A stretch of DNA of 64,000 bases, from assembly GCA_002364615.1 (NCBI GenBank), contig DEYP01000002.1:48680-112679 (forward strand), written 5' to 3'. The position numbers and the translations under genes are program-made. Below are positions 1-64,000 of this stretch, in pieces. Numbering within the stretch: position 1 is the stretch's first letter; every line of letters starts with the position of its first letter. The DNA comes from Arsukibacterium sp. UBA3155. GTDB lineage: Bacteria; Pseudomonadota; Gammaproteobacteria; Enterobacterales; Alteromonadaceae. The notes under the pieces are model-generated. The model saw only the letters and a program-made list of their open reading frames with translations. It did no database searches and was not told where the DNA came from.

Positions 1-891
1 GTAACGTTGGGCATAGTGCAACGTGAACAGGCGCAAAGCAGTAACCGTGACATGTTGTCGCTGGCTGATATCGCCAGACGCTGGGCGAAAAAGCAGTCTC
101 AGCGCTATGCCATGTTTAAACCGGAAATGGCTAATTCTGAAGAGTTTTGTCATAACCTACTGGTATTGCGCCAACTGAAGCAAGCGATAGATAGCGACAA
201 TATTGTGCCTTACGTGCAACGTATCGAGCCCCTTACCGCGACAGGAACAGTAAAGTACGAGTGTTTAATGCGACTTGTAACCGATGAGGGCACTGTGCTG
301 GCGCCGGGGTATTTTATGCAAGTGGCGAAAAAGTCGCAGCTGTATTCCAGGCTTACCGCCGCTATGCTGCAAAAAAGTATGCAATTGTTTGAGCACAGCA
401 GTGCGGAGTTTTCAGTCAACTTGTCTATGGATGACATAGAAGATGCCAAGACCCTGCATTATTTACTACAGTTGTTGCAGCATTACCCGCATGTCGCTAA
501 ACGCATGACATTCGAATTGCTTGAAACGGCAGAAGTGAGCAACTATATGGCCGTAAGTGCGTTTATCCGTCAAGTGAAGCTACATGGCTGCAAAATTGCT
601 ATTGATGATTTCGGCTCTGGATACTCCAATTTTGTCCATGTGCTGAGCTTAGATATTGACTACCTTAAAATTGATGGCTCGCTGATCCGTCAGATCCACA
701 CCGACAGCACCAGCCAGCATCTGCTGACAGCAATCACCGGGTTAGCAAGCAAAATGCAGATCAAAACAATCGCGGAGTTTGTTGAGTCGGCTGAGATACT
801 GCAAACGGTGCGCCAATTTGGTATTGATTATGCTCAGGGCTACCATATTGCTAAACCCCGGCCATTTAACGCCAAAACAGACTCAAATTAA
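1..891 (+). CDS. GGDEF-EAL cyclic-di-GMP phosphodiesterase, 5' end cut by window
   Basis: The reading frame is open from base 1 with no convincing start, so this is the C-terminal part of a longer protein. About the first 35 visible residues (ADIARRWAKKQ) resemble the end of a GGDEF domain. An EAL domain follows and should hydrolyse cyclic-di-GMP to pGpG. The catalytic set looks intact: an ECLMR form of the EAL motif near residue 85, Asn in NLS near 138, Glu in FELLE near 170, DDFGSGYS near 200, Lys in KIDGS near 221, Glu in TIAEFVE near 257 and Gln in QGY near 277. Activity is therefore likely, although the EAL motif itself reads ECL. Any upstream sensor domain and the state of the GGDEF active site lie outside the window. 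Residue numbers count from base 7. Confidence 0.85.
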   Translation, partial: VTLGIVQREQAQSSNRDMLSLADIARRWAKKQSQRYAMFKPEMANSEEFCHNLLVLRQLKQAIDSDNIVPYVQRIEPLTATGTVKYECLMRLVTDEGTVLAPGYFMQVAKKSQLYSRLTAAMLQKSMQLFEHSSAEFSVNLSMDDIEDAKTLHYLLQLLQHYPHVAKRMTFELLETAEVSNYMAVSAFIRQVKLHGCKIAIDDFGSGYSNFVHVLSLDIDYLKIDGSLIRQIHTDSTSQHLLTAITGLASKMQIKTIAEFVESAEILQTVRQFGIDYAQGYHIAKPRPFNAKTDSN

Positions 892-1222
892 CAACACACC
901 TCTTTAGCTTTTGAAACTAGCTGCGAAAAAAGTCCCTCCAACTGTCTGGTTATGGATTTTATCCAACAACAATTGGAGTCAGAACAAATTTACGTGACGA
1001 ACCGCTATTAGCCTAAATTAGAATATCAAACAGGCAGTTTGTCGCTAAATAAGCTTAGAGAATACTGTGGTTGGCACTATTCACGGGTTAGCTAGCAAGA
1101 CAATTGGCAAAAAGCAAGACTGCCCCTGATGCTGACTGATGCTATCAGGGCAAATCTCTTCTACATATCACCTGCAAAAATCTGTAAATAGATTTGAAAA
1201 AGGCCACACACTAAGCGTTCGC
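892..1222. other. Intergenic region between convergent genes
   Basis: This 331-base gap lies between the EAL gene and the dehydrogenase gene on the opposite strand. I see no convincing reading frame. It holds an imperfect hairpin at about 1121-1152, with arms TGCCCCTGAT and ATCAGGGCA (one bulged C), and a short inverted repeat TAAGCG-TT-CGCTTA at 1212-1225 that overlaps the dehydrogenase stop codon. Neither has a clear T-run, so I do not call them terminators. Confidence 0.5.
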
Positions 1223-2587
1223 TTAACGAGGTTTGCCGGTAGAATCTTTGGTTGAAACCCGTTCAAAAATAGTGCGTGCGCTGGTAACTCGCCATATAGT
1301 GTTGCCAACGTCGTCGGCCACCAGCAGGCCGCCATGTCCATCTACTGCAACTCCAACAGGTCTGCCACGGGCGTTGCCGTCGGCGTCGATGAAGCCTGAC
1401 AACACCACCTGCATCGTTCCGGTCGGCATTCCGTTGGTGAAGGGGACAAAGACAACTTCATAGCCGTTTAGTGGCTGGCGGTTCCAGGAGCCATGCAGAC
1501 CAACAAAGGCACCCTCTGCATAACCAGCCACAGTATTGTCATTAAAGGCCAGACCTAACGGCGCGACATGTGCGCCGAGGGCAAAATCGGGTGATACAGC
1601 ACTTGCCACCAGCTCTGGGTTTTGTGGACTTACGCGCTTATCGATGTTCTGGCCGAAATAGCTGTATGGCCAACCGTAGAACGCATCCCGGCGCACTGAG
1701 GTGAGGTAATCGGGTACCAGGTCGCTGCCTAATTCGTCCCGCTCGTTTACTACCGCCCACAGTGCACCTGTCTGGGGCTCCCAGTCTAAGCCTACCGGAT
1801 TACGCAGTCCGGTCGCGAATGTGCGCAACGCACCGGTGGCAATATCAAACTCGAGTATGGCGGCGCGCATATGTTCGGCTTCCATGCCGTTTTCGGCAAT
1901 ATTGCTATTTGAGCCAACGCCGACATAAAGCTTGCTGCCATTAGCGCTGGCGAGCAAACTCTTGGTCCAGTGGTGGTTCAATTCATCGCCCTTGCCGGGT
2001 AAGTCAGTTACTTTGGTAGGCGTAGCGGTTATCGTTGTGTCACCGCGCTGATAAGGCATTTTTACTAATGCATTGGCGTTGGCCACATATAAGGTGTCTC
2101 CAACCAGCGCCATGCCAAACGGCGAATGCAGACCCTGCAAAAAAACAGTGCGCAATTCGGCTTTGCCATCGCCGTTGGTATCGCGAAGCAGGGTAATGCG
2201 ATTGGCGCTGGGTACTGCAGCCCCGGCTTTTTTCATAACCCGTTTCATTATCCAGCCTTTAATGCCGCCGATACCACTTTTACCTGGGGGCGCATTAGTT
2301 TCGGCAACCAGTACGTCGCCATTTGGCAGAACGTACAGCCAGCGTGGATGCTTAAGACCCTCAGCGAAGGCTGTGACTTTCATGTTCGAAGCTGGGGTTG
2401 GCGTGACACCGTTTGGCCAGCCGATAGCTGGTGCGATCTTGACGGTGGGGATCAGAGAAGGGTTAGGCACTGGCAGTTGCGGATCAGCACCAGTGCCGGC
2501 CTTCGCAGATAATTGGGCGCGCCCGCCACAAGAGGAAATAAGAATTAGCAAAAAAAGCATTGCCAACGGAAATAGCGTTGTTCTCAA
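1223..2587 (-). CDS. PQQ-dependent sugar dehydrogenase family lipoprotein (sorbosone dehydrogenase-like)
   Basis: The product resembles soluble PQQ-type aldose/sorbosone dehydrogenases, six-bladed beta-propellers that oxidise sugars in the periplasm. Seen: [19 protein letters not shown] near the start of the propeller, then blade-like repeats through [31 protein letters not shown]-like text and [14 protein letters not shown] near the end. I chose the TTG start at 2587 because AAGGAG lies 7 bases upstream and it gives a compact lipoprotein signal ([20 protein letters not shown], lipobox ISSC). A TTG ten codons earlier is possible but would put the ribosome binding site inside the gene. Length is about 454 residues. 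The substrate and use of PQQ are family inferences; no PQQ synthesis genes are in the window. Confidence 0.8.
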
Positions 2588-2652
2588 GGTAATGCTCCTT
2601 CCGGGGTTATTGTTCAATCTGAACAGTATTTACAGGCCAGGTGGTAAGCCAC

Positions 2653-3045
2653 TCAGTATAGCAAAGCCCGACCCGCCATACCAAAGGCGGCTATCATTCC
2701 TACCAACCAAACGGTAGAGCGTGGGGTAGCGTAGTCGAACCAGTAGCAAATGTAGTAAAGGATGCGGCTGGCGATAAAGACCCAGCCCAAAATGACGGTA
2801 GTGCTGTCTACCGCATTTAAAGCCACCGCGCTTAGTACCGCGCAGCCGTAGATAATAAGCGCTTCAAAACTATTGTAGTGGGCAGCATTGGCACGCTGGC
2901 CAAAGCCTTTTAATGCCGCTTGTTGTTCTCTGGGGTTTTTGTTGTCATAGCCACCGGCTTTTTGCATGGCAAATGCCAGCGGAGCCTTGGCTAAAAACGG
3001 TAATAACATGGCAATAAATAACGTGAGTAAAAGTGTACTTAGCAT
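2653..3045 (-). CDS. MAPEG family membrane protein
   Basis: A 130-residue integral membrane protein with about four hydrophobic segments, one at the N-terminus (LLLTLFIAMLLPFLAK) and others around residues 60-80, 83-100 and 112-128. The pattern NPREQQAALKGFGQRANAAHYN between the first two segments is typical of bacterial MAPEG proteins (membrane-associated proteins in eicosanoid and glutathione metabolism). The bacterial members have no settled function. The ATG start has GGAG 8 bases upstream. It lies 65 bases upstream of the dehydrogenase on the same strand and may share its transcript. Confidence 0.85.
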   Translation of the reverse strand: MLSTLLLTLFIAMLLPFLAKAPLAFAMQKAGGYDNKNPREQQAALKGFGQRANAAHYNSFEALIIYGCAVLSAVALNAVDSTTVILGWVFIASRILYYICYWFDYATPRSTVWLVGMIAAFGMAGRALLY

Positions 3046-3247
3046 TAAAAATTCTCCGGTTCGAACACAATAGCGTTGATATTAAAAGAAAGCAGCGTTG
3101 ATATTTAAAGAAACAGTCTAGCTTCAGCTTACTTTGTAGCGAGTGACCTTACCAGCTTAAATCTGGTACTCTGTTTAGTGGGCCATAAAAATAATAACTG
3201 CCCGGCTAAAAAATGAATACAAAAAGCATAAAAATGGAGCAAAACGG

Positions 3248-4612
3248 GTGAAGCACATTGTTATTTCTTTAAATCTGATGGCAAAGCCGATGTTAACGTT
3301 AAGTCTGATTTTAACGTTAAGCGGGCTAACCGGCTGTAGCGAAGCCGACACCCCTGAGCCTGCGCCGTTACCAGATAAAGGGTCGCTGGTGTTAGTTGGT
3401 GGGGCGCTTGCCGCGTCTAATGCGGATGTACATCAGCGTTTTATTGAGCTGGCAGGTGGTGAACTGCAAGCGAGGATCGCGGTTATTCCTGCTGCCAGTG
3501 GTCAGCCGGCAAAGTACTTTAAACAATTTCGTAAGGACATGCAGCGTTACGGCCTGGATGAAGACCAGATGACGTTGTTTCCGGTTGCTGTGAATGATGA
3601 CAAAAGTACTGCCGATATTGATGAAAGCCAGTGGCGCCGCGGTGCTACCGATTTTAAACTGGCGGAACACCTCAGCCAGTATACGGCGGTATGGTTTCTG
3701 GGCGGCGATCAGCTGAACATTACCGCCACTTTGGCGCCGGATGGCCAGAAGTCAGTATTGCTTGAGGCTATCTGGGCGCTATATCAACGCGGTGGTGTGA
3801 TTGGCGGCACCAGCGCCGGTGCGGCAATGATGAGCGAGGTTATGATCGCGGCGGGTGATTCCTGGGGGGCGCTGACAGAAGGCACTACCGAGAGTTACAA
3901 CGGTATGCAGGATCAGGAAAATGGCCCATTAATGTTGGCCAAGGGATTGGGGTTCTTCCCCCATGCCATTATTGACCAGCATTTTGACCGCAAAGCCCGC
4001 TTTGGCCGTTTAATTTTGGCTACTGAACTGAACAAAGCTACATTTCCGCTGGGCTTTGGCATTGATGAAAATACCGCTTTGGTTTATACCGCCGCAAATC
4101 ATAGTGTGCAGGTCATCGGGGCCGGTGCGGTTACTGCTATTGATGTCAGCAATGCCAGGCGAATTAAAAATCCCCATGCTTTTCATATTGAAAATGTCCG
4201 TATTAGCGTAATGCAGGGCGGGGATCAGTATCATTTTGATACCGAGCAGTTTGTCGCTAACCCGCTTAAGCACGCTACCGTGGGCCATGAATATCTTAAT
4301 CTGGCAGAACCTGTGGTGTCGGGTGTGTTTAGCCGCAATACCCGGCTAAAAGATATGTTGACCTTTGATCTGGTTGACAATAAAGGCAGCAAACAGGTGG
4401 TCAGTTATCTGCATCAGGGGCAAGGGACCGGCTTTACCCTGCGGTTTACTCAGGATGAATACACCACCGGATACTGGCAATATCTTGATGGGTTGCTCGA
4501 TAGTGGCAGTGCCTTCGGGGTAAAGCTGGATATTATACCGACTGAGTTCACGATTACGCCGCTTAGTGCAGCAAGCGAGACAACCCGCACAAAGGCCCAG
4601 GCAAAGCACTAG
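3248..4612 (+). CDS. Cyanophycinase-like peptidase S51 lipoprotein
   Basis: This 454-residue protein belongs to the cyanophycinase/peptidase S51 group of serine exopeptidases that cut beta-Asp-Arg polymer or related dipeptides. The nucleophile elbow GGTSAGAAMMS (Ser near residue 189), LVLVGGAL at the start of the domain, FLGGDQLN and FFPHAIIDQHF are all present. An N-terminal lipobox (LSGLTGC) suggests anchoring in the outer membrane, so the substrate is probably external. The GTG start is supported by GGAG 8 bases upstream; ATG codons at 3278 and 3290 are in-frame alternatives. The C-terminal 150 residues or so extend beyond the catalytic core and look beta-rich. No cyanophycin synthetase is in the window. 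Confidence 0.85.
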   Translation: MKHIVISLNLMAKPMLTLSLILTLSGLTGCSEADTPEPAPLPDKGSLVLVGGALAASNADVHQRFIELAGGELQARIAVIPAASGQPAKYFKQFRKDMQRYGLDEDQMTLFPVAVNDDKSTADIDESQWRRGATDFKLAEHLSQYTAVWFLGGDQLNITATLAPDGQKSVLLEAIWALYQRGGVIGGTSAGAAMMSEVMIAAGDSWGALTEGTTESYNGMQDQENGPLMLAKGLGFFPHAIIDQHFDRKARFGRLILATELNKATFPLGFGIDENTALVYTAANHSVQVIGAGAVTAIDVSNARRIKNPHAFHIENVRISVMQGGDQYHFDTEQFVANPLKHATVGHEYLNLAEPVVSGVFSRNTRLKDMLTFDLVDNKGSKQVVSYLHQGQGTGFTLRFTQDEYTTGYWQYLDGLLDSGSAFGVKLDIIPTEFTITPLSAASETTRTKAQAKH

Positions 4613-4697
4613 CTCATTTAGGTTCATCGCCGGGGCGTACTTGCTCAACCTAAGTGTTGTGGTCACTAAGCCGGCCGTGGTGGCTAACGGCCAAGGC

Positions 4698-5735
4698 TTA
4701 TAGCGGCTCCAGCTGGTAATCACCGTTCGCGAACGCCTCGGCCAACTCATGTGAGCGCTGCAGCACGATTTGCCAGTTTGCGATACGCTGCGGATCGCTG
4801 AGCTTAAAATCATTTCTGTCGGGGATTTTACCGTTCGGTAAACTGGCCACCCAACTGGCGCTTGGACACAGCAATACCACGTTGTGCAAGTGCGCGGCAT
4901 TGGGCCGGCGCCATTTAAGCGCTTTGTCGAACCAGCCTGGTGTAAGGTGGGGGTAAAAGTGCGGATACAGCACCAGCCCATGATGACTAAATGGCAGATC
5001 AAAGTGATAGTCGGTTATGCCGCCATCGTAATAAAGCCCCGGGCCTGCGCCTTCGATGTTTTTTACAGGGGACAATACCAGCGGGATGGAGCCACTGGCC
5101 AACACTGCCTGGCGCAGATTTGCCTGGCTTAAGGGCACATGTTGGGTGGGCAAGCCGGTGTAGCGATGAAACGGCGCCTGGCAATGCTGCGGATGAAACT
5201 GCACCCGCTGATAAAAGTGCTGCAGATTTCGTCTGTTTAATAAATTAGCGCCGGCGGCCAGGGTTAAACCGGCCGCTTGCCATAATTTGCGCTGGCTACG
5301 GTTGATACCTTTGGCCTTCGCCACAATCAGGTTGAGTTTCATCACCGGGTTGTCGAGTACTTCGTTAATCTGCTGCTCACTGCTGAACACCTGGTCGATA
5401 ACGGCCGATGAAATACGGGTTACCTGATGAATATCGGCGCCAGGTGGAAACGTAATGGTGGAATAGGCGTTGGCAAAGCGCGCTGAGGCAGCAACCGGGT
5501 TGGCCTGGGCATAGCAGGCAAAGCGCCAGGCTCCGGCCGAGCTACCTAATAAATGCAGTGGCTTGGTGCGCCCTGCGAAAAATTCAGCCAGTAAGTACTG
5601 GTCAAGACCATAGAGACAAAACCATTTGGGGCCGCCACTTGCTCCCACCATCACGCTGATATCGTCGGCCTGCAGGCCATGTTGTTTAATATGCGCCATT
5701 GCACCCGGGCCGGCTAGTACGCGAAGCTTATTCAA
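4698..5735 (-). CDS. Patatin-like phospholipase family protein
   Basis: A 345-residue patatin-like acyl hydrolase. It has the glycine-rich oxyanion segment VGASGGPKW, the nucleophile elbow LLGSSAGAW (G-S-S-A-G, Ser about residue 66) and the catalytic Asp in YYDGGITDYHF, in the normal order for a Ser-Asp dyad lipase. There is no signal peptide, so a cytoplasmic role in lipid turnover is inferred. The start is TTG at 5735; the N-terminal LRVLAGPGAMAHIKQHGL is typical of the family, which supports the long form, although GGAG is a distant 12 bases upstream. The gene runs towards the cyanophycinase gene, and an imperfect hairpin lies at about 4668-4699 over its stop. Confidence 0.8.
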   Translation of the reverse strand: MNKLRVLAGPGAMAHIKQHGLQADDISVMVGASGGPKWFCLYGLDQYLLAEFFAGRTKPLHLLGSSAGAWRFACYAQANPVAASARFANAYSTITFPPGADIHQVTRISSAVIDQVFSSEQQINEVLDNPVMKLNLIVAKAKGINRSQRKLWQAAGLTLAAGANLLNRRNLQHFYQRVQFHPQHCQAPFHRYTGLPTQHVPLSQANLRQAVLASGSIPLVLSPVKNIEGAGPGLYYDGGITDYHFDLPFSHHGLVLYPHFYPHLTPGWFDKALKWRRPNAAHLHNVVLLCPSASWVASLPNGKIPDRNDFKLSDPQRIANWQIVLQRSHELAEAFANGDYQLEPL

Positions 5736-5781
5736 AACGACAGGACTCTCCAGTAAGTATTCAGGCCGATGTTAAAACACC

Positions 5782-7032
5782 TTATAACGGGCCAAACAAG
5801 GTTTTATGCATGCGTTCGGCATAATCGTCAGTCATGCCAGAGATATAATCACAAATGACCCGCATTCCCTGGCCATGTTCGCTGGCACTGTGCCAGCGCT
5901 GTTGGGTATTAAGCGGCAGCAAGCGACTGGGATCAGAGGCGAAAGCATCAAACAGCTGCAACAACATATTCTGACAGCGAAACCGGGATTGCTGAATCAT
6001 TGGCTGGCGGATAACACAATTAAACACCAGTTTTTTCAGGCTATGTAACAGTGCGGTTTCCGCACCCGGTAAGCGGGCGTTATAGCGAATTAACGGCTCG
6101 CTGGCATCTGGCAATGGTTGATAGATCTCCACTGAGGTAATAAGCCGGTTTACTAAGGCGCCAATAGCGTCTTTTCGGATATGGTGCTCACTACTGAACA
6201 GCTTTGCCCCCAGCTGCTGCATATCATCGCCGGTATAGTGTTGCCATTGGCTATAACTTACATTGCTCAGCACAATAGCGTCTTCTAAATCATGTACGCC
6301 ATACGCAATATCGTCGGCCAGTTCCATAATGGATGCGTCAAGTGACTTGTAGCGGGATTTAATAAAAGGCGATTGTGCTAAAGTTTCTACCTGCTCAAAG
6401 GCGTCGCGATCGTTGCTGCTTAGTGGCTGCAATATCCAGTCTAAAATATCAGCGTCGGCCTGAAAAATGGCTTTAGCCGGTTTCCAGTGGTTTAAGTTCA
6501 GTGGGTTAGCCGTGTTATTAATGGTAGGCAAGGGTGGTTGCAATACCGGGTATTTTAATAACCCCAGTAAGGTACGCCTTGCTAAATCCATACCGTGATG
6601 CTGGGTATAGGGCTCCAGTTTGGCAACAATTCGCAACGTCTGGCCATTACCTTCGAAGCCACCGTCAGACAGCATTTTATAATTCAGTGCAGTTTCACCA
6701 CCATGGCCAAAGGGTGGGTGGCCGATGTCATGGGCCAGGCATAACGCCTCCATCAGGCTGAGATCTGGCAATGCGGCTTTAATCTGCCCGCTCGACTTTT
6801 TTTCCAGCTGACTCACCAGTCCAGTACCAATTTGGGCCGCTTCTAACGAGTGGGTAAGTCTTGTACGGTAAAAGTCATTCTGGCCAATCCCCAGGATCTG
6901 GGTTTTTGATTGCAAGCGCCGAAATGCGGCAGAGTGCAGAATACGCGCGCGGTCACGCTGCCAGGGTGAGCGTTGATCATTAGGCCGATCATGGTTGCCC
7001 TCTGAGTGTCGCTCCGACCAAATTGCTAACAT
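5782..7032 (-). CDS. dGTPase-like HD-domain nucleotide triphosphohydrolase
   Basis: A 416-residue HD hydrolase of the deoxyguanosinetriphosphate triphosphohydrolase-like (short or type 2) group, which converts dNTPs to deoxynucleosides and triphosphate. Metal-binding residues are visible: RTRLTHSLEAAQIG near the start, the HD pair in LAHDIGHPPFGHGGE, and Asp in ELADDIAYGVHDLED. AFRRLQSKTQIL precedes the HD core, as in the family. AAGGAAGG stands just before the ATG. It diverges from yebG; the LexA-type operator lies 96 bases from its start, so DNA-damage control of this gene as well is possible but unproved. Some homologues limit phage replication by draining dNTPs; nothing here shows that role. 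Confidence 0.88.
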   Translation of the reverse strand: MLAIWSERHSEGNHDRPNDQRSPWQRDRARILHSAAFRRLQSKTQILGIGQNDFYRTRLTHSLEAAQIGTGLVSQLEKKSSGQIKAALPDLSLMEALCLAHDIGHPPFGHGGETALNYKMLSDGGFEGNGQTLRIVAKLEPYTQHHGMDLARRTLLGLLKYPVLQPPLPTINNTANPLNLNHWKPAKAIFQADADILDWILQPLSSNDRDAFEQVETLAQSPFIKSRYKSLDASIMELADDIAYGVHDLEDAIVLSNVSYSQWQHYTGDDMQQLGAKLFSSEHHIRKDAIGALVNRLITSVEIYQPLPDASEPLIRYNARLPGAETALLHSLKKLVFNCVIRQPMIQQSRFRCQNMLLQLFDAFASDPSRLLPLNTQQRWHSASEHGQGMRVICDYISGMTDDYAERMHKTLFGPL

Positions 7033-7127
7033 AACCTTCCTTAATCATGATAAAACGGCTTAGCAAGAGCCACTATACTACGCGACAATCGATTTTAATT
7101 CGAGCACTCGACACCGGCTAAATTATA

Positions 7128-7143
7128 CTGTATAAAATAACAG
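7128..7143 (+). promoter_or_regulatory. LexA (SOS) operator upstream of yebG
   Basis: The 16-base sequence CTGTATAAAATAACAG fits the gammaproteobacterial LexA box CTGT-N8-ACAG exactly, with an A/T-only centre. It ends 24 bases before the yebG ATG, a normal repressor position. yebG is a known SOS gene, so site and gene support each other. Confidence 0.85.
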
Positions 7144-7167
7144 TTAAAATTAATCAGGGGCAGCAAA

Positions 7168-7515
7168 ATGGCAGTAGTAATTAAATATATTGTAGAGCGC
7201 AATGGAGTAGAGAAAATGACATTTACCTCAAAAGCGGAGGCTGATGCCTATGACAAAATGCTGGATACTGCTGATGAGTTAGCTGGTTTTCTAAACGCCA
7301 GTAGCCTGTTGAATGATGAAGCGCAAACCGAGACTCTGGCGTTATATCTGGCCCAGAATAAAGACGCGTTACTGGTCGCATTGGGTGCCAAAAAGCCAGC
7401 AAAAGTGGCGGAGAAAGCGCCGCTAAAAAAACCAGCTAAAGCGGTCGCTGAAACAAAAGCGCCTGACGAGACTGAATTAGCAGCAAACAAGCCTGGGGCA
7501 GAGCAAGCTGCCTGA
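7168..7515 (+). CDS. yebG: YebG family SOS-inducible protein
   Basis: A small protein of 115 residues. Its first 75 residues (MAVVIKYIVERNGVEKMTF, KAEADAYDKMLD, LYLAQNKDALLVAL) match the YebG family, a LexA-regulated protein of unknown biochemical function. The C-terminal third is a low-complexity Lys/Ala/Pro/Glu tail, which varies in the family. AGGGG lies 9 bases before the ATG. A perfect LexA operator sits directly upstream. It stands alone; the next gene runs towards it. Confidence 0.92.
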   Translation: MAVVIKYIVERNGVEKMTFTSKAEADAYDKMLDTADELAGFLNASSLLNDEAQTETLALYLAQNKDALLVALGAKKPAKVAEKAPLKKPAKAVAETKAPDETELAANKPGAEQAA

Positions 7516-7544
7516 GCCACTTGCAATGGCAATAGTAAGCAAAA

Positions 7545-7574
7545 GCTGCGCTGACTTAGATGTGACAGCGCAGC
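7545..7574 (-). terminator. Hairpin downstream of the AGCS symporter gene
   Basis: GCTGCGCTG and CAGCGCAGC form a perfect 9-bp stem with a 12-base loop in the gap between convergent yebG and the symporter gene. Read on the minus strand it is followed by TTTTGC, a short T-run, so it is a plausible but weak intrinsic terminator. Confidence 0.5.
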
Positions 7575-7590
7575 CAAAGCCTTTATGGTA

Positions 7591-8982
7591 TTAAGGTGTC
7601 CGCTTTAGCCAGTAGGCTTTTAAATCGGCTTTTACTTCAGGCAGCAGTAAATACAACGCCAGAATATTAGGCACTGCCATCAGAAATATCATTGAATCGA
7701 TAAAATCGAAAACGGCCATTACATTTGGCACGGCGCCAATTGACACAATAAAGCAAAACAGCACTTTATAAAGCTTGGTCAGACGCCTGTCATGGCCCAC
7801 CAGATAACGCCAACCGGTTAAGCCATAATACGACCAGCTGATCACGGTAGAAAAGCCAAATAACAGCAGGGCCACCATTAGCACCCACGGAAACCAACTG
7901 ACAACGGAGGCAAAGGCGCCGGAGGTAATTTGCACGCCATCCAGCCCCGGGGTCTGGTATGCGCCGGTCAGGATAATCACCAGGGCGGTAATAGTGCAGA
8001 TAACGACGGTATCGATAAAGGGCTCGAGCAAGCCAACAAACCCCTGGCTGACAGGATCTTTGGTCTTTGCAGCGGCATGCGCAATAGGCGAGGAGCCAAT
8101 GCCTGCTTCGTTAGAATAGGCCGCGCGCCGAAATCCCTGAATCAATACGCCGATAAAACCGCCATAACCTGCTTCAGGAGTAAACGCGCCCTGGACAATC
8201 AGCCACAGCGCAGCAGGGATCGCGCTAAAGTGGGTAAACATAACAAGCAGCGACGCTGCCAGATAAAGTCCGCACATTAACGGCACCAGTTTACTGGTCA
8301 CCCGGGCGATACTTTTTAAGCCGCCAATTATCACGGCGCCCACCAGTCCTGCATAAATAACACCGAACAGCCAGGCATTATCAAAACCCGTAACGGTTTT
8401 AACCTGAACAAACCCCTGATTAACATGGACAAAACCGGCAGATCCAAAAATAACAAACACCGAGAATGCCATAGCCAGCACGGTGCCGGTAAGCGGCAAA
8501 TTAAACTTATCCAGTGCCGCTTTAATGTAGTACATCGGGCCGCCGGATACCGAACCGTCACTGTTAATCTGCCGGTATTTTACTGCCAGGGTACATTCAA
8601 CAAATTTCGTAGACATACCTAGCAGGCCGGCCACGATCATCCAGAAGGTTGCACCCGGCCCGCCCAGGCTTATCGCAATCGCGACGCCAGCAATATTACC
8701 GGTACCCACGGTGCCTGATAACGCCGTACTCAGTGCCTGAAAGGGTGAAATTTCACCGCTGCCGCCGCTGCTTTTGTTGTTTTTAAGCAAACCAATAGCA
8801 TGGCCAAACCCTCTGACATTAATAAAGCCGAGATAACAGGTGAATACCAACGCACCGCTCATCAGCCAGATCAATACCATGGGTATGGCAATGCCGTTAA
8901 TATCAAACGCATAAAACACGATGGCAGCAAGTTTAGCGGTGAAACTTTCAAATACCTGTTGGAACGAAAAGTCACTTATCAT
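7591..8982 (-). CDS. Alanine/glycine:cation symporter (AGCS family)
   Basis: A 463-residue sodium-coupled amino acid carrier of the AGCS family with about ten or eleven hydrophobic segments. Family marks include SALSGTVGTGNIAGVAIA near residues 85-105, GGPGATFWM, GMSTKFVECTLAVKYR and the conserved SNEAGIGSSPIAHAAA. The ATG overlaps the alaA stop (ATGA), so the two genes are translationally coupled. Alanine is the probable substrate, since alaA makes alanine from pyruvate and glutamate. The gene ends facing yebG with a hairpin in between. Confidence 0.88.
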   Translation of the reverse strand: MISDFSFQQVFESFTAKLAAIVFYAFDINGIAIPMVLIWLMSGALVFTCYLGFINVRGFGHAIGLLKNNKSSGGSGEISPFQALSTALSGTVGTGNIAGVAIAISLGGPGATFWMIVAGLLGMSTKFVECTLAVKYRQINSDGSVSGGPMYYIKAALDKFNLPLTGTVLAMAFSVFVIFGSAGFVHVNQGFVQVKTVTGFDNAWLFGVIYAGLVGAVIIGGLKSIARVTSKLVPLMCGLYLAASLLVMFTHFSAIPAALWLIVQGAFTPEAGYGGFIGVLIQGFRRAAYSNEAGIGSSPIAHAAAKTKDPVSQGFVGLLEPFIDTVVICTITALVIILTGAYQTPGLDGVQITSGAFASVVSWFPWVLMVALLLFGFSTVISWSYYGLTGWRYLVGHDRRLTKLYKVLFCFIVSIGAVPNVMAVFDFIDSMIFLMAVPNILALYLLLPEVKADLKAYWLKRTP

Positions 8983-10193
8983 TGGTTATAGCCTGGTAAA
9001 AATTGGGCAAGTTTGCCAAGGGCAGCCGACAGTTGTTCCTTATGCGGCAAAAACACGATCCGGAAGTGGTCCGGTTCCGGCCAGTTAAACGCCCGGCCAT
9101 GCACTAATAAGACTTTGTGCTGGCGAAGAAAATCGAGGACGAACAATTCATCGTCTTTAATCCGGATTTTTTTGCGATCAATTTTTGGAAATAAATACAT
9201 AGCACCCTTTGGACGCATACAACTTAAGCCATCAATCTCACTGACCAGTTTATGAGCCAGATCCATCTGCTCATACAAACGGCCACCGGGTATCACTAAT
9301 TCATTAATGCTCTGGTAACCGCCGAGCGCAGTTTGAACGGCATGCTGGCAGGGGACGTTGGCACAAAGTCGCATTGAAGCCAATACGTTCAAGCCTTCAA
9401 TGTAGTGCTTTGCCAGATGTTTGGCGCCAGAGATAAATAGCCAGCCTACCCGAAAACCGGCAATCCGGTAATTTTTCGACAAGCCGCCGAAAGTCAGCAT
9501 AATAAGATCATCTGCCAGCGCTGCGGTGCTGATATGCTCGGTACCGTCGTATAGCACCTTGTCATATATCTCATCACTTAATACCACCAGGCGGTGCTCC
9601 CGGGCTATGGTAAGAACGTCATTTAAAAAGGCTTTATCGTAAACCGCTCCGGTGGGATTATTTGGGTTAATTAGCACAATAGCTTTGGTTTTATTAGTTA
9701 TTTTATGCCTGATATCCGCCAGGTCCGGATACCAGTCTTGCTGCTCGTCACAGCGATAATGCACCGCCTTGCCGCCTGCGAGGTTAACCGCCGCTGTCCA
9801 CAACGGATAATCAGGAGAGGGGATAAGCACCTCATCGTCATTATTCAAAAGGGCCTGCAGCGACATTAAGATTAACTCTGACACGCCATTTCCGATGTAG
9901 ACATCGTCAGCATCGGCGCCTCTGATACCACGCTGCTGATAATACTGCGCCACGGCTACCCTTGCCGGGTAAATACCCTGCGAGTCAGAGTAGCCCTGGG
10001 CTGTCGGCAGGTTATGAATAACATGCTTAAGTATTTCGTCTGGCGCTTCAAAGCCAAAAGGTGCCGGGTTGCCGATATTCAGTTTAAGAATACGGTGCCC
10101 TTCTTCTTCCATTTTACGGGCTTCCTGAGCCACAGGTCCGCGAATGTCGTAACATACGCCATCAAGTTTGGTTGAACGTTCAATTGGTTTCAT
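8979..10193 (-). CDS. alaA: Glutamate-pyruvate (alanine) aminotransferase AlaA
   Basis: A class I PLP-dependent aminotransferase of about 404 residues, close to AlaA: MKPIERSTKLDGVCYDIRGP at the start, LKLNIGNPAPFGFEAPDEI, LINPNNPTGAVYDK and the PLP-lysine segment GGLSKNYRIAGFRVGW. It transfers the amino group between glutamate and pyruvate. I chose the ATG at 10193 because AlaA proteins begin with M(K/S)PIE; an in-frame ATG 36 bases upstream (10229) also exists. AAGGGG lies rather far (about 17 bases) upstream of 10193, so the start is not certain. The gene overlaps the symporter gene by four bases, forming a two-gene alanine unit. Confidence 0.9.
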   Translation of the reverse strand: MKPIERSTKLDGVCYDIRGPVAQEARKMEEEGHRILKLNIGNPAPFGFEAPDEILKHVIHNLPTAQGYSDSQGIYPARVAVAQYYQQRGIRGADADDVYIGNGVSELILMSLQALLNNDDEVLIPSPDYPLWTAAVNLAGGKAVHYRCDEQQDWYPDLADIRHKITNKTKAIVLINPNNPTGAVYDKAFLNDVLTIAREHRLVVLSDEIYDKVLYDGTEHISTAALADDLIMLTFGGLSKNYRIAGFRVGWLFISGAKHLAKHYIEGLNVLASMRLCANVPCQHAVQTALGGYQSINELVIPGGRLYEQMDLAHKLVSEIDGLSCMRPKGAMYLFPKIDRKKIRIKDDELFVLDFLRQHKVLLVHGRAFNWPEPDHFRIVFLPHKEQLSAALGKLAQFLPGYNQ

Positions 10194-10451
10194 AGACAGA
10201 ACCGGTTTGCCCCTTAAAATAATATCCATCCAGATAGCTAAAACAATAAGATGTAGTTGTCACATAACGGCGGATAATTTGCAATGCAGTGACCACAAAT
10301 GTTGACGAATTTTCAGTAAAAAAGGTGCTGAAAATTTTTTTAGTTCACTCTGGGGCAAGCAAAGGCTAAAATGACCAATGATTTTTCAAGTCAGTAGCCG
10401 GTGAAGTTCAGTGGAGCTTGCGGTAATGCTGTTGAATATAGTGGTGATTAT

Positions 10452-11312
10452 TTGATTAAAAAAAGTGCAATTATAGTTGGCTGGCTGGCAGTATGTGCTG
10501 CTGCACTAAGCCCGTTTGTCGGTTTGCAGCCGATACCTCAGCAAGACTCACTTGATGAATGGCAACGGCCCGACAGAATTGAAGCGTTAAGCCAGGCAGA
10601 TAAGAAGCGAGTACTGGAGCGGTTAGCTTATACGGAACCGGCTGTTGCCTTTAAACCTTTGCCGGATTTTAATGCTATTAACGACACAACCGCTAAAAAA
10701 CGAGCGTTTTTCGATTATTTACGTCCTCATGTCCAGCGAGAAAATAACCGGCTGCGCTACCTGCGCCAGCAATTGCTGGAGTTGGCTGAGAAAAAAAGGA
10801 AAAACCAACGACTAAATATTAATGAATACGCTTTTCTATACAGTTTGTATGACGAGTTCAGGATGGATGTGGCGGAAACTGATCCGCAAATGCTTGAGGA
10901 GCTGTTAAAGCGGGTTGATATTTTACCGCCGAGTCTGGTGCTGATGCAGGCAGCAAATGAATCTGCCTGGGGGACCAGCCGTTTTGCCGTGGAAGGTTTT
11001 AATTTTTTTGGGCAATGGTGTTTTCGTGAAGGCTGCGGTCTGGTGCCGCTAAGCCGGGGCGAGGACCAATCGCACGAGGTGGCAAAATTCGATTCACCTG
11101 CAAAGAGCATTCGTAGTTATTTTTATAACCTGAATACATTTCATACTTATGAATCGCTCAGAGAGATCCGGGCAAAATTAAGGGCAGAGCGCAAGCCGGT
11201 AAGAGGCGAGGCATTAGCGGCTGGCTTAGGTCGCTACTCAGAACGCGGCGAAGAGTATATTACTGAAATCAGCAGCATGATCCGCTTCAACCGGCGCTTT
11301 CTGGAAGATTAA
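10452..11312 (+). CDS. Bax-like glucosaminidase domain protein
   Basis: The product resembles E. coli Bax, a periplasmic protein with a glucosaminidase (GH73-like) domain. The catalytic Glu is in AANESAWGTSRFA, and FNFFGQWCFREGCG, FDSPAKSIRSYFYNLN and LAAGLGRYSERGEEY complete the domain. I prefer TTG at 10452 because it gives a short basic start (MIKKSAIIVGW) followed by a hydrophobic signal segment. A GTG at 10401 would add 17 residues including acidic ones and has no ribosome binding site. Peptidoglycan cutting between GlcNAc and MurNAc is inferred from the family. It is a single gene with no obvious partners. Confidence 0.82.
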   Translation: MIKKSAIIVGWLAVCAAALSPFVGLQPIPQQDSLDEWQRPDRIEALSQADKKRVLERLAYTEPAVAFKPLPDFNAINDTTAKKRAFFDYLRPHVQRENNRLRYLRQQLLELAEKKRKNQRLNINEYAFLYSLYDEFRMDVAETDPQMLEELLKRVDILPPSLVLMQAANESAWGTSRFAVEGFNFFGQWCFREGCGLVPLSRGEDQSHEVAKFDSPAKSIRSYFYNLNTFHTYESLREIRAKLRAERKPVRGEALAAGLGRYSERGEEYITEISSMIRFNRRFLED

Positions 11313-11358
11313 CTGTACTGTGTTAACTGCGCGATATTATCTTCACCAGATAGCGGCA

Positions 11359-12300
11359 CTAGATTAACTGCACTATTTTAAGTTCACTCTGGTCGGCGCT
11401 GCTGGCCAGATTATCATGTTCGTCATCGCTAACCAGACCAACGGGTATGGCTGGCACCGAAATCGGGTCAAATGCCGTGTCACCTTCTGCGCTTGCCGCG
11501 TGATCTTTGGTTATGGCAGCAAAATCGAACAAGCTATTGTCGGCCAGGTGCGAGGGAACCACGTTCTGCATGGCCTGAAACATCGTTTCAATGCGACCGG
11601 GGAAGCGTTTATCCCAGTCCTGCAGCATTTCCTTAATAACCTGACGCTGCAAGCCATCCTGAGAGCCACATAAATTACAGGGTATAATAGGAAATTCACG
11701 GGCCTGCGCATATTTTTCAATATCTTTTTCTTTGCAATACGCCAGTGGCCTGATCACGATATGTTCGCCGTTATCACTGATAAGTTTCGGTGGCATCGAT
11801 TTCATCTTGCCGCCATAAAACATGTTTAAAAACAGGGTTTCGAGCATGTCATCGCGATGATGGCCAAGGGCAATTTTGGTTGCGCCCAGCTCCTTTGCGG
11901 TGCGATATAAAATGCCACGACGTAAGCGTGAACAGAGCGAGCAGGTCGTTTTACCTTCCGGAATTTTTTCTTTTACTATGGCGTAGGTGTCTTCGGTGAC
12001 AATGTGATAGTCGACCCCAATACCCTGTAAGTAATTTGGCAGCACCTCGGCCGGAAACCCCGGTTGTTTTTGGTCAAGATTAACGGCAACGATACTGAAA
12101 CTGATAGGGGCAGACTGTTGCAGGTTCAGCAAAATATCCAGCATAGTGTACGAGTCTTTACCACCGGACAGGCAAACCATTATTTTGTCGCCGTCGCTTA
12201 TCATGCCAAAATCACTGATGGCCTGGCCGACGCCGCGGCGCAGCCGTTTATGCAGTTTATTTAAATTATATTGAGCTTTTGCTTGCGCGGCATGAGACAT
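11359..12300 (-). CDS. ttcA: tRNA 2-thiocytidine(32) synthetase TtcA
   Basis: A 313-residue PP-loop ATPase that thiolates C32 of certain tRNAs using an iron-sulphur cluster. The PP-loop SGGKDS is at residues 45-50. The two CxxC pairs that hold the cluster are at C120/C123 (CSLC) and C208/C211 (CNLC). [18 protein letters not shown] and [11 protein letters not shown] are further family signatures. The C-terminal 40 residues are acidic and variable. It follows uspE on the same strand, separated by a probable terminator, as in Shewanella and Vibrio, where it also lies near fnr. Confidence 0.95.
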
Positions 12301-12324
12301 AACAACAGTAACCCTACAGAAAAA

Positions 12325-12353
12325 TGGCGCACATTATAACCAAGTGTGCGCCA
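12325..12353 (-). terminator. Intrinsic terminator after uspE
   Basis: TGGCGCACA and TGTGCGCCA form a perfect 9-bp stem between uspE and ttcA. Read on the minus strand it is followed by TTTTTC. The loop contains TATAAT on the minus strand, so a ttcA promoter could overlap the terminator. Confidence 0.65.
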
Positions 12354-12370
12354 ATACCATAGGGCGGATT

Positions 12371-13303
12371 TTAGTGTTTTGCTAAAGGACTGACAAAGTT
12401 TGCTGGTTTTAACGCTAAAACATCGCAATCAAGCTGATCAATCAGGTGCTCGGCAGTATTACCGATGATGGCGGCAGAAAAACCGGTGCGGCCAATGGTA
12501 CCGATGACCACCATTTCAGCATCCAATTGTGTGGCCAGTGCCGGAATAATATCTTCCGGCATTCCTTCCAGCACATGCGTGTCCTCTTCTGCCATGTCAA
12601 ACTGGCTGGCAAGCTCTGCAACGGCATTTTCATGATGCCGGCGCATTGCACTGTTATATTGCTGCGGATTAAATTCCGGAATTTCGATAGCAATATTAAC
12701 CGGGGTGCCGGGGAAGGCATTGACCATATGAACTCTGCCTTGCAGCACCTGCGCCATTGATTTGGCATTGCTGATAACCCGTTGGTTCAGGGATTGGTGA
12801 TGATCCTGTTCACTGCCGGCATTTACGGCAGCAATAATATTGCCGTTATCAGGCCATTCATGTTCTTTTACCAGCAATACCGCGCAGGGACATTTACGTA
12901 ATATATGCCAGTCGGTGGGCGTAAAGATCATCGATTTCAGTACGTCATGATTATGGGTACCCTTAATGACTAAATCGAAATTGTGTTCCAGCACTTCATG
13001 AACTATCGCTTCAAACGGCCGGTTATGCCACACCACTTTTAAATTGATATCAATACCGGTATTTCGGGCATCGTTAATCAGCTCACCGACCCACAACTCG
13101 CGGTCATGGATCACGGCCTGACGCATCGATTCCCGTTCATCACCGGATAACATCGTGGTCATTTCATAAGAAAAATCATATACCGATAAAAAGGCGGTAA
13201 GTTTGCACGTTTGCTTACGCGCTAATTCCAGGCCGCGCTGTAAGGCTTTGTGCTGGCTATCTGACGGGTCTAACACGATTAAAATGTTGCTGAAAACACT
13301 CAT
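12371..13303 (-). CDS. uspE: Universal stress protein UspE
   Basis: A 310-residue protein with two tandem Usp domains (about residues 1-150 and 155-300), the architecture of UspE. The second domain ends with VVIGTIGRTGFSAAIIGNTAEHL, an ATP-binding-like G-x2-G-x9-G(S/T) pattern; the first has VIKGTHNH. GGGAG stands 7 bases before the ATG. It lies just downstream of fnr on the same strand with its own upstream region, which contains an FNR-like site at 13384-13397. In other gammaproteobacteria uspE is also next to fnr and induced under stress and oxygen limitation. Confidence 0.92.
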   Translation of the reverse strand: MSVFSNILIVLDPSDSQHKALQRGLELARKQTCKLTAFLSVYDFSYEMTTMLSGDERESMRQAVIHDRELWVGELINDARNTGIDINLKVVWHNRPFEAIVHEVLEHNFDLVIKGTHNHDVLKSMIFTPTDWHILRKCPCAVLLVKEHEWPDNGNIIAAVNAGSEQDHHQSLNQRVISNAKSMAQVLQGRVHMVNAFPGTPVNIAIEIPEFNPQQYNSAMRRHHENAVAELASQFDMAEEDTHVLEGMPEDIIPALATQLDAEMVVIGTIGRTGFSAAIIGNTAEHLIDQLDCDVLALKPANFVSPLAKH

Positions 13304-13383
13304 AGCTCACTCCCTGCTTTATTATTTAGCTAATTGATTACAAACAGTGTAGTCAATAAAAAAGCAGCGGGGGTAGCTTCAGA

Positions 13384-13397
13384 TTGTGCTAAATCAA
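13384..13397 (-). promoter_or_regulatory. FNR-like binding site upstream of uspE
   Basis: TTGTGCTAAATCAA matches 8 of 10 fixed positions of the FNR/CRP-family palindrome TTGAT-N4-ATCAA. It lies between the fnr stop and the uspE start, centred about 87 bases upstream of the uspE ATG. Position and neighbour genes make FNR control of uspE plausible; the left half-site is imperfect. Confidence 0.45.
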
Positions 13398-13402
13398 AAA
13401 AA

Positions 13403-14107
13403 CTAACAATTACCGGCCAATTGTTGCATTGCCGCAGGGTTTTTAATACTTATCAGCTTACCGTCGACGATAATAAGCTGTTCTTTATGCAACTTACTTA
13501 ACAGGCGACTGATGGTTTCAACTGTTAATCCCAGATAATTACCAATATCACTGCGGGTCATCGATAGACGAAAGGCTTTCTCAGAAAACCCCCGGCTACC
13601 AAAGCGCTCGGCCAGATGGTTTAAAAAGGTCGCCAGCTTCTGCTCTGCGGTTTTACGGTTTAATAACAACATCATTTGCTGATCTGCCTGAATATCCTGA
13701 CTCATCAGCCGCATCAACTGCTGACGCAGTTTCGGCAGTTGATCCAGTAATACTTCCAGATTCGGGTAGGGTATTTCACACACCATGCCGGTTTCCAGGG
13801 CTTCCGCATAGCTGTTATGCATTTCTGTATTAATGGCATCAAAACCAATAACATCGCCAGGCAGGTGAAAACCGGTAATTTGCTGCTCGCCCTGCTCAGT
13901 CAAGGTAAAGGTTTTAAACGACCCAGAGCGAATAGCATACAAGGCTTTTAAAGGATTGTTGCTTTCAAACAACATATCGCCTTTGTGCAACGGCCTTTTA
14001 CGCTGAATTATGTCATCTAAGCGGGTGAGTTCTTGTTCACTCAACGAAAAAGGTAAACATAACTGGCTAAACCCACAATCCTGACAGTTAATAGCTGATC
14101 GTTGCAT
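13403..14107 (-). CDS. fnr: FNR-type oxygen-sensing transcription regulator
   Basis: A 234-residue CRP/FNR family regulator (EtrA in Shewanella). The N-terminal cysteines C8, C11 and C17 ([11 protein letters not shown]) and C110 (GMVC) match the four ligands of the oxygen-labile 4Fe-4S cluster in FNR. A cyclic-nucleotide-fold domain follows (about 20-140) and then a winged helix. The recognition helix [13 protein letters not shown] carries the E..SR residues that read TTGAT half-sites. It lies downstream of the cbb3 oxidase block and upstream of uspE, the standard arrangement for low-oxygen respiratory control. It probably senses oxygen and controls the neighbouring genes. Confidence 0.95.
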
Positions 14108-14147
14108 AATCTGAATTCCTGACTGTACCTGAATTTATCGCACCAGC

Positions 14148-14822
14148 TTAAAAAACAAGTCTTTTTAAAGCAAGGTATATCGTATAAAGACCATAGATAG
14201 CTAATAGTCCGGCAGCACTGTATCGTACCATTGGTTTATTTTTAAATTTACTTAACTGGCTGGCCATACTACCAAAGGCTAATAATGCTGGCAGAGTACC
14301 GATACCAAAACTTAGCATAATAAGCGCGCCCTGACTGGCGCTGCCACTGGCCAGACTCCAGCCTAAGGTAGAATATACCAGACCACAGGGTAACCAACCC
14401 CAGCACAGACCGTACAGGTAAGCCTTGGGAAGACTATCTAGTGGCATGACTTTCTGACTCAGCGGTTTGACCAATGCCCATATATGCCTGCCTGCACGCT
14501 CAAGCGCGGTAAGCGCAAACCATAATCTGGCGATATACAGCGCCATCAACAGTAACAGTATGCCAGCGAGTAAGCGCAACCAGATAAGCGAGATACCCGC
14601 CAGGGCCATTGCCTGTGCGCCAAAATAGCCCACCAGCGCGCCCAGCAGGGTATAGGTAGTCAGGCGGCCCATACTCAGTAACAGTTGCATAGCCAGTTTC
14701 CAGCTGAAACTGCGCTCAGGCAAGGCCAGCTGTAAAGCAGCAACGATACCACCACACATCACGATGCAATGACTGCTGCCCAGAAAACCAATCATGATTG
14801 CTGCAACTAACTCTGCATTCAT
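14148..14822 (-). CDS. Sulfite exporter TauE/SafE family protein of the cbb3 assembly cluster
   Basis: A 224-residue membrane protein with about six hydrophobic segments. The first holds SSHCIVMCGGIVAAL, with a paired-Cys motif typical of the SafE-like (DsbD-related) proteins always found with ccoS/ccoI. YLYGLCWGWLPCGLVYSTLG holds a further Cys pair. Homologues in this location are thought to help deliver copper or handle thiols for cytochrome oxidase maturation; the exact role is not established. The ATG overlaps the ccoS stop codon, so the genes are co-translated. Confidence 0.85.
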   Translation of the reverse strand: MNAELVAAIMIGFLGSSHCIVMCGGIVAALQLALPERSFSWKLAMQLLLSMGRLTTYTLLGALVGYFGAQAMALAGISLIWLRLLAGILLLLMALYIARLWFALTALERAGRHIWALVKPLSQKVMPLDSLPKAYLYGLCWGWLPCGLVYSTLGWSLASGSASQGALIMLSFGIGTLPALLAFGSMASQLSKFKNKPMVRYSAAGLLAIYGLYTIYLALKRLVF

Positions 14823-15031
14823 TAGCGCTTGTGGTCCTGGTCCGATCCAGGCGATGGATCTTTGTCGGTTTTCATCGTTTTTGACTCAGCGTGTTGTTCA
14901 TCGAATAAAATGCTGAAGCCTTCTTTATCCAAATCTTCAAATTGCTTACTACGTACTGCCCAGAAAAAAATGGCCAGTCCTATCATGACAAACAAGATAG
15001 CAATTGGAATTAATACGTAAATAATGCTCAT
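14822..15031 (-). CDS. ccoS: cbb3-type cytochrome oxidase assembly protein CcoS
   Basis: A 69-residue protein with one N-terminal membrane helix (IIYVLIPIAILFVMIGLAIF), then FFWAVRSKQFEDLDKEGFSILFD, the conserved stretch of CcoS. The tail is charged and variable. CcoS is needed to insert heme b and copper into the CcoN subunit. It lies 3 bases after ccoI and overlaps the SafE gene by one base. Confidence 0.93.
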   Translation of the reverse strand: MSIIYVLIPIAILFVMIGLAIFFWAVRSKQFEDLDKEGFSILFDEQHAESKTMKTDKDPSPGSDQDHKR

Positions 15032-15034
15032 TGT

Positions 15035-17476
15035 TCAGAGACTCTTGTTTTTTAGCAGCCGAAGTGAATTCGATACCACCAGCAGGGAGCTGAATGACAT
15101 ACCCAGCACTGCCACATAGGGGGAAACCAGGCCTGCTACCGCCAGGGGGATAATCAGCAGGTTATAACCTACAGCCCAGCCCAGATTTTGCCGGATCACC
15201 CGTGCGGTTTGCTTACCTGCACTTAGCAGGGTGGCCAAAGCGCCGATGTCCGGTTGTAACAATAACACATCAGCCTGGTTCTTTGATAAATCTGTGCCGG
15301 ACTCTACCGCTACAGAAATATGGGCCGCATTAAAGCCCGGGCTGTCATTGATGCCATCGCCGACCATTAATACGGTATGGCCCTTTGTCACCAGGGCGTT
15401 AATCGCGGCTACTTTGTCTGCTGGGCTGCAACCCTGCTGCATAAAATCAAGCCGAAGTTCGCCGGCAAGCTTAGCTGCCTGACCTGAACTGTCGCCACTT
15501 AGCATCCCCACCTGATACCCCTGCTGCTGCAAGCGACTGATAAGTTGTTCTGTACCAGCGCGTAAGCTGTCAGCCAGGGTTATTGCCGCCACTAACTGTT
15601 GATCCAGTGTTACAAATACATTGGCCTGACCGGTCAGGGCTAGTTGCGCTGCACTTACCTGACAAAAATCCGCACTACCCACTTTTAGTAGCTGATTTTG
15701 CCAGGTGGCACTGATCCCCTGGCCAATACTAATGTCGATATCAGCAAGTTGGAGCTTCGATTGCAGGCTGCCAGCAAACGCCCTGGCAATAGGGTGTTCA
15801 GAGTGTTGTTCCAGATTAGCGATAAGGTTCAGCAGATTGCTGTCCGTTATGGCGTCGCCGGCAGAGCAGGGTATTCTGTTTATCTGCGTAATGCTAAAGC
15901 GGCCTTCGGTCAGCGTGCCGGTTTTATCGAAAATAATATGACTGAGTTCGGGCAGGGTTTCCAACGCCTGGGCATTTTTCACCAGGATGCCGTGCCGATT
16001 TAGCCTGGCCAGGGCGCAGGTTACAGCCGTGGGAGTTGCCAGACTTAACGCACAGGGACAGGTGGCGACCAGTACCGACAAGGTAACCCAGAACGCCCGG
16101 TCAGCATCCAGCCAGATATACCATAAGGCAAAGGTTGCAGCGGCAATAAGCAGCAAGCGCTCGACAAAATAACGGGCCAGTTTATCGGTTTTTTCAACCA
16201 GCCGCGGCTTGGTATGTAATGTTTGTTGCTGTAATTGAATTATCTGGCCAAGGCGGGAATGGGCCAATGTTGCGCTAACCGTTACGGTTAACAAGCCATC
16301 ATGGTTGATCGTACCTGCCAGCACCGGCTGTCCCGGCTGGCAGCTTATCGCCGTATATTCACCGGTTAGCATCGACTCATCAACCGTGCTGTTGCCAGTT
16401 AAGACCACACCGTCAGCCGGAAAGGTTTCGCCTGGCTTCACCATAATGGTGTCGCCGGATTGAAGCCTGCGGGCCGATACAACGTGCTGCTGGTCGTCCT
16501 TAAGCAAGGTTGCTGACACCGGCATTATTTTCAGCAGGTTACTGGTGGCATCCCGTGCTTGCGCGCGCGCCCGGTACTCAAAAAACTTACCCAGCTGCAA
16601 TAAAAAGGTAAACATGCAAACCGATTCAAAATAAACCTCGCCAGTCTGGGTAACGGTAGCGTACGCAGAGGCAAAAAAGGTGTAGTAAATAGCCAGGCTA
16701 ACCGGTACATCCATGTTAAGTTGGCGGGCTTTAATGCTACGCCAGGCACTGCTGACAAAAGGCAGAGCGGCATATAACACAACCGGTAGGGTCAGGAGCA
16801 TACTGATCCAGCGTAAATAGCCGTGATGTGACGCATCAATGCCACTGTATTCGCCAAAATACAAAGCAAAAGCCAGCATCATTACCTGCATGGTCATAAT
16901 ACCGGACACCGCCAGACGCTTTAGAAAACGGTTTAATTCGGCTTTGAACTGGCTTTCCTGTTCATCAGCAATAAAAGGACTGGCCTGATATCCCAGTTGG
17001 CTGATCAGTAATAAAATTTCACTTAGCGCGAGTTGTCCGGGTTGCCAGTTAAGTAATGCCCGCTGGGTTGAGGCGTTAATACTGACTTTATTGATGGCGA
17101 CTTGTCTGCTGAGATGTTTTTCAATTAACCAGGCACAGGCTGCGCAGCTCATGCCGTTGATCGCTAGCTCAATTTCCGTGCCGTGTTGTTGTGGCTGACT
17201 GATGTCGGCCATAACCTCCGGGCTGTCGTATTGCTGTAAACTTGCCAGCAGCTCGGTAGGTAACCGCTCTGCTTTTGCGGCTGCTTTGGTGCGAAACTTA
17301 TAGTAATCATCCAGGCCACTGGCAATAATGGTCTGCGCCACGGCCTGGCAACCTGCACAACAGAACAGTTCCTGCTTACCTGCAATAGTTAATCGAAAGC
17401 GCTCGCCAGTGATGACGGGCTCTAAACAATGAAAACAGCTAATGGTTGCCAATCCGACCTCTGCAGCGCATATCAC
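15035..17476 (-). CDS. ccoI: Copper-transporting P1B-type ATPase CcoI
   Basis: An 813-residue heavy-metal P-type ATPase that supplies copper for cbb3 oxidase assembly. The N-terminus has the extra Cys-rich domain typical of CcoI/FixI (CFHCLEP and CCAGC), then an HMA domain with GMSCAAC. The transmembrane CPC motif is in LVATCPCALSLATPTA, the phosphorylation site in FDKTGTLTEG and the hinge in VGDGINDSPGF. The GTG start overlaps the ccoH stop by one base; a TTG eight codons later has a better GAGG, so the exact start is uncertain. It exports copper to the periplasm rather than giving resistance, judging from its neighbours. Confidence 0.94.
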   Translation of the reverse strand: MICAAEVGLATISCFHCLEPVITGERFRLTIAGKQELFCCAGCQAVAQTIIASGLDDYYKFRTKAAAKAERLPTELLASLQQYDSPEVMADISQPQQHGTEIELAINGMSCAACAWLIEKHLSRQVAINKVSINASTQRALLNWQPGQLALSEILLLISQLGYQASPFIADEQESQFKAELNRFLKRLAVSGIMTMQVMMLAFALYFGEYSGIDASHHGYLRWISMLLTLPVVLYAALPFVSSAWRSIKARQLNMDVPVSLAIYYTFFASAYATVTQTGEVYFESVCMFTFLLQLGKFFEYRARAQARDATSNLLKIMPVSATLLKDDQQHVVSARRLQSGDTIMVKPGETFPADGVVLTGNSTVDESMLTGEYTAISCQPGQPVLAGTINHDGLLTVTVSATLAHSRLGQIIQLQQQTLHTKPRLVEKTDKLARYFVERLLLIAAATFALWYIWLDADRAFWVTLSVLVATCPCALSLATPTAVTCALARLNRHGILVKNAQALETLPELSHIIFDKTGTLTEGRFSITQINRIPCSAGDAITDSNLLNLIANLEQHSEHPIARAFAGSLQSKLQLADIDISIGQGISATWQNQLLKVGSADFCQVSAAQLALTGQANVFVTLDQQLVAAITLADSLRAGTEQLISRLQQQGYQVGMLSGDSSGQAAKLAGELRLDFMQQGCSPADKVAAINALVTKGHTVLMVGDGINDSPGFNAAHISVAVESGTDLSKNQADVLLLQPDIGALATLLSAGKQTARVIRQNLGWAVGYNLLIIPLAVAGLVSPYVAVLGMSFSSLLVVSNSLRLLKNKSL

Positions 17477-17964
17477 TAATATCCGAGTTTAATTTCCTGT
17501 TCAGCGGGCAGCTCAAAAGTCGCCCGTAATTTCCACTGAGCGCTGTTATCGCTGACGTTCAAGCGCCATTTGCCTGTTGGGGTTAGTGGCAAGGTTGCAA
17601 CATAGAGTAATTCGCCACTGCGCAGCGCATCAACGGCAAAATCCTGAGCGGCCAGGGTAGGGTGGTAAAAATCCAGATGAACACTATCCTCAAGTACTGC
17701 ATTCTCGGCAAAACGCACCACGGCGCGGTTGCCGGCAATCAATACCGTGGCATTTAAGTTGCGTAATGCGGCCTCCCGGTATTTTGCTAATTGCAGATTG
17801 ATGCTTTTACCGGCTTGGTAATAATCATCAACCACTAAATCAGGCTGCTGCTGATTCATCAATACCACTGCATAAATCGCCCGCAATGCGGTTAATACCG
17901 GAATGGCAATCAGGATCCAGGGCCATACTTGTTTATACCAGGGTTTAGTATCCTGTCGCATCAT
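17476..17964 (-). CDS. ccoH: FixH/CcoH family cbb3 oxidase assembly protein
   Basis: A 162-residue protein with one N-terminal membrane anchor (WPWILIAIPVLTALRAIYAVVLM) and a periplasmic beta-rich domain. DLVVDDYYQAGKSINLQLAKYREA after the anchor is the usual FixH-type signature. FixH/CcoH binds the oxidase during assembly and is linked to copper insertion. Two adjacent ATG codons exist; the second (17961) has better spacing to GAGG. It lies between ccoP and ccoI and overlaps ccoI by one base. Confidence 0.88.
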   Translation of the reverse strand: MMRQDTKPWYKQVWPWILIAIPVLTALRAIYAVVLMNQQQPDLVVDDYYQAGKSINLQLAKYREAALRNLNATVLIAGNRAVVRFAENAVLEDSVHLDFYHPTLAAQDFAVDALRSGELLYVATLPLTPTGKWRLNVSDNSAQWKLRATFELPAEQEIKLGY

Positions 17965-18073
17965 TACCTCTGTCTGGATAGTACTAAGCCCCTTTACGGG
18001 GCCTAGTGGGGTTTAGCCTGTTTTTATCGCTTATAACCTGTTAGCTGCGGGTTAAACGAAGCTAACCTGTGGT

Positions 18074-19048
18074 TTAACGTTTATCTTCCGGGTTAGACAA
18101 CCGATAAACGTAAGCGGTAATAATATGTATTTTATCTTCACCCAGTGTATCTTTAAACGCCGGCATTACACCGTAACGGCCTTTAATTAAGGTCTCCTCG
18201 ATGGCTCCGGCTGAACCACCATATAACCAGATATTATCGGTAAGATTGGGGGCACCGAAGGGAAGATTATGCGCCACACTGCCTTTGCCGTCTGCGCCAT
18301 GACAAGCGGCACACAACCCAAACTTGGTTTTGCCGGCGGCGGCATCACGCTCATTAACTGCGCGGCCAGATAAACTCAGCACATAGGCAGTCATTTCTTT
18401 AATACCTTGCTCACCCAGGGCGGCTTCCCAACCTGGCATCGCAGCTCTGCGGCCATACAGTAAGGTTTCTTTAATCTTCGCTGTACTACCACCGTATAAC
18501 CAATCGTTGTCGGTCAGGTTAGGATAGCCACGCTGGCCGCGGGCATCAGAACCATGACAAAGCGCACAGTTTTGCAGAAACAGCCGCTGGCCAATTTTTA
18601 GCGCGTCCGGATCATAAGCCAGGTCCAGCACATCACGCTGGGCAAATTGCTGAAATACCGGGCCATAGGTTGCTGCTGCGACTTCATTTTCAATGTCCAG
18701 CTGCACATTGCGACCTTCGGCTTTGGCTGCGACTATTGCTGCGCGCGATTCTTCCAGGTTTTTAATACCCTGGTTTGAACTGGTCCAGTTTAGAAAGCCG
18801 GGCCAATTCCCTAAACCCGGGTAGGCTGCCAGATAAAATACAGACCAGATCAATGTGCCGTAGAACATGTAAGTCCACCACTTGGGTAGTGGATTATTGA
18901 CTTCTTTCAGGCCGTCTACTTCATGATCGGTGGTTTCATCTTCCGGTACGCCAACGTAGTTGGTTAAATTCCAGCGCAGAAGAATAAAGCAGCCAATCAG
19001 CACTGGTAACGTTAAAACAATGATCCAAGCACTCCAAAAGCTACTCAT
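18074..19048 (-). CDS. ccoP: cbb3-type cytochrome c oxidase subunit III CcoP (di-heme)
   Basis: A 324-residue membrane-anchored di-heme cytochrome c that passes electrons to the oxidase core. Two hydrophobic segments (about 8-25 and 58-76) precede two c-type heme sites, CALCH at 161-165 and CAACH at 246-250. The axial Met ligands are likely in RRAAMPGW and RYGVMPAF. WWTYMFYGTLIWSVFYLAAYPGLG is conserved in CcoP. It overlaps ccoQ by 8 bases. Confidence 0.96.
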   Translation of the reverse strand: MSSFWSAWIIVLTLPVLIGCFILLRWNLTNYVGVPEDETTDHEVDGLKEVNNPLPKWWTYMFYGTLIWSVFYLAAYPGLGNWPGFLNWTSSNQGIKNLEESRAAIVAAKAEGRNVQLDIENEVAAATYGPVFQQFAQRDVLDLAYDPDALKIGQRLFLQNCALCHGSDARGQRGYPNLTDNDWLYGGSTAKIKETLLYGRRAAMPGWEAALGEQGIKEMTAYVLSLSGRAVNERDAAAGKTKFGLCAACHGADGKGSVAHNLPFGAPNLTDNIWLYGGSAGAIEETLIKGRYGVMPAFKDTLGEDKIHIITAYVYRLSNPEDKR

Positions 19049-19223
19049 GATCTGACTCCCGTTTGGTTTTCTGTTCTTTTAATTCAGGTTCGTCGTCAAA
19101 CACCAGGTTGGCCGCTTCGTCAAAATCTTTCTTACGTTTTTTACTGTAAGCCCAGATAACGAAAGCAACAAAGCCGACGAACAGAATCACGGTTAATACG
19201 CTATGAACTGTTGCAAATTCCAT
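19041..19223 (-). CDS. ccoQ: cbb3-type cytochrome c oxidase subunit CcoQ
   Basis: A 60-residue protein with one membrane helix (VLTVILFVGFVAFVIWAYS), then a basic stretch (KKRKKDFDEAANLVFDDE) typical of CcoQ. CcoQ stabilises the interaction of CcoP with the CcoNO core. It starts 5 bases after ccoO and overlaps ccoP, so its place in the operon is firm. Confidence 0.93.
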   Translation of the reverse strand: MEFATVHSVLTVILFVGFVAFVIWAYSKKRKKDFDEAANLVFDDEPELKEQKTKRESDHE

Positions 19224-19228
19224 AATGG

Positions 19229-19837
19229 TTACTTCAACGCTGTGCCCAATGATTGCAGGTAGGCAATCAGGGCTTCCATTTCAGTTTTACCTTTTACTGA
19301 ATCAGCGGCGCCGGCAATATCCTCATCAGTATATGGCACGCCAAACCCACGGAAGATTTCCAGTTTACGGGTAGTGTATTTGCCATCCAGTACATTGCGG
19401 TCTAACCACGGGTAACCAGGCATATTCGATTGTGGTACTACCGACCGGGGATCCATTAAGTGAGCGTAGTGCCAGTCATCGCTATAGCGATTACCAACCC
19501 TTGCCAGGTCTGGCCCGGTGCGCTTGGAGCCCCACAAAAATGGATGCTCCCACACGCTCTCGCCGGCAACCGAATAATGGCCGTAACGCTCAACTTCGGC
19601 TCTGAAAGGCCGGATCATCTGGCTGTGACAATTGGTGCAGCCTTCGCGGATAAAAATATCCCGGCCTTCCATTTGCAGCGCGGTATAGGGCGTTAATCCG
19701 TCGATGGGTTGCTTGGTTTCTTCCATAAACATCAGTGGCGTAATCTGAACCAGAGTACCAAAACTAATGGCGATGACGGTAAATATACCAAGCAGCCCAA
19801 CACTTTTTTCTATTTTTTCGTGATGATTTTTCGACAT
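19229..19837 (-). CDS. ccoO: cbb3-type cytochrome c oxidase subunit II CcoO (mono-heme)
   Basis: A 202-residue membrane-bound mono-heme cytochrome c. An N-terminal helix ([20 protein letters not shown]) is followed by the heme site CTNCH in [14 protein letters not shown] and the family segment [21 protein letters not shown] chose the ATG at 19837 because AAGGGG lies 6 bases upstream; the longer frame reaching back into ccoN has no such site. It lies 10 bases after ccoN. Confidence 0.95.
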
Positions 19838-19847
19838 GTCAAACCCC

Positions 19848-21275
19848 TTATGCCGTTGCTGGCACTGCGTGCGCCACTTCATCTTTACTACGGACGGTTT
19901 TATACACGTTGTACGCCATAATCAACATACCGACGACGACAAATACCCCACCAATAAAGCGCATCAGATAGAACGGCATAGACGCCTCTAAGCTTTGCAC
20001 AAAGCTGTACGTCAGGGTGCCGTCGGTGTTAACGGCACGCCACATCATGCCCTGCATAATACCGGATATCCACATGGCAACGATGTACAGCACTACGCCA
20101 ATGGTGTGTAACCAGAAATGGGTGTTGATCAGTTTGGTGCTATACATACCCACTTTGTTATAAACAACCGGAATAAGATGGTACATGGCGCCGATAGAGA
20201 TCATCGCTACCCAGCCAAGCGCGCCAGAGTGAACATGGCCTATGGTCCAATCAGTGTAGTGGGACAAGGCGTTAACCGACTTAATCGCCATCATTGGGCC
20301 TTCAAAGGTCGACATGCCGTAAAATGACAAAGACACAATTAAGAACCGCAGTATCGGGTCGGTTTTCAGTTTATGCCAGGCTCCGGATAACGTCATGATG
20401 CCGTTAATCATGCCGCCCCAGCTTGGTACAAATAGCACGATAGACATCACCATGCCCAATGACTGAGTCCAGTCGGGTAACGCGGTATAATGTAAGTGGT
20501 GCGGACCTGCCCAGATATATAAGGCAATCAACGCCCAGAAGTGGACAATTGATAAGCGGTATGAGTATACCGGCCGACCAGCTTGCTTGGGTACAAAGTA
20601 GTACATCATGCCAAGGAAGCCCGCAGTTAACAGGAAGCCAACTGCATTGTGGCCGTACCACCATTGCACCATAGCATCCACTGCACCAGCGTAAATGGAA
20701 TAGGATTTAAATAAGTTTAGCGGTACGACCATGCTGTTTACAATATGTAATGCAGCAACGGTAATAATAAAGCCGCCGTAGAACCAGTTAGCCACGTAAA
20801 TATGACTGGTTTTACGCTTTACCAGCGTTCCAAAAAACACAATCGCAAACGACACCCAGACCAGGGTAATTAAAATATCAATCGGCCATTCCAGCTCTGC
20901 GTACTCTTTGCTCTGGCTCATGCCCATTGGCAGGGTGATGGCCGCGGCGACAATAACGAGCTGCCAGCCCCAGAAGGTAAACATGGCCAGTTTTTCCGCA
21001 AATAGCCGGGTTTGGCAGGTTCGTTGGACCACATAGTAACATGTGGCAAATAAGGCACTGGTACCAAATGCAAAAATAACTGCGTTGGTATGTAAAGGCC
21101 GCAAACGACTGTATGTCAGCCACGGAATATCAAAATTTAATGCCGGCCAGTAAAGCTGGGCTGCAAGTAATACACCCACCACCATGCCAACAATACCCCA
21201 TAAAACGGTAGTGATGGCAAAGAGGCGGACAACGCTATAGTTGTATTCAACATTTAACGATTTGGTCTGGATCAT
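19848..21275 (-). CDS. ccoN: cbb3-type cytochrome c oxidase subunit I CcoN
   Basis: A 475-residue catalytic subunit with about twelve membrane helices that reduces oxygen to water and pumps protons at high oxygen affinity. Heme and CuB ligands are visible: His in [47 protein letters not shown] and the low-spin/high-spin pair region [18 protein letters not shown]. It is the first gene of ccoNOQP-ccoHIS. No FNR palindrome appears in the 276 bases upstream, but a 14-base perfect palindrome lies 37 bases before the ATG. Confidence 0.96.
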
Positions 21276-21311
21276 GTTGAGTTCCGCTGCAGTTATGCTG
21301 GTTACTAAAAT

Positions 21312-21325
21312 CCACCTTAAGGTGG
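21312..21325. promoter_or_regulatory. 14-base perfect palindrome upstream of ccoN
   Basis: CCACCTTAAGGTGG is a perfect inverted repeat 37 bases upstream of the ccoN ATG, in the region shared with the divergent 21552 gene. It has no loop, which fits a protein-binding site better than an RNA hairpin. I do not recognise the regulator. Confidence 0.35.
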
Positions 21326-21551
21326 CCCTTTCTTATAAAGTGGACAACTAACACCATGTTAACTTAGCTGTTGCAGCCACTGAATTTTGGGCGAAATGAT
21401 ACGAGTTTTGCCTTTTAAAAGATAGGTTAACTCGCCCATTTTATGACGTAGAACAAAGTCTCTGCTTAATAAACAGCCAATTGTAGTCACTATTTAGCCC
21501 TTTTGCTGAAAAGCCGGTACAATGCCATTATTTCCCGTCCTTAATTAGCCC

Positions 21552-21959
21552 ATGCCAAAGTGGATAGCCGTTAGTTTCAGCCTGTTGATATTGCTGGCCT
21601 GTCAACCACCTAGGGGTGATGACAGCATGCTGGTGTTATATCAGCAACCGGCGCTTGCCGTTCGCTTAAGCCCGGCGACGGCACCGGTAGAAACACCATT
21701 GCAGATTACTGTGCAAAGTGAACAGCCCGTTACGGCAATCAGTGCCGAGCTAACCGGAGTAAGCATGTACATGGGGTTAATCCCGTTGCGTTTTCAAAAG
21801 CTTAGTACGGATGACTCAGCAGGTTCAGAGCAATGGCAGGCTGTCTTTCTGCTGGGAGCCTGCGCTGATCCTGCCATGATCTGGCAACTGAACTTGACGC
21901 TCCAGTTGGCTGATGGTCAAAAACTTTTGATAAATGAGCGGTTTAATTCAAGCTGGTAA
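21552..21959 (+). CDS. Small lipoprotein of unknown function, divergent from the cbb3 operon
   Basis: A 135-residue protein with a lipoprotein signal (SFSLLILLAC, lipobox LLAC at Cys 17). The mature part is probably all-beta: LAVRLSPATAPVETPLQITV, ISAELTGVSMYMGLIPLRFQ and WQAVFLLGACADPAMIWQLN. A Met-rich stretch (MYMGLIPLRF) and a second Cys are the only special residues. The layout recalls small FixH-like or copper-handling envelope domains, and it lies next to ccoN, but I cannot assign a family. It overlaps in frame space with a possible longer form of the next gene. Confidence 0.65.
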   Translation: MPKWIAVSFSLLILLACQPPRGDDSMLVLYQQPALAVRLSPATAPVETPLQITVQSEQPVTAISAELTGVSMYMGLIPLRFQKLSTDDSAGSEQWQAVFLLGACADPAMIWQLNLTLQLADGQKLLINERFNSSW

Positions 21960-22059
21960 AAAGTCTGATTTAAAGCTTGTCAGCTGGCTAAAATATGTTC
22001 AGTATGGGTCGGCGAAACAAGCAGAGGCTAACGCTAATTTCATTCAGAGGTTAACCGCA

Positions 22060-22251
22060 ATGACCAGTGATTTTGTCCGCAATATTCATTTAGCAACCGC
22101 TCAGCAGCTACGGGACCAGGGTGCTGATTTAACTGTGATTTTAGAGCACTTTGATAGCGTTTTCCTGCCTCAGGATGAGCTGCCGGAAATGCTGGACCAA
22201 CTTGGCTACCCGCAACAGGATCTTAAGCAGTTTTTACACGGCCAGTGTTAA
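22060..22251 (+). CDS. Small protein of unknown function
   Basis: A 63-residue, mostly helical protein (MTSDFVRNIHLATAQQLRDQ, then LPEMLDQLGYPQQDLKQFL). I chose the ATG at 22060 because GAGG lies 9 bases upstream. An in-frame ATG at 21934 would give 105 residues and overlap the preceding gene by 26 bases, without a ribosome binding site. No signal peptide or membrane segment. It is the second gene of a probable pair with the lipoprotein gene, and its stop overlaps the yeaD stop by four bases on the opposite strand. Confidence 0.5.
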   Translation: MTSDFVRNIHLATAQQLRDQGADLTVILEHFDSVFLPQDELPEMLDQLGYPQQDLKQFLHGQC

Positions 22252-23120
22252 GGCGCCTGGAGTGTCTGGGCCAACGCTAGAACGCTGATCTGGCTAATAT
22301 TAAGCCAGGCGCTTTCTACACAAACAAATTCGGTAAAGCCGTTATCTGCCATATCGGGCAGGTCACGGCTTTTTTGTTGCCATGGGTTCCAGATAACACT
22401 GGCATCGTGACCTTGCTGAGTAATACACCGTAGTTGCTTGTCATCCGACAAGTGTAACTGCGAGCCAGTATCATAATAAATACGGTCGGTCTCTGCCGTA
22501 AAATGCACGACGCCGTCTTGCTGCTGGCGTTGTGCGTTGGCCACCTTGTCAAAATAATCGGGGCTCAGGCCTGTTACTAAGGTTTGCTGCAGGTTGCTGA
22601 CGGTAAAATAGCTGTGTAGCGCGGCTTGCTGATATAAAGGAGTATTGCATACCAGTTGCATGCTCAAGTTAGCAGAAGTTAGGGTAACGACCAGGTTGAG
22701 CGTTACCGGTTGCTGCTCGCTGGCTGAAAGCCACAAACTCGCGGGGATATCGTCAACCGTTATTGTCAGGGTGACACAGACGGAATCTTCAGTTGTCTTG
22801 CTGTGCGTCAATTGCCACATCCGGTTTCGAACCAGACCATGATTATGCAGTGGCAGCTGCTGGGGGTTAAGTTTTGGGTTAACAGGGCCAAACCAGGGCC
22901 AGCACACCGGCACGCCGCCCCGAATCGCTGTGCTGTTATGCCACTGTGCTTTAGCAGATAACCAAAGTAACTCGTTACCTGCAGTGGGCTGGTAAGACAA
23001 TACCTGACCGCCATACAACGATAACACTGCAGTGGCGTTAGCACATTGCAGTGTCAGGCAAGGCAAATCAGTTAACTGAGCAAAACCAGTATGCTGACTG
23101 ACTGAGGGTTGTATGGTCAT
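22248..23120 (-). CDS. yeaD: D-hexose-6-phosphate mutarotase
   Basis: A 290-residue member of the aldose 1-epimerase-like YeaD group, which interconverts the anomers of glucose 6-phosphate. RGGVPVCWPWFGP, LHNHGLVRNRMWQL, LHSYFTVSNL (catalytic His) and VIWNPWQQKS, then FVCVESAW (catalytic Glu), are all in the expected order. It starts 14 bases after gapA and is almost certainly co-transcribed with it. The pairing gapA-yeaD also occurs in E. coli. Confidence 0.93.
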   Translation of the reverse strand: MTIQPSVSQHTGFAQLTDLPCLTLQCANATAVLSLYGGQVLSYQPTAGNELLWLSAKAQWHNSTAIRGGVPVCWPWFGPVNPKLNPQQLPLHNHGLVRNRMWQLTHSKTTEDSVCVTLTITVDDIPASLWLSASEQQPVTLNLVVTLTSANLSMQLVCNTPLYQQAALHSYFTVSNLQQTLVTGLSPDYFDKVANAQRQQQDGVVHFTAETDRIYYDTGSQLHLSDDKQLRCITQQGHDASVIWNPWQQKSRDLPDMADNGFTEFVCVESAWLNISQISVLALAQTLQAP

Positions 23121-23134
23121 TAAGCAGGCATCTT

Positions 23135-24139
23135 TTACTTCATTAACTCAACTACGTTATCGAGCATTCGGTTACTGAAGCCCCATTCATTGTCGTACCA
23201 TGACATTACTTTTACCAACCTGCCATTTACCCGGGTTTCAGAGGCATCAAAAATAGATGACATCGGGTTGTGATTAAAATCGACCGACACCAGCGGCAAG
23301 TCGTTAACTGCTAGTACCTGATTCATCGGGCTTTGCGCGGCTGCGGCGCGAATAATATCATTTACTTCTTCAATACTGGTATCCCGACCGGCAATAAAGG
23401 TTAAATCAACCAGAGAGACATTAAGCGTAGGAACCCGCACCGCGAGACCGTCAAACTTGCCTTTGAGTTCTGGCACGACTAAACCTACTGCCGCTGCAGC
23501 GCCTGTTTTGGTCGGGATCATCGACATGGCGGCTGCCCGGGCCCGGCGCACATCGGTATGATACACATCGCTCAGACGCTGATCATTGGTGTAAGCATGA
23601 ATAGTGGTCATTAAACCGGATTCGATACCCAGCGCATCTGACAGCGGTTTAGCAATGGGCGCCAGGCAATTAGTGGTGCAAGAGGCGTTAGAGATAATGG
23701 TCATTTGTGGGGTAATGACCTGATGATTCACGCCGTACACCACAGTGGCATCAACGTCTTTGCCCGGTGCAGATATAATGACTTTTTTGGCACCGGCAGT
23801 TAAATGGGCGCCGGCAGTTTTGCGATCGGTAAATAAGCCGGTACACTCTAGTACAACGTCTACTTTTAAATCGCTCCATGGCAGGTCTGCCGGGTTACGG
23901 ATGCTTAAGGTTTTGATTGGGTCTTCGTTGACATAAATAGCCTGCTCGTCATGAGTTACCGTGGCAGCAAAAATACCGTGAGCGGTGTCATACTTTAGCA
24001 AGTGTGCATTAATAGCCGCATCGCCTAAATCGTTAATGGCTACAATTTTAATATCGTAATTTTTGCTGCTTTCATATAAAGCACGTAACACATTGCGGCC
24101 AATGCGGCCAAAGCCATTAATTGCGACCCGAATAGACAT
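23135..24139 (-). CDS. gapA: Glyceraldehyde-3-phosphate dehydrogenase, type I
   Basis: A 334-residue phosphorylating [13 protein letters not shown] at 8-15 binds NAD, Asp in AINDLGD favours NAD over NADP, the catalytic Cys154 lies in [12 protein letters not shown] and His181 in [10 protein letters not shown] set the start at 24139 because CTGGAG stands 5 bases upstream and family proteins begin with [11 protein letters not shown]; the longer frame to 24208 is not supported. The sequence fits GAPDH ([11 protein letters not shown]) rather than erythrose-4-phosphate dehydrogenase. It heads an operon with yeaD and diverges from malQ, with HexR-like palindromes between. Confidence 0.93.
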
Positions 24140-24227
24140 AGCGACTCCAGAATTAAATTTGAACCAGTAAAATGAGTATGCGCAGAGATTGAAAACGTAT
24201 TCATCCAATCGTATTCAATCACTATTG

Positions 24228-24242
24228 TGTAGTAAAATTACA
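24228..24242. promoter_or_regulatory. HexR-type operator upstream of gapA
   Basis: TGTAGTAAAATTACA fits the published gammaproteobacterial HexR motif (TGTARTWWWATTACA) at every position. It lies 89 bases upstream of the gapA ATG and 138 bases upstream of malQ. HexR is a 2-keto-3-deoxy-6-phosphogluconate-responsive regulator whose known targets include gapA. Confidence 0.75.
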
Positions 24243-24289
24243 TTAAAGCTGGCATTTTTCAAGTTTTATACTGCATTAAATTGGTTTTT

Positions 24290-24304
24290 TGTAATTTAAT
24301 AACG
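24290..24304. promoter_or_regulatory. Second, weaker HexR-like site near malQ
   Basis: TGTAATTTAATAACG matches 13 of 15 positions of the HexR motif, with two mismatches in the right half. It lies 76 bases upstream of the malQ ATG, so the two sites could serve the two divergent promoters separately. Confidence 0.4.
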
Positions 24305-24379
24305 TAAATTGATTTGGTGTTGTCATAACCTTTAACGGTAAAATAAAGCCAACTAACTGTTTAAACAAAGGAATATAAA

Positions 24380-26569
24380 ATGGATGCCGCGCTACTGGCC
24401 GAACTGGTTGCTTTCTCAGGAATTGAAACTGAATTTAATGACGCCTGGGGTAAGCCTACCCAGGTTGCTGCTGCCGATCAGTTAGCCTTGCTCGCTGCCC
24501 AGGGTTTTAATATAGCAGATGAGGATGCCGCCAGAGCGGAACTTGTTGAGCGACAGCTTGATTTCTGGCAGCAAATTCTCTCTCCGGTTTCGGTGCAGAC
24601 GCTTGGTGAGCCAATAATGTTCGAGTTACAGGTGCCGCTGGTGCTGGCTAACCACGACTTTGATTTTTTATTACACACTGAGCAGGGTCAGCGTTATCAG
24701 TTTAGTACCGAGCCGGTGGCAGGCGAGCTGGTTCAAGTTACCGTAATTGACGAGGAAGAATATCAGCAATACCAGCACAAGCTGGATTATCCGCTGGAGG
24801 CTGGTTACCACCGCCTGATCCTTACCTGTAAAGACACTGAGTTTAGTTTTGAGCAACGTTTAATTATCACTCCTGGCAGTTGCTATCAGCCAGCACAATT
24901 TGCTCAGCAAAAGCAATGGGGCGTTTCGGTGCAACTATATGGTTTACGCTCTGCCCGTAATTGGGGCGTTGGTGATTTTACAGATTTAGCTACCCTGGTA
25001 AATTATCTGGCCGGGCAGGGGGCCGATTTTGTGGGCTTAAATCCTATTCATGCGCTGTATCCGGCCATGCCCGAAAGTGCCAGCCCATATAGTCCGTCTT
25101 CCCGGCGTTGGCTAAATATTATTTATATTGATGTCACCGCGATGCCAGGTTATCAGCACTGCAGCGCGACCCGGGATAGGGTAAGCACCGCGGCTTTTAG
25201 CGAGGCGCTGCTGGCACAGCGTGCTCGAGACTGGGTTGATTACAGTGCAGTGTTGCAACTTAAGCTGCCGGTAATGCAAAGCTTGTATCAGTGGTTTGTG
25301 CAGCAAAGCAAAAAGAAAGCCGATTTAGCGAGCGAATTTGTTGAATTTAAGCGTGAGGGCGGCGATAGCTTGCGGCAGTTGGCGCTATACGATGCACTGC
25401 ATGCCTATTTAATTAAGCAGGATAGCAACTACTGGGGATGGCCAAACTGGCCTGAGCAATATCGTGATTTGCACAGTGACGCGGTGCAGCAGTTTGCAGA
25501 GGAGCATCAGGCAGAGCTGGATTTTTATTGTTATTTGCAGTTTATTGCTCAGCAACAACTTAATGCCGTGCAACAACAAGCGAAAAGCGCAGGGATGTTA
25601 CTGGGGTTATATCGCGACTTAGCGGTTGGTGTTAGTGAAGCATCTACCGAAATCTGGAGCAATGGCGATTTATATTGTCGCGATGCCAGCGTGGGTGCCC
25701 CGCCAGATCCATTAGGTCCGGCAGGCCAGAACTGGGGGCTGCCACCCATGTTGCCCTATCAGTTGTACAGTCAGGCGTATCAGCCTATGGTCGACTTATT
25801 CAGGAGTAACATGCAGGATGCGGGCGCGCTCAGAATAGACCATGTAATGGCGCTGCTGCGGCTGTGGTGGGTGCCCAAATCTGCAGAAAATGCCGGTGGC
25901 GGCGCTTATGTTTATTATCCGATAATGGATTTACTGGGTATTTTGGCGCTTGAGAGTCAACGTCAGCAGGCCGTGATAATTGGTGAAGACTTAGGTACGG
26001 TACCAGAGGGGATCCGGGAGTTATTGCAAGACTATGGCATCTATTCTTACCGGGTTTTCTTTTTTGAAACGGCGGCGGACGGCGGTTATATCTCGCCGGC
26101 CCATTATCCGGCGCAGGCGATGGCAACCTTAAGTACCCATGATTTACCAACCTTAATTGGCTTCTGGCATTGTGATGATCTGAAACTGGGGCAGCAGCTG
26201 GGCTTGTACAAAGATGAGCATCAGTTGCAGGGTTTGTATCAACAACGCCATGCTAATAAACAACAAATTCTCGATTCTCTGCACGGTCATGGGATGTTGC
26301 CAGCCGATTATCCGCGCAAAGTTGATAATCTCGGCATGGATCGCACCCTTAACTTTGCCCTGCAGCGCCATCTGGCTGCCGGCAGCAGTCAGCTGCTGTG
26401 TCTGCAATTGGAAGACTGGCTGGAGATGACCCAGCCGGTTAATGTACCGGGCACCAGTGATGAATATCCAAACTGGCGCCGCAAGTTAAGCCGCGAGCTG
26501 GAGCAGTGGACGAACGAGCCACATATTCAAGACTTACTTGCTCAGCTAAGCGCAGCAAGAGCCGGTTAA
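24380..26569 (+). CDS. malQ: 4-alpha-glucanotransferase (amylomaltase)
   Basis: A 729-residue GH77 enzyme that moves alpha-1,4-glucan segments between maltodextrins. The nucleophile Asp is in ALRIDHVMALLRLWW, the acid/base Glu in IIGEDLGTVPEG and the third Asp in LSTHDLPTLIGFW. GLYRDLAVGVSEASTEIW and GAPPDPLGPAGQNWGLPP are further signatures. The N-terminal 170 residues form the extra domain seen in the E. coli-type MalQ. AAAGGA lies 7 bases before the ATG. It is the first gene of a malQ-glgB-glgX-gnd-purT series and may be under HexR. Confidence 0.95.
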   Translation: MDAALLAELVAFSGIETEFNDAWGKPTQVAAADQLALLAAQGFNIADEDAARAELVERQLDFWQQILSPVSVQTLGEPIMFELQVPLVLANHDFDFLLHTEQGQRYQFSTEPVAGELVQVTVIDEEEYQQYQHKLDYPLEAGYHRLILTCKDTEFSFEQRLIITPGSCYQPAQFAQQKQWGVSVQLYGLRSARNWGVGDFTDLATLVNYLAGQGADFVGLNPIHALYPAMPESASPYSPSSRRWLNIIYIDVTAMPGYQHCSATRDRVSTAAFSEALLAQRARDWVDYSAVLQLKLPVMQSLYQWFVQQSKKKADLASEFVEFKREGGDSLRQLALYDALHAYLIKQDSNYWGWPNWPEQYRDLHSDAVQQFAEEHQAELDFYCYLQFIAQQQLNAVQQQAKSAGMLLGLYRDLAVGVSEASTEIWSNGDLYCRDASVGAPPDPLGPAGQNWGLPPMLPYQLYSQAYQPMVDLFRSNMQDAGALRIDHVMALLRLWWVPKSAENAGGGAYVYYPIMDLLGILALESQRQQAVIIGEDLGTVPEGIRELLQDYGIYSYRVFFFETAADGGYISPAHYPAQAMATLSTHDLPTLIGFWHCDDLKLGQQLGLYKDEHQLQGLYQQRHANKQQILDSLHGHGMLPADYPRKVDNLGMDRTLNFALQRHLAAGSSQLLCLQLEDWLEMTQPVNVPGTSDEYPNWRRKLSRELEQWTNEPHIQDLLAQLSAARAG

Positions 26570-26610
26570 CGTGTTTTGCTGCGAACAATAACAGAATAAG
26601 GACAGAGACC

Positions 26611-28803
26611 ATGACATTAGCGCAATTAAACCAGGCAACCTGTAGCCAGCCTTTTTCGGTGCTGGGCTGGCAGGCAAACTGTTACAGTGCCAAAGGCACC
26701 GGTATGCTGCTGCGAACTTTTTTACCACATGCGCTAACGGTAGAAGCTTTTGAGTACCAGAGTGATAAAAGCCTGGGTAAACTTGCACCACATGCTGATG
26801 TTAAAGGTGTCTTTGAATTAGTACTGGCTCGCAAAAGAAAAATAGGTGCGTATTATCTGCGGGTAAGCGATGCGCACAGTACCTATCGTTGTGTTGATCC
26901 TTATCAGTTTCGCGAGCAAGCGTTTTATGCGGTACATCATGTGCATAGCCAACCTGAAAATCTGTATCGCCAGCTTGGCGCCCAGATCATCAGCTTACAA
27001 CCAGATGGTAAATTGCTATCAGCTACCCGTTTTGCCGTGTATGCACCTGAGGCCCGCAGTGTCAGCGTTGTAGGGGATATGAATGGCTGGGATGGCCGCT
27101 GTCACCCGATGGAGCGCACTGATTGCGGCCACTGGGTGCTGGTAATGCCTGAGGTCAGCAGTGGCGCACGCTATAAATTTGAAATTAAAGATAAAAACGA
27201 AAATGTATTGCCCCATAAGGCTGATCCAATGGCGTTTTATGCCGAGCAATATCCGTCGCACGCCTCTTTGGTTTATGACCATAACAGCTATCAGTGGCAG
27301 GATAAAACCTGGCGCGAGCGGCCAGCTTCTGACCCTTATCAGAGCGCCATCAGTATATACGAGCTGCATATTGGCAGTTGGCGGCGCAAAGAAGATAACC
27401 AGCCGCTGAATTACCAGGAACTGGCAGAGCAGTTAATTCCCTATTTGTTGGAGATGGGCTATACCCATATTGAATTGTTACCTGTTATGGAACACCCGTT
27501 CGATGGGTCCTGGGGCTATCAGCCTCTGGGCCTATTTGCGCCCACCTCACGCTTTGGTACCCCTGATCAGTTTAAAGCCTTTGTTGATGCCTGCCATCAG
27601 GCCGGTATTGGCGTTATCCTGGACTGGGTGCCGGCTCATTTTCCGGAAGATGGTCACGGTTTAGCAAAGTTTGATGGCAGCCATTTATATGAATATGCCG
27701 ATCCGCGCCGCGGTTGGCACCCAGACTGGAATTCCTGCATTTATGATTATGGCAAAGACTACGTCAGGCAGTTTTTAGTCGCCAGTGCACTTTATTGGCT
27801 GGAGCATTTTCATATTGATGGGATCCGTGTCGATGCAGTGGCCTCAATGTTATATTGGGATTATTCGCGAAACGAGGGTGAATGGGTACCTAATATTGAC
27901 GGCGGTAACCATAACTATGAAGCCATCAGCTTGTTTAAATGGTTAAACACTGAGGTGTACGGTAAGTTTCCTCAGGCCATGACCATTGCTGAAGAATCTA
28001 CCTCTTTTCCTCAGGTATCGCGGCCGGTAGATAGTTGTGGACTGGGTTTTGGTTTTAAATGGAATATGGGCTGGATGAATGACAGCCTGCGTTATATCAG
28101 TAAAGATCCTTCTTATCGGAAGTATCATCACAGCGACTTAACCTTTTCCATGGTGTATGCCTATAACGAAAACTTTATTTTGCCGTTATCTCACGATGAA
28201 GTGGTGCACGGCAAAGGCAGTTTAATAAACAAAATGCCAGGTGATGAGTGGCAGCAAGCGGCAAATTTACGGGCCTACATTGCCTTTATGTTTGCCCATC
28301 CAGGCAAAAAACTGAATTTTATGGGTAATGAGTTGGGGCAAAGCCGGGAGTGGAGCCATAACCAAAGCCTGGACTGGCATTTGCTGGCGTACCCTAAACA
28401 TAAAGGCATGCAGCAGCTGTTCCGAGACCTTAACCACAGCTACCAGCGTTGCAAACCGTTACACCAGCTGGATTACCAGCAACAGGGCTTCAGCTGGCTC
28501 GATCATAACGATTCAGAACACAGCACCTTAAGTTTTGTCCGCCGTGACAGCGCTGGCAACTCCATTTACGTGGTCGCCAATTTTACCCCAATACCACGCG
28601 ATAATTTTATGCTGGGTGTAGAGCACGCCGGTGACTATGAGGTTGTGGTCAATACTGACAGTGAATATTACTGGGGCGGTAATTACGCAGTGGGCAGCCA
28701 TTTGCCTGCGGCAGCGCCCGGCTGCCACGGTAAATCTCTGGCTATCCGGTTAAACCTGCCACCCTTAGCCTGCTTATATTTACGAAAAAAGGATGCCGCG
28801 TAA
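26611..28803 (+). CDS. glgB: 1,4-alpha-glucan (glycogen) branching enzyme
   Basis: A 730-residue GH13 enzyme that makes alpha-1,6 branches in glycogen. It has an N-terminal domain (about 1-110), a CBM48 domain (FAVYAPEARSVSVVGDMNGW) and the catalytic barrel with nucleophile Asp in IDGIRVDAVASMLYWDY, Glu in TIAEESTSFPQV and the third Asp in LPLSHDEVVHGKGS. I chose ATG 26611 because AAGGA stands 8 bases upstream; the frame open from 26506 would overlap malQ. The stop overlaps the glgX start by one base. Confidence 0.95.
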   Translation: MTLAQLNQATCSQPFSVLGWQANCYSAKGTGMLLRTFLPHALTVEAFEYQSDKSLGKLAPHADVKGVFELVLARKRKIGAYYLRVSDAHSTYRCVDPYQFREQAFYAVHHVHSQPENLYRQLGAQIISLQPDGKLLSATRFAVYAPEARSVSVVGDMNGWDGRCHPMERTDCGHWVLVMPEVSSGARYKFEIKDKNENVLPHKADPMAFYAEQYPSHASLVYDHNSYQWQDKTWRERPASDPYQSAISIYELHIGSWRRKEDNQPLNYQELAEQLIPYLLEMGYTHIELLPVMEHPFDGSWGYQPLGLFAPTSRFGTPDQFKAFVDACHQAGIGVILDWVPAHFPEDGHGLAKFDGSHLYEYADPRRGWHPDWNSCIYDYGKDYVRQFLVASALYWLEHFHIDGIRVDAVASMLYWDYSRNEGEWVPNIDGGNHNYEAISLFKWLNTEVYGKFPQAMTIAEESTSFPQVSRPVDSCGLGFGFKWNMGWMNDSLRYISKDPSYRKYHHSDLTFSMVYAYNENFILPLSHDEVVHGKGSLINKMPGDEWQQAANLRAYIAFMFAHPGKKLNFMGNELGQSREWSHNQSLDWHLLAYPKHKGMQQLFRDLNHSYQRCKPLHQLDYQQQGFSWLDHNDSEHSTLSFVRRDSAGNSIYVVANFTPIPRDNFMLGVEHAGDYEVVVNTDSEYYWGGNYAVGSHLPAAAPGCHGKSLAIRLNLPPLACLYLRKKDAA

Positions 28804-30896
28804 TGAATGCAGAGCTGGACAATAACGCCTTATCAGTGCAAATCAGCCATGGCAACAGTTACCCTTTGGGGCCAAGCCTGGTAGCCGACAGCTGTTGGAA
28901 TTTCGCGGTATTTGCTCCTGATGCTGCTGCGTTAGTGCTATGCCTGTATCGACCTGATACCGAAGAGCAATTGGCCGAGTTGGTGTTTAGCGGCCGCACC
29001 GGCAGTGTCTGGCATGTGCAGGTAGATGGGATTATTGACGGCACCTTGTATGCGTTAAAAGCCGACGGCGCCTGCAACAGCAGTGCTGGCCTGCGTTTTG
29101 ATAAAGAGCGCGTGCTGATTGACCCCTATAGCCGAAAACTTAATCGCCCTCAGGTTTGGCAATCAGAGCAATATCAGCAAAAAAGCCATCTGGCGTTAGC
29201 CAAAGGTGTGCTGGACGTTGCTACCTACAGCCGGCAAGACACAGGTTTTGATTGGCAAGGGAGTCACAAACCTAATATTGCCCGCGAGAAAACGGTTATT
29301 TACGAGGCGCACGTCAAAGGCCTGACCATGCAACACCCCGATGTGCCCGATGCCATTAAGGGTACTTATCTGGGGGTGTGTCATGCCAGTATTATCCGTC
29401 ATTTAAAGCAGCTTGGTATTACCAGCATACAACTGTTGCCTGTGGCAGCCTTTATGGCAGAGCCCAGGTTAACCTGCCTTGGCCTGACCAATTACTGGGG
29501 CTATAACCCGGTCAATTTTTTTGCACCGGATCCACGCTATCAACGGGATGATGCGGTAGCAGAATTTAAAGAAATGGTGCGGACTCTGCATCAACATGGC
29601 ATTGAAGTGATCCTTGATGTGGTGTTTAACCATAGTGCTGAGGCGGGCGACGATGGTCCGGTCTTGAGTTTTCGTGGCCTGGCGGATCGCCATTATTACT
29701 TGTTTCACAGCCATGCCGACATGGTGGATTACCAAAACTATTGTAATTTTACTGGCTGCGGTAATACCTTCAATATCGCCAACCCGGCCACTCAGCGGTT
29801 GGTAATGGATGCTCTGCGTTATTGGCTGACCGAGATGCAGGTTGATGGTTTTCGCTTTGATTTAGCGGTTACGCTGGGCCGCGAGCATAAACGCTTTAAC
29901 CCTTATGCCAGTTTTTTTCAGATAGTTGCCCAGGACCCGGTGCTATCACAAGCTAAACTGATTGCCGAGCCCTGGGATGTCGGGCCTTTTGGCTACCATC
30001 TGGGCCAGTTCCCGGCCAACTGGTCAGAGCTGAATGACAAGTGCCGGGATACCTTCCGGGCGTTTTGGCGCGGCGATAAAGGCGTGTTGGCTGAATTCGC
30101 AACGCGGCTGCTGGGCTCACGCGATACTTTTCAGAAGCATCATAAACCCGCCAGTTGCAGCGTAAATTATCTGACCTACCATGATGGCTTTACCCTGGAC
30201 GATTTAGTCAGTTACTGCGATAAACATAACTGGCAAAACGGCGAGCAAAACCGCGATGGCCATGGTCACAATTTAAGTAGTAATCATGGCGTAGAGGGCG
30301 CCACGACCGATCCGGTTATTTTGGCCCGGCGTTACCAGCACAAACGCAATCTGGCGGCTACCTTATTGCTCAGTCAGGGCATGATCCACTGGTTAGGCGG
30401 CGATGAGCTTAGTCATACTCAGGGCGGAAATAATAACGCCTATTGCCAGGACAATCCGGTAAGCTGGCTGAGCTGGCAGCTAAATGCTCAGCAACAGAAA
30501 TTTCAGGAGTTTATCTGTCAGTTAGTTCAATTACGACAACAATTCAGCTGCTTACAGCAGTTATCGTTGCAAGATGATCAATACCAATTGCACGGTGATA
30601 AACATCAGGTGTGTTGGTTTTTAGCCGATGGCACTGAAAAGCAACAGCACGACTGGCATGATCCGCTGCGAGCTGTCTGTATTTTCCGGATTAGCAATCG
30701 TCGAACTGGCAAAGCACTATTGTTTGTGTTTAATGGCGCTGAGCAGTCAATTGAGTTAACACTGCCGACAGAGAAAGCCGAAGGCGGCTGGCAGCGGTTG
30801 TTCGATACGGCCCACAATGACGGATTTAAAGACAGTAACACCGGCTTACATCGCGATTATTTACAGAGTGCGCACAGTATATCGGTGTGGCAATAG
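28803..30896 (+). CDS. glgX: Glycogen debranching enzyme GlgX
   Basis: A 697-residue GH13 isoamylase-type enzyme that removes alpha-1,6 branches from phosphorylase-trimmed glycogen. CBM48 is at the N-terminus (CWNFAVFAPDAAALVLCLY), then YEAHVKGLTMQHPDVP, nucleophile Asp in VDGFRFDLAVTLGRE, Glu in LIAEPWDVGPFGYHLGQFP and Asp in NYLTYHDGFTLDDL. The ATG overlaps the glgB stop (TAATG), which points to coupled translation. The operon pairs branching and debranching enzymes, but no ADP-glucose pyrophosphorylase, synthase or phosphorylase gene is in the window. Confidence 0.94.
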   Translation: MNAELDNNALSVQISHGNSYPLGPSLVADSCWNFAVFAPDAAALVLCLYRPDTEEQLAELVFSGRTGSVWHVQVDGIIDGTLYALKADGACNSSAGLRFDKERVLIDPYSRKLNRPQVWQSEQYQQKSHLALAKGVLDVATYSRQDTGFDWQGSHKPNIAREKTVIYEAHVKGLTMQHPDVPDAIKGTYLGVCHASIIRHLKQLGITSIQLLPVAAFMAEPRLTCLGLTNYWGYNPVNFFAPDPRYQRDDAVAEFKEMVRTLHQHGIEVILDVVFNHSAEAGDDGPVLSFRGLADRHYYLFHSHADMVDYQNYCNFTGCGNTFNIANPATQRLVMDALRYWLTEMQVDGFRFDLAVTLGREHKRFNPYASFFQIVAQDPVLSQAKLIAEPWDVGPFGYHLGQFPANWSELNDKCRDTFRAFWRGDKGVLAEFATRLLGSRDTFQKHHKPASCSVNYLTYHDGFTLDDLVSYCDKHNWQNGEQNRDGHGHNLSSNHGVEGATTDPVILARRYQHKRNLAATLLLSQGMIHWLGGDELSHTQGGNNNAYCQDNPVSWLSWQLNAQQQKFQEFICQLVQLRQQFSCLQQLSLQDDQYQLHGDKHQVCWFLADGTEKQQHDWHDPLRAVCIFRISNRRTGKALLFVFNGAEQSIELTLPTEKAEGGWQRLFDTAHNDGFKDSNTGLHRDYLQSAHSISVWQ

Positions 30897-30916
30897 GTTT
30901 ATCAGCGCTTATACCG

Positions 30917-30922
30917 TATAAT
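30917..30922 (+). promoter_or_regulatory. Possible -10 box upstream of gnd
   Basis: TATAAT stands 58 bases before the gnd ATG in the glgX-gnd gap. No good -35 element lies 16-18 bases upstream, so this is only a hint that gnd-purT has its own promoter besides read-through from glgX. Confidence 0.3.
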
Positions 30923-30979
30923 GCGCGCCATTTTCCGAGCCTGTTGTTGGCTTAGCAACGTTACGTAAAGGATCGTCAG

Positions 30980-32509
30980 ATGACAGATACAGCGCCACTT
31001 TGTGATATCGGTTTTGTCGGAGCCGGGGTGATGGGTAAAAACCTGATTTTAAACCTTGCCGATAATGGCTATCGGGTAGCCGCCTTCGATTTAGACCATC
31101 AGAAACTGGAAGCGGTACTGGCACAAGATAAAGCTGAGCGTGGCGATAAGCCCGCTAGAGTTATTGGCTGCAGCTCGTATACCGAATTATTATCACGTTT
31201 ATCTGCGCCGCATTTAATTGTACTGTCAGTTCCAGCCGGTAAGCCGGTCGACGATATATGCCATAAGCTTATTGATGCCGGTATTCAGGCAGACGATATT
31301 ATTGTCGATACCGGCAACAGCTTGTGGACTGATACCGTTGCCCGCGAAAAACAGTATGAAGGCAAATTTATTTTCTTCTCTACTGCGGTATCAGGGGGGG
31401 AAGTTGGCGCGCGCTTCGGCCCTTCCTTGATGCCAAGTGGCGACCCGTATGCCTGGACCCGGATTAAGCCTCTGTGGCAGGCCATTGCTGCTAAAGTAGA
31501 TCCTGTAACCGGTAAGCCAATAGAACGTTTTGAACCTGGCAACCCCGTTACTGAAGGCGAGCCTTGTGCCACTTACATTGGTCCCAGTGGGTCGGGCCAT
31601 TACGTAAAAATGGTTCATAACGGTATTGAATACGCCGATATGCAGCTGATTTGTGAAGCCTATCAGGTAATGCGTGACGTGCTTGGCATGACATCTGCCG
31701 CCATTGCTGAGGTTTTCAAACAATGGAATGAAGGCCCTCTTAACAGCTATTTAATTGGCATTAGTGCCGAAGTGCTGGCCACCAAAGACTCAGAAACCGG
31801 TTTGCCGCTGGTTGATGTGATTATGGATAAAGCCGGCCAGAAAGGCACCGGCCTGTGGACTGCGGTAAGCAGCCTGCAACTGGGCAGCCCGTCGCCCACT
31901 ATCGCCGAAGCAGTCTACGCCCGTTCGTTATCTGCGCTGAAACACGAGCGGGTTAAAGCCGCTACTGTGCTGGCAGGCCCGGCACAGAACCTCATTTCTG
32001 CAGAGCAAAAAGACGAGATAATTCAGGCGCTGCAGGATGCGCTGTACTGCGCCAAAATTTGTGTGTATGCCCAGGGGTTTCATTTAATGAAGACGGCAGC
32101 AGACGAGCACGGCTGGCAACTAAATTTTGCAGAAATAGCAAAAATATGGCGCGCCGGTTGTATTATCCGCGCGGTGTTTTTGCAATCAATTACCGACGCT
32201 TACGAGCGCAATGACGAGCTGGAAAACCTGCTGCTTGATCCGTTTTTTGCCAAACAAATATCGGTTTATCAGCACAATTGGCGCAAAGCAGTGGCTAATG
32301 CCACCCTGGCCGGTATTCCGGTAGCGGCATTAAGTTCTGCGCTGAGCTATTACGATTCTTACCGCACAGCGGTATTGCCGGCAAACCTGCTGCAAGGCCA
32401 ACGTGATTACTTTGGTGCCCATACCTTCGAGCGTACAGATAAAGCCAAAGGTAAAATGTTTCATGTGGACTGGAGTAACCCGGCGCGGCCAATGGTGAAG
32501 ATAAAATGA
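30980..32509 (+). CDS. gnd: 6-phosphogluconate dehydrogenase (decarboxylating)
   Basis: A 509-residue enzyme of the oxidative pentose phosphate pathway that turns 6-phosphogluconate into ribulose 5-phosphate, CO2 and [21 protein letters not shown] at the N-terminus binds [21 protein letters not shown], the catalytic Lys in [19 protein letters not shown] and [15 protein letters not shown] are signatures. It is about 30 residues longer than the E. coli enzyme, in the range of the longer type. AAAGGA lies before the ATG. The stop overlaps the purT start (ATGA). Confidence 0.95.
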
Positions 32510-33708
32510 CGATAACCCATAATATTGAGAAAATTGGTACGCCGGGTACGGCAAATAGCACCAAGGTGTTGTTGTTAGGTGCCGGTGAGCTTGGAAAAGA
32601 GCTGTGTATTGAACTTAAACGCTATGGCTGTGAAGTCATTGCGGTAGACCGCTATCCTAATGCGCCGGCAATGCAGGTCGCTGATAAGGCTGTGGTGATG
32701 TCGATGCTGGATAACGCGGCACTGCGCCAGTTGGTGATCAGTGAAAAGCCGGCACTGATAGTGCCAGAATTGGAAGCTATTGCCACCTCGGTACTAATTG
32801 AGCTGGAAGATTGCGGCTTTAATGTGGTGCCCAGCGCTAAGGCAGTTAATCTGACCATGAACCGTGAAGGGATCCGCCGTCTGGCTGCTGAAGAGTTAAA
32901 GCTGGCAACCTCGCCATTTCAGTTTGCCAGTGATAAAGACAGCTTTATACAGGCAATTGCCGCCATTGGTTACCCCTGTGTGGTCAAACCTATTATGTCG
33001 TCCAGCGGCAAAGGTCAGAGCGTGCTTCGCAGCGAGTCAGATATTGATGCGGCCTGGCTTTACGCTCAGGAAGGCGGCCGTGCCGGCAAGGGCAGGGTTA
33101 TCGTCGAGGGTTTTATTGATTTTGATTACGAAATTACCTTGCTGACCATTAATTCGCTGACCGGAATTCAATATTGTGAGCCTATCGGCCATCGTCAGGA
33201 AAAAGGTGATTACCGGGAGAGCTGGCAGCCCCAGGCAATGAGTGACAGCGCGCTGACAGAAACTAAACGTTATGCGAAAGCCGTGGTAGAGGCGCTTGGC
33301 GGCCGGGGTTTATTTGGGGTAGAGCTGTTTATTAAAGGCGATACGGTGTATTTCTCTGAAGTCTCCCCAAGGCCACATGATACCGGCATGGTTACCCTGA
33401 TTTCCCAGCAGTTAAGCGAGTTTGCATTGCACGCCCGCGCCATTTTAGGTTTGCCTATTCCCTATATTAAACACTTTGGCCCGGCAGCATCTGCTGTATT
33501 GTTAGTTCCCGGCAACAGTGCGGATATTCAGTATCAGGGCTTAGCTAAGGCGCTAAGCGAACCGGACACCGAACTGCGTATTTTCGGTAAGCCGGAAGTG
33601 CAGGGCGAGCGGCGGATGGGTGTCGCACTGGCTCTGAGCGACACGGTTGAAGCCGCGACCGATAAAGCCCTTAAGGTCATCAGCCAGTTAAGCGTAACGC
33701 TGAAGTAG
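32506..33708 (+). CDS. purT: Formate-dependent phosphoribosylglycinamide formyltransferase
   Basis: A 400-residue ATP-grasp enzyme that formylates GAR with formate and ATP in purine synthesis. The N-terminal fold has [19 protein letters not shown], the grasp domain has [15 protein letters not shown] and [17 protein letters not shown], and the metal site is in [17 protein letters not shown]. It overlaps gnd by four bases, which is unusual company for purT, and the two are surely co-translated. A terminator follows. Confidence 0.95.
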
Positions 33709-33733
33709 CACTTAAAATGAGTTCTTAATAAAT

Positions 33734-33760
33734 AAAAAACCACCTGCGGGTGGTTTTTTT
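33734..33760. terminator. Bidirectional intrinsic terminator between purT and the GDPD gene
   Basis: AAAAACCACC-TGC-GGGTGGTTTTTTT forms a strong stem with a T-run on the plus strand and an A-run before the stem that gives a T-run on the minus strand. It sits between the convergent purT and glycerophosphodiesterase genes and can stop both. Confidence 0.88.
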
Positions 33761-33772
33761 AAACAGGTTAAT

Positions 33773-34570
33773 TTATTTTTCCTGATTGATAATGCTTTTA
33801 TCCAGCAGCAGCGGCTGATCGCTAAATACCCAGTTAATGCCGCGGGCTGCTTCACGATTTACAATGTCGGGGTGGTTAACCTGGCCGGTGCCGATGCTTT
33901 TACCAGCCGCTTTCAGCTGGTCTATTGCTGTTTGGTTAAACAGGGCAAAAGAGCCTGCAACAGCACCGTGACCCAGCGCCAGGTTCTGGCGGATAATATC
34001 TCTGGTGTTGGTTGTTGCCACATCCATCAATGCTGAAGCTGGCAACTGGCGAAAGCCTTCAAGATAATCAGGCTCAAGGCTTAGCAGGTGATAATGCTCG
34101 CCAGGCTCAAGCGTGTCTAATAATCTGGTTAACTGAGGCTGCAATGGCTTATTCTCACGCCAGGATACTTTTAGCTCTATCATCAGGTGCAAGTGCTTAC
34201 CATATCGTTCAATTACCTCTTGCAGGTGCGGTATTTGCGGCAGTTCGTGGCGTAATGTGGCAAAAGTAGTGCTAGCAATCTGCAAATCAGGCCGCTGAAA
34301 TAGACGGCCGCAGGCCGGATCATGATGCACCACCGGCTCGCCATCCAGGGTAAGCCGGACATCCAGTTCAATTCCCCAAATGTTGTGTTTAACACAACGG
34401 TCAAAGGCCGCCAGGGTATTCTCCGGTGCCGGGCTGTTGTTACCCGCAATATAGGCACCGCGATGCGCTACCAGTTTTACCTGGACAGGATCGGCCGCTA
34501 TCCGGCACGCCGGGCTGAGTCGCCATAGCTGGTTGGCCAGAGTATTAAGATGATGTGTCCAGTCGGGCAC
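33773..34570 (-). CDS. Glycerophosphodiester phosphodiesterase family protein
   Basis: A 265-residue GDPD enzyme that splits glycerophosphodiesters into glycerol 3-phosphate and an alcohol. The catalytic residues are present: VAHRGAYIAGNNSPAPENTL (first His and Arg), IELDVRLTLDGEPVVHHDP (Glu, Asp and second His) and MIELKVSW (Glu). There is no signal peptide, so it is probably cytosolic like UgpQ. The start is GTG at 34570; no good ribosome binding site is visible, but no other start fits. Single gene. Confidence 0.85.
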   Translation of the reverse strand: MPDWTHHLNTLANQLWRLSPACRIAADPVQVKLVAHRGAYIAGNNSPAPENTLAAFDRCVKHNIWGIELDVRLTLDGEPVVHHDPACGRLFQRPDLQIASTTFATLRHELPQIPHLQEVIERYGKHLHLMIELKVSWRENKPLQPQLTRLLDTLEPGEHYHLLSLEPDYLEGFRQLPASALMDVATTNTRDIIRQNLALGHGAVAGSFALFNQTAIDQLKAAGKSIGTGQVNHPDIVNREAARGINWVFSDQPLLLDKSIINQEK

Positions 34571-34677
34571 TGTAATAAGCCACTAATAGAAACAAGTTGT
34601 TCACTTTACGAATAAAATCCACTAGCATCAAGCGCGGTTTAAATAGCAATAAAAAATTGTGCTCGTAAGCAGGTGTT

Positions 34678-36138
34678 ATGTTCATCGATAAACTACGTTT
34701 TTTCAAGTCAACATGTATCGGCCTTGTTTTACTGTGCAGTGTAGGACTGATGTGGGCAGTTTATAATGTCTTTAACTTGCCAAAAATTTTTAAAAGTCAT
34801 AGCGATAAACCCGCTGCCGTTCTGATTAATAATGTTCAGCTGATCTCAATGCAACCCGGCGCACCGGCTATTGAGCAGGGACGCGCTATCTTGATAGTAG
34901 GTGATCGTATAGCAGCAGTAGGCGCTACAGGTGAACTAACAGCAGCGTCAGACGTTACGCTTATTGATGGTCAAGGATACACCCTGATACCAGGTTTAAT
35001 TGATGCCCATATTCATCTTAACGATGAAGCTGAGCTGGCAGCCTATCTGGCGCATGGTATTACCGGGCTGCGCAATATGTCGGGTTATCCGTTTCATTTA
35101 GCACTGGCAGAACGCATTGCTAAAGATGAGATGTTAGCACCTGATTTTATTACCACCGGGCCAATGTTAAATAGCCGAGGGCCCAACCAAACGCTGATTC
35201 AACAAACGGTGACCACCGCGGCTGAGGCTCGTGCCGCTGTGCAAGCGCAGTATCGCGCTGGCTATCGCATTCTTAAATTGTATTCAAACCTGCGTTCTGA
35301 AGCCTTTGACGCCATTGCTGATGAGGCCAGCTTGCTTGGCATGCAGTTGACCGGCCATTCACCTGAGGGTGTCAGGAGCAGTGGTGTGCCCAGCCAGCAG
35401 CCCTTCGATATTGCCTGGCAAGAAACGCTTGGCCGCGGATTCAATTCACTTGAGCATATTGAAACTATTGTCTGGCATGGCCTACGAGATAGGCCAACAA
35501 AGAGCGGCATGCGTGAGCTGGCAGCGCAACTGGCTGCCTCGGGTGAGGCGATTACACCGACCCTGCTGGCCCATAAACGTTTAGTATTGATTGCACAAAG
35601 TCAGGGGACCTATTTGCAGCGGCCAGGCGCAGAGACGATAAACCCATTGACCCGATTGATAACACGAGATGCGGTAAAGTACTGGAGCCAGGTTGACACA
35701 AGCGTTTACGAGGGGCCAAGAGCGGAATTCTATAAAACCGCTACCCGGCTGTTGTATGAAGGCGGCGTGCCACTGATTGTTGGAACAGATTCGGGGGGCT
35801 TTGCAATTGTGCCTGGAGCATCAGTAACTCGGGAATTAGAATTACTGGTCGAGGCCGGGATGTCACCCTATGATGCGCTTGCCGCTGCTACCCGGGTAAG
35901 TGCCGAAGTATTAGGCTTTGAGCAAACGGGCGTCATTGCACCAGGTTATCGGGCGAATTTGGTATTACTGGCCAACAACCCTTTAGACAACATCAGTGCA
36001 GTAGAGCATCCGGTAGGCGTTATGATAAGAGGTCACTTATTGCAACAAGCAGAGCTGAAGGAGTTGCGAGCTGCATCAGCAGATACCTCGTTAACCCGTT
36101 CAGCCTGGCGGGCGTTGCAAATGCAACTTGCGTTATAG
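34678..36138 (+). CDS. Membrane-anchored or secreted amidohydrolase
   Basis: A 486-residue metal-dependent amidohydrolase (imidazolonepropionase/prolidase-like group). Metal ligands are in GLIDAHIHLND, LTGHSPEG, SLEHIET and VGTDSGGF, the usual order for the TIM-barrel fold. A hydrophobic N-terminal segment (FFKSTCIGLVLLCSVGLMW) suggests export or a membrane anchor. The substrate cannot be told; related enzymes cut dipeptides or lactam rings. It heads a run of closely spaced plus-strand genes ending near 39037 (gaps of 2 to 36 bases). Confidence 0.82.
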   Translation: MFIDKLRFFKSTCIGLVLLCSVGLMWAVYNVFNLPKIFKSHSDKPAAVLINNVQLISMQPGAPAIEQGRAILIVGDRIAAVGATGELTAASDVTLIDGQGYTLIPGLIDAHIHLNDEAELAAYLAHGITGLRNMSGYPFHLALAERIAKDEMLAPDFITTGPMLNSRGPNQTLIQQTVTTAAEARAAVQAQYRAGYRILKLYSNLRSEAFDAIADEASLLGMQLTGHSPEGVRSSGVPSQQPFDIAWQETLGRGFNSLEHIETIVWHGLRDRPTKSGMRELAAQLAASGEAITPTLLAHKRLVLIAQSQGTYLQRPGAETINPLTRLITRDAVKYWSQVDTSVYEGPRAEFYKTATRLLYEGGVPLIVGTDSGGFAIVPGASVTRELELLVEAGMSPYDALAAATRVSAEVLGFEQTGVIAPGYRANLVLLANNPLDNISAVEHPVGVMIRGHLLQQAELKELRAASADTSLTRSAWRALQMQLAL

Positions 36139-36173
36139 TTTGTTATTACTAATTAGTATTTTAAGGATCTTTT

Positions 36174-36992
36174 TTGAAAATATTATCACTTGTCTTGGTG
36201 CTGTCATCTTTAAACCTTTGCGCTTTGCAAAGTCAGTTTATCAAAGTGAATGAATTTGAACTGGAGTATGAAATTGCTGGCAGTGGCGAGCATATTGTTT
36301 TGCTTGAAGCGGGTGGCGGGTCTGCAATGACTGACTGGGCTCCGGTATTTAGCCAGATCGCACAGCAGGCGACAGTTATCCGTTACTCCCGTGTTGGTAA
36401 TGGCAATTCAACTCAGATTAAACGCCACTTTACCTCGGTTGATTATGCTAACTACGCGAGTGAGTTACTGGATAAACTAAACATATCTGAGCCGGTGATT
36501 CTGGTCGCGCATTCCTATGGTGGCAGTGTGGCACGGGATTTCGCTGCCGCCTACCCGGATAAAATTAAAGCGTTACTGATGCTCGATCCATCCTCTGAAC
36601 ATGACGTTGATATTTTGCGGGCTATTGATCTTGAGCAGGGCAACCGTTAGATAGCTCAGATTAAATTAGACGATATGAAAGAGGGCATGTCGAATCAGTA
36701 TCTGGATTTTTGGAGCAAGCGACCTTTGCCTGAATACCCTCAAATTAGCGATATGCCGGTAACGGTGATTGTTTCAGTTAAAAAAGTAGAAAACCCAACC
36801 AACTTATTCTTTACCGAGCAAGGTCGTAAGCTTTGGGGTGAGCATTGGCTAAGCTGGACCACGGATTCTCCGCAAGGGCGGGCTGTGTTAACGGAGCAAA
36901 GTGGTCACTTTGTCCAGTTTGATGAGCCAGAGCTGGTTATGCAAGAGCTGACACGGTTGTTCAAAAAGCTTGAACTACAAGTAACGAATTGA
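36174..36992 (+). pseudogene. Alpha/beta hydrolase interrupted by an in-frame TAG stop
   Basis: One continuous frame encodes an alpha/beta hydrolase of about 272 residues, but codon 159 (36648-36650) is TAG. The first part has a signal peptide-like start (TTG start, AAGGA 6 bases upstream), the oxyanion region LLEAGGGSAMTDW, nucleophile Ser114 in VAHSYGGSVARD and Asp138 in LLMLDPSSEHD. The second part (ATG at 36675 in the same frame) has MPVTVIVSVKK and the catalytic His in TEQSGHFVQFDEPELV. The stop therefore separates Ser from His, and neither piece can be active alone. Frame and similarity are otherwise intact, so this is a recent nonsense mutation, a base-call error or, less likely, read-through. 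Confidence 0.8.
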
Positions 36993-37026
36993 ATTTAATA
37001 ATATGTCTAAGTTCCAGGGAGGGTAC

Positions 37027-38160
37027 ATGTATTTTGGAAAGATAATAAAATATCTGTGTTACATGCTGCTAGGTGTTAGCAGTTTAGTTGCCATGCCCAC
37101 GCTAAGTGCTGCACCTTTAGCACTACAGCATTGGCACCGGCAAGCGATGGCTGAAGGCTTTGACGGTCAGGTGTTGGTAGTACAGGCAGGCAAGCCACTA
37201 TTGCAACAGGCATATGGCGTGGCCGATTATGAGATTAGCAAAGCTTTTACCATCGATACCGTATTTGATATTGGTTCCTTAACAAAGCAATTTACTGCGG
37301 CCGCTATTTTAAAACTTCAAGAGCAGGGAAAACTGCAGCTAACCGATACTCTGGGCCAGTTTTTTCCAGAGACAGGAAAAGACAAAAAAGCGATTACGTT
37401 ACACCAGTTGCTTACCCATAACTCTGGCCTGGTAAATAATTTATCCGGTGGCGATTACAGTAAAGTGAGCCGCAACACCTTTATCAAGCGCTTGTTTCGC
37501 TCAAAACTTGATGCAACGCCAGGTACAGAGTTTTCATACTCTAATGCTGGTTATGCGCTGCTGGGATTAATTATTGAGCGGCTATCTGGTCAGAATTATG
37601 AGCATTATGTGCAGCAGCATTTGTTAAAGCCTGCCGGGTTATCGCATACCGGTTATCGGATCCCTGACTGGTCTGGCTTAGCCGTGGCAGCAGGTTATGA
37701 GCTAAAACGCGATAGCTTTTTCGGTGGTAAAGCCGATGGCAGCAGTAAGCGCTGGGGCACGCCACTGGAACACTCCTGGGATAAAGACGGCCCTTGGTGG
37801 AACTTGCATGCCAATGGTGGATTCTTATCGACGATGGGCGATCTCAGACGTTGGCAGCAGGCACTGCAAACCGAAACAGTACTTAGTAAAGCGTCAACTG
37901 CATTACTATTTACGCCTCATGTTATGACACCTCGTGACGGAGTGTTTTACGGTTATGGCTGGATTGTAGAACCCGCTAGCCCGGCTGGTAAAGTGGTGCG
38001 TCATGGTGGTAGCAACGGCATTTTTACCGCTGATTTTCGCTATTATGCTGATACGCAGTTACTTATTATTTTTATGACCAACAACGACAGTAAGTTTTTT
38101 CCGGCTTACCGGGATACGTTAGTGGAAGCTGCGCTTTCTTTCGCTACTATTGAGGAGTAA
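37027..38160 (+). CDS. Secreted serine hydrolase (beta-lactamase/class C-like family)
   Basis: About 377 residues of the class C beta-lactamase/D-aminopeptidase-like family. Catalytic marks: SxxK as SLTK in FDIGSLTKQFTAA, YxN in FSYSNAGYALLG and the HxG triad in VRHGGSNGIF. The start at 37027 follows AGGGAGGG and gives a clean signal peptide ending LSAAP; an ATG 24 bases upstream has no such site. The protein should act in the periplasm or outside on peptides or esters; a true beta-lactamase role is not implied. It lies between the broken hydrolase and the GFA gene. Confidence 0.85.
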   Translation: MYFGKIIKYLCYMLLGVSSLVAMPTLSAAPLALQHWHRQAMAEGFDGQVLVVQAGKPLLQQAYGVADYEISKAFTIDTVFDIGSLTKQFTAAAILKLQEQGKLQLTDTLGQFFPETGKDKKAITLHQLLTHNSGLVNNLSGGDYSKVSRNTFIKRLFRSKLDATPGTEFSYSNAGYALLGLIIERLSGQNYEHYVQQHLLKPAGLSHTGYRIPDWSGLAVAAGYELKRDSFFGGKADGSSKRWGTPLEHSWDKDGPWWNLHANGGFLSTMGDLRRWQQALQTETVLSKASTALLFTPHVMTPRDGVFYGYGWIVEPASPAGKVVRHGGSNGIFTADFRYYADTQLLIIFMTNNDSKFFPAYRDTLVEAALSFATIEE

Positions 38161-38162
38161 CA

Positions 38163-38570
38163 ATGTACCAGGGCGGGTGTTTATGTGGCGAGGTTGCCAT
38201 TGAAGTTAGCGGGCCTATCAATAGCATCATTCATTGCCATTGTTCGCTATGCCGCAAATCTAGTGGTACGGCCTTTGCTACGAATGGCTTTGTCCAGACA
38301 ACTGATTTTATCGTGGTTAAAGGGGCAGAGCGGTTAAGCCAGTTTGCCTTTAAGCCTGGTCGTATTCGCTATTTTTGCAATAAGTGTGGCTCGCCGGTGT
38401 ATAGCTGTAATGTCGAAGATCCTAGCCGTGTCAGGATCCGGTTGGGTATTCTTACTACCGCTATCAGTGAACGGCCGCAATCACATAACTTTTATAGTTC
38501 TAAAGCCAACTGGGAAGATTTAGACGAAAACTTACCGCGCTATGATAGTTTTGAACCTGGCCGCAAATAG
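38163..38570 (+). CDS. GFA family zinc-binding protein
   Basis: A 135-residue protein of the GFA (glutathione-dependent formaldehyde-activating)/CENP-V fold. The zinc-binding cysteines are in GGCLCGEV, IIHCHCSLCRKSSG and FCNKCGSPVYSC. Despite the family name, most members have no proven formaldehyde activity. It begins 2 bases after the serine hydrolase stop with GAGGAG just ahead, so it is co-translated. Confidence 0.88.
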   Translation: MYQGGCLCGEVAIEVSGPINSIIHCHCSLCRKSSGTAFATNGFVQTTDFIVVKGAERLSQFAFKPGRIRYFCNKCGSPVYSCNVEDPSRVRIRLGILTTAISERPQSHNFYSSKANWEDLDENLPRYDSFEPGRK

Positions 38571-38593
38571 CTCTAATTATTAAGGACTCTGTT

Positions 38594-39037
38594 TTGTCGA
38601 ATAATCGTTATCTTATTGCTGCGGCGCTGTGCTGTATAGTCGCAGCTGTGGCGCATGTAGGGTGTATTGTTTTTGGCGGCGACTGGTATCGTTTTTTTGG
38701 TGCAGGTGAGCAGATGGCGTTGCTGGCAGAGCAGGGACATTGGTATCCAACCGTGGCAACAGCGGTTATCTCACTGTTGCTGGTGTTGTGGGCGCTGTTT
38801 GCGTTGTCGGGCGCCGGGGTGATTCGCCGTTTGCCGCTGCTGCGCACGGCGCTTTGTGTTATTAGTGCCATTTTCTTACTACGGGGTCTGGCGTTCGTTG
38901 CTATTATGCCGATGTTTCCCGGTAATAGTCTGACATTCTGGCTGATAAGCTCCGCTATTTGTCTGACGATTGGTATGCTTTATGTTGCTGGCACCGTGAG
39001 CGTCTGGCGTAAGTTGCGGCCTGTCAGCAGACACTAA
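38594..39037 (+). CDS. Four-helix membrane protein of unknown function
   Basis: A 147-residue protein with four hydrophobic segments (about 6-26, 50-72, 82-104 and 112-134) and few charged residues. FGGDWYRFFGAGEQMALLAEQGHWYP between segments one and two is the longest loop. It starts with TTG; AAGGA lies 7 bases upstream. It resembles small uncharacterised membrane proteins of gammaproteobacteria; I assign no function. It ends the gene run that begins with the amidohydrolase. Confidence 0.7.
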   Translation: MSNNRYLIAAALCCIVAAVAHVGCIVFGGDWYRFFGAGEQMALLAEQGHWYPTVATAVISLLLVLWALFALSGAGVIRRLPLLRTALCVISAIFLLRGLAFVAIMPMFPGNSLTFWLISSAICLTIGMLYVAGTVSVWRKLRPVSRH

Positions 39038-39157
39038 TTGGATAATCTGCCCCTCGAATGACATAAGCTATTTACATTTTGAAACCAAAAACTTAAATTG
39101 CTCTTTGCTAACTATGCTAACGTTTAGCAATTAAAATGAGCAAACAGGAATTTGCAG

Positions 39158-39826
39158 ATGGCGATCGATACTCATGGTGTAAAAATTGAAGACCGGCCGT
39201 TTGATCAGGTGAGGCAGGAGGCTATTGATCAACTTATTATGAATTATAGCCATGGTGTGATATCGGCAGAAGCCTTTGAGCGGCGACTTGATGTCGCTTC
39301 TGATGCTACAAGCTTTCAGGAGTTGATTGATGTGGTGGCCGACTTATCATTACAGCCAGATAAACAGTATCAGCAGCAACGCGATCAAAGCTTTACGCCA
39401 CGTTATCAGGCTGGCAATGATACCCGAAACGAAAAAATTATTTGTGTCCTGTCATCCAATCGGCAAAACGGTCAATGGCTGGTGCCAGCTGAAATACGGG
39501 TTATCAATGTCGTGGGGTCAGTAGTGCTGGATTTTTCAGAAGCCATTTTTCAGCATCAGAACATTGTTATCCGGGTAAATAACTGGATTGGCAGCTTAAC
39601 CATTCTGGTGCCTGAACAAGTTAATGTGGTGTCGAATATGTTTAATATTATTGGCAGTACCGATAACAGTGCGCCAAGTATCGGCGATCGGCAGGCGCCA
39701 CAAATTGTCGTAGAGGGCTATTCTATTCTGGGTTCACTGGATGTAAAACTGAAAAAAACCATAAAAGAAAAGTTTACAGCTTTTGCTGACCAATGTCGTG
39801 CCATGTTTGGTTTAAATAAGTCATAA
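39158..39826 (+). CDS. DUF1707 / LiaF-like C-terminal domain protein
   Basis: A 222-residue soluble protein. The first 65 residues (RQEAIDQLIMNYSHGVISAE, then FERRLDVASDATSFQELIDV) form a DUF1707 helical domain. After a Gln-rich linker, the C-terminal half (VVGSVVLDFSEAIFQHQNIV, WIGSLTILVPEQVNV, GYSILGSLDVKLKK) matches the beta-helical LiaF/YvqF-type domain, which in Gram-positives works in envelope-stress sensing. No membrane segment is visible. ATG 39158 has AGGAA 7 bases upstream. The role here is unknown. Confidence 0.78.
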   Translation: MAIDTHGVKIEDRPFDQVRQEAIDQLIMNYSHGVISAEAFERRLDVASDATSFQELIDVVADLSLQPDKQYQQQRDQSFTPRYQAGNDTRNEKIICVLSSNRQNGQWLVPAEIRVINVVGSVVLDFSEAIFQHQNIVIRVNNWIGSLTILVPEQVNVVSNMFNIIGSTDNSAPSIGDRQAPQIVVEGYSILGSLDVKLKKTIKEKFTAFADQCRAMFGLNKS

Positions 39827-40007
39827 GCAAACGGTGTGGTGAATTAGTTTGTTTGTTGTGCTGCGTTGTGCAATATTTAACCGGTACATATTTAACTAAT
39901 TTTTGCAAAACAGTTAAATGAAGTTGAACGTGCTAACCGAAGCGCGCCCACGTTATGGAGAGTAGCCCAGTGGGGGCAATTTTTCTGTAACGTGTGGAGA
40001 GTTACAA

Positions 40008-40769
40008 ATGCTCAGTAAAGTATTGTTTTTCGTTTTGCTAATTATCACTCCTTTTAGCCTGACTGCGGCACCAAAGCTTACTATTTACGATGATGGCCGG
40101 TCTTGCCCGGCAAATTGTGATGCCCATGTTGTCGTTCATCGTAGTTTAAATGGCACCAAGTTTGTTCACAGCCCGGATTCTGGCGATGGTAATCCAGTTG
40201 CCTGTAAAATGAATACTGCCTGTGAAATTTGCTTTGATGATAACGCTACTGAATGTTTAATTACCCAATACCGAGGCTCCGGCCCCGGTAAGAATACTTT
40301 TGATTTGACGCCTGCTTTTTATCAGGAGTGGTGTGCAAAAGATGAAATTCCGGGCGCATTAAAGTCAAAATGTCTGGCGCTGCAACAAATTGAGCGAAAG
40401 CTTGATGGCAGAGTCAATTGTATTAAAGAACCTGACAACACATTATGTGTTGCATTAATTGCCGCGGCAGAGCAAGCGCAGGCTCTTGATGCGCCGAAGT
40501 ATGAACAATGCTTGCAGGTTAGCCAGGAAACCTATAACAGCGATAAGCAAAATGCAGACAAAAGACAACATCATTGTGCGTATGAGTTTGAATCTAACGG
40601 CGGTCCAAATAGCCGAGGTCTTCGATGGAAACGATTACTTCCCGGCGCATGTCGTCAGGGCACCTACGTGGGTCGCGACGGGTTAGACTGTTGTTCGGGA
40701 GTGGCGTTTGCTGACGCTGCTTTTGGTTCAGAATGTATCCATTTTTATCCAAAGATGTCGTTACGGTAA
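40008..40769 (+). CDS. Secreted cysteine-rich protein of unknown function
   Basis: A 253-residue protein with a clear signal peptide (LFFVLLIITPFSLTAA). I count 16 cysteines after the signal, an even number that suggests many disulphides in the periplasm or outside. Groups include GRSCPANC, ACKMNTACEIC and LDCCSGVAF near the end. The middle third is helical and charged. I do not recognise a family. GGAGAG precedes the ATG. It is 54 bases upstream of the DUF1287 gene and probably co-transcribed with it. Confidence 0.7.
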   Translation: MLSKVLFFVLLIITPFSLTAAPKLTIYDDGRSCPANCDAHVVVHRSLNGTKFVHSPDSGDGNPVACKMNTACEICFDDNATECLITQYRGSGPGKNTFDLTPAFYQEWCAKDEIPGALKSKCLALQQIERKLDGRVNCIKEPDNTLCVALIAAAEQAQALDAPKYEQCLQVSQETYNSDKQNADKRQHHCAYEFESNGGPNSRGLRWKRLLPGACRQGTYVGRDGLDCCSGVAFADAAFGSECIHFYPKMSLR

Positions 40770-40823
40770 GGTGCTGACAGTTGCCAGCTTAAAGCTTGCT
40801 TCCAGCATTGAAACGGAGATTAT

Positions 40824-41423
40824 ATGCAAGCAAGATTGGTTAAACTCCTGACCTTGATGTATGGCTTAGTCTGTAGCGCAGCCTTTGCCGCGCCGACTGC
40901 TTTTCAGCAGCAATTGGTGGAGGCAGCATTACAGCGCACCAGCTTTGCGGTGCGCTATGACGGTGCGTATCAACGTATTGCCTATCCGGGAGGAGATGTG
41001 CCTGCAGATACTGGAGTATGTACCGATGTCATTATCCGTAGCTATCGTGCACTGGGCATCGATTTGCAACAATTGATTCATGAAGATATGCGCGATAATT
41101 TCAGCAGTTACCCGTCACAGCGTATTTGGGGGCTTAACAGACCTGATAGTAATATTGATCATCGTCGCGTGCCAAATTTGCAGACGTTTTTTCGACGCCA
41201 CGGTATTGAAATAGCCGTATCTCAGAAGCCGGAGGATTATCATCCTGGCGCAATCGTCAGTTGGATATTGCCGGGAAACTTGCCTCATATTGGTATAGTG
41301 ACTGATCAGCTGGTGCCGGGAACTAAACGACCACTGATTGTGCATAACATCGGCGCCGGCCCACAACTGGAAGACGTTTTATTTGATTACCCGATAACCG
41401 GGAATTTTCACTTTTTTAAATAG
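40824..41423 (+). CDS. DUF1287 family secreted protein
   Basis: A 199-residue protein with a signal peptide (LLTLMYGLVCSAAFAAP) and a DUF1287 domain. DUF1287 has an NlpC/P60-like papain fold: the likely nucleophile Cys is in DTGVCTDVIIRSYRALG, the His in LPHIGIVTDQ and a further His in IVHNIGAGPQ. HEDMRDNFSSYP and NIDHRRVPNLQTFF are typical. Peptidoglycan-related peptidase or amidase activity is inferred from the fold only. GGAG lies 5-6 bases before the ATG. Confidence 0.85.
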   Translation: MQARLVKLLTLMYGLVCSAAFAAPTAFQQQLVEAALQRTSFAVRYDGAYQRIAYPGGDVPADTGVCTDVIIRSYRALGIDLQQLIHEDMRDNFSSYPSQRIWGLNRPDSNIDHRRVPNLQTFFRRHGIEIAVSQKPEDYHPGAIVSWILPGNLPHIGIVTDQLVPGTKRPLIVHNIGAGPQLEDVLFDYPITGNFHFFK

Positions 41424-41691
41424 CGATCCATGCTTATTCCTTGTTTAAAATAGCGTACTAACCTAAACAACATTTTTTTCTAAATCAACTACAACAATAT
41501 TCCAACTAACCTTTCTGGCGATTACTGTGCAGCGTATTGCTCTCAACTCCCACAATATTGGGAGAAAAATCGACTAAATTAGCGAAAACAAAATTATCAA
41601 TTGCATCGCCAGACTAATCCATCTATAACTAAAAGGGCGTACATGCTTAAATAATGTACGTGAAGTAAAGTAGTGTAATGGAGGACGCGGT
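41424..41691. other. Intergenic region with two small hairpins
   Basis: This 268-base A/T-rich gap holds CTCCCA-caatat-TGGGAG at 41547-41564 and an inverted repeat GTACAT/ATGTAC at about 41639-41658, just ahead of the GTG start of the next gene. Neither is followed by a clear T-run. I see no reading frame. Confidence 0.45.
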
Positions 41692-42213
41692 GTGATCTTA
41701 ATTAAAATGCCAGTTGTGTGGTTAGTCGTTGGCTTGTTGTTAGTTCCGTTTAAGCTTGCCGCTGAAGTAACAATCCAATTTAATACAGAGCGAAATGTCT
41801 CTTGTATACAGCTTATTGAACAGAGGAAACCAGGTTTCTGCCGGCTCTATTTTCAGTTCAGTGGTAGCAAGCCTGACACCCTGTATGCTCAGCAAAACCA
41901 GCTTAGCCGATCAGTAAGCGAATATCCTGCAAAACGAAGTAGTTATCCTACTTCATTTCAGCAGTTGGAATACGCATTACAGTTTTTTAAATACAGTGCT
42001 GAGAAGTTCAAAATTCGCAATAATCTGGTATTTATTCGCTCTGATGATGGCTCAGTGCAACTGAATATGGGTATTTTAACCTCTGCCAGTGGTGGTTACA
42101 GTTATTTGCTGGCAGACACTGATAGTCAAATTAAACAGCTGCTCACTGATCTGCAAAATCTGGATTCCTTGTCTACCCGTTATCAGCGCAGTATAGAACA
42201 ACTATTTCAATAA
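41692..42213 (+). CDS. Secreted protein of unknown function
   Basis: A 173-residue protein with a signal peptide (VVWLVVGLLLVPFKLAAE) and two cysteines in the early mature part (NVSCIQLIEQRKPGFCRLYF), which could form a disulphide. The rest is mixed beta and helix with no known motif. GTG start with GGAGG 7 bases upstream. No family recognised. It precedes the coiled-coil membrane protein on the same strand by 117 bases. Confidence 0.65.
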   Translation: MILIKMPVVWLVVGLLLVPFKLAAEVTIQFNTERNVSCIQLIEQRKPGFCRLYFQFSGSKPDTLYAQQNQLSRSVSEYPAKRSSYPTSFQQLEYALQFFKYSAEKFKIRNNLVFIRSDDGSVQLNMGILTSASGGYSYLLADTDSQIKQLLTDLQNLDSLSTRYQRSIEQLFQ

Positions 42214-42330
42214 GGTTGTACAGCGGATAATTCAGCGTTAGTTCAGCGGTTAAGCGCTATGTTTTTCCTTTTTGCAATTTCAGATAAGCATTAATCTGAC
42301 CGGAGTACTCATTGGGTACTAAGGAGAGGA

Positions 42331-43008
42331 ATGGATACCATCATTGCCTGGCGGGCTAATCTACCTTCAGAAGCCTGGCCTGAATACTATATCTGGTTAT
42401 TCGTTCTTACTAACTTACTTTGGTTTGCCCTTTGGTGTTTTAGCAAACATGCAAGCCATATTCGTTACCAGCAGCTAAAACATTCATTAAACCTTGAGCT
42501 GGAGCGCCGCCGTAAAGTTTACGAACTTAAAGTCTGTCAGTATGAAGACTACTGTCATGAGCTGGAGGCATTTCATCTGAGGCATCAGAATGATTACCGA
42601 AATGTGTTCCTGCCTCTTTTTACCGAATTTAATAACCGTTACCAGGCCGCTGAAGCGGCAGAAGACACTGCTGCTGCCTCTTTAGCTACCTTATGGTTTT
42701 CCGGAGAAATTCAGCAAGTCAGCGATACAAATAATACCGAACTCAAGGCGCTTGATAAACAGACAGCGGCGCTAACGCTTAGTGCTGCTGATGATGTTGT
42801 CGAGATTTTGTTGGAAATTCAGCAGTTGTATCAGGCATTGTTGGTTGTTTCTGCCGAGCAGATGAATAAATTAGTGGCTATAACCCTGAGTAAAGACTAT
42901 CAAGCGGTTAAATTCATGGGTGAGGAGCTACAGCAGGTTGGTAACCAGTTGCAACTAATCAGCCAGCGTTTGATGCAGGCTATTCGTCAGGATTTACTTA
43001 GTTTCTGA
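42331..43008 (+). CDS. Membrane-anchored coiled-coil protein of unknown function
   Basis: A 225-residue protein with one membrane helix near the start (YYIWLFVLTNLLWFALWCF, about 20-38) and then a long helical, Gln/Glu/Leu-rich region likely to be coiled coil (LKHSLNLELERRRKVYELKV and onwards). Cytoplasmic placement of the helical part is inferred from the basic residues after the helix. AAGGAGAGGA stands directly before the ATG. No family recognised. It ends facing the LytTR regulator gene, only 10 bases away. Confidence 0.68.
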   Translation: MDTIIAWRANLPSEAWPEYYIWLFVLTNLLWFALWCFSKHASHIRYQQLKHSLNLELERRRKVYELKVCQYEDYCHELEAFHLRHQNDYRNVFLPLFTEFNNRYQAAEAAEDTAAASLATLWFSGEIQQVSDTNNTELKALDKQTAALTLSAADDVVEILLEIQQLYQALLVVSAEQMNKLVAITLSKDYQAVKFMGEELQQVGNQLQLISQRLMQAIRQDLLSF

Positions 43009-43018
43009 GCGGGGAGAT

Positions 43019-43717
43019 TTATAAACTCCAGTGCTGACGAAAGGCACTGGCCTGACGGCGTGAAATTTCTACCTGCTTATCATGCTGTAACTGCACGTCA
43101 AACCCGCCGGCAACAGACGGGGTGATCTCTTTGATGTAGTGAGTATTGATTATCCAGCTTCGGCTAGCCCGAAAAAAACTTTCGGCCGGCAGACGTTCAG
43201 CAATAGCGCTGATACTGCGATATGTCGCTGGTGCAGCATTGGCCAGATGTACCCTTGTGTAATTACCCATAGCTTCAAAACAAATGACATCAGCTAAGGT
43301 GACAAAGAAGCAATTATCCCCATCCTTTATAAAAATTTGCTGGTGTAGTGCCAATTTTTGTTCATTCTGACTAACAGGTTTTAACTTATCAAATGCAGAT
43401 TGCAAGCGTTTCAAGGTCACTGGCTTTAGTAAATAATCCAGTGCGTTATATTCAAAAGATTTGATGGCGTAATGATCATAAGCGGTAACAAAAATAACCT
43501 GTGGCAAATAATCCAGTTGCTCAAGGAGTTTAAAGCCATCGCCACCTGGCATGTTAATATCTAATAGCATGACATCAGGTTTCAGGCTTTGTACCAGTTG
43601 TTTCGCCTGACTAATGTTGGCAGCTTCGCCAACCAGAGTAGTGCCGCTAATCTGGTTTAACTGCTCAACTAGTTCTAACCGGGCCAGCCGGCTGTCATCT
43701 ACGACCAGAACATCCAT
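43019..43717 (-). CDS. LytTR-type response regulator
   Basis: A 232-residue response regulator. The receiver domain (1-120) has acidic residues in VVDDSRL, the phospho-acceptor Asp in VMLLDINMPGGDGF and Lys in YLLKPVTLKRL. The LytTR DNA-binding domain (about 130-230) has ICFEAMGNYTRVHL, FFRASRSWIINTHYI and VEISRRQASAFRQH. It lies 1 base after the sensor kinase gene, with TGGAG ahead of its ATG inside the kinase end. Such LytTR pairs often control envelope or secreted functions; the serine hydrolase upstream in the same operon is a candidate target. Confidence 0.93.
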   Translation of the reverse strand: MDVLVVDDSRLARLELVEQLNQISGTTLVGEAANISQAKQLVQSLKPDVMLLDINMPGGDGFKLLEQLDYLPQVIFVTAYDHYAIKSFEYNALDYLLKPVTLKRLQSAFDKLKPVSQNEQKLALHQQIFIKDGDNCFFVTLADVICFEAMGNYTRVHLANAAPATYRSISAIAERLPAESFFRASRSWIINTHYIKEITPSVAGGFDVQLQHDKQVEISRRQASAFRQHWSL

Positions 43718-43718
43718 T

Positions 43719-44777
43719 TTAAAACTCCAGTGGTAACCTTACGTGCGTGATCACTTTACTATTTTGGTGGTAAAGGCGTAGCCCCGTAGCACTACATTCA
43801 GGATATAACAGCGCCAGTCGTTGCCGAATATTGCGAAGGCCAACGCCGTGATGCTTAGCGTCGTTGTGCAGGGTGACGTCGTTGCGGATAATAACATCGA
43901 GCATCTGGTCTGTCTGATACACAGTAACGTCTATACCTCCGCCGTTAATCTCGGTACTAATTCCATGCTTAATCGCATTTTCGACACACAGCTGCAATAG
44001 CAATTTCGGTACAAGTGCCTGTTGAACGCTAACGGGTGCACTAACAGAAAAACGTAACCTATCTTCAAATTGAATGGAGCATAGTGCGATATATTCATCA
44101 ACAATAGCCAGCTCTGAATTCAACGTAACCTTGCTTGTATCGTCTTTGCTAAGACTGTAACGCAACATGTCGGCTAACCTGGCCAGCATTTCTCTGGCTC
44201 GCGCAGGGTCCTCCAGGATTAATGCCCTGATATTGTTGATAGCATTAAACAAGAAATGTGGATTGAGCTGATGGATCAAGGCATCAAGCTTACTCGACTT
44301 GAGAAGCTCGCTAGTTTGACGCAATTGTCTGACTTTGCTGATACTGAAATACAAGGCCGACCAGAAAAGTAGCGCCAGCAGCATATTGAAGAAATTACCA
44401 ATAGCTATTGTTTTAATCATAAATGTTGATTGCGACGCCGGAATTGGATCAGTTATACCCAAATGTGCGAGGCCAAATACGGTGCTAATTAGCAATAGCG
44501 TGGCCAGAGCGGCAACAAAAATACTGGCAAAGCCAAAAAACAAGAATTGCCGAATTGTTGATTTCTTAAAAATAATCGCTTTATATGTGCGGCGCATCAA
44601 ATGAGAGCCAACCGCGCTGCTGCCAATTAAGACGGCACCAAACAGCAGCTCTATCGCTGAGAAATAATGTTTATTAAATATCGATACCATAATTATGGTG
44701 TACAGGGTCAGCCATCCGCTCAGCTGACACACGAAATAAGCAAATTTGTCATGAAATCTGTATAGATATTTATGCAT
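43719..44777 (-). CDS. LytS/YehU-type sensor histidine kinase
   Basis: A 352-residue kinase with about four N-terminal membrane helices (residues 10-150), no large extracellular sensor, and a His_kinase domain with the phospho-acceptor His in LNPHFLFNAINNIRALI. The ATP-binding part has the N box CVENAIKHGI and G box GVGLRNIRQRLALLYP. It overlaps the stop of the serine hydrolase gene by one base (TAATG) and precedes the response regulator, so all are in one operon. Confidence 0.92.
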   Translation of the reverse strand: MHKYLYRFHDKFAYFVCQLSGWLTLYTIIMVSIFNKHYFSAIELLFGAVLIGSSAVGSHLMRRTYKAIIFKKSTIRQFLFFGFASIFVAALATLLLISTVFGLAHLGITDPIPASQSTFMIKTIAIGNFFNMLLALLFWSALYFSISKVRQLRQTSELLKSSKLDALIHQLNPHFLFNAINNIRALILEDPARAREMLARLADMLRYSLSKDDTSKVTLNSELAIVDEYIALCSIQFEDRLRFSVSAPVSVQQALVPKLLLQLCVENAIKHGISTEINGGGIDVTVYQTDQMLDVIIRNDVTLHNDAKHHGVGLRNIRQRLALLYPECSATGLRLYHQNSKVITHVRLPLEF

Positions 44778-45796
44778 TAATAATTTTTCTCTGCCATATT
44801 TGTTTCATCCTTTTGACGAAGTTGCTGCAGCAGCGCCATACCGGCTGGGGTTACCGGAATAGTGGAATTACTCAGGAGCACAACACCGACCTGCTCAGCA
44901 GGAGCAAAACCGACAAAAGCGTTAAACCCAGCAGTCTGCCCATTGTGCCAGACCGCCCCGTCGGGATGCAGCATCCAACCAAAGCCAACAGCAGGCTCAG
45001 ATATCAAAGTAGTTACTGATAAACGCATCGCGTCCGCCAATCCCGCCACCGTAGCAGATCCGGTATCTCCGATGGCGGTGGCTTGCAGATAATGCTGAAC
45101 AAGTAATGCCATGTCGTCAATTGTCGATAGTACAGCGCCAGCACCCGCCAGTGCCTGAAAATGCCAATTCGCTGTGGTTGAACCATCAATCTGGTATCCT
45201 TTTGCCAGATCTGGATATCGGCCGTTGGTCATGGCAACGTTACTGTCTGCCATACCCAGAGGTTGGAAGATTTGCTGTTTCAACAAGGTCGAAAAGCTAC
45301 TGCCCTGCTGCTGGCTGACTATCTCTGCCAGTAAACCAAAGCCTAAGTTTGAGTATTCAAACTGCTTCTCACCGGGCTGAACCGTTTGCATGGCCAACAT
45401 TAAATCAGCATGGGTATAATTTGCATAAGGATCTGTTAAGTCAGAAAGTGGCAGGTTTGGGGGTAAACGCGGCAACCCGCTGGTATGAGTAAGTAACTCA
45501 GCTACGTTGTATTGATGCTGCTGGTAATGTGTACCTTGTAACAGCGATGCTACGGAATCACTAATGGACAACTGCTGGTTATTAACAGCGAGTGCAGTCA
45601 CCAAACCGACTAAAGGTTTAGTGATTGAGCCAATTTCAAATAACGTTTTATTGCTAATGGCCCGGTTCTGCTGACTATCTGCCAGGCCGTGTAGGTAAAA
45701 ACGGGTGTGCTGTTCGCTGATGATGGCAATGGCAATACCGGCATCGTTGAATTCTGTATTTAACCATTGCTCAATATTAGCTAATGTCGGCTGCAA
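44777..45796 (-). CDS. Serine hydrolase (beta-lactamase family), likely C-terminal part of a frameshifted fusion
   Basis: A 339-residue class C beta-lactamase-like domain with SITK in FEIGSITKPLVG (SxxK), YSNLGFGLLAE (YxN) and WHNGQTAGFNAF (HxG). The family works outside the cytoplasm, yet this frame has no signal peptide, begins at a TTG, and GGAT 11 bases upstream is a poor ribosome binding site. The frame stays open upstream across the A9 run at 45815-45823 and is exactly the -1 frame of the preceding secreted protein. I infer that the functional product is a fusion of about 564 residues; see the slippery site entry. Independent translation remains possible. Confidence 0.82.
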   Translation of the reverse strand: MQPTLANIEQWLNTEFNDAGIAIAIISEQHTRFYLHGLADSQQNRAISNKTLFEIGSITKPLVGLVTALAVNNQQLSISDSVASLLQGTHYQQHQYNVAELLTHTSGLPRLPPNLPLSDLTDPYANYTHADLMLAMQTVQPGEKQFEYSNLGFGLLAEIVSQQQGSSFSTLLKQQIFQPLGMADSNVAMTNGRYPDLAKGYQIDGSTTANWHFQALAGAGAVLSTIDDMALLVQHYLQATAIGDTGSATVAGLADAMRLSVTTLISEPAVGFGWMLHPDGAVWHNGQTAGFNAFVGFAPAEQVGVVLLSNSTIPVTPAGMALLQQLRQKDETNMAEKNY

Positions 45797-45823
45797 TGGT
45801 TTACTTAATCCGTCTTTTTTTTT
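45762..45823 (-). other. Candidate -1 frameshift signal: A9 run, slippery heptamer and inverted repeat
   Basis: On the minus strand the end of the upstream gene reads TTA AAA AAA AAG ACG GAT TAA. This contains the dnaX-type heptamer A AAA AAG (45820-45814) in the correct zero frame. A -1 slip continues as GAC GGA TTA AGT AAA CCA TTG into the serine hydrolase. Twelve bases downstream, AACCATTGC (45801-45793) and GCAATGGTT (45770-45762) form a perfect 9-bp stem with a 22-base loop, possibly extended by GTA/TAC. The nine A residues could also allow transcriptional slippage: one added A gives the same fusion. Confidence 0.6.
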
Positions 45824-46470
45824 AATACCAATGGCATTGCAGTACCCTGAACAAAAGTGCCTTGCCAGCTGTCATTCTTCCAGGTTGCGCTGTAGTTGGC
45901 ATTTATGACGCCAGAGCTGAATTCCAGTTTGTCAGAGTTAATACTGAATTTATTAACCGGTATACCAAAGCTTTGCTGCTTAGGGCTGTCGAGTGTGACA
46001 TGATAGTCATCAGCTGCTACTGCTATGTTTAATACCAAAGGCAGGCGGGCACTTTTATTGATAATAAGATCGCCATGCCAACTACCTTCATTTTCCAATA
46101 ATTTAAGCTGCTGCTCATCAAGCTTTGTTAAATTTAGCTCACGGGCTTTACCCTGAATAAACTCACCCTGTAGCTGATCTTGTTTCAGGGTTCCGCTAAA
46201 ACTGGCATTAAGTTTATCATCCTGAAAAGTAACACGTTTACCGTCGATGCTGAATTGGCTGGGACGATAATTAAACATCCCCTGATTTGGACTGTCCAGC
46301 GTAAGGGTATATCCTTCAGGTGTATTATTGATATTAATGCCTATTGTCAGTGCTGCCTGCGGTGTCATTTGTAACTTTCCGCGCCATTTTCCAGATAGCT
46401 GCTCTGCACCAGCGGGTGCGGCAACGGTTATCATGAATAAAGCAGTGAACCATACCAGTAACTTTTGCAT
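45805..46470 (-). CDS. Secreted protein with two tandem homologous domains
   Basis: A 221-residue protein with a signal peptide (LLVWFTALFMITVAAPAGAE). The mature part is two copies of one domain of about 95 residues: GKWRGKLQM, LTLDSPNQGMFNYRPSQFSI, GEFIQGKARELNL and then GSWHGDLII, VTLDSPKQQSFGIPVNKFSI, GTFVQGTAMPLVL. This module, with a DSP-x-Q centre and F(V/I)QG end, also occurs (to my knowledge) ahead of secreted hydrolase domains. AAGGA lies before the ATG. It stops right after an A9 run, and the serine hydrolase is in its -1 frame, so this may be the N-terminal half of one larger protein. Confidence 0.8.
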   Translation of the reverse strand: MQKLLVWFTALFMITVAAPAGAEQLSGKWRGKLQMTPQAALTIGININNTPEGYTLTLDSPNQGMFNYRPSQFSIDGKRVTFQDDKLNASFSGTLKQDQLQGEFIQGKARELNLTKLDEQQLKLLENEGSWHGDLIINKSARLPLVLNIAVAADDYHVTLDSPKQQSFGIPVNKFSINSDKLEFSSGVINANYSATWKNDSWQGTFVQGTAMPLVLKKKTD

Positions 46471-46648
46471 AATTATTTCCTTTGCAATGCTGTTGATGTC
46501 AGCTAAGTGTAACCACTTAAAATAACAAGCGGTAACTTTTATGTCTAACGGTGTTTTTTATATTTCAACGGTATAATGACAAAATAACGCTAAGCTGTTC
46601 TTGATTAATGCACTATTGTAAATGCGTCGTCTACAACAGGAAGGTACT

Positions 46649-47038
46649 ATGAAGTTAACAGAGCAACAGTGGCAACAACGATTGACCGATGAGCAATACC
46701 GGGTAACCCGGTTAAAAGGTACAGAATATCCGTTTACCGGCAAGTTACTTCATCATACCGCTGATGGTACTTATCATTGTATCTGCTGCGGCGCGGTGTT
46801 ATTTTCATCTGACACCAAATTTGATGCTGGATGCGGTTGGCCCAGCTTTTCAGAAGCGCTGGAGGGCAGGGTGAAATATCATTCTGATACCAGCCATGGC
46901 ATGCAGCGGACAGAGATTTTGTGCAACAATTGTGATGCACACCTGGGCCATGTGTTTGACGATGGACCGACACCGACAGGACAACGATTTTGTGTAAACT
47001 CAGTGAGCCTGAGTTTTCAGCATGTGACAAAAGCCTGA
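46649..47038 (+). CDS. msrB: Peptide-methionine (R)-S-oxide reductase MsrB
   Basis: A 129-residue repair enzyme that reduces methionine R-sulfoxide in proteins. Zinc ligands C44/C47 (CICC) and C92/C95 (CNNC) and the catalytic Cys115 in [11 protein letters not shown] are present, with [11 protein letters not shown] in between. No signal peptide, so cytoplasmic. I set the start at ATG 46649, preceded by AGGAAGG; the longer frame from 46622 would place that site inside the gene. It stands alone, divergent from the serine hydrolase operon. Confidence 0.93.
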
Positions 47039-47169
47039 AAATGACCTGTTGTGGTTGTGGTAAGGTTTCAATATCTATTACAATGTGCCGCCTTTAGTAA
47101 ATAAGCTGTACCCTACAAAACAGCACGAGGCTCCGATTAATTCATTTTATTGAAGTAAAAGGCCGACAC

Positions 47170-48624
47170 ATGACCCTATCACACGCAGAGCAATACCAGA
47201 AAAGCTGGCAGGAACGCCAGGAATATGCCGAGAATATGCAGCCTATTATTGGCCGGCTATATCGTAACAAGGGAATAGAAGTGGTGGTTTATGGCCGCCC
47301 TCTGGTAAACGCCACCACTATCGACATTATTAAAGCGCACAAAACTGTTGAGCGGTTTGAAGGCGAAAAATTGCGGCTACGCGAATGTTTTCCGGTGCTG
47401 GAAGCCATCAGCAAAATGAATCTTGCCCCTGGCCGGGTCGATATTGGTAAGCTGGCTTACGGTTTTCTGTTTAAGAACTCGGGAGCGGGTTTAGATCTTG
47501 AGCAATATCTGGCACGTGAACTCAGCGACATTCTTGATCATGAAGATAAAGTTAAACCCACAGATGTTGTTTTATACGGTTTTGGCCGAATAGGACGGTT
47601 GCTGGCGCGTTTAATGCTGGAACGTTCTGGACCAAGCAGTAAATTACGCTTAAAAGCGATTGTGGTGCGTGGTGGTAAACAAGGCGATTTGGAAAAAAGA
47701 GCCAGCTTGCTACGTCGTGATTCAATTCACGGGCCTTTTAACGGCAGCATTACCGTTGATGAAGAAAACCAGGGTATAAAAGCTAATGGCACCTTTATTA
47801 AGGTAATTTACGCCAGTTCCCCTGAGGTAGTAGATTACACCGCTTATGGTATCGATAATGCACTGGTAGTTGATAATACCGGGATCTGGAAAGATGACAA
47901 AGAGTTGGCTATCCACTTCAAAAGCAAGGGTACTGCAAGGGTGCTGTTAACTGCACCGGCAAAAGGTGAAGTGCCCAATATCGTGTATGGTGTTAATCAG
48001 CATATGATTATGCCAGAGCACAAGTTTGTGTCTGCGGCCAGCTGTACAACCAATGCCATTACTCCGGTACTTAAAGCGCTTAATGATGAGTTTGGTATCC
48101 GCAACGGCCACGTTGAAACGGTGCATTCCTATACCAATGATCAAAATCTGATTGATAACTTTCATAAAGCCGAGCGCCGGGGCAGGGCTGCACCACTGAA
48201 TATGGTGATAACCTCAACCGGTGCTGCCAGCGCTGTTGCCAAAGCACTGCCTGAATTAAAAGGTAAACTGACGGGTAACGCCATTCGCGTGCCGACCCCG
48301 AATGTGTCGATGGCGATTCTGTCATTAAACCTGACAAAAGAAACCAGCCGTGAAGAGATGAATGCCTTTTTACAGCGCACGTCATTGTTTTCGGAGTTGC
48401 AGGATCAAATTGATTACACCAGCTCTACGGAGATTGTCTCTTCTGATTTAGTTGGTTCACGTTACGCTGGGGTTGTTGACTCACAAGCGACGATAGTCGA
48501 TGGTGATCGCTGTGTACTTTATGTTTGGTATGACAATGAGTTTGGTTACAGCACTCAGGTAATACGCGTAATGAATGATATGGCCGGGATTAAATATCCG
48601 ACGCTGCCTGTTGCGAAAGAGTAG
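47170..48624 (+). CDS. Glyceraldehyde-3-phosphate dehydrogenase, long type
   Basis: A 484-residue GAPDH, about 150 residues longer than GapA. The first 130 residues are a helical extension; then YGFGRIGRLLARLML binds NAD(P), the catalytic Cys lies in SAASCTTNAITP and the His in ETVHSYTNDQNL. VVRGGKQGDLEKRASLLRRD and NMVITSTGAASAVAKALPEL are marks of this subgroup, which is common in Vibrio, Shewanella and relatives. It may serve the anabolic direction or a different cofactor; that is not shown here. A strong terminator follows. Confidence 0.9.
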   Translation: MTLSHAEQYQKSWQERQEYAENMQPIIGRLYRNKGIEVVVYGRPLVNATTIDIIKAHKTVERFEGEKLRLRECFPVLEAISKMNLAPGRVDIGKLAYGFLFKNSGAGLDLEQYLARELSDILDHEDKVKPTDVVLYGFGRIGRLLARLMLERSGPSSKLRLKAIVVRGGKQGDLEKRASLLRRDSIHGPFNGSITVDEENQGIKANGTFIKVIYASSPEVVDYTAYGIDNALVVDNTGIWKDDKELAIHFKSKGTARVLLTAPAKGEVPNIVYGVNQHMIMPEHKFVSAASCTTNAITPVLKALNDEFGIRNGHVETVHSYTNDQNLIDNFHKAERRGRAAPLNMVITSTGAASAVAKALPELKGKLTGNAIRVPTPNVSMAILSLNLTKETSREEMNAFLQRTSLFSELQDQIDYTSSTEIVSSDLVGSRYAGVVDSQATIVDGDRCVLYVWYDNEFGYSTQVIRVMNDMAGIKYPTLPVAKE

Positions 48625-48643
48625 GTAATACAGCAAATCAGAT

Positions 48644-48671
48644 AAAACGCCGCTTTTAGCGGCGTTTTTTT
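48644..48671 (+). terminator. Intrinsic terminator after the long GAPDH gene
   Basis: AAAACGCCGCT-TTT-AGCGGCGTTTT is an 11-bp perfect stem with a T-run of seven, 20 bases after the GAPDH stop. Confidence 0.92.
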
Positions 48672-48725
48672 GCAATAAAATTTAATGCGATATTAGTATC
48701 GTTAATCTATTAATTTTCGACAATA

Positions 48726-48755
48726 AAAAACGGCCGTTAAAACGACCGTTTTTTT
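48726..48755 (-). terminator. Intrinsic terminator after the first cold-shock gene
   Basis: AAAAACGGCCGT and ACGACCGTTTTT make a 12-bp stem; the single non-Watson-Crick position is a G-U pair on the minus strand but A-C on the plus strand, so the signal suits the minus-strand csp gene that ends 20 bases away. T-run on the minus strand. Confidence 0.85.
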
Positions 48756-48774
48756 AACTGAACGTTTCAGGCTA

Positions 48775-48984
48775 TTACAGCAGAGTCACGTTAGCAGCTT
48801 GTGGGCCTTTTTGGCCTTGTTCGATTTCGAAAGCAACACGCTGACCTTCGTTTAAGGTTTTGTAACCTTCAGTCATGATTGCACGGAAGTGAACGAATGC
48901 GTCAGCGCCGCCGTTATCCTGAGTAATGAAACCGAAACCTTTATCTGCGTTAAACCACTTTACTACACCAGTTACTTTAGCCAT
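48775..48984 (-). CDS. CspA-type cold-shock protein, copy 1
   Basis: A 69-residue single-stranded nucleic-acid binding protein with the cold-shock beta-barrel. RNP1 is KGFGFI and RNP2 [16 protein letters not shown] is present. It acts as an RNA chaperone that melts structures in the cold. AGGAGT lies 7 bases before the ATG. It differs from copy 2 by only three residues (N/D, A/T, L/V). A long leader of over 150 bases, typical of cold-induced csp genes, carries a 108-base block almost identical to that of copy 2. Confidence 0.95.
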
Positions 48985-49050
48985 GAATGACTCCTAAAAT
49001 TAATATAAGAACGTTTTGCATAATGGGTTGATAGCCTGATTGTTACTCTA

Positions 49051-49158
49051 CTTATGCGGCCAAACGTGCGTGAATCTTCAGGGACATGACTTACTATGAA
49101 GCTGTGTAGCGAAGTGTTCAAAAACATGTTGTTACATAGGTCTGCTCTCCAGGCCGGG
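49051..49158 (-). repeat. Conserved csp leader block, copy 1
   Basis: This 108-base block differs from 49553-49660 at about four positions and lies in the same place relative to its csp gene. It is probably the 5' untranslated leader that controls cold-shock mRNA stability and translation. It includes a short upstream frame beginning MFLNTSL at 49127 on the minus strand. Confidence 0.8.
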
Positions 49159-49224
49159 AGTTATATTATCAGGTCTGAAAAGATTGTATAGTTTTTTAAA
49201 CAACCAATTTAAATTAAGAAAAAC

Positions 49225-49252
49225 AAAAAACCGGCTAAAAGCCGGTTTTTTT
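49225..49252 (-). terminator. Intrinsic terminator after the second cold-shock gene
   Basis: ACCGGCT-AAA-AGCCGGT with flanking A and T runs, 20 bases after the copy 2 stop. The T-run on the minus strand is six long, and the plus strand has one too, so it could also shield the copy 1 promoter from read-through. Confidence 0.9.
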
Positions 49253-49272
49253 AAACTGAACGAACAGTACTA

Positions 49273-49482
49273 TTAAAGTACAGTTACGTTAGCAGCTTGT
49301 GGGCCTTTCTGGCCTTGTTCGATTTCGAACGTTACGCGCTGACCTTCGTCTAAGGTTTTGTAACCTTCAGTCATGATTGCACGGAAGTGAACGAACGCGT
49401 CAGCGCCGCCGTTATCCTGAGTAATGAAACCGAAACCTTTATCTGCGTTGAACCACTTTACTACACCAGTTACTTTAGCCAT
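49273..49482 (-). CDS. CspA-type cold-shock protein, copy 2
   Basis: A 69-residue cold-shock protein, 66 of 69 residues the same as copy 1, with identical RNP1 (KGFGFI) and RNP2 (DAFVHF). The ribosome binding site AGGAGT and spacing are the same as in copy 1. It has its own leader, terminator and probably promoter, so the two are independent transcription units, not an operon. Tandem duplication followed by little divergence is the simplest origin. Confidence 0.95.
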
Positions 49483-49552
49483 GAATGACTCCTAAAAATT
49501 TTAATGATACTAAATTACGCTTAATGCGCTGTTAGCCTGACTGTTAAATTTA

Positions 49553-49660
49553 CTTATGCGGGCAAACGTGCGTGAATCTTCAGGGACATGACTTACTATG
49601 AAGCTGTGTAGCGAAGTTTTCAAAAACATGTTGTTACATAGGTCTGCTTTACAGGCCGGG
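49553..49660 (-). repeat. Conserved csp leader block, copy 2
   Basis: Second copy of the 108-base leader block, about 96 percent the same as 49051-49158. Between the block and the csp start codon the two copies are much less similar (for example around 48985-49030 and 49500-49550), so the block itself is under constraint or recently converted. It includes an upstream frame beginning MFLKTSL. Confidence 0.8.
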
Positions 49661-49732
49661 GAGCACTTTAACACTTCTGGGCTGAATGTATAGCTTTATT
49701 ATTAAAATAATAAAATTAATTACCAGCAACAT

Positions 49733-49758
49733 AAAAAAAACCGGCATTCAGCCGGTTT
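49733..49758 (-). terminator. Intrinsic terminator after ald
   Basis: AACCGGC-ATTCA-GCCGGTT, with a run of T on the minus strand, 28 bases after the ald stop. Confidence 0.85.
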
Positions 49759-49785
49759 AATTCCATCAAGTAACGATTTGACAGG

Positions 49786-50907
49786 TTATTTATTAGCAAT
49801 GGCCTGCTCAGGTGCCGTATAAGCAAACCCAAGGGCTTCCGCCACGCTCTGATTGGTTACTTTGCCATGGTAAACGTTTAAGCCTGCCAGCAAATGCTTG
49901 TCATCGGTCAGTGCCTGCTTATAGCCTTTGTTCGCCAGACGGATAATAAACGGCAGGGTCGCATTGTTTAACGCAAAGGTTGATGTACGAGGCACGGCGC
50001 CTGGCATATTCGCTACACAGTAGTGCACAACTTCATCGACAATATAGGTTGGATCAGCGTGAGTCGTCGCTCTTGACGTTTCCACACAACCGCCCTGGTC
50101 AATTGCGACATCGACAATGGCTGAGCCTGGTTTCATTCGTTTGATATGCTCTGCAGTGATCAGTTTAGGAGCAGCTGCTCCTGGCACCAATACTCCACCA
50201 ATAACCAGATCGGCGGCCAGCACTTCCTGTTCAAGGGCTGCGGCGGTTGAATAAATCGCCTTTACCGCTCCATTAAACTGGGCATTAATACGACGTAATA
50301 CATCTACATTGCGATCCAGTACTGACACATCAGCGCCCAGGCCAACCGCCATCTGGGCAGCATTGGTACCGACCATACCACCACCGATAACCACAACCTT
50401 AGCCGGAGCAACTCCTGGCACGCCACCTAGCAATACGCCGCGACCGCCACAGGATTTTTCAAGTGCCCGGGCGCCCGCCTGAATTGACATTCGTCCTGCT
50501 ACTTCTGACATAGGAGCCAGAAGCGGTAAACCACCTTTACTGTCTGTTACGGTTTCATAAGCGATACACACTGCTTTTGATTTAATTAAGTCTTCAGTTT
50601 GCGGTAAATCGGGAGCCAGGTGTAAATACGTAAACAGGATCTGACCTTCACGCAACATTGCGCGCTCTGCGGCCTGTGGTTCTTTGACTTTAACAATCAT
50701 TTCAGCCTTGGCGAATACCTCTGCGGCAGTTGCTAACACCACGGCACCCGTGTCGGTGTAATCTTCATCAGTAAAACCAATGCCAATACCGGCGTTATGC
50801 TCTACATAAACACTGTGGCCATGGCCAATCAGCTCGCGAACACTCGCTGGTGTCATACCAACACGGTACTCGTGATTTTTTATTTCTTTTGGTACGCCGA
50901 TAATCAT
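49786..50907 (-). CDS. ald: Alanine dehydrogenase
   Basis: About 373 residues; reversibly deaminates L-alanine to pyruvate and ammonia with [23 protein letters not shown] at the start, KVKEPQ (substrate Lys), the NAD fold [16 protein letters not shown] and the C-terminal [19 protein letters not shown] are all typical. I set the start at 50907; the longer frame to 51003 runs through the divergent promoter region. GGCGG lies upstream. It diverges from lrp, and Lrp commonly controls ald. With alaA and the AGCS carrier elsewhere in the window it suggests active alanine use. Confidence 0.94.
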
Positions 50908-51043
50908 GATATTCCGCCCTGTAGGTTGTAGGTAAAATTTATGCGCAGTATACAGCCTAAAAAACAGAATTAATGCTTGTTTTAATATGCTTATGTAGTG
51001 CAAAATTCTGTCTATATTTTTTTAATAGATGGTTTTCACTACC

Positions 51044-51538
51044 ATGTACTCTTTAAGTAAGAGCATCAAGAAGTTAGATAGAATTGATCGTAAAATACTC
51101 ACTGAATTGCAGCACGATGGCCGCCTGGCCAATGTCGAATTAGCCAGGCGAGTCGGCTTAAGCCCGACACCTTGTCTGGAGCGGGTGCGCAAACTTGAAA
51201 CTGAAGGTTACATTATAGGTTATACGGCGCTGGTTGATCCCCACAAAGTGGGCGCTGCCTTGCTGGTGTTCGTGGAAATAACGCTAAGTAAAACCTCGCC
51301 TGAAGATTTTGATGAGTTTAGTAAGGCGGTGCAAAAACTGGTCGAAATTCAAGAGTGTCATCTGGTCTCGGGCAGCTTCGACTTTTTGTTGAAAACCCGG
51401 GTAGCCGATATGGCAGCTTATCGTGAGTTGTTGGGGGAAACCCTGCTCAGATTACCCAGTGTTCGGGAAAGCCGCACTTATGTGGTCATGGAGGAAGTGA
51501 AACAAAGCAGTTTTGTAGCAATGAGTATTTCCCGATAA
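51044..51538 (+). CDS. lrp: Leucine-responsive regulator Lrp
   Basis: A 164-residue Lrp/AsnC regulator, very close to E. coli Lrp: LDRIDRKILTELQHDGRLAN, HTH with VELARRVGLSPTPCLERVR, and a RAM domain with ECHLVSGSFDFLLKTRV and LPSVRESRTYVVMEEVKQ. ATG codons at 51029 and 51044 are both possible and neither has a clear ribosome binding site; I prefer 51044. It diverges from ald and precedes ftsK, the same order as in E. coli (lrp-ftsK-lolA-rarA-serS). Confidence 0.93.
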   Translation: MYSLSKSIKKLDRIDRKILTELQHDGRLANVELARRVGLSPTPCLERVRKLETEGYIIGYTALVDPHKVGAALLVFVEITLSKTSPEDFDEFSKAVQKLVEIQECHLVSGSFDFLLKTRVADMAAYRELLGETLLRLPSVRESRTYVVMEEVKQSSFVAMSISR

Positions 51539-51751
51539 CGCCACTGTGCTACGCCGTAATACGTTAGCAATCCGCAATAGGTAAAGCTGGGGTTAATGTA
51601 GGCGTTGTTACTCTCACTAAGTGGGGGTAGCGCCATAGCAAAAAGCCAGCCAGAGTCGGGTGCAAAGCAAGGATGGTGATGCACTTTTTTGCTGGCTCTG
51701 GTAAGGTAGTAAGGTCTGCGCAGACAGCATAAAAATAATGAGGCCCATCAT

Positions 51752-54226
51752 TTGCAAAGCAAACAAATATTTCCGTTAAATGGCGTGCAACGCTTGCTCG
51801 AAGTGGGATTGATCCTGTTCTGGGCGCTGGCGTTATTTTTACTATTGGCATTATTTTCGTTCGATCCCGCCGATCCAAGCTGGTCGCAAACCGGTTATCA
51901 AACCAACGTTAATAATTTTGCCGGGCTCATTGGCGCCCGGGTCGCTGATGTATTGTTATTTAGTTTTGGTTGGGTGTCTTACCTGATGCCCTTTTTGATC
52001 GCGGCGTTCGGGTACTTATTATTTAAACGCTATCACAACGTTTTTGCCCTTGATTATCTTATTCTCGGACTGAGGCTGATTGGCCTGGTACTAACGCTGG
52101 TGTGTGCCACTGCAATAAGCAGCATGAATTTTAATGATATTTATTATTTTTCTTCTGGTGGGGCAGTAGGGGATGTGACCACCAGCGTGCTATTGCCCTA
52201 TTTTAACTTTATCGGTACCAGCTTACTGTTACTGGCAGGTTTTGCGACCGGCCTGACCTTAATGACCGGCATTTCCTGGTTAACTGTTGCAGATTATCTC
52301 GGGTTAGCCTGCTTTAAGGTTGGCCAATGGTTGGCGTTGGCTCCAGGCTGGCTGAGCGAGCGTTTTGGCAGTGCACCACCGGAGTCAGATGATACCGACG
52401 CTGCTGAACCTGCACCGCTGCAACTTAATCATGCGCAGCATAAATCGACCGCACAGCGCTCTGAACCTGCGCTTTTTGGCGAGCCAAAAGTAACGGCGCC
52501 GTTACCTGTTAAACCTTTAAATCCAAAAACAGAGGCGAAATCTTACTACAGTATGGACCAGCTGGCGGATGAGCAGTTGTCGTTTAGTGCAGTAGACGAG
52601 CCAATGAATGCCGAGCACATTTCTAAAACGCTGGCGCAGCTTGAACCTTATGAATCGTCAGACCCTTTAATGCAATTTCCTGAGGATGAAGAAGATGCGG
52701 ATGATAGTGAAGAAGTTCAGCATACCATGGAAGAGCTGCCCTCATTAGCGTTACTCGATCGTCCTGACAAAGCGCAGAACCCCATTGACCCTGCCGATCT
52801 AGAGCGTGTTTCCAGGCTGGTTGAAGCCAAGCTACTTGATTTTAACGTAGAAGCACGGGTGGTGGGTGTCCATCCTGGACCTGTGGTAACCCGTTTTGAA
52901 CTGGATTTAGCCCCCGGGGTTAAGGTTAGTAAAATTACCGGCCTTTCGAAAGATTTAGCCCGTTCGTTATCTGCAATCAGTGTTCGGGTGGTTGAGGTTA
53001 TTCCGGGAAAATCATTTATTGGTTTAGAGCTACCTAATCAGCACCGGGAAATAGTACGTTTATCTGAAGTCATTGGCGATGAGATTTTTACTGAATCGAA
53101 GTCGGCGTTAACCATGGTATTAGGTAAAGATATTGCCGGTAAATCAGTGGTCGCTGACTTAGCAAAAATGCCACATTTGCTGGTCGCCGGTACGACTGGT
53201 TCAGGTAAGTCAGTTGGCGTTAATGTGATGATCTGTAGCCTACTGTATAAGTCGACACCGGATGATGTGCGCTTTTTGATGATAGACCCGAAAATGCTTG
53301 AGTTATCTATCTATGAAGGAATACCACACTTACTGACCGAAGTGGTTACTGATATGAAAGATGCGGCTAATGGCCTGCGCTGGTGTGTAGGGGAAATGGA
53401 GCGGCGATACAAGCTGATGTCTGCCCTGGGCGTTCGGAATTTAAAAGGGTACAACCAGAAAGTAAAAGAGGCAATTGCTGCCGGCGAGCCGTTAAAAGAT
53501 CCACTATGGAAACCTTCTGATGATATGCGTACCGAAGTACCATTGCTTGAGAAATTACCCGCAATTGTTGTAGTTATTGACGAATTTGCCGACATGATGA
53601 TGATTGTCGGCAAAAAAGTGGAAGAACTTATTGCCCGGATCGCCCAAAAGGCCAGGGCTGCGGGCATTCACTTGATCCTGGCGACGCAGCGGCCATCGGT
53701 GGACGTCATTACGGGCTTAATTAAAGCCAATATTCCGACCCGGATTGCGTTTCAGGTATCGTCAAAAATTGATTCCAGAACGATATTGGATCAGCAAGGT
53801 GCAGAGAGCTTATTGGGGCAGGGCGATATGCTGTATTTGCCACCGGGTTCTGGTGTGCCTAACAGGGTGCATGGGGCTTTTGTTGACGACCATGAAGTGC
53901 ATGCGGTTGTTGCTGATTGGAAAAAACGTGGTAAGCCAAATTATATTTCTGAAATTTTAAGCGGTGAGACCAGCGAAGAAAGCCTGTTGCCGGGAGAAAC
54001 GATGGAAGGTGATGACGGTGAAGCAGATCCGTTATATGACCAGGCCGTTGCGCATGTGATTGAGAGTCGCCGGGCGTCTGTGTCCGGGGTGCAACGTAAA
54101 TTCCGCATCGGTTATAACCGCGCAGCGCGGCTTGTTGAACAAATGGAAATGAGTGGCGTGGTCAGTGGCCCCGGCCACAATGGTAATCGTGAAGTGATGG
54201 TTCCGTCACAACCAAAAGGGTACTAA
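51752..54226 (+). CDS. ftsK: DNA translocase FtsK
   Basis: An 824-residue septal DNA pump. Four membrane helices lie in residues 15-190, a short acidic linker in 200-340 and the motor in 345-745 with Walker [14 protein letters not shown] and Walker [13 protein letters not shown]. The C-terminal gamma winged helix ([20 protein letters not shown]) reads KOPS and activates XerCD. The linker is far shorter than in E. coli (1329 residues), as in many species. The start is TTG at 51752, with GAGG 8 bases upstream; no ATG fits near the first helix. Followed at once by lolA. Confidence 0.95.
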
Positions 54227-54898
54227 ATGAAAAAACTGGTGTTAGTGGCAATGCTGTTCAGCAATCTTTGTCTGGCGCAACAAGCTGCCACTGTTGAGTT
54301 TGCTCCGCATTTAAAACAGGTACAGGTACAGCGATTAAGTGCGCCGGATGGCAGCGCCGAGTTGCTGGTTGAGTTGGCTAAAATCAGCAGTTTCTCTGCG
54401 CGATATCAGCAACAGGTTTTTGACGAACAGCAGCAGTTACTGCAACAAGGTCAGGGTAGGTTACTGCTGAAAAAAGTAGCTCAATTCAGGTTTGAAGGTG
54501 AAGAGCCAGAACCGGTTTTACTGGTAAGCGATGGCGATAACCTGTGGTTTTATAACGAGCTGCTTGAACAGGTAAGTATTTATGATGCTAAAGCACAGGT
54601 AGGGCAGACAGCATTTGCGTTGCTGACCACAACCGATCCTCTGCTATGGCAGCAATATCAGGTTATCGCCCGCCCAGATGTCTTTATTATTCATCCGATT
54701 GACAGTAACAACCCGGTACAACAACTGACGTTAGCGTTTGATAAGAACGGTATCAGTGAGATGACGGTCATCGATATTAACCAGCAGCAAAGTGTGTTTC
54801 GGTTTACTGATGCCCGCTTAAACCCGGATATTGCTGATAGCCAATTCAGATTTACCGTACCGGATGGCGTTGATATTGATGACCAACGTCAGCGTTAA
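54227..54898 (+). CDS. lolA: Outer-membrane lipoprotein carrier protein LolA
   Basis: A 223-residue periplasmic chaperone that carries lipoproteins from LolCDE to LolB. Signal peptide MKKLVLVAMLFSNLCLA, then FSARYQQQVFDEQQQLLQQG, GEEPEPVLLVSDGDNLWFYN and YDAKAQVGQTAFALLTTTDP, the typical half-barrel segments. It starts directly after the ftsK stop and is followed by rarA after 5 bases. Confidence 0.94.
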   Translation: MKKLVLVAMLFSNLCLAQQAATVEFAPHLKQVQVQRLSAPDGSAELLVELAKISSFSARYQQQVFDEQQQLLQQGQGRLLLKKVAQFRFEGEEPEPVLLVSDGDNLWFYNELLEQVSIYDAKAQVGQTAFALLTTTDPLLWQQYQVIARPDVFIIHPIDSNNPVQQLTLAFDKNGISEMTVIDINQQQSVFRFTDARLNPDIADSQFRFTVPDGVDIDDQRQR

Positions 54899-54903
54899 GG
54901 GTT

Positions 54904-56256
54904 ATGGCTAATTTACCACTCGATTTCAGCGACGATATCAGGCCGCTCGCTGCCAGACTGCGGCCATTAGCACTAAGTGAATATGTTGGACAGCAGCACC
55001 TGATAGGGCCGGGTACCCCGCTGTACCAGGCAGTGCTAGCCGGAAAAGTGTATTCGCTTATTTTATGGGGCCCGCCGGGTACCGGTAAAACGACATTAGC
55101 AGAACTGATTGCCACGCACGCTAAGGCGACTTTGCAGAAGTTGTCTGCAGTAACCAGTGGCGTAAAAGACATTCGGCAGGCAATTAATGATGCCCAGCAG
55201 CGCCAGCAACAATATCAACAGCGCACGTTGCTGTTTGTTGATGAAGTACATCGATTTAATAAAGCCCAACAGGATGCTTTTTTACCCTATATTGAAGATG
55301 GCACTATCATTTTTATTGGTGCCACTACCGAGAACCCAGCTTTTGCACTTAATAATGCCATTTTATCCCGGGCACGTGTTTGTGTGTTAAAAGCACTGAC
55401 AGACACGGACTTGCAGCAAGTGTTGGAGCGGGCGCTTACCGATCAAAAGTTGGGCCTCGGTGCCATGCAGCTTAAGATTGAAAGTGATGCTAAGCAGTTA
55501 TTGTTGCAACTGGCTAATGGTGATGCCCGTAAGCTGTTAAATATTCTGGAACAAGCTGCCGATCTGACCCTGGCAGATGAGAATACTGGTTCGGGCCGGC
55601 AAATTAGTGCTGCTGTTATTAAACAGGTTGTTCCCCGGCAATTACCGGGTTTTGACAATCAGGGTGATATGTTCTATGACCTGATTTCTGCCTTTCATAA
55701 GTCAGTCCGCGGTTCCGATCCTGATGCAGCGTTGTACTGGTATTGCCGGATTTTAGCAGGCGGTGGCGACCCACTTTATGTTGCCCGGCGCTTACTGGCA
55801 ATTGCCAGCGAAGATATAGGTAATGCTGATCCAAGGGCACTTACCCTGGCCCTGAATGCCTGGGATACGTTTAGTCGGGTGGGGCCGGCAGAAGGTGAGC
55901 GGGCCATTGCTCAGGCTACGGTGTATCTGGCGCTGGCGCCAAAAAGCAATGCGGTATATCAGGCGTTTAACCAGATGAAACAATTCGCCGAAACGTTGCC
56001 CGATTACCCTGTGCCGCTGCATTTACGCAACGCGCCGAGTAAACTGCAAAAGGAACTGGGTCATGGTGAAGGGTACCGTTATGCCCATAACGAGCCAGGC
56101 GCTTACGCTGCAGGGGAGAGCTATCTTCCACCAGAAATGGCTGATAGACGCGTATATCAACCGACTGAACGCGGAATGGAAAAACAATTGGCAGACAAAC
56201 TCGCTTATTTACGCCAACTTGATATGCAAAGCACGCAGCAACGCCATAAAAAATAG
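54904..56256 (+). CDS. rarA: Replication-associated recombination protein RarA (MgsA)
   Basis: A 450-residue AAA+ ATPase that acts at stalled replication forks. Walker A is in LWGPPGTGKTTLAELIA, Walker B in LLFVDEVHRFNKAQQDAFL, sensor 1 in FIGATTENPAFALNNAILSR. The C-terminal tetramerisation region has GSDPDAALYWYCRILAGGGD and IASEDIGNADPRAL. It lies between lolA and serS, the conserved order. Confidence 0.95.
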   Translation: MANLPLDFSDDIRPLAARLRPLALSEYVGQQHLIGPGTPLYQAVLAGKVYSLILWGPPGTGKTTLAELIATHAKATLQKLSAVTSGVKDIRQAINDAQQRQQQYQQRTLLFVDEVHRFNKAQQDAFLPYIEDGTIIFIGATTENPAFALNNAILSRARVCVLKALTDTDLQQVLERALTDQKLGLGAMQLKIESDAKQLLLQLANGDARKLLNILEQAADLTLADENTGSGRQISAAVIKQVVPRQLPGFDNQGDMFYDLISAFHKSVRGSDPDAALYWYCRILAGGGDPLYVARRLLAIASEDIGNADPRALTLALNAWDTFSRVGPAEGERAIAQATVYLALAPKSNAVYQAFNQMKQFAETLPDYPVPLHLRNAPSKLQKELGHGEGYRYAHNEPGAYAAGESYLPPEMADRRVYQPTERGMEKQLADKLAYLRQLDMQSTQQRHKK

Positions 56257-56304
56257 GCTTTCTTGCAACTAAGTCGCCCGAAGGCATTTCAATTTAAGGC
56301 GTAG

Positions 56305-57669
<1,365 letters not shown>

Positions 57670-57711
57670 TTTATAGTGTGTCAGTTAGCCTAGACTATCT
57701 GCTCGTTACCG

Positions 57712-58053
57712 TTAAAGGCAGCGAGCAGGTTTAGGCAGTCCCGCCAGGCGTGTCGCCTGCTTGGCAGGCCCTTGTGGAAATAACATAAATAAATATTTGC
57801 TGTTTCCTTTTTCAGGCCCAAATTGGTTTGCCATCGCTTTAACCAGCACTCTGATAGCAGGGGAAGTACCAAACTCCTGATAGAAATCCCGCACAAACTG
57901 AATCACTTCCCAATGCGCGGCGGTTAAGCTTATTTGCTCCTCTTCAGCAAAGTACACTGCAACACCCTTGTGCCAATCGTTTAGATCAGCCAGATACCCA
58001 TGTTTATCCAATACAAGCTGCTTGTCATCAACCGTAATATAGCTTATCGCCAT
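57712..58053 (-). CDS. tusE: Sulfur relay protein TusE (DsrC family)
   Basis: A 113-residue DsrC/TusE protein that takes sulfur from TusBCD and hands it to MnmA for 2-thiouridine in tRNA. The C-terminal active Cys is in [11 protein letters not shown] at residue 112; [20 protein letters not shown] and [20 protein letters not shown] are typical. It has only the C-terminal Cys, as in TusE, not the second Cys of true DsrC. It overlaps tusB by 10 bases. Confidence 0.94.
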
Positions 58054-58310
58054 AACACTACCTGCGCTGCGCTAGCGGCCAGTTCTACCCACCGGGCATC
58101 GTCAATGATGCTAATGCCCGGCGCTGGGGTGATGCTGCGTACTTCCAGATCGGATTTAAGCGCCGATATGTTCTGGCAGGGCCAGCGAATATCGGTTCGC
58201 CTTGCCAGATATACGGCGTCCTGACGCAACAACAGGGTATCGTCGTTATCGCACAGTGGTGCCAGCTCTGCGAGAGTAGCATCTGGGTTTATCAGTGAGA
58301 TCAATTTCAT
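58044..58310 (-). CDS. tusB: Sulfur relay protein TusB (DsrH family)
   Basis: An 88-residue subunit of the TusBCD sulfur relay complex. DsrH-like marks are [21 protein letters not shown] and [21 protein letters not shown] near the end. It lacks an active Cys, as usual for this subunit. It follows tusC after 1 base and overlaps tusE. Confidence 0.88.
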
Positions 58311-58311
58311 A

Positions 58312-58668
58312 TTAAATACACACTATCTGTTGCTGCTTAGCCAGCAGTTGCTGCATCGCTATGGTATCAAGTTGCTTCGCGGCAAAGGATAAATCCTCAA
58401 GTGTAATCTGGCGTTGTTGCATGGAGTGTTGACATACATACAGCTGCTCTATCTCGTATAAGCCGAATAACTTAAAGCCTTGCTGATAGCGTTTTAAGCT
58501 AAAGTCGCTGTTCAGGTTTAGCGGCAGCAGCTGATAAATGCCATCACCAATAAAAATGACGGTCAGCTGATGTTCGACGGCGGCAAGTGCCAGAGTTAAA
58601 TCAAGCGCTTCACGTCCACCACTGCTGTTATAGGGGCTCTGTCGCTGAATAATCGCAATATGTTGCAT
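58312..58668 (-). CDS. tusC: Sulfur relay protein TusC (DsrF family)
   Basis: A 118-residue subunit of TusBCD. IIQRQSPYNSSGGREALDLT, VIFIGDGIYQLL and LYVCQHSMQQR are DsrF-type segments. The ATG overlaps the tusD stop by one base, so translation is coupled. Confidence 0.9.
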   Translation of the reverse strand: MQHIAIIQRQSPYNSSGGREALDLTLALAAVEHQLTVIFIGDGIYQLLPLNLNSDFSLKRYQQGFKLFGLYEIEQLYVCQHSMQQRQITLEDLSFAAKQLDTIAMQQLLAKQQQIVCI

Positions 58669-59015
58669 TAAAATTGTACCAGTTTGCTGTTTGTTAAACG
58701 CATCGCGAATTCGGCCAGGCCGGCGCCGATAAAGTTGCTACCCGGATCAAGCATGCCACGTTTTTCAGCAGCGGTAACACAATACAATAAGGGGATGTGG
58801 TTCTGCTGGCAAAGTATTGCCAACTGCTGGCCCAAATTTGGTTCATCTGCTGGCAAGTCTATGTCAGCTGCAGCCGCAAATACGGCATCCTGATATAAAA
58901 AAATTTGTTCAATCTGATAACCTGATATCAGAGCCGCATTGCAAAACTGCAACGCACTGGCAAAGTTCTGGCTGGCCAGAGGGCTGGTGGTGATTAACAG
59001 GCTAAACGTGGTCAC
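58668..59015 (-). CDS. tusD: Sulfurtransferase TusD (DsrE family)
   Basis: A 115-residue subunit of TusBCD that carries the persulfide Cys, here in PLLYCVTAAEKRGML. I set the start at GTG 59015 because GAGG stands 5 bases upstream and TusD proteins begin with MxxFxLxIT. The longer frame to 59045 would read through the yccA terminator hairpin and is rejected. First gene of tusD-tusC-tusB-tusE. Confidence 0.9.
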   Translation of the reverse strand: MTTFSLLITTSPLASQNFASALQFCNAALISGYQIEQIFLYQDAVFAAAADIDLPADEPNLGQQLAILCQQNHIPLLYCVTAAEKRGMLDPGSNFIGAGLAEFAMRLTNSKLVQF

Positions 59016-59025
59016 ATCGGCCTCA

Positions 59026-59056
59026 TAAAAAAATACCCCGTACAAGACGGGGTATT
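59026..59056 (-). terminator. Intrinsic terminator after yccA
   Basis: AATACCCCGT-ACAAG-ACGGGGTATT is a 10-bp perfect stem with a T-run of seven on the minus strand. It lies between yccA and tusD and partly precedes the tusD ribosome binding site. Confidence 0.9.
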
Positions 59057-59085
59057 CTAGCGGAACTTCAGGTTAGGGCAAAGGG

Positions 59086-59751
59086 TTACTCGTCGCCCAT
59101 AATACCTAACAAACTTAACAAGTGGACGAAAATATTAAATATGTTCAGGTACAGACCGACAGTCGCCCGAATATAGTTTGTTTCACCACCGTGAATAATC
59201 CGGCTGGTATCAAATAAGATAAAACCAGACATAATTAAAATCACAGCAGCGCTAATCGCCAGACTTAAAGCCGGTATAGCCAGGAAAATGTTGGCAATAA
59301 TAGCAACCATTGCCACAATTAAACCTACCATCAAAAAGCCGCCCATAAAGGAAAAGTCTTTACGGGTAGTTAATACATAGGCAGATAGCGAAAAGAAAAT
59401 GACAGCAGTGCCACCCAGAGCCTGCATAATCAGACTTGGACCATTTGCCAGACCGGCATAGGCATTGAGTAGCGGACCAAGCGATGCGCCCATGGCGCCG
59501 GCAAAACCAAACACCCAGAAGATACCACTGGCAGAATCTGCTTTCTTATTTACGACAAATAACATAATGAAGCCGGCAATAAAGCAGACTATGGATGCCA
59601 TAGGGGATAGGTTCATTGCCATGGCAATAACTGCTGTTAACGCACTAAATGCCAGAGTAAGCCCCAGCAAAAAATAAGTATTGCGAAGCACTTTATTAAT
59701 TTCAATACCGCTGCTGACGGTGTTGATAGTACTGGTTTCTCTATACGACAT
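59086..59751 (-). CDS. yccA: Bax inhibitor-1/YccA family membrane protein
   Basis: A 221-residue protein with seven membrane helices. The family Asp-rich exit is in GFILFDTSRIIHGGETNYI, and ATVGLYLNIFNIFVHLLSLL is the last helix. YccA in E. coli is an FtsH substrate and modulator. CAGGAG lies 7 bases before the ATG. Single gene, with a strong terminator after it. Confidence 0.92.
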   Translation of the reverse strand: MSYRETSTINTVSSGIEINKVLRNTYFLLGLTLAFSALTAVIAMAMNLSPMASIVCFIAGFIMLFVVNKKADSASGIFWVFGFAGAMGASLGPLLNAYAGLANGPSLIMQALGGTAVIFFSLSAYVLTTRKDFSFMGGFLMVGLIVAMVAIIANIFLAIPALSLAISAAVILIMSGFILFDTSRIIHGGETNYIRATVGLYLNIFNIFVHLLSLLGIMGDE

Positions 59752-59912
59752 ATGCAGTCTCCTGTTAGCTGAATATTATGTCTTTCTGATAGTTATCATA
59801 CTGACTTAGTTCCCGTAGCTCCAGTGGTTATCGTATAAAAAAAAGCATTAACTAAAATTTTTTAACTTTTGACTTTCTTTTCCCAGTTAAACTGATTAGT
59901 ATACGCAGCGCT

Positions 59913-60003
59913 GGAGGGATGGCAGAGCGGTTTAATGCACCGGTCTTGAAAACCGGCGTGGGTTAATAGCCCACCGAGAGTTCGAATCTCTCTCCCTCCG
60001 CCA
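59913..60003 (+). tRNA. tRNA-Ser (TGA), copy 1
   Basis: A 91-base class II tRNA with acceptor stem GGAGGGA/TCCCTCC, anticodon loop CTTGAAA (anticodon TGA), a long variable arm, T-arm with TTCGAAT, G discriminator and encoded CCA. Reads UCA/UCG-type serine codons. A terminator follows. Confidence 0.97.
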
Positions 60004-60016
60004 CCTTTTAATACGT

Positions 60017-60040
60017 AAACCACCGCAAGGTGGTTTTTGT
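60017..60040 (+). terminator. Intrinsic terminator after tRNA-Ser copy 1
   Basis: AAACCACC-GCAA-GGTGGTTT with a GNRA-type loop and then TTGTTTTT. It separates the two tRNA-Ser genes into independent units. Confidence 0.85.
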
Positions 60041-60142
60041 TTTTATAAGCTATAAAACGCTGATGTCTGTCAGGTAAAGCTTAATAAATGGCAGATTGCT
60101 GGCGGATTTATAACCAAACAGGTGAAAGCGTTAAAAAAGCGC

Positions 60143-60171
60143 TTTACAAAGGCGGGGGGAGTTCTTAATAT
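60143..60171 (+). promoter_or_regulatory. Promoter of tRNA-Ser copy 2
   Basis: TTTACA (60143-60148), a 17-base spacer and TAATAT (60166-60171), then a GC-rich discriminator (CGCCCCG) as in growth-rate-controlled stable RNA promoters. The tRNA begins 14 bases after the -10. Confidence 0.75.
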
Positions 60172-60185
60172 TCGCCCCGTACCGC

Positions 60186-60276
60186 GGAGGGATGGCAGAG
60201 CGGTTTAATGCACCGGTCTTGAAAACCGGCGTGGGTTAATAGCCCACCGAGAGTTCGAATCTCTCTCCCTCCGCCA
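60186..60276 (+). tRNA. tRNA-Ser (TGA), copy 2
   Basis: A 91-base tRNA identical to copy 1 across its whole length, including CCA. It has its own promoter. Anticodon TGA. No clear terminator is visible downstream before uvrY. Confidence 0.97.
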
Positions 60277-60509
60277 CTTTTACTCCAGCCGTTTTCAAGC
60301 AAAGCTAACCCATCTGTAAACTTCAAAACTATCAGCATTTGGTTAAATAGTTATGGAATCTTGTTTCCTATTCTTTACCTTTCTGGCACACTATTTACGC
60401 TAATAAGTGTTGCCGACAATATTGGTGTCTAACAGTTAGCGCAAACGCTCAGGCTCTACTATGCTAGCTGCATAATAATTCTAATAACTAGTGAGACGGA
60501 GAAGCCAGC

Positions 60510-61160
60510 TTGATTAACGTGTTGTTAGTTGATGATCATGGACTTGTACGAACCGGGATTAGTCGCATACTAATGGACGAGCGTGGTATCAAGGTGATTG
60601 GCGAAGCAGGTTCCGGTGAAGAAGCGCTGCAATTTTGCCGGCAGCATGAACCCGATGTCGTGCTGATGGACATGAATATGCCTGGTATGGGCGGGATGAC
60701 AGCGACAAAGCGTATTTTGCATTTCTGCCCGGATATTAAAGTACTGGCGTTGTCGGTATCTTGTGAAGAGCCAGTACCCACTAAAGTCATGCAACTTGGT
60801 GCTGCAGGCTTTATCTCAAAGAATTCTGCTCCGAAAGACATGGTTTCTGCTATCCGTAAAGTGTACAGCGGTGTGCGGCATATATCTGATGAAGTGGCGC
60901 AGAAAATGGCATTAGCGAAGGTAAATAACCATAGCGAAAACCCGTTTGAAGGACTGTCTGACAGAGAGTTGCAAATCATGCTGATGATTACCCGTGGTCA
61001 AAAGGTCAATGATATCGCGGAGCAGTTAAGTGTCAGCGCTAAAACGGTCAATTCCTATCGTTACCGAATGTTTGAAAAGCTCGCCATCAGTGGGGATGTG
61101 GAGTTAACGCATTTGGCTTTGCGACACGGCATGATAGATATTGCCAAGGTGTCTTCCTGA
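60510..61160 (+). CDS. uvrY: Response regulator UvrY/GacA
   Basis: A 216-residue NarL-type response regulator paired with a BarA/GacS kinase, which activates csrB-type small RNAs. Receiver: [11 protein letters not shown], phospho-acceptor Asp in [14 protein letters not shown], Lys in [13 protein letters not shown]. LuxR-type [21 protein letters not shown] and [16 protein letters not shown]. The start is TTG ([10 protein letters not shown]), with GGAG about 9 bases upstream. It precedes uvrC, the conserved order. Confidence 0.95.
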
Positions 61161-61164
61161 TTTG

Positions 61165-62982
61165 ATGTTTGACTCTAAGACATTTTTAGCTTCAGTTCCT
61201 TCTCAGCCTGGTGTTTACCGAATGTTTAACCAGGCAGAGCAGGTAATTTATGTCGGTAAAGCAAAAGATCTGAAAAAACGCCTGAGTAGCTATTTTCGCC
61301 TGCAGGTAGACAGTATTAAGACCAGAGCACTGGTCGCCCAGATTGCCAGTATTGAAATTACCGCCACTCACAGTGAAACCGAAGCTCTGATCCTGGAAAA
61401 CAACCTGATTAAGCAGTTCATGCCGAAGTACAATGTGTTACTGCGGGATGATAAGTCGTATCCCTATATTTTGATTTCCAATCATAAACACCCAAGGATT
61501 AGTTCACATCGCGGTCCCAGAAAGCATAGTGGTCAGTATTTTGGGCCCTATCCAAATGCCGGAGCAGTTTGGCAGAGTTTAAAAACGTTACAAAAAATTT
61601 TTCCTATTCGTCAATGCGAGGACGGTTTTTACCGCGCGCGTACCAGGCCCTGTCTGCAGTACCAGCTGAAGCTTTGTTCAGCGCCCTGTGTTGGCAAAAT
61701 TTCAGACGAAGATTATGCTGAGCAAGTACAACTGGCCAGTTTATTTCTCAGCGGCAAAAACCAGCAGGTTGTTGAGCAGCTGGTTCAGAAAATGAATGTG
61801 GCCAGCGAGCAACTTGCTTTTGAAGCGGCTGCCAGTTTTCGTGATCAGATTACTGCTTTGCGGCAGGTACAGGAACAACAGTATGTCAGTGGCGAGCACG
61901 CAGAACTTGATATTATCGGTTTTGCCAAGTTTGGCCAGGTGGCAGTTGTCCACGTTCTGTTTGTACGCCAGCAGAAAATTCTGGGTTCAAAATCTTATTA
62001 TCCGAAAGTACCCGCTAATACCGAGCCGGTTGAAGTACTGAGTGCTTTTTTGCTGCAGTTTTATCTTAGTGGTAGCAGTGGCCAGCAAATACCTCCGGAA
62101 ATTGTGTTGCCGATCCGGCTTGATGATGCAGAGTCATTGGCCCTGGCAGTATCTGAGGCTGCCGGACGCAAAGTAAGGATTACTGCAGCTAAGCGGGGAG
62201 AGAAGTCTCAGTATCTTAGTTTGGCACAAAAAAATGCTGAAATTGCTTGTGACAGCCGGCAATCTGCCGGTCAGAAAATGCAGTTACGATATGCTGCACT
62301 GCAATTGTTGCTGGCACTTGAGAGCGATATTCAACGGATGGAATGTTTTGATATTAGCCACACCATGGGCCAGGCAACCATTGCATCCTGTGTGGTGTTT
62401 GATGGTGAGGGCCCCTTTAAGCAAGAATATCGCCGCTACAATGTAACCGGTATTACCGGTGGTGATGATTACGCTGCCATGCAGTTTGCACTGGACAAAC
62501 GGTACAGCCGTTTAACTGATGAAACTAAAATTCCTGATATTATTTTTATCGATGGTGGACAAGGGCAGTTAAATATCGCGCTGGCTCAATTTTCGAATTG
62601 GCCATTTAAAAAGTTGCCTTTGTTGATTGGTATCGCCAAGGGAGTCAGTCGTAAACCGGGCCTGGAAACGTTGATACTGTGGGATAGTGGTAAGCAGTTG
62701 CATTTGGCTTCAGACAGCCCGGCGTTACATTTAATCCAACAAATTCGGGATGAAGCTCATCGCTTTGCCATCACCGGGCATCGTAGTAAACGGGGCAAAA
62801 GTATCACGAAGAGTCCGCTGGAAAACATAACGGGTGTTGGTGAGAAGCGCCGGCAGGCGTTATTGCAATATCTGGGGGGCTTGCAAGGCGTAATGAAAGC
62901 GTCGGTAACAGAATTAAGTTCGGTGCCGGGTATTTCTCGTGCGCAAGCAGAAAAGATTTACCAGGCTTGTCATAACAAGTAG
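61165..62982 (+). CDS. uvrC: UvrABC excinuclease subunit C
   Basis: A 605-residue nuclease that cuts both sides of a DNA lesion. N-terminal GIY-YIG domain ([25 protein letters not shown]), Cys-rich RCRPCLQYQ-like segment ([19 protein letters not shown]), UVR motif near residue 210, RNase H-like domain ([28 protein letters not shown]) and two C-terminal HhH motifs. I set the start at ATG 61165, five bases after the uvrY stop; the frame from 61141 overlaps uvrY. Confidence 0.95.
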
Positions 62983-63014
62983 CATAGCGTCATTGTTTTT
63001 GTGAGAACGGTTAT

Positions 63015-63572
63015 ATGTGGAATATTCCTAATTTATTAACGTTGTTCAGGCTTCTGCTGATCCCGGTGTTTATCTTCTGTTTTTATTCTGGCTGGGAGCA
63101 TTACCGTTTCTGGGCGGCACTGGTGTTTTGTCTGGCGGCCATTACAGATGCCCTGGATGGTTATCTGGCCAGAAAGCTAGAACAATCGACGCCATTTGGT
63201 GCGTTTTTAGATCCTGTTGCGGATAAGGTGATGGTCGCCGTCGCGTTGGTAGTACTGGCAATTCATGAACAGTCTCTGTGGTTTAGTATTCCGGCTATTA
63301 TTATTATTAGTCGGGAAATTGCCATATCGGCGCTGCGCGAATGGATGGCAGAAATTGGTAAGAGAGCCAATGTGGCGGTTTCAAATCTGGGTAAGTATAA
63401 AACGATTGCCCAGATGCTGGCACTTATTGGTTTGATTTGGCAGCCACAATTTATGTTGCTGGCTTGGTTTACGCCGGTTGGCTATGCCATGTTATATCTG
63501 GCAACGGTTTTAACGTTGTGGTCGATGTATCAATATTTAACCGCAGCCTGGCATGATTTATCCCAGCAATAA
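63015..63572 (+). CDS. pgsA: Phosphatidylglycerophosphate synthase PgsA
   Basis: A 185-residue membrane enzyme that joins CDP-diacylglycerol and glycerol 3-phosphate in phosphatidylglycerol synthesis. The CDP-alcohol phosphotransferase motif D-G-x2-A-R-x8-G-x3-D-x3-D is read in DALDGYLARKL and then GAFLDPVADK. About four to five hydrophobic helices. It follows uvrC after 32 bases. Confidence 0.95.
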   Translation: MWNIPNLLTLFRLLLIPVFIFCFYSGWEHYRFWAALVFCLAAITDALDGYLARKLEQSTPFGAFLDPVADKVMVAVALVVLAIHEQSLWFSIPAIIIISREIAISALREWMAEIGKRANVAVSNLGKYKTIAQMLALIGLIWQPQFMLLAWFTPVGYAMLYLATVLTLWSMYQYLTAAWHDLSQQ

Positions 63573-63642
63573 GTTAATTGCGGTTAATTAGCTCAAGTCA
63601 GTTAAAAAATAAGCAGTCAGTTGTAAAACTACTAATTTGTTA

Positions 63643-63670
63643 TTGACTGGGTTAATTAAAACAGTAGAAT
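63643..63670 (+). promoter_or_regulatory. Promoter of the tRNA-Gly-Cys-Leu cluster
   Basis: TTGACT (63643-63648), a 16-base spacer and TAGAAT (63665-63670), 34 bases before the first tRNA. Confidence 0.7.
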
Positions 63671-63704
63671 GCGTCACGTGTTAAGGCACATGGCCATAAG
63701 CATT

Positions 63705-63780
63705 GCGAGTATAGCTCAGCTGGTAGAGCGCGACCTTGCCAAGGTCGAGGTCACGAGTTCGAACCTCGTTACTCGCTCCA
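63705..63780 (+). tRNA. tRNA-Gly (GCC)
   Basis: A 76-base tRNA with acceptor stem GCGAGTA/TACTCGC, anticodon loop TTGCCAA (GCC), T-arm with TTCGAAC and encoded CCA. Confidence 0.97.
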
Positions 63781-63840
63781 ACTCTTAATAAGATTTTTAT
63801 TATAAGATTCTTATTGTAAGATGAATGTTTCGTGTTATTT

Positions 63841-63914
63841 GGCGGGTTGGCAGAATGGCCATGCAGCGGATTGCAAATCCGTCCATCTCGGTTCGACTCC
63901 GGGACCCGCCTCCA
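63841..63914 (+). tRNA. tRNA-Cys (GCA)
   Basis: A 74-base tRNA with acceptor stem GGCGGGT/ACCCGCC, anticodon loop TTGCAAA (GCA), T-arm with TTCGACT and encoded CCA. Confidence 0.97.
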
Positions 63915-63952
63915 TAATACTGATACGATGTAAAGGTTACAAAAAGTTGTCT

Positions 63953-64000
63953 GCCCGGGTGGTGAAATCGGTAGACACAAGGGATTTAAAATCCCTCGCT
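63953..64000 (+). tRNA. tRNA-Leu (TAA), cut by window end
   Basis: The 5' 48 bases of a class II tRNA: acceptor GCCCGGG, D-arm TGGTGAAATCGGTAGACAC and anticodon loop TTTAAAA (TAA). The variable arm, T-arm and 3' end lie beyond the window. The Gly-Cys-Leu order after pgsA matches E. coli glyW-cysT-leuZ. Confidence 0.93.

Follow-up and report, generated by a model that had tools for sequence, protein, structure and literature searches.

A conserved A9 junction that most likely marks a programmed frameshift between a predicted exported repeat protein and a serine hydrolase

The dnaX gene of Escherichia coli carries a stem and an upstream Shine-Dalgarno sequence. Three further systems, described in the parts of the cited texts to which we refer, are close to the one considered here. 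In dnaX of Thermus thermophilus, a nine-base run gives two nested products, with nearby stops in both of the other, unproductive frames (PMC5009743). In tssM1 of Citrobacter rodentium, the short product is read in the zero frame and the full-length one arises through extra A's, with two length variants; tssM3 of another species has the opposite polarity (PMC4256274). The magnesium chelatase fs-genes of the GeneTack study encode a chromosomal enzyme whose gene is split at poly-A, fused forms being found in relatives, and in a poly-A series the efficiency followed the run length, falling from 63% for 11 A to 40% for 9 and 10% for 7; in the same text, a shift direction that varies among orthologues is given as a mark of transcriptional realignment (PMC3711429). 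In a scan for 9A/9T runs, as reported in part of the source, six of the seven conserved cases were in insertion elements (PMC1088944), and conserved slippage in non-mobile bacterial genes seems to be rare.

Here, we analyze a candidate junction of this kind in a stretch of 64,000 nucleotides from Arsukibacterium sp. UBA3155 (contig DEYP01000002.1), called the window below, to which all coordinates refer. On the basis of sequence comparisons we consider it very probable that some programmed frameshift fuses a repeat protein and a hydrolase at this site, and we assign a probability of about 0.65 to a conserved programmed frameshift by RNA-polymerase slippage on a run of nine A's (A9).

All features of the locus are on the minus strand. 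The zero-frame ORF at 45805..46470 encodes a protein of 221 residues, predicted from the reading frame and an AlphaFold model to be an exported two-repeat beta-barrel protein, which would be the short product. It ends in TTA AAA AAA AAG ACG GAT TAA, giving the C-terminus LKKKTD*, and its stop (45805..45807) is located just past the A9 run (45815..45823, T9 on the plus strand), the candidate slippage site. The heptamer A AAA AAG, a possible -1 ribosomal slip site, is present there in the zero frame (45814..45820, read 45820..45814). From the run to 44777 the -1 frame contains no stop (345 codons plus the stop), and its part at 44777..45814, which we propose to be joined after slippage, consists of a linker and a PF00144 serine hydrolase (E 7.7e-49, with an alignment of 13 loci). 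As listed, the hydrolase ORF begins at a TTG (44777..45796), which is not conserved and is probably no real start; it is preceded by GATTAAGTAAACCA, with no clear ribosome-binding site. By inspection, the N-terminus of the repeat protein is Sec-like, while that of the hydrolase read from the TTG has nothing signal-like. A perfect-repeat scan gives a 9-bp inverted repeat with its left arm at 45793..45801 and its right arm at 45762..45770; its first base is 12 bases past the heptamer and the TTG lies inside it. When the 70 bases that follow the run were shuffled 2000 times by mononucleotide, an equally long repeat arose in 11 of the shuffles. The features from which an earlier note on this DNA had argued for a frameshift, namely the A9 run with its heptamer and open -1 frame, the signal-less hydrolase with its poor TTG start, the signal-bearing upstream protein without a catalytic domain, and the inverted repeat, are thus all present in the sequence.

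As to the identity of the two parts, the repeat protein has no Pfam match at E 0.001 and none in NCBIfam at E 0.01. The hydrolase passes the gathering threshold of PF00144 (Beta-lactamase) with 167.1 against 27 bits. Its assignment as a class C beta-lactamase (NF033085) was rejected, the score being 129.7 bits against a cut-off of 415, and it stays under the cut-off of every NCBIfam model among the 25 of 47 listed. Upstream of the repeat protein gene there is a divergent msrB. Downstream follow a LytS-type histidine kinase (43719..44777; PF06580, E 1.5e-24), whose ATG overlaps the TAA of the hydrolase as TAATG, and a LytTR response regulator (43019..43717; PF00072 and PF04397), the latter being found downstream in loci with a long enough flank. 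The TAATG overlap at 44777 is an observation of its own, as slippage could there also set the translation of the kinase by coupling. By repeat protein, the closest named relative is Arsukibacterium indicum (81% identity).

We now consider the relatives. Among 31 genomes searched in the genus, 13 have a full-length repeat protein (E 1.3e-98 or better); the family search, over 295 genomes, gave 34 with a repeat match at an E value of at most 1.9e-45. The 34 family loci and six more from the genus search make 40 full-length loci, the window included; weaker family matches, which are shorter or of the alpha/beta hydrolase type, were excluded from the counts. Two loci were left out before counting, G574, which has no hydrolase, and G665, which has an internal TAA, and this leaves 38 with both parts intact. 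A class-wide search of 369 genomes gave matches in G000 and one other genome (best E 2.8e-12).

The hydrolase adjoins the repeat protein in 13 of 13 same-genus loci and is out of frame with it in 12; the exception, G019, is a single frame of 570 codons despite its A9. The runs in the genus are A9 in 12 of the 13 and A8 in G005. The out-of-frame layout with A8-A10 is found in these 12 loci and in eight more in four other genera. Over all 38 loci, a junction run of 8-10 A is present in 21 and absent from 17. The layout is split in 20 of the 21 and in none of the 17, so that A8-A10 is present at 20 of 20 out-of-frame junctions and absent from 17 of 18 single-frame genes, with G019 as the exception. 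For this association Fisher's test gives 6e-10 over the 38 loci with kinship ignored, a value that overstates it, because the presence or absence of the run amounts to one change on the tree described below. The conserved split layout supports the products suggested in the earlier note, a putative exported fusion of about 564 residues and a short repeat-only protein.

The same layout speaks on two further explanations. The first is a sequencing error or a recent pseudogene, which the earlier note had named, as a one-base deletion, as the main rival. Homopolymers are error-prone, and one relative, G665, has an internal TAA, but the arrangement is shared by 20 genomes from five genera and spans deep branches, with the conserved residues kept. 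Since so many relatives keep it, the window junction is no sequencing error; the explanation fails in general, and we regard it as the most improbable of those considered. According to the second, phase variation, changes of the run length in the DNA would toggle the enzyme on and off. This would suit a homopolymer inside the gene of an exported protein, with A8, A9 and A10 found between species. However, one third of the run-bearing loci would be expected in frame at random, as opposed to the one found among 21 (binomial 0.0023, or 0.075 with 11 lineages), and that sole locus, G019, has the same A9 and owes its single frame to an indel behind the run. We therefore consider phase variation highly improbable. 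As G019 is in frame with A9, slippage there would make the short form.

The run also appears to be old. In an unrooted tree of the 38 hydrolase domains, presence versus absence of the run requires a single change (support 100/98), and the lengths of six run-bearing end branches exceed 0.4 changes per column, from which it follows that the run persisted over long branches. Its register varies, from xxA AAA AAA AAG to AAA AAA AAA in G295 and G533 and TTT AAA AAA AAC/AAG (A8) in two genera. As the length has stayed at 8-10, losses of A at one end must have been matched by gains at the other. From the codon use elsewhere in the same genes, LeuA-AAA-AAA is predicted at 0.015-0.35 per locus, and G012, which uses AAA for only 3 of 13 lysines elsewhere in both parts, still keeps A9. 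Taken together, the sequences indicate that the A9 junction is real and conserved, and it is most likely programmed.

The unproductive frames close quickly behind the run. A zero-frame stop comes 1-5 codons past it in 20 of 20 split loci, and the third frame closes within 14. The median of the longer wrong-frame distance is 5 (range 2-14) in the 21 run-bearing loci versus 15 (1-61) in the 17 single-frame loci that lack a run. A Mann-Whitney test of this difference gives 3e-4, or 0.0017 for 11 lineage representatives; the comparison is weakened by a counting point that differs slightly between the two groups.

It is then necessary to ask how the hydrolase frame is translated. One alternative is that there are two separately translated genes, with the hydrolase starting at the TTG or by coupling. 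A TTG or GTG is indeed present at +18 in the hydrolase frame in 6 of 13 same-genus loci, in the window 9 nt past the zero-frame stop, and G583 and G533 have an ATG at +4 and +20, respectively. The position is, however, not conserved. Four of the 20 split loci (G003, G016, G005 and G504) lack all three start codons, ATG, GTG and TTG, in the stretch that was scanned; an ATG occurs there in only four, the other two being G012 at -54 and G480 at +45. No start codon or ribosome-binding motif for the hydrolase is conserved among the split loci. In five loci, moreover, the conserved W, L, E and F residues of the WL..EF block precede any start, the earliest being at +90 in G003, +75 in G016, +87 in G005, +75 in G626 and +75 in G667. 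A separate start would also deprive the hydrolase of export, and natural single-frame fusions exist. On these grounds separate translation seems very improbable.

The linker itself gives a mixed picture. In nine pairwise comparisons covering 18-75 nt after the run, 22 changes are synonymous and 26 non-synonymous in the hydrolase frame. In the four pairs of the G003 group, which share sequences and include G023 with a TTG at +36, 15 of 17 linker changes are synonymous; for G003 versus G023, seven changes fall within the first 75 nt, and six of them are synonymous in the hydrolase frame. In the G504/G480 and G009/G026 pairs, the changes are mostly non-synonymous. By this measure, only one group shows clear selection on the linker; the hydrolase that follows it is clearly conserved in the alignment of 13 loci.

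We now return to RNA-polymerase slippage as the preferred explanation. The polymerase would slip on the A9 run and generate a mixed mRNA population. The unslipped mRNA would give the exported two-barrel repeat protein of 221 residues, ending just past the run, and an mRNA with one extra A would give the exported repeat-linker-hydrolase fusion of about 564 residues. We infer that slippage occurs and that it is mainly transcriptional, and its rate likewise. Polymerase slippage is favored because the long run is kept whatever the register and the next base, which is G, C or T and varies among loci, and because neither a Shine-Dalgarno-like string nor a conserved stem accompanies it. No such string is found in any of the 21 run-bearing loci (seven strings, 22 nt upstream of the run). 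A conserved RNA stem was rejected on the basis of folding against shuffles and a perfect inverted-repeat scan, and the stem of the window recurs at the same place in only three of the 21 loci, with 9 bp in G000 and G028 and 8 bp in G001. The stem remarked on in the earlier note is thus not upheld as a conserved feature, and the comparison with relatives that the note proposed came out in two ways: the A run is conserved, but the stem is not, and single-frame relatives exist. The direction of the shift is -1 in 18 of the 20 split loci and +1 in two (G005 with A8 and G583 with A10); these two are possibly homopolymer assembly errors, and if real they would bear the mark of transcriptional realignment named above (PMC3711429).

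The alternative to which the dnaX-type heptamer of the earlier note points is ribosomal slippage, with -1 frameshifting at A AAA AAG giving the same two products and the long run being incidental. The heptamer, of the form X XXY YYZ, is present in the zero frame in 12 of 13 same-genus loci, it or another tandem-slip site is found in most loci, and the prevailing -1 direction fits equally. Downstream, the window has its 9-bp stem at 12 nt, strong structure is predicted for G295 (z -5.2) and G023 (z -3.1), and folding over 80 nt is somewhat stronger than in the control, with mean z values of about -0.7 for 50-nt and -1.2 for 80-nt stretches versus -0.16 for 80-nt segments 300 nt further on. On the other hand, the upstream string is missing from all 21 loci and the 8-9 bp stem from all but three, the run of 8-10 exceeds the six A's needed by the heptamer, and AAC or AAT replaces AAG at the site in g32 and in three alpha/beta hydrolase loci. 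We thus consider ribosomal frameshifting possible but doubtful, and less likely than slippage of the polymerase.

Long A/T runs are rare in the genome in question. A pattern search of its own assembly (3.89 Mb) gave 34 overlapping matches of nine A/T, corresponding to 30 separate runs. All of these were inspected with at most some 700 bases on each side, and for each run the frame that stays open over the longest distance before it was reported. More than 230 open codons before the run together with more than 230 in another frame after it are found for two of the 30, the window junction and the ATG-A9 start of a following gene (L167). The latter was rejected as a second A9 frameshift junction, since with its ATG before the run it is an ordinary gene start. 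Its sequence is nevertheless worth recording: at base 701 of L167 (G000 contig 29, 179391), the ATG is followed by A9 (MKKKW...), and this start, prone to slippage, lies shortly after the preceding gene ends.

The predicted structures give some insight into the two products. The AlphaFold model of the repeat protein (mean pLDDT 91.6) consists of two similar all-beta repeats, and its last strand covers residues 210-217, residue 217 being the first lysine of the run. In the model of the natural fusion of G019 (mean pLDDT 84.4), values under 50 are found only at residues 1-18 and 220-234, the latter stretch beginning a few residues past the run. As the run is at the end of a complete domain, the short product should, according to these models, fold alone. 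For the repeat fold, Foldseek gave no match at E <= 0.001; FABP, UnaG and U-Omp19 barrels were found at probability 1.00 with E about 0.03-0.06, which is only a hint that the repeats may be calycin-like.

The gene neighborhood suggests a possible function. All 20 split loci have a same-strand kinase match that begins no more than 45 bases from the hydrolase stop, and of the 18 single-frame loci nine have one, at a distance of up to 91 bases (Fisher 3e-4, with kinship ignored and flanks of some 440-2800 bases). A rule that the kinase requires a split gene was rejected, as the kinase is also present in those nine. Since 17 relatives lack a run and use a single frame, nine of them having a kinase downstream, the short product is not needed everywhere. 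It may have a role of its own, perhaps together with the kinase. G019 (L135), the sole in-frame run-bearing gene and a single case, has no kinase behind it, the best matches elsewhere in its genome being partial (39%, residues 135-351); similar second kinase matches are found in G003 and G574 besides their own partner kinases. In G574 (L133, 1624-4108), a repeat ORF of 218 residues with a run of A6 is followed by kinase and regulator ORFs of full length, and the hydrolase between them is missing. To judge from its sequence, this single case is a natural loss of the hydrolase, and with it of the long product, in which the repeat protein and the regulators were kept. As a separate observation, G205 (L056) has a single-repeat ORF of 164 codons followed by a partial kinase match and a LytTR regulator, and looks like a decayed relative of the operon.

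A second enzyme class is found in another family of the order. In G370, G315 and G344 (L054, L055 and L058), a homologous repeat protein ends in A9, and the -1 frame behind it encodes an alpha/beta hydrolase (PF12146, E 2e-15, 2.4e-14 and 2.5e-17, respectively), which is EstD-like, although below the NF041096 cut-off for L058; kinase matches are located behind all three. A single-frame alpha/beta relative, G334, has the kinase, and any A run near its junction is shorter than 7. The three splits stand among single-frame sequences in a tree of 21 alpha/beta rows, of which 19 differ, and group there at weak support (68/36). These sequences would fit two independent origins of the split as well as an exchange of the hydrolase behind a run that was already there. 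As a tentative idea, which we hold to be rather unlikely, slippage might be the built-in ratio setter of a sensing operon, in which an exported ligand-binding double barrel informs the kinase and a barrel-hydrolase fusion destroys or makes the ligand. This device would then have been arrived at twice, the two hydrolases being unrelated, the barrels in front of them homologous, and a kinase-regulator pair following in each case.

Taken as a whole, the family is a natural series, with split and single-frame genes, three run lengths, one reversal of polarity (G019), a loss of the hydrolase with a short run (G574) and two enzyme classes. Gene finders will see two genes here, one of them a hydrolase without a signal, where one exported enzyme is probably made. 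Among the literature matches listed, none is a publication on this repeat-hydrolase gene family. A text search of PMC3711429 finds no word beginning with "lactamase" in the main text, and in the first 300,000 of the 475,107 characters of PMC5009743 neither "lactamase" nor "hydrolase" begins a word.

Finally, the locus can be set against the systems introduced above, within the parts of the texts cited. It is like Thermus thermophilus dnaX in its nine-base run, its two nested products and the nearby stops in the unproductive frames (PMC5009743); there, however, the long product is read in the zero frame, whereas the window locus needs a slip for it, and only G019 has the Thermus polarity. With Escherichia coli dnaX it shares the A AAA AAG heptamer (PMC3711429), but the split loci have no conserved stem or upstream Shine-Dalgarno sequence, and the shifted product is the short one in E. 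coli and the long one here. The magnesium chelatase fs-genes resemble it in that the gene of a chromosomal enzyme is split at poly-A and has fused relatives (PMC3711429); they are unrelated genes, and the part of that text referred to mentions no export or kinase operon. The polarity of Citrobacter rodentium tssM1, with a zero-frame short product, full length through extra A's and two length variants, corresponds to that of the window, and the opposite polarity of tssM3 to that of G019 (PMC4256274), although tssM1 has A11 and is part of a secretion system, as opposed to a predicted exported enzyme with A8-A10. The mechanism is thus most likely a known one, as in dnaX and tssM1, found in a new gene family, and it is unusual for a non-mobile enzyme gene.
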